Position numbers and translations under genes: made by a program. This document shows positions 1 through 24,927 of a DNA stretch of 24,927 nucleotides, piece by piece. The notes under the pieces are model-generated. The model was not told the DNA's origin. It made no database searches and was given only the letters and a program-made list of their open reading frames with translations. Within the stretch, counting starts at the first letter, position 1. The number at the start of each line of letters is the position of its first letter. Source of the stretch: a virus; the IMG/VR virus record IMGVR_UViG_3300020174_000069, positions 1 through 24,927 of that record, one strand, 5' to 3'.

Positions 1-1411
1 TGTAATCGTAGAAATGGTGTTCGGCCCACTTCTCGTAAAATTCATCTGCGTCCTCAAAGCCCAGCCCTTTGTCAACCAATTCCGTGTGCTTCATTCGCAC
101 TACATTCATGATGTCTTCATCAAGTTCCCCCAGAGGTACTCCGGCATCAGCCATCGCAAGCTCTGTTTCATCGATTAACCTAGCTTGGTCTTCGGTAAGT
201 TCTTGGCTTACACCACGTCTTACATTGCTCGTGACTTGAACGGGGAATTCACGGTAATTGAAAGTTTCAGCATCACCTCTTGCAATTTCTCCTGTTGTCA
301 CCCTTCCTTTTTTATCCGGTATGACAAGTGAAAAACCACCGTACTGAGGTGTTCCTGCCACATCACCCAGCCTAGCTGCTGCAAAGTTACTTCCTGTTCC
401 CGGACGCAGGGTAAGGTCGCCTGTACCGTCTACGTCATAAAAAGGCTGCACAGCCGAATTCGGATTGTAAGAAAGCTCTCTGTCCCGGATCGTAATAGGA
501 CGCTCTCGAAGCATCGTCTGTATTTCTTCAAGCGAGAAAGTGTTGCTTACGTCATCGTTTATCTCAGGAAGGCGTAGCGATAACTCGTCAGTACGAATGC
601 CCTGATCACGGAAAAACTTCAGCCACTGTCTACTATTAGCTTTTTCCGGAGCATTTTCGAGAGACGCATCTAGGCGGCTGTACAGACCTGCTTCGTCGGG
701 TTCTACATCTATCTTGACGCGATTAGGTTGCGTAACCAAAGAAGGTGCGGCTGTTGCTTTGCGTGTCTTCTTAGTCTCAGCACTGATCATGCTGATAGCT
801 GCACCGACAGGCTTATCGTCGTCTGCAAACTTATCTACACGCTCTGCAGCCCTCTCAGCCGCCTCTGGATCAAGGTCGAACAGTTTACGCAGTCCATCCT
901 GTATCTGATCACCGTACTTAGACACGGCTTTTGAACCGAACTTCAGGCCTGTTCCAGCACCGAACATGATGCCACCTGGAATAGCTCCTGCGCCTGTAGC
1001 AGCTAGGTATGCACCACCAAGCTGCAGAGCATCACCAGCAACACCTACGGTCTTCAGTGTAGTATCGAGTGTCCTGCCTTCTTTTACGTCTTCAGCAAGG
1101 GACGGTATGGGCTTTACTTCTTCGCCTGTCGTCAGTGCGCTTACAGGGTTCTCTACGCCTGCACCAACTGCTTCAGCTATGCCAGATCCACCCAGCATAG
1201 CGACAGCAAGGTCTGCGCTATCCAGTGCGAACTGCTTTGCACCGGCAGCAAACTGCTCGTTGCTAGATGGTCTGTAGCCAGTGTCGTACTGGCTGACCAT
1301 GCTATCAACCTGCTCTTGCTCATCCATCAATGCATCGACATCAAGACTAGGCTTTTGCTTGCCCAGTGCTTCATTCATGATTTGATCTATGTACATATCT
1401 TTTGCGGCCAT
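1..1411 (-). CDS. Large internal-virion/polyvalent-type protein, 3' end outside window
   Basis: An open frame starts with ATG at 1411-1409 and runs without a stop to base 1, giving at least 470 residues; the C-terminus lies outside. The start overlaps the previous stop by one base (TAATG), which suggests translational coupling, because the nearest purine-rich SD (GAGG) is about 12 bases away. Residues about 55-150 are Gly/Ala-rich and fairly hydrophobic, as in other ejected virion proteins. Around residues 262-305 there is a WLKFFRDQGIRTDEL segment followed by FSLEEIQTMLRERPITI, and a FNYREFP motif occurs near 384. From memory this pairing (Gly-[IV]-[KR]-x-[DE]-E-L, then a second helix starting S/T-x-E-E, then NYRE) is typical of large phage polyvalent-protein-associated domains. 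Function is inferred only: probably a virion protein delivered with DNA. Coding status is very likely. Confidence 0.72.
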   Translation of the reverse strand, partial: MAAKDMYIDQIMNEALGKQKPSLDVDALMDEQEQVDSMVSQYDTGYRPSSNEQFAAGAKQFALDSADLAVAMLGGSGIAEAVGAGVENPVSALTTGEEVKPIPSLAEDVKEGRTLDTTLKTVGVAGDALQLGGAYLAATGAGAIPGGIMFGAGTGLKFGSKAVSKYGDQIQDGLRKLFDLDPEAAERAAERVDKFADDDKPVGAAISMISAETKKTRKATAAPSLVTQPNRVKIDVEPDEAGLYSRLDASLENAPEKANSRQWLKFFRDQGIRTDELSLRLPEINDDVSNTFSLEEIQTMLRERPITIRDRELSYNPNSAVQPFYDVDGTGDLTLRPGTGSNFAAARLGDVAGTPQYGGFSLVIPDKKGRVTTGEIARGDAETFNYREFPVQVTSNVRRGVSQELTEDQARLIDETELAMADAGVPLGELDEDIMNVVRMKHTELVDKGLGFEDADEFYEKWAEHHFYDY

Positions 1412-4400
1412 TACTTAAACTTGCCTCTTTCGGCTTTGGCATACGCATTGCCAGCACGGTATGCACCTAGCTGTTCAACGGTAGCCCCGAAATTTTTTAT
1501 GTAATATTGGTTGACTACAGTTCTAATTCTTTGAGGGGTTGCGCCCCATTGCTGCCTGTCAAATACAGAAAACTGTCTTTCCTTACCTGTTTCGTCGGTG
1601 ACAGTTTCCGTATCCATAGAGCTTTTTCCGATTGCTATTTCACGAGCAATACTTCGGGCTGTGGCATACGTGTCGATTATGTAATTTTTCTTTTCAGCAT
1701 CAGTCATGTTCTGATACGAACCACTAGATATATTCACTAAGTCAGGCGCTACTATTCCGAGTTCTTTAGTCAGCAGCCGGTTTGCTTCTGCGTCACCTGT
1801 AGATGGATTGATTTCGTTGTAGGTAATACCAAGTCTTACAATTTCGTCTTCTAAGCCAGTACGAGCTTCTGTCTTTCTAATACCTGTAAAGGTAGTAACT
1901 AGAGGACTTTGATACGTAAGGTTGCCGGGTCTTGTTGCGCTCTCCAAAGGCGGTCTATCTTGATTCATGTAAGGAATGCCGCGTGTAGCCGCTGTCACGA
2001 AGGAGTCGGCAAAACGACCGCCTGTAGTGTTTCCACGCTGTCCTCTCATGTCGCGCACAATGGCTTCTTCGCTATCAAAAGTGCGAACAATATCTCGTAC
2101 TAATCCGGTTACAAAGTTGACGTTAAGTGGCCCACCAAACAATTCACCAAAGAAGTTGCCTGCTAATTCAGCCAACTTTTGATTTCCAATTGAGTCTTTG
2201 CTGGCTGTTCCGCCAAGTTCACCTTCTGTTTGTGCTGCCTTGAACAAGCCATCAATGATGTAAAGCTGCGTTCCCGCCAGCCTAGTTCCTAATAAGCCTT
2301 CAACAATGTCACGGGTAGGCAGACTCTTGCCTGTACCCATTTCACCCACGTCTTCACGGAAATCGGAGTCTCCAATGGTATTGTTGGTAAGGTTGCCAAG
2401 ACCTCTTCTAGCAGACCTGAGCAGACTTTTTTCTACGGGTACATCGGGGACATCTACTCCCAGTAGTCTGGGGTATTTAACGAGTATGTCTGCAACCAGA
2501 AGGTAGGGGGCTAAGGGGAAGAAGGGCCGTAGATCGCCTATCTTACCTTCTTCGTCTCTGTACTCGAACCACTTCACATCTTGGTTTGCAGCCCGATGTG
2601 CTACCGATTCAAACAGCATGTATGTTCCGATTATGCCTTTGGACACATCAGTCATGCCTTCGTTCAAAAACTTTTCATTGCCAGTGGCAGCGCCTCTAGC
2701 AAGTTTGTAAACGCCTTTGCCTGCCTTGCCACCAAGAACATAGTTAGCTGTAAAGTTTAGGGCAGATACAGTAAATCGAGGGAAGGTAAAGACACTCGTG
2801 CCAATGAACGGCATTCGCTCTACCAATTGAACAAAGCGACTTTGCCAAGGGCCAGTAGGCATGTCAGCAAACGTAAACTCTAATGCTTCTCTAACTGCCT
2901 TCTGCTGGAACTCCAGCGGAACTTTGCCCTTTTTAGCTATTGTCTCTGCAATGCTCAGGCCGGTCTGCCGTCTAAGCTGCTTTTCAAGAGCAGACGTATA
3001 TATGGCTCGTCTAACAAGGCCGTCGTGTGTCATGTTGAAGTAATTCAACAGTCGCACAGGGGCAGCTAGTTCACCATCTCCGATATCTGTCAGGCTTCTA
3101 GATATCTGTTGTAGTAGCTTTGGGTTGCTGCCGAGCGTTGCTGCTACAACATCTTTACTAAAGCCCTGATCGTTGAGATTGCGCACCATGCCAAATGCAT
3201 CTGACAAGGCAGAACCAAGACTATAATCAGGTACGTCCTGACCTAGTGCCTTCTGCGCTTTACGAATAGCGTAAAAACCTGCTGCATCGATAATGTCTGC
3301 AGCCGCATCCATAGTTCCTCTAATGCCAGTAGTTCCAACATTTCGGATTAGTGTAGGAATCTGTGAAACCAGAAGACCTCGCCGGTTTCTATCCAGCGTC
3401 ATTGCTGTTCCGGTGGGATTGGCGAAGGCTTGAACGCCCCTTTGAATTATGCCGACAGGTTTCTTATCGGTCAGGTAAGCTGTAAGTGCATCTGTACGTG
3501 TCCTATCAAGAACACCGGCTCTGGCGAGTTTCTTTGCAAACTGGCTAGCGGCGTTCATCTGTCGAGCAGCATCGCCTACAGTTACACGGTATATCTGTGC
3601 AAACTCTTCAGCAGATACGCCGTTTCTTGCTAGAGCACCACTCAGAGCGTCTTCGTCCAACCGACCTACAAGATCCTCGTTTTGCAATACACGGAATACT
3701 GTATCTGAAATCTGCTCATCGGCTACTCGCTCACCAGAGGGGGTTCGTAGCTGAAGAGCGAGTTCTTTGTTTGGCAAGTCCTCAAGCATTTCATTGAGGA
3801 AATCATAAACATATCTGTTGATATCCAGTCTTAGTTCTGGGCTTATCATGTCACCCGATTCACCGGCCATCCTATCCAAAATAGCCCTGCCACGAGGCGC
3901 ATCAAAGGGTGCGTCTGGCGTATTCGGAGATGCTTTTACACGCGCTGTACGGACTGGATCTGGATCGAGTGAATCAATGGCTACTTGTTCAGGTGTTCTG
4001 TTGCCATCGTTACGAGCTAGTGCGCGATCCGCATTAGCATCGAGCAGGGCTTCTGTTCCTTCATCCGCTAAGTCTCTACCAAAGACCGAGTTTACCCCCT
4101 TTGATAAACCAAGCCCAATGCCCTGCGCCGCTGCACTGCCTGCTCCAGAAGCACCAAATGCTATGCCGGTACGACCAAAATCGTATTCGTCGCGAATGCC
4201 TGTTTCTTTCTCTACCTTTTGCAGACCTAAGTCCATGCCAGCACCAATAGTGCCGTCCGTCAAAAACGGAACAGCACCGTATCTGGCCATACCCAGCATC
4301 AGTCCTTTTACACCCTGCTTTGCCAGTTGCTTGGCAGCAATACTGCCAACACCAAGACCGGCGATATTAACAGGATCAGCTATATTGTAATACGCATAGT

Positions 4401-4797
4401 CAGCAATAGCGCTGCCCACGCCACCGCCACCTTCACTCATGAAGCCGGGAAGCTGGTTGTACAAGGTGTATGCGTTTAAAAACTTCTTGCGCTGATCTGC
4501 GTTTGCCTTGCGCATGTAGTCGATCTGACCAGTAAGCTCTATGGAGCGGTTTTCAAATGACCGCATGTGGGTCAAAAACCGTTCTACGTAATCTTCGTTT
4601 TCTTCATCATCCTGCTGCTTTCCCTTATCGCCAAGCCTGTCAGACATGTAGGCACGGACGTTGTTTAGGTAGCCTTCATTAGAAGCCAACCCATCAACGG
4701 TAATGTCATCTGGTGTAGGTCTAGTGCGACGAGTCGGTATAGCAGCATTAGTATCATCATCGGCAAACCCGTCTTCTTGAGTATAAATTATAGCCAT
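1411..4797 (-). CDS. Putative large internal virion (ejection) protein, 1128 aa
   Basis: The ATG at 4797 lies 9 bases after the previous gene's stop, with AAGG just upstream. Residues 1-120 are charged and helical, including a stretch at about 69-118 (VERFLTHMRSFENR, then a K/R-rich helix ending YTLYNQLPGF). A Gly/Ala-rich, weakly hydrophobic segment follows at about 122-235 (GGGGVGSAIADYAYY, GLGVGSIAAKQLAKQGVKG). Further on, a hydrophobic/aromatic patch contains PFIGTSVFTFPRFTVSALNF. The C-terminal third is polar. Size, position after the tail genes and alternating soluble/membrane-active segments fit the largest ejection protein of podoviruses (analogous in place to T7 gp16), but I see no lytic transglycosylase motif. 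Similar hypothetical or structural proteins are known in marine phages, as I recall. The ejection role is inferred from context. Confidence 0.75.
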   Translation of the reverse strand: MAIIYTQEDGFADDDTNAAIPTRRTRPTPDDITVDGLASNEGYLNNVRAYMSDRLGDKGKQQDDEENEDYVERFLTHMRSFENRSIELTGQIDYMRKANADQRKKFLNAYTLYNQLPGFMSEGGGGVGSAIADYAYYNIADPVNIAGLGVGSIAAKQLAKQGVKGLMLGMARYGAVPFLTDGTIGAGMDLGLQKVEKETGIRDEYDFGRTGIAFGASGAGSAAAQGIGLGLSKGVNSVFGRDLADEGTEALLDANADRALARNDGNRTPEQVAIDSLDPDPVRTARVKASPNTPDAPFDAPRGRAILDRMAGESGDMISPELRLDINRYVYDFLNEMLEDLPNKELALQLRTPSGERVADEQISDTVFRVLQNEDLVGRLDEDALSGALARNGVSAEEFAQIYRVTVGDAARQMNAASQFAKKLARAGVLDRTRTDALTAYLTDKKPVGIIQRGVQAFANPTGTAMTLDRNRRGLLVSQIPTLIRNVGTTGIRGTMDAAADIIDAAGFYAIRKAQKALGQDVPDYSLGSALSDAFGMVRNLNDQGFSKDVVAATLGSNPKLLQQISRSLTDIGDGELAAPVRLLNYFNMTHDGLVRRAIYTSALEKQLRRQTGLSIAETIAKKGKVPLEFQQKAVREALEFTFADMPTGPWQSRFVQLVERMPFIGTSVFTFPRFTVSALNFTANYVLGGKAGKGVYKLARGAATGNEKFLNEGMTDVSKGIIGTYMLFESVAHRAANQDVKWFEYRDEEGKIGDLRPFFPLAPYLLVADILVKYPRLLGVDVPDVPVEKSLLRSARRGLGNLTNNTIGDSDFREDVGEMGTGKSLPTRDIVEGLLGTRLAGTQLYIIDGLFKAAQTEGELGGTASKDSIGNQKLAELAGNFFGELFGGPLNVNFVTGLVRDIVRTFDSEEAIVRDMRGQRGNTTGGRFADSFVTAATRGIPYMNQDRPPLESATRPGNLTYQSPLVTTFTGIRKTEARTGLEDEIVRLGITYNEINPSTGDAEANRLLTKELGIVAPDLVNISSGSYQNMTDAEKKNYIIDTYATARSIAREIAIGKSSMDTETVTDETGKERQFSVFDRQQWGATPQRIRTVVNQYYIKNFGATVEQLGAYRAGNAYAKAERGKFK

Positions 4798-4806
4798 GAA
4801 TCTGCC

Positions 4807-6690
4807 TTAATCGATTGTATCAAGATGGGGCTTACCGTCTTTTTCTATTACTTGAACCAGCGTACCATCAGGCATCATGTAGACTGTTCCAAGCTGCGAC
4901 CTTGTAAGTGGGGATATGACAGTTTGAGCACCGCCGCTACCACTAGGCGATCCAACATACACGTCATTCACAGGAATCCGGTCGAAGGTTAGACCGAGAG
5001 CTGCAATAGCCTCCGGACCTTGCTCAAATCCTCGAATAGCATTGGCGTAAGTTGCTCTGTGTCTTTCGACTACAGTTGTGAATGCCACCCTAGCGTCGTC
5101 AGTGCCTTCCCATGTAGGTGTTACAGCACCTGTCACTTCATCTTTCAGATACTTAATCTTTCCGTCCAAGCCCTTCGCATTCAGCTTGGCTTTCAAAGTG
5201 GTATTGTAATTAGATGTCAGTGAAGGGAATTTAGGATCAGTGCTTGCTCTATCCTTAGTGGTGGCATCTGTGTACATGGCCAGTGAAGCAAGGACGTTGT
5301 CTTTTGATTCTATAAGCTGATCGTATTCAGGATCAGATGGATCGACATCCTGCAACGCACCATCAATCTCAAGGATTGCAGCTTGGAACGTGGCTGGCGT
5401 CCGTGCATCAGCGACCTGCTCTTTAAGCAGTGCCAGACGCTGATCAAGAATTTCTGAATTAACACCCGCCAGAGCATTCTTGTTCTGTTCGCCTTCGATC
5501 TGCTCACCCAGAAGTGTAGTACGAAGACTGCCCTGTTCGACTTGGATACGCTGTAGCTGAAGAGCGAGGCTAGCACGAATGCCTGCAGTGCTTGCGTCTA
5601 CCTTCTTCATCATGTTGTCGTATGTAGCAGCGGTGATATTAAGGCCAAGCTGCTCCATCTGCTTCTCAAACAGTTGTGGGTCTTGTTCAAGCTTCAGTTC
5701 TTTGAGTTGGATATCTAGACCCATTGCGTCCTCGCGCAATCTATCTAGAGCAACCGCAAGTGATGATTTTTCAATGTTATCTGCTTGAGTGGCTTCGGCC
5801 AGAGCGTTGTCCAAGTTCAGCCCCTCGATCCGCGCTTCAAGCTGTTCGAGCAGTAGGGGTTGCTGTTCTTTCAAGAAAGCTAAATTGTCTTTGTCGAGAA
5901 GATTTCGTGTGGTGAGGGCTTCAATCTGAAGTCCGCCCTTTACATCCGCATATTTAGCTTCAGCACCTGTAATCGTTGACTGATTTTCTGCTGTCTCTGT
6001 CGTAGCTGATTTCGTCCTGAAATCGAGCGCATCGATTGCATTAGGTTGCATGTTTACTGTCGCACCAGAGGCGTTGAACACTGCACCTGGCTGCGTCTCT
6101 TCAATACCACCAGAAGCTGCTTGGAAAGACGACAGCATTTGATTGCGAATAGCATCAGCGCGTTTGTCTGACGGACGCATAGTGATTTCACCAGAGCCAG
6201 CAACAATACTCTGTGCAAGCGCACCGAAGTCAGCAGTTGTCTGCGGCATGCGAGTATCGACATAAGCCGCTGCTTGCACGTCAATAGGTCTGCTGACTGC
6301 ACCTTCTGGTACAGCAATAGTTTTATTCAGCCAGTCAATTGTATCGTTCTTAGTCCACTCTGTGGGCTTACCATCACGTCTTTGCTGATCTTGCCAAGCA
6401 ATTGTATGTGCTTTCAGTTCACTCCCTATGGTTGTGCCTGCATCATTGCCATATCTTGCATAGGCAGCTTCTATCTGCGCACCGTTAAGCCCCAATGAAC
6501 TCAGCTTTTCTGCTGTATCCACGTATTGAGTTCTTACTGTTTTTCTAGCTCGGCGTTGCTCAAGTGCATCCGTAGCCACCAGATTAACGGCTGTCTTGAT
6601 GTTGTCGTTTGTAAGCTGACGCTGCTCATCATTGAACTGCATGCCCCGCTTGGAAAACCCGGCAAGTCCTGCTGCTATACTAAATGCCAT
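4807..6690 (-). CDS. Putative internal virion protein with long coiled coil, 627 aa
   Basis: The ATG at 6690 follows the upstream stop by 2 bases and has GGAG 9 bases upstream. The N-terminus (FSIAAGLAGFSKRG) is short, glycine-rich and mildly hydrophobic. The region at about 15-70 is helical and charged. From about 255 to 450 the sequence is rich in Leu, Gln, Glu and Lys with long helix-compatible stretches (for example LKEQQPLLLEQLEARIEGL), consistent with an extended coiled coil. The C-terminal ~100 residues look globular. I recognise no enzymatic motif. Its place between the 1128-residue protein and two small conserved ORFs suggests a virion interior or ejection-complex component comparable in position to T7 gp15, but this rests on gene order, not on homology I could verify. 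Confidence 0.7.
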   Translation of the reverse strand: MAFSIAAGLAGFSKRGMQFNDEQRQLTNDNIKTAVNLVATDALEQRRARKTVRTQYVDTAEKLSSLGLNGAQIEAAYARYGNDAGTTIGSELKAHTIAWQDQQRRDGKPTEWTKNDTIDWLNKTIAVPEGAVSRPIDVQAAAYVDTRMPQTTADFGALAQSIVAGSGEITMRPSDKRADAIRNQMLSSFQAASGGIEETQPGAVFNASGATVNMQPNAIDALDFRTKSATTETAENQSTITGAEAKYADVKGGLQIEALTTRNLLDKDNLAFLKEQQPLLLEQLEARIEGLNLDNALAEATQADNIEKSSLAVALDRLREDAMGLDIQLKELKLEQDPQLFEKQMEQLGLNITAATYDNMMKKVDASTAGIRASLALQLQRIQVEQGSLRTTLLGEQIEGEQNKNALAGVNSEILDQRLALLKEQVADARTPATFQAAILEIDGALQDVDPSDPEYDQLIESKDNVLASLAMYTDATTKDRASTDPKFPSLTSNYNTTLKAKLNAKGLDGKIKYLKDEVTGAVTPTWEGTDDARVAFTTVVERHRATYANAIRGFEQGPEAIAALGLTFDRIPVNDVYVGSPSGSGGAQTVISPLTRSQLGTVYMMPDGTLVQVIEKDGKPHLDTID

Positions 6691-6692
6691 AT

Positions 6693-7208
6693 CTATGCAC
6701 TCCGTCTTGCCATGAGGCTTTCAACCACTGGCTCTTCTTCAGGTTCTGGGGCAGGGGCTGCATCCGATAAAAACGGATCATCTACCGCTTCCACAGGCGG
6801 CTTGTCTCGCATCTCTGTAATTACAGAGCGAAGCAACTCTGGGCTATGTTGGCCTTCTGTTTCAGTGCCAAGCGTGTATTCAATTCCCGCTTTGTCGGCT
6901 GCGCCTTTGATAAACTCTACAAGGATCGGGCTGATCATGACGCTGATGTCTACGCTGTGAAGACCCTGCATAACACCACCCATTGTCATCACTTCGACAA
7001 GCGCAGTGATAGGCAGTTCAGTTTCTTCAAGGATGTCCAGCATCCTGTTCATCATCTCTGGGTCAGACAGACGCTTCATGTAGAAGTCTACGGCTTCTTC
7101 GAGCGTCGACATCTTTGGTGGATTTTCCCACGGACGATTGCCCGGTTCAGTCGTTAAAGATTGTCCGGGTATAGGGCCATCGAGAAGGGGGTTTTCAGGA
7201 CTTCTCAT
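6693..7208 (-). CDS. Conserved phage structural-region protein, 171 aa
   Basis: The ATG at 7208 overlaps the upstream gene's TGA as ATGA, a classic coupled junction. The N-terminus is proline-rich (NPLLDGPIPGQSLTTEPGNR PWENPP region). This is followed by a mostly helical core at about 35-125 with SDPEMMNRMLDILEETELPI and GGVMQGLHSVDISVMISPIL. The C-terminal tail is acidic and proline-rich (PAPEPEEEP). From memory the GPIPGQSLT...PWE opening and the short helical core recur in conserved hypothetical proteins of marine myoviruses and podoviruses, but no function is established that I can name. It is co-transcribed with the presumed ejection proteins and may be a minor virion or assembly protein. 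Confidence 0.72.
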   Translation of the reverse strand: MRSPENPLLDGPIPGQSLTTEPGNRPWENPPKMSTLEEAVDFYMKRLSDPEMMNRMLDILEETELPITALVEVMTMGGVMQGLHSVDISVMISPILVEFIKGAADKAGIEYTLGTETEGQHSPELLRSVITEMRDKPPVEAVDDPFLSDAAPAPEPEEEPVVESLMARRSA

Positions 7209-7447
7209 TGAGCATCTCCGTACATCTGCTGGATAGTGCGCACATAGTTGGCTATGTAGCTTTTCTGATCCTGTGTCGCGCCCATAGCTTGAGATGGTGC
7301 TGGCTTTTCAGGGGCGTTAGCTTGCCGCCGCATCATGCCAAGCATGCGATCCTGAACATCGGCTTTGAACCGACCCGATTGAGCATCTTGCTCGTTCACT
7401 AGCCGCATTATCTCAATGTAAGCTTTGCTTGCTGTATCGTTAGACAT
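7205..7447 (-). CDS. Small hypothetical protein, 80 aa
   Basis: The ATG at 7447 follows the stop of the 649-residue gene by 9 bases. The stop TGA overlaps the next start (ATGA). The protein is short, mostly helical and charged: an N-terminal helix (KAYIEIMRLVNEQ), a basic stretch (QDRMLGMMRRQAN), a Pro/Ala linker and a final helix (SYIANYVRTIQQMY). There is no membrane segment or signal peptide. I do not recognise the family. Tight coupling on both sides and the absence of a longer frame on either strand support a real gene that is translated with its neighbours. Confidence 0.68.
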   Translation of the reverse strand: MSNDTASKAYIEIMRLVNEQDAQSGRFKADVQDRMLGMMRRQANAPEKPAPSQAMGATQDQKSYIANYVRTIQQMYGDAQ

Positions 7448-7456
7448 CTTTAATCC

Positions 7457-9406
7457 CTATCCAAACAATCCGCCGACGAAGTCGGATATGCCCGGCTTGA
7501 CAATGTCGAAGATGAAACCGCCGATGGCTTCACTGTTAGACTGGTCCTGCGCCATCTTGGCGAGATCCGTCCGGGTCTTTGCGTTAATCTCTGAGATAGC
7601 CATCTCTGTCATGCGCGACTTATCGTTCTCTGACGATGTCCAAGCCCACTCCAGAAGATCACGGTTGTACTGCCATAGGTCGTTGTATGCAGTGGTAGAT
7701 GCATCCAGCAGTGCTTCAGCATTAAACTGATTGGCAAAGTTCACCGCTGCTGTGTCAGCCGTAGCAATCTGTCTGCGCCACTGTGCGTTAGCTTGATCAA
7801 CTACAAGGCGGTTCTGTGCGTTGAACTGCTCTCTTTGATTTTTTAGCTGTGTATTGAACTGCGATATAGCGTTGGTCTGACCTGCATTGTATTGCGACAT
7901 CGAGTTAGATTGTGTGGCGTTAAACTGCGATACAGATGCATCAAGGTTAGCGAAGAACTGGTCAGTCTGATTGGAGCTAGTGGCGTTGAACTGACGGGCA
8001 GCGTTGGTTGCTGCAGTGTCGCTAAACATGCTCTGAATACGAGCTTGACTGTTTATCTGCGCCGTCTGCTGTTCATACGACAGATTAGTCATGTCGGTCT
8101 GCAGGAAGGCCTGTGCATTCTGCACTGCTGCTGCCTGTTGGTTTGTAAGGTTCTGCCGTTCCAGCGTAGACATCTGAGCAACTTGTGCCATCGTAATGGC
8201 CTGCCTTGCATTCATATTCTGGATATCAACCGTCTGCGCTAGTCGTGCATTCTCCAGTGCCACCTGCTGCTCTGCTGAGAAGTTTCTATTGGCGACATCG
8301 GCAATCCTAGCAGCATTAGCCACACGCGCTTGAAAGTCCTGATTGAAATCTAGCTGCAGGAACTGCGCACGTTGCTGTGCTGCCATCATTGCAGACTGCT
8401 GCCTGTTCGACAGATTCTTGATCTCAAAACCAGCAATCGTTTGAGCATCTGCCTGAGCGATAGGCATAGCTGATTCCATAGCTGCTTGGATGATCGCTTG
8501 TCCTGCTATAGTCGAAGCGCCAAGGCCACGGGCCGCTAAAGTATCCTCTGCACGGCGCATAGCCCCCGCAGCCCACGCCGGGGTTTGACCACCCTCGAAG
8601 TCCTGCATCAAGTTTGACAGTTGACCCTGTACCGTAGCTTGCTGCGTAGGCGTGGCTGTAGCGGCTGTAGAAGCTGTCTGGTCAGCCATTGTGTTGGCTG
8701 CAGTCATATCTACTGCCCCAGAAAAAGTCTCGCCTTCCTGAAGCGTTCTAGTGGGAGCGGTGATTTGTTGTGCTTGATTTATCTGTTGGGCTTGCTGTCC
8801 TGCAAGTGCGGTTGTAGCTGGGGTTTGTGTAGCCGCAGTCAACAGTGAATTATCACCTACTGTGCCTTGCGCTGCAGTGTTTTGAGAAAGAGTTGAAGCA
8901 AGATTGTCTGCACTCTGGGCTACGTTATCTACCGTATTGGCAGTCATCGTTGTTGGGGCTGCTGCTGTCGTAGCCGTACCCTGCGTAACTGTGGCAGCAG
9001 GGGTGGTCGCTGCAGCCTGTCCGGCTGTCGGACCTATGTATTGGCTCTCATCTGTTCCATCGATAGCAGTTGCTTGCAGTCTTGCATCTTCGGTGATGAA
9101 GTCACCTGCCGATGTAAGTCTTCCTGCTGAGATGTTTTGAATGCCTGCCATGTCTGGGTCGCTGAAACCCTGACCATACTGCTGCGCTAGAGGATCTGTA
9201 TCTGTTTTCTTCCTAGTAACATTTCCGCCAACAGCCATCTTTTTTACGGCTGCGTTCTGCACTTTCATAAACTGTCTTGCTTTTGCGGGGTTCTCTGACA
9301 AGAAGCTAGCCAATTGAGATAGAGGCGCAGACGAACTGAAGCCTAATCTGTTGGCGATTTTGCGAAGGTCGCCATCATCAAAGCCGCTAAATTCTGTTCG
9401 AGCCAT
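7457..9406 (-). CDS. Putative internal virion/structural protein with hendecad repeats, 649 aa
   Basis: The ATG at 9406 has GGAG 6 bases upstream and lies 3 bases after the preceding stop. Domains in order: a small charged helical head (1-60); a low-complexity Ala/Thr/Gln region (about 115-265); a conserved-looking Ala-rich helical block with TPAWAAGAMRRAEDTLAARG at 275-294; then long Gln/Asn/Ala-rich helices to about 600, including an 11-residue repeat at 472-563; and a hydrophobic Gly/Phe-rich C-terminus (GGFIFDIVKPGISDFVGGLFG area, 629-649) that could insert into or associate with a membrane. The Ala/Gln/Asn helical composition resembles podovirus ejection proteins. I recall similar proteins in marine podoviruses annotated only as structural. 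Neither lysozyme nor protease motifs are visible. Confidence 0.73.
   Translation of the reverse strand: MARTEFSGFDDGDLRKIANRLGFSSSAPLSQLASFLSENPAKARQFMKVQNAAVKKMAVGGNVTRKKTDTDPLAQQYGQGFSDPDMAGIQNISAGRLTSAGDFITEDARLQATAIDGTDESQYIGPTAGQAAATTPAATVTQGTATTAAAPTTMTANTVDNVAQSADNLASTLSQNTAAQGTVGDNSLLTAATQTPATTALAGQQAQQINQAQQITAPTRTLQEGETFSGAVDMTAANTMADQTASTAATATPTQQATVQGQLSNLMQDFEGGQTPAWAAGAMRRAEDTLAARGLGASTIAGQAIIQAAMESAMPIAQADAQTIAGFEIKNLSNRQQSAMMAAQQRAQFLQLDFNQDFQARVANAARIADVANRNFSAEQQVALENARLAQTVDIQNMNARQAITMAQVAQMSTLERQNLTNQQAAAVQNAQAFLQTDMTNLSYEQQTAQINSQARIQSMFSDTAATNAARQFNATSSNQTDQFFANLDASVSQFNATQSNSMSQYNAGQTNAISQFNTQLKNQREQFNAQNRLVVDQANAQWRRQIATADTAAVNFANQFNAEALLDASTTAYNDLWQYNRDLLEWAWTSSENDKSRMTEMAISEINAKTRTDLAKMAQDQSNSEAIGGFIFDIVKPGISDFVGGLFG
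7718..7993 (-). repeat. 11-residue periodic QFNA repeat within the 649-aa protein
   Basis: Residues 472-563 place Gln-[Phe/Tyr/Ala]-[Asn/Phe]-[Ala/Thr] at residues 472, 483, 494, 505, 516, 527, 538 and 560, exactly 11 residues apart, with one degenerate position at 549. An 11-residue period corresponds to three helical turns (hendecad), typical of straight or right-handed coiled coils and of amphipathic surface helices. At DNA level the units have diverged, so the period is maintained in protein rather than by recent tandem duplication. Confidence 0.85.
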
Positions 9407-9409
9407 AAT

Positions 9410-9634
9410 CTACTCCTTGCTCAGTGCGCGGTCGAGCTTGTCCTCGACTCTATGTAGAGCGTCAACTAAACGAGACATATCATCCCGCAAATCATTACGA
9501 GTCGCGTAGTCTTCCCTTGTACGTGAAAGAAGAACTTCTACTCGCTTAAGTTCTTTTGCTTGGCTTGAAAGAAAGTATGCCAAGCCGCCAATAACAAGGC
9601 CAACAAGAGTGTCTATGATCAATGCCATTTCCAT
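9410..9634 (-). CDS. Small membrane-anchored coiled-coil protein (possible holin-like or virion protein), 74 aa
   Basis: The start ATG overlaps the upstream adhesin stop as TAATG. One N-terminal membrane segment occupies residues about 4-23 (ALIIDTLVGLVIGGLAYFLS). After it comes a charged helix of about 45 residues rich in Lys, Arg, Glu and Asp with heptad-like Leu/Val spacing (ELKRVEVLLSRTRED, then MSRLVDALHRVEDKL). There is no lipobox and no second transmembrane helix. Such one-TM plus coiled-coil proteins sit next to tail-fibre genes in many phages and are sometimes called holins or spanin-like, but nothing here proves lysis function and no endolysin is visible in the window. It could equally be a small structural protein. 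Confidence 0.7.
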   Translation of the reverse strand: MEMALIIDTLVGLVIGGLAYFLSSQAKELKRVEVLLSRTREDYATRNDLRDDMSRLVDALHRVEDKLDRALSKE

Positions 9635-10827
9635 TAAGCAGTCCCGCCTTGGACAGTTCCGTTTTGGGTCAAGGTTACATTGCTTAAACCGCGGATGTAT
9701 TTTCCTGCTGCTGCACCACTAGACCCACCGCTGCCGCCAGAGCCGCCAGAACCATTGGTATGGTTGCCGTTGCCACCAGTGTTTCCTGTTGAACCAGTAT
9801 TTCCTGATGAACCAGACGCACCGTAGCCACCTCCAGCACCACCACTTCCGCCAGTTCCGCCCGTGCCACCAGAACCGGCATTCGTGCCACCTCCAGAGCC
9901 ACCAGAACCGCCACTACCAGAAGAGCCTGACGTAGCAGATTGGCCATAACCTTGACCTACACCACCAGAACCACCTGAACCGCCAGAGCCACCAGCGCCG
10001 CCATTATAATAGGTGTAATTTGTGATGAATTGATCTCTGTAAAGATCGTAGTAGTAATCGCCACCACCAGCATTTAACCAAACCGAAAAGCCAGAATTGT
10101 AACGATAACCACCACTATCCCACGGGACGGCTTGACCGCCTTGCGTGCCTGTTCTCAAACCAGAGCCTTGCCATCTAATTTGGTAGTGACCGTAATAAAT
10201 ATTGCGGTAGTAATGGTGCTGCCCCGTTGTGCCGGGGGATGATCTGTTACCTAAAGAAGTAGAGCTGGTCGATCCTTGGCCACCCGTGCCGCCAGAGCCA
10301 CCCGATCCTCCAGAGCCACCGCCTCCGCCACCAGCACGGATTGTACCATTGTTGATGAGAGTACAGGCAACGTCAGCTTGGAAAGCATCGCCGCCTGCGC
10401 TACCAGCAGCACCGCCAGCGCCACTCAATGTGCCGTTGTTGGTAATCGTCAATCCACCAGCCAAACCACTGTCTATCTGCAGTGCTTCTTGTGATGTACT
10501 GGTTGCACCCAGTTCTACGCCGCTGTTTACTACGATCTCTTTTGGGTAGTTAACACCGTAGTCTGATCCAAACACGGATGACGCATCCTGGTTGGTTGCG
10601 CCACTGCTATAGGTTTTACGAAAGCCTTTTGCAGTATCACGAAAGTCAACAAAGCGAATAGCACCAGAGGTAGGAACAGAGGCAGCAAGATTAGTAGAAC
10701 CATTGTTGCCTGCTTTTGCGAGGACATGGCTACCACCCCTGTACATTTCAGACATCTTAATCGTTCCAGAGCGTCCCCACTCTGTACGAATTTCTGACAT
10801 CCTTACTGTTCCACTGCCTATAGGCAT
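9634..10827 (-). CDS. Glycine-rich tail-fibre tip adhesin, copy A, 397 aa
   Basis: The start ATG at 10827 directly abuts the fibre stop (TAAATG). Residues 1-30 contain a short internal duplication (SGTVRMSEIRTEWG / SGTIKMSEMYRGG). Residues 60-165 form a conserved head with KGFRKTYSSGATNQDAS and two NNGT motifs (ITNNGTLSGAGG, LINNGTIRAGG). Gly/Ser arms at 166-185 and 276-375 flank a Tyr/Asn/Trp-rich central segment at 186-274. The end is NVTLTQNGTVQGGTA. The design (conserved head, glycine-rich repeats, variable loop region) is that of T-even gp38-type adhesins, whose Gly-rich motifs pack as a polyglycine-II sandwich. The homology is architectural and unproven. A near-identical frame occurs in copy B at 12081-13277. 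Likely role: receptor recognition at the tip of the fibre encoded just upstream. Confidence 0.8.
   Translation of the reverse strand: MPIGSGTVRMSEIRTEWGRSGTIKMSEMYRGGSHVLAKAGNNGSTNLAASVPTSGAIRFVDFRDTAKGFRKTYSSGATNQDASSVFGSDYGVNYPKEIVVNSGVELGATSTSQEALQIDSGLAGGLTITNNGTLSGAGGAAGSAGGDAFQADVACTLINNGTIRAGGGGGGSGGSGGSGGTGGQGSTSSTSLGNRSSPGTTGQHHYYRNIYYGHYQIRWQGSGLRTGTQGGQAVPWDSGGYRYNSGFSVWLNAGGGDYYYDLYRDQFITNYTYYNGGAGGSGGSGGSGGVGQGYGQSATSGSSGSGGSGGSGGGTNAGSGGTGGTGGSGGAGGGYGASGSSGNTGSTGNTGGNGNHTNGSGGSGGSGGSSGAAAGKYIRGLSNVTLTQNGTVQGGTA
10006..10272 (-). other. Variable central segment of adhesin A
   Basis: This encodes residues 186-274 of the glycine-rich protein. Compared with copy B, both flanks align nearly residue for residue (GGTGGQG before; Y-x-NGG-[AS]-GGSGGSGG after), while this stretch shows no convincing alignment. 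It is rich in Tyr, Asn, Arg, Trp and Gly (NIYYGHYQIRWQGSG, GGDYYYDLYRDQF). This composition suits a carbohydrate- or protein-binding surface. It is inferred to be the specificity-determining tip. Confidence 0.7.
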
Positions 10828-11712
10828 TTAGATTGCTCCGAATGCTGTTACGTCGTCCACAGTCACGATCTCGCCATCATCCGCGAACTTGATCTTGGCT
10901 GTGCCGTTGTACTTGAAAAGAAGATTGTTTCCTGAAAGCTCGATAGTCCACTTGCTCGAACCAAACTGGATTGCCTGACCATTTGTATCGAGTGTTCCGC
11001 CAAGTTGCGGTGTTGTATCGGTGACTATGTTAATCGCTGTGAGATCGACAGTAGCAAAGCTGAGTTGACCGCTGCCGTCTGTCTTCATGAACTGGCCCGC
11101 AGAACCATCAGCTTGGGGATGGCTCAACCCATCAATAACAACAGAGCCAGAGCCATTTGGAGTGATAGCAATATTACCATTGGAAGCAGAAACAATACTA
11201 TTTCCATTGACATCTAAGTTCCCACCTAGCTGAGGGCTTGTATCCGTAAGTATGTTGATTGCAGTAAGGTCTACTGTCGCGAAGCTAAGTTGACCGCTGC
11301 CGTCTGTCTTCATGAACTGACCGGCACTTCCGTCTGCTTGTGGATGTGACAGTCCGTCGATTACAACAGAGCCTGTGCCGTTTGGCGTGATAGCAATGTT
11401 TCCATCAGATGCAGAAACAACGCTGTTGCCGTTGACATCAAGATCGCCACCAAGCTGCGGTGTGCTGTCGCTAGAGACAATCTCTGCAGGCAGACGTGCT
11501 GCAGCCAGAGTTCCGGACGCTACGTTGGTTGCATTCAATGCTGTAAGGTTTGCGCCTGATGCGGCTGGCAATGTAGCCGGAAATCTTCCGTCAGGCAGTG
11601 TGCCTGATGTAAGAGCCGATGCATTGTCTGAAGCAGGTACGTTGTCAAGCGCACCCGACTTAACGTCGCCGCTGCTATCCAACAGGTCTGACATATTGCG
11701 AGTGCGTGTCAT
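10828..11712 (-). CDS. Short tail fibre protein with repeated domains, 294 aa
   Basis: The ATG at 11712 has GGAG 6 bases upstream and lies 3 bases after the chaperone stop. Residues 1-80 contain the SGTLPDGRFPATLPAASGAN type of repeat (with NVASGTLAAARLPAEI) common in trimeric phage fibres. Residues 83-157 and 158-232 are two copies of a 75-residue unit starting [ST]-[ST]-PQLGG-x-LDVNG and including GLSHPQADGSAGQFMKTDG. A third copy begins at 233 and turns into a C-terminal domain (FGSSKWTIELSGNNLLFKYNG ... VTAFGAI, written in parts) shared with the 1013-residue fibre. It is probably a second, shorter fibre or branch that carries adhesin A, encoded immediately downstream. Confidence 0.78.
   Translation of the reverse strand: MTRTRNMSDLLDSSGDVKSGALDNVPASDNASALTSGTLPDGRFPATLPAASGANLTALNATNVASGTLAAARLPAEIVSSDSTPQLGGDLDVNGNSVVSASDGNIAITPNGTGSVVIDGLSHPQADGSAGQFMKTDGSGQLSFATVDLTAINILTDTSPQLGGNLDVNGNSIVSASNGNIAITPNGSGSVVIDGLSHPQADGSAGQFMKTDGSGQLSFATVDLTAINIVTDTTPQLGGTLDTNGQAIQFGSSKWTIELSGNNLLFKYNGTAKIKFADDGEIVTVDDVTAFGAI
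10831..11016 (-). repeat. Shared fibre C-terminal domain, copy in short fibre
   Basis: Residues 233-294 of the short fibre align with residues 950-1013 of the large fibre: PQL, LDTNG-x-AI, FGSSKW-x-IEL, LLFKYNGT and VTAFG are common to both, with a two-residue gap. In both genes this domain ends the protein directly before a glycine-rich adhesin gene. Confidence 0.9.
11017..11466 (-). repeat. Two tandem 225-bp units (75 residues each) in short fibre
   Basis: Unit 1 spans 11242-11466 and unit 2 spans 11017-11241. At protein level they differ at only a few positions (for example D/N after LGG, V/I in NSVVSA, T/S in PNGTGS). At DNA level there are many third-base differences (gtcgattacaaca versus atcaataacaaca on the plus strand). 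The duplication is therefore old enough to have accumulated synonymous change while the protein stayed conserved. Confidence 0.9.
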
Positions 11713-11715
11713 GGC

Positions 11716-12081
11716 TTACTCCGGCTTGGGATTGTCGGTCTTAATCTGAGCGACCTTTGCCACCCAAGCATCAAGTCCGTTCTCTGTTATAAATTCGATC
11801 TGTGTCGCAACCGATCCGTAGGCTTCTTCCCGCTTCTGCAAATACTCAGGACGTGGATCGACATATTCTTCTGCTGGTTTCTCTGCAGCCGTTCTCGTTG
11901 CACCGGCAGATAAGAAAGATGGTGCTGTTCCACTAAGAAGGTGCGGGGGCGTCATACGATGAACCATGTCATCGAGGTCCGCTTCCGTCATGTCTGCGGT
12001 CAAAGGGATGTACGTCCATGTATCATCTGGAAATACGACCTTAGCCAAGCCATTATTAATTTCTGGGATACTATATTCCAT
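11716..12081 (-). CDS. Putative tail fibre assembly chaperone (XkdW-like C-terminus), 121 aa
   Basis: The start ATG overlaps the stop of adhesin B (TAATG). Residues 1-40 form a small domain (MEYSIPEINNGLAKVVFPDD, TWTYIPLTADMTEADLD). A variable Ala/Thr/Pro linker follows at about 43-72. The C-terminus at 73-120 contains RPEYLQKREEAYGSVATQIE and ends in IKTDNPKP. The pattern R-x-x-AY-x-S-x-x-x-Q-[IL] ... I-K-x-x-x-P is what I know from short XkdW-like or tail-assembly proteins encoded beside phage fibres. Its position between the two fibre/adhesin pairs supports a role in folding or attaching one or both fibres. The role is inferred. Confidence 0.7.
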   Translation of the reverse strand: MEYSIPEINNGLAKVVFPDDTWTYIPLTADMTEADLDDMVHRMTPPHLLSGTAPSFLSAGATRTAAEKPAEEYVDPRPEYLQKREEAYGSVATQIEFITENGLDAWVAKVAQIKTDNPKPE

Positions 12082-13277
12082 TATGCTGTGCCTCCCTGCA
12101 CAGTACCGTTTTGCGTAAGAGTGACATTAGAAAAGCCACGAATATAATTACCAGCAGAACCACCGCCCGAACCGCCAGAGCCACCAGAGCCACCTGAACC
12201 GTTACTGTGGTTGCCGTTACCGCCTGTGTTGCCTGTAGAGCCTGTGTTGCCCGTTGAACCGGACGCACCATAGCCGCCGCCAGATCCGCCTGTTCCTCCA
12301 GAGCCGCCAGTGCCGCCTGACCCGGCGTTTGTGCCACCACCAGAACCGCCAGAGCCAGATGAACCACCGCTTCCTGATGCAGCAGATTGTCCGTATCCTT
12401 GGCCTACACCGCCATTTCCACCAGAGCCGCCCGAACCGCCTGAGCCACCGTTTGTGTAATAAGTATTACTGACGGGTGTTCTGCGACGAATTGAGTAAAG
12501 GTAGATGGGATAAGCTGGTATTACTGCTTGCACTGTACCGATCTGATACTCATTCCCGCCATTAGTAATTGAAGTAGTACCAGTTGAAGTGTTGGCTAGA
12601 TAACCATCCCAGTACCACGCCCGATTTGTGTACTGCTGAACACTTCGATCACTAGCACCACCGCCAGTGTATTGATATGAACTCCACGAACTCCAGCCAC
12701 TGGTGGAGTAAGTGCCTTGACCGCCCGTGCCACCAGTGCCACCGCTGCCGCCAGCACCTCCCCCGCCACCACCGGCTCTAATCGTGCCGTTGTTGATTAA
12801 AGTGCAGGACACATTCGCTTCGAAAGCATCACCACCCGTGCCGCCATTCGCTGAACCGCCAGCACCAGAAAGTGTGCCGTTGTTGGTAATGGTCAGACCA
12901 CCGGATAGACCACTGTCGATCTGGAGTGCTTCTTGTGATGTACTGGTTGCACCGAGTTCGACACCGCTGTTGATGACGATTTCTTTGGGATAGTCGACAC
13001 CGTAATCCGAGCCAAAGACAGCCGATGCGTCTTGGTTGGTTGCACCGCTGCTGTACGTCTTACGAAAGCCTTTGGCTTGCGAGTAGAAGTCGTCGAAGTC
13101 GATTGCGCCGCTGGTTGGTACTGATGCTGCGAGGTTGGTGGCGGTGTTGTTGCCAGCTTTAGCGCGTATGTGGCTGCCACCACGATACAGGTCGCCGATT
13201 GAAATTGCAGATGAGCCACCTACAAATTCAGTCCGAAAGTCGGCAAGACTTACTGCGCCTGATGCTGCAATTGCCAT
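12081..13277 (-). CDS. Glycine-rich tail-fibre tip adhesin, copy B, 398 aa
   Basis: The start ATG overlaps the large-fibre stop (TAATG). The architecture equals copy A: an N-terminal ~35 residues with ISIGDLYRGGS, a conserved head at 60-165 (KGFRKTYSSGATNQDAS, then YPKEIVINSGVELGATSTSQ), NNGT motifs, a Gly arm at 169-188, a variable segment at 189-276, a long Gly/Ser/Thr/Asn arm at 277-378 (NTGSTGNTGGNGNHSNGSGG) and the identical final 15 residues NVTLTQNGTVQGGTA. Outside the variable centre, most residues match copy A, although many codons differ. It is probably the tip adhesin of the 1013-residue fibre encoded directly upstream. A gp38-like polyglycine-II fold is inferred from composition and gene order only. 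Confidence 0.8.
   Translation of the reverse strand: MAIAASGAVSLADFRTEFVGGSSAISIGDLYRGGSHIRAKAGNNTATNLAASVPTSGAIDFDDFYSQAKGFRKTYSSGATNQDASAVFGSDYGVDYPKEIVINSGVELGATSTSQEALQIDSGLSGGLTITNNGTLSGAGGSANGGTGGDAFEANVSCTLINNGTIRAGGGGGGAGGSGGTGGTGGQGTYSTSGWSSWSSYQYTGGGASDRSVQQYTNRAWYWDGYLANTSTGTTSITNGGNEYQIGTVQAVIPAYPIYLYSIRRRTPVSNTYYTNGGSGGSGGSGGNGGVGQGYGQSAASGSGGSSGSGGSGGGTNAGSGGTGGSGGTGGSGGGYGASGSTGNTGSTGNTGGNGNHSNGSGGSGGSGGSGGGSAGNYIRGFSNVTLTQNGTVQGGTA
12450..12713 (-). other. Variable central segment of adhesin B
   Basis: This encodes residues 189-276, flanked by the same glycine arms as in copy A but unrelated in sequence. It contains Trp/Tyr/Ser-rich blocks (SGWSSWSSYQYTGGG, NRAWYWDGYLANT) and an RRR cluster. 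Length is similar to the copy A segment (about 88 versus 89 residues), which suggests substitution of one binding module for another, not simple length drift. Confidence 0.7.
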
Positions 13278-16200
13278 TATGGTGACCCGAAAGCTGTGAC
13301 GTTGTTTGCGCTAGTAACTGCACCATTCGATGCCAGTTTGAAGACCGTCGTGCCGTTGTATTTAAACAGCAGGTCGTTATCGCCAGTGTCGAGTTCGATG
13401 CTCCACTTTGAAGATCCGAAAAGTATGGCGTTGCCGTTAGTGTCAAGGTTGGCAGCAAGCTGCGGACTGCTATCGTCCGTAAGGTTCTGCATAGCACTGT
13501 CGGCTGTTGAACCTTGTGCAGCCGTAGCATAGTCTGACGAATCAAACGCTTTGACTTGCGCAAGGTTAGTCACCTCACTGTCCATCAGCGCACCAGCGGC
13601 TGTCACGTTTGCAGTGTCAGTCACATCTGCTGATGCCTCGATAGCGTTCAGTTTGGTGTGGTCGGCGTCAGTGAAGACATTGCTGTCCGATGCACTCTCG
13701 ACCAGCGTCCTGATTTCGGCTGCTGTCTGATCAGCAGTGGCAGAAGCCTCGATGCCGTCCATCTTTGTTTTGTCTGCAGCAGACATCAGGCCAGCAGAAC
13801 CTGTAGTGGCATTAGATGGCTGCGCCACCGTTGCATAAGTAAGATTGCCTGAACCGTCAGTCTGTAAGAACTGACCGTTTGTTCCGTTTGATCCGGGCAG
13901 AGTAAAGTTTACATTACCAGAGTAGTCGGCATGGGCAGGGGCTTTGATTGTAACTTTGTGGGCGTTGCTTACCTCGCAATACATATCGATGTATGCGGGG
14001 CTACCTGTACCCGTCCGCATCGAGATAGCACCGTCAGAGACGCTCACACCGTCACTAGAACCGTCACCACCAAGATGTACAGTCCGTCCCTGATCTGACG
14101 GGACATAGTTTGTACCGTTATAGGTCAGTACATGACCTGTCAGATGCCCTGTTAGATCGACGTTGTTAGCGTCACCGACACTGAAGCTGGCAAGTTGAAA
14201 TGTACCATAGGCAACCATGTCCACGATATCGCCACTTGCTGCGGCGGTCGCGAGAGTGACGCTTGTACCATTGGTAGCTGTGAAGTCGCTGTCTGGGTTG
14301 AGTTTAATACCGTTGTGATAGACATCAATAAATCCTGCATCGTAAGCAATCGGGAATACGGTGGTTGAGCCTGTGTACGTACCTTCGTTTGTCCCGACAG
14401 CGTATGTCTGTCGTTGGGATGTCCCGTTGACTGTTGATCCAGCAGCAACCCAGCCGCCCGATCCGTAGACCTTCATAGTGTCTGTGGTCGAATCAAAGTA
14501 GAGACTGCCAATTACGAGAGCATCACCGTCATTATCGACTGTCGGAGCTGAACTCTTTGCCCCAAGGAAACGATCATCGAATAGGTCGTATGCAGCGGCA
14601 GCAGAAGTGGCGCTTGATGCAGCATTTGTTTCAGAAGTCGCCGCATTTGTAGCGCTTGTTGCAGCGTTGGTTTCGCTAGTTGCCGCAGCGGTAGCTGATG
14701 AAGCCGCCGCCGTATTACTTGCGTTGGTTGTATCAACGTAACCTTTAGTTGCTACTTCGCTTGAAGCGCTGGGCGTAGGAAGACCAGTGATGGTGTTGCT
14801 TCCCATCACTATGCCGCCGGTCATAGTGCCACCAGCAAGTGGCAGCATAGTGTCTGCATATGCCTTGGTAGAAGCATCTGTGCCAGCAGTAGGTGTTCCA
14901 AGACCTGTGATCTTGCTGCTGCCCATCGCAATAGCACCAGTCATCGTACCACCGGCTAGTGGCAGTTTGGTGGCTATGCTGTTGGTGATCGTAGTGCTGA
15001 AGTTAGCGTCGTCGCCAATCGCGGCAGCAAGTTCGTTGAGTGTATCGAGTGCGCCAGGTGCTGAATCTACGAGGCTAGCTAGCTCTGTATCCACGTAGTT
15101 CTTGGTTGCTGCGTCCTGCGCATTTGTTGGATCTACTACGTTGGTCAGAGCGGTAGCTGTAAAGTTGGCAGTTCCGTTTACGGTCAGGTTGTTTAGCGTG
15201 GTAGTTCCTGACGAAGCAGTAACATTACCCGTAAGATCACCTGTCACATCGCCGGTAATATCACCTGTAATGTTGCCTGTCAGATTGCCAGTCACATTAC
15301 CTGTTAAGTCGCCTGTAATACCCGCATTTGCACTCAGGGTAGTAAAGCTACCTGCCGCACGAGTAGAACCACCAATAACCATATTATCGGCTGTACCACC
15401 GTTGATGTCAGCCGAAGTAAGAGTGGCCTGACCGGATGTTGTCAGCGTAGTAAATGCACCAGTAGAAGCGGAAGCTGCACCGATAGCTGTCCCATCGATA
15501 GCGCCACCATTGATATCGGCAGCACCAATTACCACCGAGCCTGTACCGGCTGGCGTTATTGTAATGCTTCCGTCTGTATTTGTTGCGGAGATTGTATTTG
15601 CGTCAAGCTTCAGATTGTCGACGCGCAGATCAGTAACAGCAGAATTCGTACCGATGGTTACGCCATCAATAGTCCCACCATTAATGTCAGCAGTGGTAAC
15701 AGTGCCAAGATTACTGACAGTGCCGCCACTAAAACTGATTGTTCCATTGGCTGTAAGATTCGTAAAGTCTGCACCAGCGCGTGAACTGCCGCCGATGTCT
15801 GTGCCGTCAATCGTACCTGCATTGATGTCGGCAGTAGTTGCTACAAGGCTGCTGGCTGTTACAGCACCGGCAGATGAGCCGCCTATAGTCACACCATCGA
15901 TTGTGCCACCGTTGATGTCTGCTGTATCTGCAACCAGACTATCAATATTAGCAGTGCCATCTAGATGAAGGTCTTTGAATTGCTTAGTGGTAGAACCCAG
16001 ATCGATGTCATCGTCTGTAGTAGGTTCGATAACACCATCTTTGATGATTACCTGTTCAACTGGATTGCTGCTTACCTCAACGTAGAATTCAATCTCGTTG
16101 TTGGTTGTGTCTATAACAACCTTATTGTTAGGTGCAGTTTCTCCCGCATCACCTATCAAACCGATGACCGGACCTTCAGCGGTAGATCCATCGTGCTTGT

Positions 16201-16318
16201 GTCCAGTAGTATTGCTGAATGCATCTACGACTTGGTTCAACTCAGAATTGATAGGCGCTGCCCTGACGGTTGCGCCAGCCGTAATATCTGCTGAACTTTG
16301 TCTGGTGTAACCTGCCAT
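13277..16318 (-). CDS. Large tail fibre protein, 1013 aa
   Basis: The start ATG overlaps the nozzle gene stop (TAATG). The N-terminal ~125 residues look like a virion-attachment domain (HKHDGSTAEGPVIGLIGDAG, PTTDDDIDLGSTTKQFKDL), a pattern I recall from marine podovirus fibres. It is followed by five ADING-type repeats (133-330), a GDxTGN tetrapeptide run (336-367), two PLAGGTMTG blocks with ATK-x-Y-x-DT (about 451-530), an Ala/Ser/Thr-rich likely trimeric coiled coil (534-575), beta-rich domains (580-720), two KMDGIEASAT/KLNAIEASAD blocks before the end, and a C-terminal domain (950-1013) shared with the short fibre. No intramolecular chaperone or endosialidase domain is evident. It likely binds adhesin B, encoded next. 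Confidence 0.85.
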   Translation of the reverse strand: MAGYTRQSSADITAGATVRAAPINSELNQVVDAFSNTTGHKHDGSTAEGPVIGLIGDAGETAPNNKVVIDTTNNEIEFYVEVSSNPVEQVIIKDGVIEPTTDDDIDLGSTTKQFKDLHLDGTANIDSLVADTADINGGTIDGVTIGGSSAGAVTASSLVATTADINAGTIDGTDIGGSSRAGADFTNLTANGTISFSGGTVSNLGTVTTADINGGTIDGVTIGTNSAVTDLRVDNLKLDANTISATNTDGSITITPAGTGSVVIGAADINGGAIDGTAIGAASASTGAFTTLTTSGQATLTSADINGGTADNMVIGGSTRAAGSFTTLSANAGITGDLTGNVTGNLTGNITGDITGDVTGDLTGNVTASSGTTTLNNLTVNGTANFTATALTNVVDPTNAQDAATKNYVDTELASLVDSAPGALDTLNELAAAIGDDANFSTTITNSIATKLPLAGGTMTGAIAMGSSKITGLGTPTAGTDASTKAYADTMLPLAGGTMTGGIVMGSNTITGLPTPSASSEVATKGYVDTTNASNTAAASSATAAATSETNAATSATNAATSETNAASSATSAAAAYDLFDDRFLGAKSSAPTVDNDGDALVIGSLYFDSTTDTMKVYGSGGWVAAGSTVNGTSQRQTYAVGTNEGTYTGSTTVFPIAYDAGFIDVYHNGIKLNPDSDFTATNGTSVTLATAAASGDIVDMVAYGTFQLASFSVGDANNVDLTGHLTGHVLTYNGTNYVPSDQGRTVHLGGDGSSDGVSVSDGAISMRTGTGSPAYIDMYCEVSNAHKVTIKAPAHADYSGNVNFTLPGSNGTNGQFLQTDGSGNLTYATVAQPSNATTGSAGLMSAADKTKMDGIEASATADQTAAEIRTLVESASDSNVFTDADHTKLNAIEASADVTDTANVTAAGALMDSEVTNLAQVKAFDSSDYATAAQGSTADSAMQNLTDDSSPQLAANLDTNGNAILFGSSKWSIELDTGDNDLLFKYNGTTVFKLASNGAVTSANNVTAFGSP
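13280..13471 (-). repeat. Shared fibre C-terminal domain, copy in large fibre
   Basis: Residues 950-1013 correspond to residues 233-294 of the short fibre (FGSSKWSIEL, LLFKYNGTTVFK, NNVTAFGSP). Because both copies are followed by a glycine-rich adhesin gene, the domain is a candidate docking site for the adhesin head. This is inference. Confidence 0.9.
15218..15313 (-). repeat. Tetrapeptide G-[DN]-[LIV]-T run, 8 units
   Basis: Residues 336-367 consist of eight consecutive units of Gly-Asp/Asn-Leu/Val/Ile-Thr. The plus strand shows the matching 12-base pattern (variants of gtcacatcgccg, aatatcacctgt). This kind of short repeat is common in fibre shafts and is prone to slippage-driven length change. 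Confidence 0.85.
15329..15922 (-). repeat. Five ADING-type repeats in the large fibre shaft
   Basis: The motif A-D-I-N-[GA]-G-[TA]-[IA]-D occurs at residues 133, 163, 210, 267 and 303, each followed by a G-x-x-IG step and a variable spacer ending in a short hydrophobic strand (TASSL, ADFTNL, LRVDNL, AFTTL, SFTTL). The spacing is irregular (30, 47, 57, 36 residues), so the units are modular and not strict tandem copies. Confidence 0.85.
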
Positions 16319-17862
16319 TACCTCTTATCTCCTACACCGAAAGTAATCACGAACCCTTGAATAGCGTGTGCAGCCTGATCTTCAGTCGTCACAAATCTAA
16401 GGGATACAGATCGACCTGAACCTGAAACGTACTTTCGGATAACTGGTGAGGGCGTTCCGTCATATTCAGCCGTACTGTCGAACAAACTTTCGTTGAAAGT
16501 CGCGGCTGTACCCGGATCAACAATATTAAAGTTGGCGGGGTTGAACGTGTTTGTGTCTTCGTAGTCGTAGAGCAGGGAGAACGTAATGTCTGTGGCTGCT
16601 ACCGTATCCAGAAAAACCGCGACTACGTGAAGGTTCTTCCGCAACTCTGTATCCCCAAAATCGATAAATGGGGTCTGAAACACCGACACGATATTTGTGC
16701 CATCTTGGGTGTTTCCTAAATCATGATCGTATACTTTTCCGTTTTCATCGCCGTGTACAATCGTCTCGACTTTACCGATGTACCCGCTATCTGCCGCTGT
16801 AACAGGAACTCCCAACAGCGTTGAGAACTCCATACTAATACCGCCTTGCGGCTGCTCTCTCAGACCACCGATAATTCCTGATTCAGAATCTTCATCAAAA
16901 AAGTAACGAAACTGGGACTTGCCTCTGATCACTACTGAAGTGAAGTTTTCTAGATCAAAGTTTTCGATGTTGCCTTTGACTAGGTTCTGAATACGCTTAG
17001 AGATTGTCTCAAGCTGGACGTCACCAATCTTGTCTGTACCTGCAATGGGGCGAATACCGTCTGGTCCAAGAAAGAGAAGATCGCCTGCAATCTCGATAAC
17101 ACTATCGCCAGCTACACAACCAATGTCTTCGGTTACAGGCTGAACAACAAAGTTACTGGTCGTAGACCCAGTCAGTTTCTTGATATTTGTCCGACCGAAA
17201 ATGTAGAGAGCGTCACGAAATGGCTTAATGGCATTGATTTCAAAGCCTACGTTAATAGCCCCACCACCGCTGGCTGTCGTAAAATCTGTATCATCGTTAG
17301 ATGCAGAGTAATAAAGCAGCGACTCCTCGCCACTATTGCCTGCTAAGAACAGTCTATTTTTAAATGCGGCGGCAAACTTGGGCTTGGCTGGAGCAGGGGA
17401 TGTACTGATCTCTGCGTAACTAGCCGTGCCGCCACTATTAATATGATACTTAAATGCGAAGTCTTCGCCGTCGCACCCTACAAGGGTAGGCCCAGTCCAG
17501 CGGTATTTGGTAAAGCGAACCTTCTTAACAGCCGATGTAATTGGTCTAGCGACTGTATTGATCGTGTCCCACGATGAACCGTTCCATTTATATAGAAAGT
17601 TGCCGCCGCTAGAAGGCCGTCTAGCACCAACAATTCCTATCCCGTCCATTACAACTAGGCCAAGAACATTGCCTGTGCCTGTAAGCGTACCGTAATTGTG
17701 GGTAAAACCATTGATACGCTGATAACCACCAACAAGCGCTGGCTCGTAATTGATTAGGCGAACTGCACTTCCTGGTGCTTGCTCTGCTTGTGCGAGCACA
17801 TCACGGTTAGTGTCTAGACCGCCTCTGCAAGATACTTTGAATGTCTGAAGCTGATCTGGCAT
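16318..17862 (-). CDS. Tail nozzle / DNA-stabilisation-type protein, 514 aa
   Basis: The start ATG overlaps the adaptor stop (TAATG). The protein is beta-rich throughout. It opens with FKVSCRGGLDTNRDVLAQAE, then PGSAVRLINYEP and GGYQRINGF, a pattern I recall from marine podovirus tail proteins in this gene position. Later blocks (KPKFAAAFKNRLFLAGNSGE, FRDALYIFGRTNIKKL, GDLLFLGPDGIRPI) look like repeated blades of a propeller-like fold. Length and position after the adaptor and before the fibre fit the role of T7 gp12 or P22 gp10: closing the portal channel and carrying the fibres. Homology at sequence level was not tested. Confidence 0.72.
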   Translation of the reverse strand: MPDQLQTFKVSCRGGLDTNRDVLAQAEQAPGSAVRLINYEPALVGGYQRINGFTHNYGTLTGTGNVLGLVVMDGIGIVGARRPSSGGNFLYKWNGSSWDTINTVARPITSAVKKVRFTKYRWTGPTLVGCDGEDFAFKYHINSGGTASYAEISTSPAPAKPKFAAAFKNRLFLAGNSGEESLLYYSASNDDTDFTTASGGGAINVGFEINAIKPFRDALYIFGRTNIKKLTGSTTSNFVVQPVTEDIGCVAGDSVIEIAGDLLFLGPDGIRPIAGTDKIGDVQLETISKRIQNLVKGNIENFDLENFTSVVIRGKSQFRYFFDEDSESGIIGGLREQPQGGISMEFSTLLGVPVTAADSGYIGKVETIVHGDENGKVYDHDLGNTQDGTNIVSVFQTPFIDFGDTELRKNLHVVAVFLDTVAATDITFSLLYDYEDTNTFNPANFNIVDPGTAATFNESLFDSTAEYDGTPSPVIRKYVSGSGRSVSLRFVTTEDQAAHAIQGFVITFGVGDKR

Positions 17863-18572
17863 TACACATTGACGATGTAGCTAGTGTTCTTGTTCACAAC
17901 AGTCGAAGTGACCTGTGATACGGGCTGCTGAAGAAGTCGGCGCATCATATTGATGCCATCTTCAAACTTCTTCTCGTGCATGGCTGCGGCTTGTTCGTTG
18001 GAACGGAAGCGCATCAAGAACACCATCGCACCCTCGATGATGATATGCTTGAACCTGTCGGGAATAACGGGTGTGTCAGTTGCATTGCTGAGATCAGCGG
18101 GGAATGACCAGTATTTATATTCGACGGTGTACGCCTTATCGGGCGTGGGCGTCAGACCGAACTTATTCTGCTGCGTCTTATAAACGTGAGTCGGTTCTGC
18201 ATACTCGCCAGACTGCCTCTGATCATCAGCAGCGCGGTAATATCTTTGATACTGATCGTGATCCATCTGACCCAACGCACCACCACTGGTATTAAGTGAC
18301 GTGCTGGGCTGCGTATAAAAGCTTTCATAATCGATCACTGAAAGATCAGCCGGGAAGTTATACTCCCGTGTGCCTGCAACAAGAACTTGTTCATAAACAG
18401 TGACAGTAAAAGGCCACTGCTGCGCAGACTGAAGAATGTGTCTAATTGAATTATTTACAGCGTCTTTCGCAAGACCTTGAATATTGCGCGTGGTGCTGAA
18501 GTCAGATTCAGCAATAGGCACTTCGTTAATACGACGAAGCACCTCGTTAGTCATGTCAAGAAATGTAGCCAT
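17862..18572 (-). CDS. Head-tail adaptor (gp4/gp11-like), 236 aa
   Basis: A GTG at 18575 directly precedes the ATG at 18572. I chose the ATG because AGG of GTAGGT sits 6 bases upstream and the protein then starts MATFLDMTNEVLRRINE. The N-terminal half has the helix ... AVNNSIRHILQSAQQWPF pattern, followed by beta strands (GTREYNFPADLSVIDYESF). The C-terminal half has KFGLTPTPDKAYTVEYKYW and a helix (IIIEGAMVFLMRFRSNEQAA). This helix-WPF-strand layout is typical of podovirus tail-tubular-A/adaptor proteins that form a ring under the portal. The gene follows the capsid gene across a hairpin and is coupled to the nozzle gene. Confidence 0.75.
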   Translation of the reverse strand: MATFLDMTNEVLRRINEVPIAESDFSTTRNIQGLAKDAVNNSIRHILQSAQQWPFTVTVYEQVLVAGTREYNFPADLSVIDYESFYTQPSTSLNTSGGALGQMDHDQYQRYYRAADDQRQSGEYAEPTHVYKTQQNKFGLTPTPDKAYTVEYKYWSFPADLSNATDTPVIPDRFKHIIIEGAMVFLMRFRSNEQAAAMHEKKFEDGINMMRRLLQQPVSQVTSTVVNKNTSYIVNV

Positions 18573-18589
18573 CACGCACCTACAGAAAT

Positions 18590-18617
18590 GGGAGAGGCAG
18601 CGTGAACTGCCCCTCCC
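18590..18617 (-). terminator. Hairpin between capsid and adaptor genes (partial terminator or RNA processing site)
   Basis: On the minus strand GGGAGGGGCAG pairs with CTGCCTCTCCC: 11 pairs with one G-U wobble, around a 6-base loop TTCACG. It starts 9 bases after the capsid stop and is followed by ATTTCTG, too weak a T tract for full intrinsic termination. It could attenuate read-through or protect the capsid mRNA 3' end. Confidence 0.65.
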
Positions 18618-18626
18618 GTAGAACGA

Positions 18627-19703
18627 TTACTCGCCCAAGTTGTAGTTAAGCGTAACCAGAGCTTCTGGACGCAGAATCTTCGCACCATACATGTGTAGGC
18701 CGCGAACGATGTCTGAGAACGAGTCTGGGTCACGGTATGTTTCGGTCTTGTTGATCTTCTGGGCAGTTGCCACAGAAGCGTCATGACCAGCAACAACCAC
18801 ACCAAAGTTCGTCTCCGAACCAGTTGCCAGAACCGTACCCGGACCTGTACCAACTGTTGGCAGGTTATTTGAAACGTACATGCGGAAGCCGCGGAGCGTA
18901 CCGGCCATACGACCATTACGCATTGCGTCACCAGCATCTTGACCACCAGCGAAATCGTTGTTGATCAGCTTAGAACCGGAGTCCATCAGCTTCTCGACAA
19001 AGATTGGGTCAACCACCATCCAGCGACCTTCAGCAGGGACATCGCCCTGATCCATGACGCGCTTCATGCGGTTGAGTGCTTCGAGGGGATCTGTCTTACC
19101 AGAAGTACCACCGCCAGTTACGAGCGGAACAGCAGTTACTTCACCAGCAACGCCAAGGTCTGAACCACCGAAGTCGGTGATGTCCAGCTTGTTAGCTGCA
19201 AGAAGTTCGTCTGAACCCGCGTTAGAGTCGGCTTTAGTGCCTTTAACAGTGGTGTTACGAGTACCCACGGCAGAGTAACCACAGAGGTACTGGAGTACGT
19301 CTGCGTCGTAGCTGTCGCGGATTTTGTAAGCCGCACGATCAGTTGCCAGTTCCATGAAGTTTACATGGGTGATGGCATCTTCCAGATCATCAAGCTTGAA
19401 CGAGAAGTAGTTCGCCATGTCGATGATCATCGTGAAATCGGCATCAGTCAGAGCTTGCTGAGAGATGTCCGTACCACGAGTGTACGCGTTTACAGTGATG
19501 TCCGGCTCTTTGATGATCCGAACTGAGTCGCCGATGTTGGCGATTTCACCGAAGTAATCATTGTTAGTGATGTCTTCGACAATTGAGGTCTTACGGAACG
19601 CTACCTGCGCTTTCTTGCTGAAAATGATCGGCGAGAAATTGCCGTTGGTAAACTGTCCAGAAAGACCGGAGGTGGTTGCGGAAATTTTTGTACCTGCAGC
19701 CAT
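18627..19703 (-). CDS. Major capsid protein (P22-coat-like, HK97 fold), 358 aa
   Basis: The frame is open for 22 further codons from a TTG at 19769, but the ATG at 19703 is preceded by GGAG with 7 bases spacing and gives MAAGTKISATTSGLSGQFTN, a typical capsid start. Features in order: an N-arm with SPIIFSKKAQVAFRKTSIVE, an ITVNAYTRGTDISQQALTDAD segment (long-loop region), a helix with ATDRAAYKIRDSYDADVL, RWMVVDPIFVEKLMDSGSKL, and a beta-rich end with YRDPDSFSDIVRGLHMYGAKILRPEALV split across the last 40 residues. The DPIF and RPEAL motifs are common in capsid proteins of this group. The length of 358 is shorter than P22 gp5 (430), consistent with lacking an insertion domain. A dedicated promoter precedes it. 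Confidence 0.85.
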   Translation of the reverse strand: MAAGTKISATTSGLSGQFTNGNFSPIIFSKKAQVAFRKTSIVEDITNNDYFGEIANIGDSVRIIKEPDITVNAYTRGTDISQQALTDADFTMIIDMANYFSFKLDDLEDAITHVNFMELATDRAAYKIRDSYDADVLQYLCGYSAVGTRNTTVKGTKADSNAGSDELLAANKLDITDFGGSDLGVAGEVTAVPLVTGGGTSGKTDPLEALNRMKRVMDQGDVPAEGRWMVVDPIFVEKLMDSGSKLINNDFAGGQDAGDAMRNGRMAGTLRGFRMYVSNNLPTVGTGPGTVLATGSETNFGVVVAGHDASVATAQKINKTETYRDPDSFSDIVRGLHMYGAKILRPEALVTLNYNLGE

Positions 19704-19710
19704 TAGATTT

Positions 19711-19714
19711 CTCC
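19711..19714 (-). promoter_or_regulatory. Capsid ribosome binding site
   Basis: GGAG (plus-strand ctcc) lies 7 bases upstream of the ATG at 19703. It fixes the capsid start at 19703, against the longer TTG-initiated frame. The same GGAG core precedes the scaffold, short-fibre and 649-residue protein starts. Confidence 0.85.
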
Positions 19715-19910
19715 AATCCAAAGAAAAGTTACACGAAAGGGCAGAGCCAGAATTGACACTGTCCTGCAAGAAATCCCCAGTGCGTTCAGAGGTCTTAGCG
19801 TTGTCAGGTTACCTTTGGCCAAGGGGCTGACTGCATAGAGTGTTCTGAATGAAGTGTGGTTTCTTAAAACGATTTCCGGAAATGCGTAGCCACAAAGAGT
19901 GGGGGCAAAC

Positions 19911-19929
19911 GGGGCAGACAAACTGCCCC
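19911..19929 (-). promoter_or_regulatory. 5'-leader hairpin of the capsid transcript
   Basis: Perfect 7-base stem GGGGCAG / CTGCCCC with loop TTTGT, read on the minus strand. It begins about 6-8 bases after the predicted transcription start. There is no T tract afterwards (GTTTGCCCCC), so it is not a classic terminator. A hairpin at the very 5' end can protect RNA from degradation. It might alternatively weakly terminate read-through from upstream genes. Confidence 0.65.
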
Positions 19930-19942
19930 ATTAATATCCATA

Positions 19943-19971
19943 GTTATATACTACGAATGGGTTTTTGTCAA
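19943..19971 (-). promoter_or_regulatory. Strong sigma70-type promoter for the capsid gene
   Basis: Minus strand: TTGACA at 19971-19966, a 17-base spacer, then TATAAC at 19948-19943. The -35 box is perfect consensus, the -10 matches at five of six positions and the spacing is optimal. An AT-rich stretch lies upstream of the -35 box. The predicted start is near 19936, giving a leader of about 230 bases. Use of this sequence implies host RNA polymerase. Confidence 0.82.
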
Positions 19972-19989
19972 TAGTTTTAAATCACTATT
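19970..19989. repeat. Inverted repeat overlapping scaffold stop and -35 box
   Basis: AATAGT (19970-19975) and ACTATT (19984-19989) are perfect inverted copies separated by 8 AT-rich bases. One arm overlaps the stop codon of the scaffold gene and the other the edge of the -35 hexamer. It could be a small operator or chance in AT-rich DNA. Confidence 0.4.
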
Positions 19990-20863
19990 AACCTGAGACG
20001 TCGTAGATGAATCTGCCTTCTTCCATTGCTTGACTGATTTCATCCGCCATCTTTTCGTATTGCTTGTCTGACATGGCAGCGACCTCTGATTCTAAGATCG
20101 TACCTTTGTCTTTGGGCATCTGTACGTTTGATCGAACCGATACATCCATAGCAGCGTCACGATCTGAATTAGAAGGCCTGCCTTTTTTCTTACCTGCTTT
20201 GGTAAGACCCATGTCAGCCTTGTAAAGATCGATGGCACGAGCAGCAGACCTTGCGTCAGCTTCGTTCTCGTACAGTGCTTGCTGCACCCACTTGGGCTGT
20301 TCTTCTGCCCAGTCATGGAATGCATCGTCATCCCTAATCTGTTCAAAATCCGGATGAATGTTGAGAAGCTGTGCTTCTGCTTTATCGCGAGTTGCAGCAT
20401 TCTGCATCTCATCAATTTGTTTCATCCGCTCTTCAAGATGTGTCTGTTGTTCCCGTGCCTTCTTAGTGGCAATGGTTTCAACAATAGCTGCAACATCAGG
20501 GTATTCTTTTGACCAAGCGTCAATCTCTGCTTCGGTCTTGGGCAGTTGAATAGACTGCTGTGCTGCTTGAGCTAGCTGTGATTTGATGTCAGCTAGTTCT
20601 TTCTCGAAGTCTTCCTTCTGCTTTTGCGAATGACGGCGAAGATCACCGTACCGCTTCTTGAAGGTTTTTTCTTCAGCAGTCAGGTTCGCATCATGTTCAG
20701 CGATTTCCTGTTCTTTAGCTTCTGCTTCTGCCTGCTCTTCGCCTGCGAGTTGCGCTTCCATCTCTGCCAGTTCGCGCTCTTCGTCTTCGACGGTCTTGGT
20801 GTTCCGGTACATCATAGGACGTACCTTTACTTTCTTTTCTTCTTTAATGGCGATCTCTGCCAT
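19988..20863 (-). CDS. Capsid scaffolding protein, 291 aa
   Basis: The ATG at 20863 has GGAG 6 bases upstream. The protein is highly charged and almost entirely helical. Residues about 25-115 are Glu/Lys/Gln/Ala-rich with coiled-coil character (VEDEERELAEMEAQLAGEEQ; KQKEDFEKELADIKSQLAQA). A middle region (IHPDFEQIRDDDAFHDWAEE) resembles a motif seen in many phage scaffolds, where a helix with HPDF..I precedes a D-x-x-F-x-x-W segment. The C-terminal ~60 residues include a basic stretch (KKKGRPSNSDRD) and a final amphipathic helix, as expected for the coat-binding end. It lies directly upstream of the capsid gene. No protease domain is visible. Confidence 0.82.
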   Translation of the reverse strand: MAEIAIKEEKKVKVRPMMYRNTKTVEDEERELAEMEAQLAGEEQAEAEAKEQEIAEHDANLTAEEKTFKKRYGDLRRHSQKQKEDFEKELADIKSQLAQAAQQSIQLPKTEAEIDAWSKEYPDVAAIVETIATKKAREQQTHLEERMKQIDEMQNAATRDKAEAQLLNIHPDFEQIRDDDAFHDWAEEQPKWVQQALYENEADARSAARAIDLYKADMGLTKAGKKKGRPSNSDRDAAMDVSVRSNVQMPKDKGTILESEVAAMSDKQYEKMADEISQAMEEGRFIYDVSG

Positions 20864-20925
20864 GTCTTACTCCGTAATTGGGGCTACCGTAGCCAGTGCA
20901 GGGGGATAGGTTGCCAATTGTGGGA

Positions 20926-22677
20926 TTATTTTCTTGAAGCCAATCCCTTTCGCTTCTTCGTACCCAGCCCACCTGCATTAAAAGGTGTGCTGGTCCGTTC
21001 AAAATTTGTTGGTGTAGACATCGATGGTGATGACGAGAATGAGTACTGATTGGTAGGCCTTGGATCACTTACTGGTCTTCGGTCATCAAATTCATAAAGA
21101 TCCCCCCTATCAGCACCCGGCGCACGGCTAAGAGACATACCAGAAAGATTAGCGTAGCTTGGTGGCGCTGTCGGCGTTGTATCGTCATCCGGATCGGGGT
21201 TGTACTGATTAGTCGGTCTTGGATCGACATTCGGCTGCGGCACAGTAGGCAAAGGTTGATCGCCACCCGGACCTGTTGGAGGTGGTTGTGTTCCGAATAT
21301 AGGTGTATTGAATCCCGGACCATCTGGGCCATCTGGAGCTTGTGCTGTTGGGGGCGTCATATCTAGGCCAGAACCCGTAACACCTGCACCACCTCCAGCA
21401 TCACCCGGATCGTCATCCTGCATAAACCGCTGCACACCGCTTCCTTCTATTTGATTTAGAAGCGTTTGAACTGCGTCTATCTTAGTAGTGTCAACATTGC
21501 CCAAGCCGGTTGTGTGGGTTTGAACACCACCCTGCAGCGCCAATCCTATGATTGCATAATCGGCTTCGGTAAACATGTTCGATGTTTTGCCTAGCGCTTG
21601 AGCTAAAGCATCTTGAAGTTCGTTGCGTGGACCATCTCCAAAAATAGATTTGATGCTGTCTTTAAGGCCCATCTCAGGAGAGCCGCCTTCAACAAACTCT
21701 TTACCTTTTTGCTGCAGACCTGCTCTTTCTACCAAAGCTTTGTGTATTGCATTACCTGAGCCGGGATCTGCGGCTGATCCACTATTTAACGAAGCCGTTC
21801 TTTCTTTGCTTTTCTTAACTCCGTCAGGGGTAAGGGCCGAGAAGAAACCCCCAATTCCTTTACTGCCGAGATCAAGGCTTTTTGCTTCTTCAGCCGTTAG
21901 CTGAATCTCGCCGTATTCTGAGTTCTTTAGATTAACTCTGCCGTCAAACTCGTAGCTAATACCCCACGTAGTTCCGCCCACAATGCGACCATTGGATATA
22001 AACCCGCCCGTCACAATAGTTGCGCTAGGTGTGTCCGGATCAGGATCATCGTCTTCTTGCTGTACTTGCGGCTGCTGCACTCCCGGCTGCTGCGGAGCAG
22101 TTGGGGCAGGATCAGGAACTGCCGGATCATCAGTAGGATCAGAACCTTCTGGGTAGAAGCCTTCAGGCACTTGAGATACAGGAGCACCATTGATGTGCAT
22201 TATAATAATCTTACGACCTGCATCATTTACATAAGTAACGATTTCCGCTTTATCGCCATCTGTACCCATCAACTCGCGGAATGATTTATATCTTTTTTCG
22301 CCTTTTACGTCGCCGCCCTCGGCCATCTCTAGTTCGGCAATCATAACAGCGGGGACATCCATATCGTCTGGCATATCAAATACGTCAGCGGGTACGTCGT
22401 CTTCCATTATCGCTTCATCGGCGTTGCTCATCTGGCCCATGTCTTCCATTCGAGACAAACCAACTTTAGCCTGCTGCCGCATCATCATTAGCTTTTCTAA
22501 GCCTATGTATCGAACAACATCTGCCGGAAATACAAACTCGCCCTCGCTAAGTCGTGCATCGATGTCATCTCGCACTTCTTCTTTCAGTGCGCCGGGTGGC
22601 ACTTCATTGCCTGAAACAGGGTCAACAGAACCGCCCTGATCTTTCAGTCCACCTTCTCTATATTCCATCATCAGCAT
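20926..22677 (-). CDS. Conserved marine-phage virion-region protein, 583 aa
   Basis: Starts at 22677 (ATG, only 3 bases after GAGG) or at 22671 (ATG, 9 bases after GAGG); the difference is two residues. The N-terminal 105 residues carry REGGLKDQGGSVDPVSGNEV, SEGEFVFPADVVRYIGLEKL and MMMRQQAK, a block I recall as highly conserved between portal and capsid genes of marine podoviruses. The middle (190-480) is variable and rich in Pro, Asp, Gly and Gln, with SLDLGSKGIGGFFSALTPDG and KTSNMFTEADYAIIGLAL. The end is proline-rich with two DPRPTNQY copies, then STPFNAGGLGTKKRKGLASR. Function is unknown. Position suggests a portal- or capsid-associated structural or assembly protein. Confidence 0.75.
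   Translation of the reverse strand: MLMMEYREGGLKDQGGSVDPVSGNEVPPGALKEEVRDDIDARLSEGEFVFPADVVRYIGLEKLMMMRQQAKVGLSRMEDMGQMSNADEAIMEDDVPADVFDMPDDMDVPAVMIAELEMAEGGDVKGEKRYKSFRELMGTDGDKAEIVTYVNDAGRKIIIMHINGAPVSQVPEGFYPEGSDPTDDPAVPDPAPTAPQQPGVQQPQVQQEDDDPDPDTPSATIVTGGFISNGRIVGGTTWGISYEFDGRVNLKNSEYGEIQLTAEEAKSLDLGSKGIGGFFSALTPDGVKKSKERTASLNSGSAADPGSGNAIHKALVERAGLQQKGKEFVEGGSPEMGLKDSIKSIFGDGPRNELQDALAQALGKTSNMFTEADYAIIGLALQGGVQTHTTGLGNVDTTKIDAVQTLLNQIEGSGVQRFMQDDDPGDAGGGAGVTGSGLDMTPPTAQAPDGPDGPGFNTPIFGTQPPPTGPGGDQPLPTVPQPNVDPRPTNQYNPDPDDDTTPTAPPSYANLSGMSLSRAPGADRGDLYEFDDRRPVSDPRPTNQYSFSSSPSMSTPTNFERTSTPFNAGGLGTKKRKGLASRK
21043..21066 (-). repeat. DPRPTNQY motif, second copy
   Basis: Residues 538-545 of the 583-residue protein. 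It repeats, residue for residue, the motif at 485-492 but with different codons (plus strand gtactgattggtaggccttg versus gtactgattagtcggtcttg). Confidence 0.85.
21202..21225 (-). repeat. DPRPTNQY motif, first copy
   Basis: Residues 485-492 of the 583-residue protein, in a Pro/Asp-rich low-complexity stretch. It is 53 residues before the second copy. Confidence 0.85.
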
Positions 22678-22876
22678 TAACCTCTTCTCGAAGCATTTTC
22701 ATACGCTTCAACGCGGTGATTGCACCTTGGGTGCGGTAAATGTCTGTAGGGTTTGTTTGCTGCTCTAATGTTCTGTGATGTTGAGCAACAAGTTCATCTA
22801 CGTAATTATTGAATGCCTGCCATTGGCGGTTGTTGTTGACCTGCGGCTTCAGGCTGTTGAGTATTTTGCGGTCCAT
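22658..22876 (-). CDS. Small helical protein overlapping portal end, 72 aa
   Basis: The frame is open from a GTG at 22900, but the ATG at 22876 has AGGA 4 bases upstream and is preferred. It gives MDRKILNSLKPQVNNNRQWQ and then a helix (AFNNYVDELVAQHHRTLEQQ), a TDIYRTQGAI step and a final helix (ALKRMKMLREEV). It overlaps the portal 3' end by 71 bases and the 583-residue gene by 20. Short proteins of this layout follow portals in other podoviruses (I recall QWxxFxxYxxxxxxxxxxxLE...D.yr.qG), but their function is unknown. It may be an assembly helper. Confidence 0.7.
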   Translation of the reverse strand: MDRKILNSLKPQVNNNRQWQAFNNYVDELVAQHHRTLEQQTNPTDIYRTQGAITALKRMKMLREEVNADDGI

Positions 22877-24927
22877 TATTTCCTGTGAATCCCGGCTCAC
22901 CCGGCGCAGGTGCTACGCCAGTTCCGATTGTGCCGCCGCCAGTACCTGTTGGATCTGCTGGGTTTGCCCCAGCCGGTGCTGCCTGCTGCTCGGCCATTGC
23001 TTGAATGCCACCCGTCTGTGCAAGAAGCTGTGCCTGACGCATGGCTTCTTCCATATTGTTGGTGACTTTTTCTGGATCGAGTTCCAGCGACTTTGCAATC
23101 TCTCGAATGATGTACGAAGTCTTTGCAAACGGAGCTAGCATCTGATTGCTAGTGATTTGCAGGAACTGCATGAGACGCTGGCTACGGACCTCGTTAGCCA
23201 TCAGGCTTTCTGTGCCACGCGCTTTAACTTCGAGATCACCGTTAGTTTCGGGGTCGAAGTCAAACTGCATATTAAACTGGAACAAACCTTCGCCCAGTGG
23301 TCGCAGCAGATAATCATCGATGTTCTTGATGACAGTCTTGATGCTACCGCTGGCGGCGTTCATCAGCATCGATATGCCCGATGCTGTACGGCCTACGCCC
23401 GTAACGCCGGTTTGACCATGTGCAAAGGAAGGGAAGCCTGTGCTTTCATCAGCAAGCTGTCGTGCTTTATCAAACAACTGCATATTTTCACCAGCAACAT
23501 TCGGAAACTTTGTCCCAAAGATTGCTTGCCCAGGTGCGCCTGCTTGACGGCGAAACACCTTGCCGGGGTAGATAGCCATATCCTGACCCGGAACTAGGTT
23601 CGTTTCATCAATCTCGATAAGCAGGTTGCCCGACAGAACAGCGTTATCCACTGCCATACGCATGAAGCCGTTCATCAGCATCTGCGTATCTTCCATGTTC
23701 TCTGCCAAACCCACACCAAAGAAGCTGTATGGGTTCATCTCATACGGCACAGCCATATAAGGAATGCGCATAGGCTTGAATGGATTTAGAACCAAGCGGA
23801 TTAGTTTGTTGTTGCACACCCATGCATTAGCATGGATCTCGTCTGCATCCTGCAATCCTTCGGGTAGTTCTATTCCGTTGTCTTCCAGATAGTACTTATC
23901 AAAGCAGCCCCAGTATTCCAGAACTTCGAAACGCTCTACATCCTGATACTGCTGATAGTCGCGTAGCGTGTCTTCCCAGTATTCGCGGGTAAAGTTCTCA
24001 CCCATCTCGATGCACATATCGATTGCATCAGGGCGGAAGTGCGGACGCTTTTTTAGTTCACGAAGCTGGCTACGGTTCAGACGATGTCTTTGGAAAACGT
24101 AGTTAGCATCGTCCATATTCGTGGCGTCTGGATCTGGGTAGAAGTCCCAAAGCGAAACGTGACTTACTTGCGGTACAAGCTTGAAGTTCGGATCGTACTC
24201 ACCGTCGTCGTTCCAGTTCGCATATTCTTTCTCTACAGCAAACGGGCCTTTCATAATGCCCGTACCAAACAAAGCCATCTCGAAGGCAGAGCTACGAAGA
24301 TGCTTACTTGCACTGCTTTCTTCTAGCTGGTCTTTGATCTTCTTCTCCATCTTCTTTGCAGCCAACATAGCTGGGTAGAATGTGGCTGAAGATGGAGTAG
24401 CTCCTGCGCCTTCCTTTACCCCTTCAATCTCGCTCAGAGGGTCGCTGAGTGGCCCTAAACGATCCATAAGGGTATTGAGTGTATCACCCGGCTGAAGGCC
24501 TTGTCCGTCGCCCGGAAAGCCATATGGAGAAGAGGGGGGTTGTTGTTGTTGCTGCTGGCTATCGAAGTGTACAGCTTCAGCAACTTTTTCTGGAAGTTCG
24601 GTAGGCTCGATGCTGAGTGGGAACGAGTTATTGGCAAACAACACATCGGTGATCTGACCGTATGCAGCCAGTACCTTTGTCTTAGTCACCTTCACAAACA
24701 CACGAGACTTTTCAGCTTCTGTGAATGACATGTCGTCAGAGTACATACCACGGTAATTCTGATAAGCGCTCAACCAACGCTTTTCGTCATTGATCCGTGC
24801 ATCTGATGCTTTCGTCCACTTTCCCCGAATTGTTTCGAGAATGGCACGAACAGTAACATCACCTTCGTCCTCTTCAGGTGTATCTTCGAGGACTACAGTT
24901 TCGTCAGTCTCTGGAATGATGTCATCT
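22806..24927 (-). CDS. Portal protein (P22-like size), 5' end outside window
   Basis: The frame is open from the right edge (first full codon ends at 24926) to TAA at 22808-22806, at least 706 residues. A TTG at 24773 is not the start: the upstream codons encode an acidic segment followed by TVRAILETIRGKWTKASDAR, which continues directly into the portal N-terminus. Portal features: a membrane-free helical N-domain, LRSSAFEMALFGTGIMKGPF, VSLWDFYPDPDATNMDDANY (a motif typical of portals), NPYSFFGVGLAENMEDTQML, QTGVTGVGRTASGISMLMNA and a following long helix (IKNIDDYLLRPLGEG). The C-tail is Gln/Pro/Gly-rich. It forms the dodecameric DNA gate at the capsid vertex. Length fits P22 gp1 (725) rather than the shorter T7 portal. 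Confidence 0.87.
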   Translation of the reverse strand, partial: DDIIPETDETVVLEDTPEEDEGDVTVRAILETIRGKWTKASDARINDEKRWLSAYQNYRGMYSDDMSFTEAEKSRVFVKVTKTKVLAAYGQITDVLFANNSFPLSIEPTELPEKVAEAVHFDSQQQQQQPPSSPYGFPGDGQGLQPGDTLNTLMDRLGPLSDPLSEIEGVKEGAGATPSSATFYPAMLAAKKMEKKIKDQLEESSASKHLRSSAFEMALFGTGIMKGPFAVEKEYANWNDDGEYDPNFKLVPQVSHVSLWDFYPDPDATNMDDANYVFQRHRLNRSQLRELKKRPHFRPDAIDMCIEMGENFTREYWEDTLRDYQQYQDVERFEVLEYWGCFDKYYLEDNGIELPEGLQDADEIHANAWVCNNKLIRLVLNPFKPMRIPYMAVPYEMNPYSFFGVGLAENMEDTQMLMNGFMRMAVDNAVLSGNLLIEIDETNLVPGQDMAIYPGKVFRRQAGAPGQAIFGTKFPNVAGENMQLFDKARQLADESTGFPSFAHGQTGVTGVGRTASGISMLMNAASGSIKTVIKNIDDYLLRPLGEGLFQFNMQFDFDPETNGDLEVKARGTESLMANEVRSQRLMQFLQITSNQMLAPFAKTSYIIREIAKSLELDPEKVTNNMEEAMRQAQLLAQTGGIQAMAEQQAAPAGANPADPTGTGGGTIGTGVAPAPGEPGFTGNNGPQNTQQPEAAGQQQPPMAGIQ

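Follow-up and report, generated by a model that had tools for sequence, protein, structure and literature searches.

The hosts of HMO-2011-type phages are bacteria that abound in the sea (SAR116, Roseobacter). To our knowledge, the mechanism by which these phages change their host range is largely unknown.

In T-even phages (T2, S16, PP01; PF05268; PDB 6F45, 9v85), a monomeric glycine-rich adhesin, gp38, sits on the trimeric fibre protein gp37, which in S16 is gripped by three Trp-bearing helices (PMC6851490). Adhesins of the gp38 type are also known from haloarchaeal myoviruses (PMC8651126) and from marine metaviromic islands (PMC3909814). Mm5 and EcS1, which are related to T-even phages, carry two of them in tandem, and some podoviruses have two receptor-binding proteins (PMC6872550). 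Given these precedents, we no longer regard a duplicated gp37/gp38-like system in a podovirus as unusual, as an earlier sequence-only reading of the DNA studied here had done.

For the haloarchaeal hafunaviruses, a glycine-rich adhesin of the gp38 kind is described (PMC8651126) that is encoded within a hypervariable locus and adjoined by a small protein gene, much as in our case; viruses of one species that differ in host range also differ there. Hafunaviruses are archaeal myoviruses, however, the available part of the report mentions no duplicate fibre/adhesin pair, and the likeness is one of description only. In the podoviruses KP32, G7C and K1-5 (anchor-branch and adapter models, PMC6872550), the first receptor protein is anchored by a conserved N-terminus and the second carries a short conserved N-terminal peptide, comparable to the N-terminal tag of F2 described below; unlike in our case, these proteins are tailspikes or depolymerases joined via T4gp10-like domains. 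The Alteromonas A5/V22 modules likewise combine portable host recognition with a downstream chaperone in morphologically different phages, but no gp38-like adhesin is described in the available parts of the reports (PMC10579305, PMC7289586).

Here we analyze a viral DNA stretch of 24,927 nucleotides, called the window throughout. In the reading that we consider probable, it encodes two fibre-tip assemblies, with a common domain (FC) at the fibre ends, gp38-type caps with exchangeable tips, an assembly helper, and the second fibre attached at a second site. The virion would then bear two independently evolving tips. If this is true, one virion would have two receptor specificities, each re-tipped independently by cassette exchange.

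Organization of the locus

Sequence comparison identifies the window as a fragment of an HMO-2011-type podovirus, in agreement with the earlier podovirus call: the portal stands at about 70% versus HMO-2011 and CRP-1, and portal, coat and tail genes are homologous with full synteny. HMO-2011 and CRP-1 share the structural gene order and the N-terminus of F1 with the window, but are without the adhesin and the 121-aa gene, and in HMO-2011 the slot of the adhesin units is occupied by several small fibre/tail genes in a row. Five minus-strand ORFs were confirmed in the order F1 > A1 > C > F2 > A2, exactly where two fibre/adhesin pairs with a gene between them had been proposed. Neighbouring genes abut or overlap by 1 nt, and all five are also present in an identical, longer contig of 36.3 kb (G001). 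The features are as follows.

13277..16318, minus strand: F1, long fibre of 1013 aa (PHROG tail-fibre matches)
15944..16318, minus strand: N-terminal anchor module of F1, MAGYTRQSS..., about aa 1-125 (N-terminus common to relatives)
13280..13483, minus strand: FC domain of F1, aa 946-1013, C-terminal end ...VTAFGSP (iterated HMM, E 5e-32)
12081..13277, minus strand: A1, predicted gp38-like glycine-rich tip adhesin of 398 aa (profile comparison, predicted fold)
13074..13277, minus strand: head of A1, aa 1-68, pseudo-repeats SGAVSLADFRTEF / SSAISIGDLYRGG / SGAIDFDDFYSQA (leave-one-out repeat test)
12453..12710, minus strand: exchangeable tip of A1, aa 190-275 (identity by region, entropy, structure model)
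11716..12081, minus strand: C, small protein of 121 aa, putative assembly chaperone (position after adhesin)
10828..11712, minus strand: F2, short fibre of 294 aa, made of N-tag, two 75-aa spacer repeats and FC
11632..11712, minus strand: N-terminal tag of F2, MTRTRNMSDLLDSSGDVKSGALDNVPA (common to mini-fibre genes of 62-95 aa)
10979..11428, minus strand: spacer repeats of F2, two direct 225-nt repeats, 75% identical
10831..11028, minus strand: FC domain of F2, aa 229-294, C-terminal end ...VTAFGAI (iterated HMM, E 9e-34)
9634..10827, minus strand: A2, predicted gp38-like glycine-rich tip adhesin of 397 aa
10630..10827, minus strand: head of A2, aa 1-66, three pseudo-repeats as in A1
10017..10273, minus strand: exchangeable tip of A2 (replaced in conspecific contig L005)

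The homology of the fibre C-termini, already noticed in the sequence-only reading, was confirmed for the FC intervals listed above (BLASTP E 4e-22 for the pair). The N-termini of F1 and F2 are unrelated. That of F1 recurs in L015, L067, L140, HMO-2011 gp43 and CRP-1 gp43, and would attach F1 to the tail in the manner usual for the HMO-2011-type group. An HMM of the mini-fibre N-tags matches only F2 within the window (E 4e-13). Because this tag differs from the N-terminus of F1, a second attachment point is suggested, and F2 is probably attached at a second site or branch. Pfam and PHROG scans found no T4gp10-like domain in F1.

Relationship of the adhesins to gp38

A profile of 54 adhesins was compared with a profile of 10 T-even gp38s using hhalign (probability 86%, E 5.5e-6). 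The score of 48 was higher than for all 100 shuffles (maximum 26.9), and the global comparison gave a probability of 94% over 239 columns. When the PDB was searched with the adhesin model, PP01 gp38 was the sole credible fold match (E 1.3e-3, probability 1.00; next 0.7), with a low TM due to the poorly modelled glycine part (the PGII part has a poor prediction). The best match in a viral fold library was a Rhizobium phage 'Gp38 domain' protein (E 1.3e-22).

The Pfam GP38 family (PF05268), with T2, S16 and PP01 as positive controls, was matched at E<=10 neither in the window nor in 15 relatives; among the 54 relatives there were weak matches in 3 (best E 0.52), none of which reached the curated cut-off. 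NCBIfam offered no route to gp38, and a PDB sequence search with the adhesin, FC and chaperone profiles returned linkers and chance matches only. By profile and predicted fold, A1 and A2 are placed in a broad gp38-like polyglycine adhesin superfamily, below the cut-off of the Pfam GP38 family.

The architecture is also that of gp38, with a head, a capping helix, a beta-helix, a short and then a long glycine extension, and final strands, and with the common motif GGxGGxAxxNxxGxxLxIxNxGxIxxGGGGGG. Three-fold elements in the head (the proposed docking site) and a hypervariable part, in A1 and A2 the putative receptor binder, are further common features, and as in T-even phages the fibre gene is followed by the adhesin gene. 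The gp38-like logic proposed earlier is thus borne out by the profile comparison with its shuffles, the predicted fold, the domain order and the gene order. Differences are equally clear. The window adhesin heads consist of SGxIxFxDLR repeats, another sequence family than the three Trp helices of gp38, and a single large tip domain is inserted in place of the five short loops of gp38. The fibres end in FC, whereas gp37 has a tip and an S74 chaperone domain; the adhesin gene has a separate small gene behind it, and one podovirus carries two units. By eye, FC could plausibly be equated with the part of gp37 ahead of the S74 chaperone domain, its tip, but profile comparison gave no significant similarity (probability 7%).

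Head repeats and proposed docking

When a profile was built from two of the three head pseudo-repeats, it ranked the third one first in 69/69, 68/74 and 66/74 proteins for the three repeats, respectively. A head with three pseudo-repeats fits a monomer on a trimeric fibre end and parallels the three Trp-bearing helices of S16 gp38. Apart from this three-fold plan, the adhesin head does not resemble the attachment domain of gp38 in sequence. We infer that the heads of A1 and A2 dock on FC, the conserved end domain of each fibre, encoded immediately upstream of the adhesin gene, and that the adhesin caps the trimer as a monomer via the three repeats. The T-even gp38 principle would thereby extend to marine podoviruses, with monomer-on-trimer docking as a prediction. 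A mirror-tree comparison of FC and head distances showed no covariation (rho 0.08, Mantel p 0.11), and hence no coevolution signal for an interface; this would be expected alike under free mixing via a generic interface or with no interface.

Exchange of the tip

A1 and A2 are about 70% identical over their full length. They had been said to match nearly throughout, which holds for the heads and arms, but not for a sharply delimited 85-residue segment (aa 190-275) with only 23% identity, compared to 61% in the head, 89% in the arm, 87% in the glycine-rich C-terminal part and 91% in the last 22 residues. Entropy across adhesins is 2.7-3.1 bits at aa 196-270, versus about 1 elsewhere. The tip domain comprises mostly 55-140 residues; that of A1 is aromatic- and Arg-rich, and structure prediction gives it a beta fold with pLDDT values mostly of 85-88. 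The adhesin body would thus be a beta-helix and glycine-rich scaffold holding a single inserted tip domain.

Close relatives have scaffolds that are 97-100% identical with unrelated tips, and conversely tips that are nearly identical are carried by distant scaffolds. In the conspecific L005, the A2 tip is replaced outright between flanks that are 96-100% identical in DNA, and in L015 the distal part of F1 is replaced together with A1. L183 and L181 are 100% identical in head and arm nucleotides, with tips at 35% aa identity, and the L181 tip is 82% identical to the L178 tip, on a 79% scaffold. Similarly, the tips of L077 and L193 are 86% identical, versus 54% for the scaffolds. Phages exchange the tip as a cassette, for which recombination within the conserved sequences on either side is the presumed route. 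The tip most likely decides receptor specificity. This suggests a testable rule: the docking head and scaffold are kept, and the tip is exchanged. A diversity-generating retroelement seems an unlikely source of the variation, since it is entire segments that change and not individual bases.

Display and origin of the two units

Instead of being displayed together, F1 and F2 could alternate, with one fibre/adhesin pair per virion, or one unit could be a decoy or a reservoir for tip recombination. The conserved A1/A2 arms (72-76% nt identity) could indeed mediate tip exchange, and several loci have two FC-ended genes ahead of one adhesin, so that FC is not one-to-one with adhesins. We nevertheless judge this unlikely, since both units are intact, strong purifying constraint acts on their scaffolds (87-91% aa identity, silent sites saturated), F2 bears an N-tag of its own, and the two tips within the window genome do not match each other, nor do those within L005.

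The two units were originally taken for a tandem duplication. As a recent event, followed by tip divergence under selection, this is rather improbable, despite the like gene order and the overall identity of the adhesins. Between A1 and A2, identity at 4-fold sites is down to 34%, which amounts to saturation, versus 90% between A2 orthologues. A1 groups with the A1 of L005 (support 99/87) and A2 with its A2 (100/100), and the next tree neighbours of A2 are adhesins of one-unit relatives (83/84). The unrelated N-termini of F1 and F2 also argue against a recent duplication, as does the close relative L140. There, F1-A-C is followed, in the slot of F2, by an N-tag gene that lacks both FC and an adhesin, pointing to a short gene that was already present and acquired FC and A2. 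Tandem adhesins that are true sisters do exist elsewhere (L010/L011, 97/91), and a single clade uniting all four adhesins from the window species was not rejected (AU p = 0.205), so that an ancient duplication would be compatible with the tree.

The cassette in related viruses

We collected 188 related viral loci with 97 adhesin genes of the A1/A2 type, and defined FC-ended genes by a terminal TAFG motif. An FC-ended gene lies directly upstream in 67 of the 97 cases, mostly with a 1-nt overlap, and a small gene of the C type follows in 66 (in L043 it is absent). The order FC-ended gene, adhesin, small gene recurs in dozens of viral contigs and is not due to chance. FC-ended genes that do not adjoin an adhesin gene mostly precede either a 73-aa mini-FC gene with an adhesin after it or a different glycine-rich tip protein. 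Both one-unit and two-unit versions, for which a search had been proposed, were found, the former in the same slot.

The 121-aa protein has a confident alpha/beta model (pLDDT 92), with no match in Pfam, NCBIfam or the PDB (sequence or fold). A gene described as chaperone-like is thus present between the units, but belongs to no recognized chaperone family or fold. From its position it is most likely a putative assembly helper for fibre and/or adhesin.

It is improbable that the glycine-rich proteins have another role, inside or outside the virion, and are no more than neighbours of the fibres, since the head module alone, on other bodies, in isolated phages is outweighed by the profile and fold relationship to gp38, the tight genetic linkage with FC-ended genes, whose anchors belong to many phage types, and a tip that is hypervariable and exchanged, as receptor binders should be. 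Beyond the two fibre-tip assemblies of the window, a self-contained transferable tip module (FC, three-repeat head, gp38-like plug-in-tip scaffold, small protein) may circulate in several kinds of marine phages, mounted on many different fibre anchors, the window phage having two modules with two attachment points and two specificities, re-tipped independently; we regard this wider proposal as nearly balanced, leaning slightly towards doubt. FC, head and tip could serve as markers for receptor-binding tips in metagenomes, where these are now annotated as hypothetical proteins.

No adhesin relatives were found in bacterial and archaeal genomes, and tblastn with the full adhesin gave no match at 1e-5 in isolated phages. 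With the non-glycine part, the head alone was matched, in phages of Vibrio, Xanthomonas, Stenotrophomonas and Burkholderia. FC was not detected upstream of the head in these loci; in three of the four that were opened, a fibre or tail-region gene ends shortly before the start of the head.

Gene order of the window phage

The window is an entire IMG/VR record (24,927 bases), and a longer contig (G001, 36.3 kb) is identical to it. All its recognised long ORFs lie on the minus strand in this order:

Minus strand, before the fibre genes: portal, small protein, 583 aa, scaffold-like 291 aa, coat protein, SU10-type adaptor, 514-aa tail protein
Minus strand, from the first fibre gene on: long fibre F1, adhesin A1, 121-aa protein C, short fibre F2, adhesin A2, 74 aa, 649 aa, 80 aa, 171 aa, 627 aa, 1128 aa

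Because the portal is 70-73% identical to those of Puniceispirillum phage HMO-2011 and Roseobacter phage CRP-1, which have the same gene order, the window phage can be assigned to the HMO-2011-type podoviruses. Unlike the window, HMO-2011 and CRP-1 have neither adhesin nor C. Window positions 1-1410 contain no minus-strand ORF of at least 60 aa, only short plus-strand ORFs; at the matching point the structural block of HMO-2011 ends and the adjoining genes run in the opposite direction. The 74-aa protein (9410-9634) has a hydrophobic N-terminal stretch, a coiled-coil-like tail and relatives in locus L193 (62%) and contig G011 (39%), and is possibly lysis-related.

Fibre and adhesin pairs

The two fibre and two glycine-rich genes that the sequence-only reading had placed at 9634-16318 were confirmed, as was the homology of the fibre C-termini (F1 versus F2, BLASTP E 4e-22). 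An iterated profile located this common domain, FC, at F1 946-1013 (E 5e-32) and F2 229-294 (E 9e-34). Adhesin heads and arms had been described as matching nearly throughout. A1 and A2 are indeed 70% identical, but unevenly so (head 61%, arm 89%, glycine part 87%, end 91%), with only 23% identity in the tip (aa 190-275). F2 is made longer by an internal duplication, seen as two direct 225-nt (75-aa) repeats (10979-11428, 75% identical).

Pfam GP38 detected the positive controls T2, S16 and PP01, did not detect the window proteins, and matched 3 of 54 relatives weakly. A profile of 54 adhesins matched 10 T-even gp38s with E 5.5e-6 and a score of 48 (maximum 22.6 in 50 column shuffles and 26.9 in 50 six-column block shuffles), and global profile alignment gave a probability of 94% over 239 columns. 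For the AlphaFold2 model of A1 (mean pLDDT 72; arms >90, tip mostly 85-88, distal glycine part <50), the sole credible PDB match was the PP01 gp38 receptor-binding domain (E 1.3e-3; next 0.7), and the best match in a viral library was a Rhizobium phage Gp38-domain protein (E 1.3e-22). Window-type adhesins have the same order of elements as S16 gp38, namely head, capping helix, beta-helix, short and long glycine extensions, and last strands (PMC6851490).

Distribution of the cassette

Among 188 de-duplicated viral loci, 92 carry a total of 97 adhesin genes. An FC-ended gene lies immediately 5' of the adhesin gene in 67 of the 97, the two usually overlapping by 1 nt; 66 have a relative of the 121-aa gene downstream, in 44 of these within 100 nt. 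The window species has the F-A-C-F-A order (window, L003, L004, L005 and, in part, L051), as, separately, does L049. L010 and L011 have two adhesins with no fibre gene between them. Relatives within the same podovirus group (L069, L176, L022, L185, L193 and others) have one unit in the same slot, between the 514-aa tail protein and the 649-aa protein, and one of the group, L043, has F-A without C; both one-unit and two-unit versions, as envisaged for related genomes, were thus found.

Other arrangements were also seen. L064, L065, L089, L188, L194, L195 and L196 have a long FC-ended fibre, a 73-aa mini gene (F2-type N-terminal tag plus FC) and then the adhesin, giving two FC ends per adhesin. 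In L105 and L106, the gene after the FC-ended fibre encodes another kind of glycine-rich protein (28-29% Gly), with an N-terminus that resembles a divergent version of the three-part adhesin head. L142, L150, L152 and L157 carry adhesin-type heads directly 3' of an FC-type gene, on short 238-241-aa bodies that probably lack the full glycine scaffold.

Exchange of adhesin tips

Adhesin column entropy is 2.7-3.1 bits at aa 196-270, versus about 1 elsewhere. L005 belongs to the window species; its C, F2 and A2 match the window at 95-98% identity, except that the A2 tip segment has been replaced, the boundaries being sharp and lying near window positions 10,273 and 10,017. L015 is 97% identical to the window over most of F1 and has FC and A1 of another type. 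Between L183 and L181, head and arm are the same in DNA but the tips differ; L181 shares 82% tip identity with L178, against only 79% in the arm, and L183 shares 83% tip identity with L140. L077 and L193 reach 86% identity in the tip and 54% in the arm. Like tips on unlike scaffolds (adhesin minus tip), and unlike tips on like scaffolds, indicate that whole tips move among scaffolds, also across phages with differing fibre anchors.

Fibre N-termini and origin of the second unit

F1 starts with the podovirus group's own N-terminus (MAGYTRQSS...). F2 starts with a 27-residue tag that also opens mini-fibre genes of 62-95 aa, which comprise little beyond tag and FC; F2 was the sole match in the window to a profile of these tags (E 4e-13). 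Elsewhere FC and adhesin are carried on further, different N-termini, so together they form a portable end-piece. In two-receptor podoviruses, a short conserved N-terminal peptide attaches the second protein (PMC6872550). F2 matches this attachment plan through its tag, which would hold it to a putative partner.

Among relatives that differ, L140 is the nearest (coat protein 87%): its F1-A-C is followed by a gene of 91 aa that bears the F2 tag, without FC or adhesin. This suggests that the second unit of the window may have arisen when this short tagged gene gained FC and an adhesin. In a tree of 66 tip-removed scaffolds, A1 grouped with L005_A1 (99/87) and A2 with L005_A2 (100/100), the next neighbours of A2 being adhesins of one-unit relatives (83/84). 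An ancient duplication giving A1 and A2 is possible, since forcing these four adhesins together was not rejected (AU p 0.205). The tandem duplication of the sequence-only reading, if recent, is ruled out by saturated four-fold degenerate sites (34% identical between A1 and A2; 90% between A2 and its L005 orthologue). Given this saturation, the pair is old or was acquired separately, with protein similarity maintained through selection. In L010, the adhesin genes at 979-2187 and 2220-3467 lie in direct tandem; they are sisters in the tree, the outcome of a genuine tandem duplication that involved only the adhesin.

Proposed docking head and function

S16 gp38 is a monomer whose three helices hold the gp37 trimer, each with one tryptophan in one of three equivalent gp37 pockets (PMC6851490). 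Window-type adhesins share the three-part head plan, with unrelated head sequence (repeat consensus SGAVSFSDLRTEF, SGAISFSDLYRGG and SGAIDFADFRSTA). When a profile built from two of the repeats was run over about 300 windows of the same protein, the third repeat came out on top in 69/69, 68/74 and 66/74 cases. By analogy, the head may serve three-fold docking. FC and head distances were not correlated (rho 0.08, p 0.11), which speaks against a precise lock-and-key fit; the interface may be a generic one.

Most likely, each trimeric fibre end would bear one adhesin, whose tip domain would bind a bacterial receptor; the 121-aa protein would aid assembly, and two adhesin tips would provide two specificities or two contacts. 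Homology, gene order and fold match uphold the gp38-like logic proposed earlier. Gene order, homology and the exchange of tips are shown; we infer the docking, the part of the 121-aa protein in assembly, the display of both adhesins together and the binding of a receptor. The name chaperone for the 121-aa protein reflects gene position only, because its confident model (pLDDT 92) found no match in a fold search.

The arrangement had been called unusual, yet several of its elements are known: gp38-type adhesins beyond T-even phages have been described (PMC8651126; PMC3909814), tandem adhesins are present in the T-even relatives Mm5 and EcS1, and two-receptor podoviruses have been reported (PMC6872550). 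Recognition modules are known to cross phage families (PMC10579305). In an open-literature search, no paper contained 'HMO-2011' and 'adhesin' together. What appears new is the combination, a module of FC, three-repeat head and plug-in tip in HMO-2011-type podoviruses, in two copies on different fibre anchors, with direct evidence for tip cassette exchange within a species.

The three-repeat head also opens small proteins of isolated Stenotrophomonas, Burkholderia and Xanthomonas phages, a useful way in for laboratory work:

L273, 3001-3471: three-repeat head, directly 3' of a fibre or tail-region gene
L275, 3001-3690: three-repeat head, directly 3' of a fibre or tail-region gene
L276, 3001-3501: three-repeat head, directly 3' of a fibre or tail-region gene
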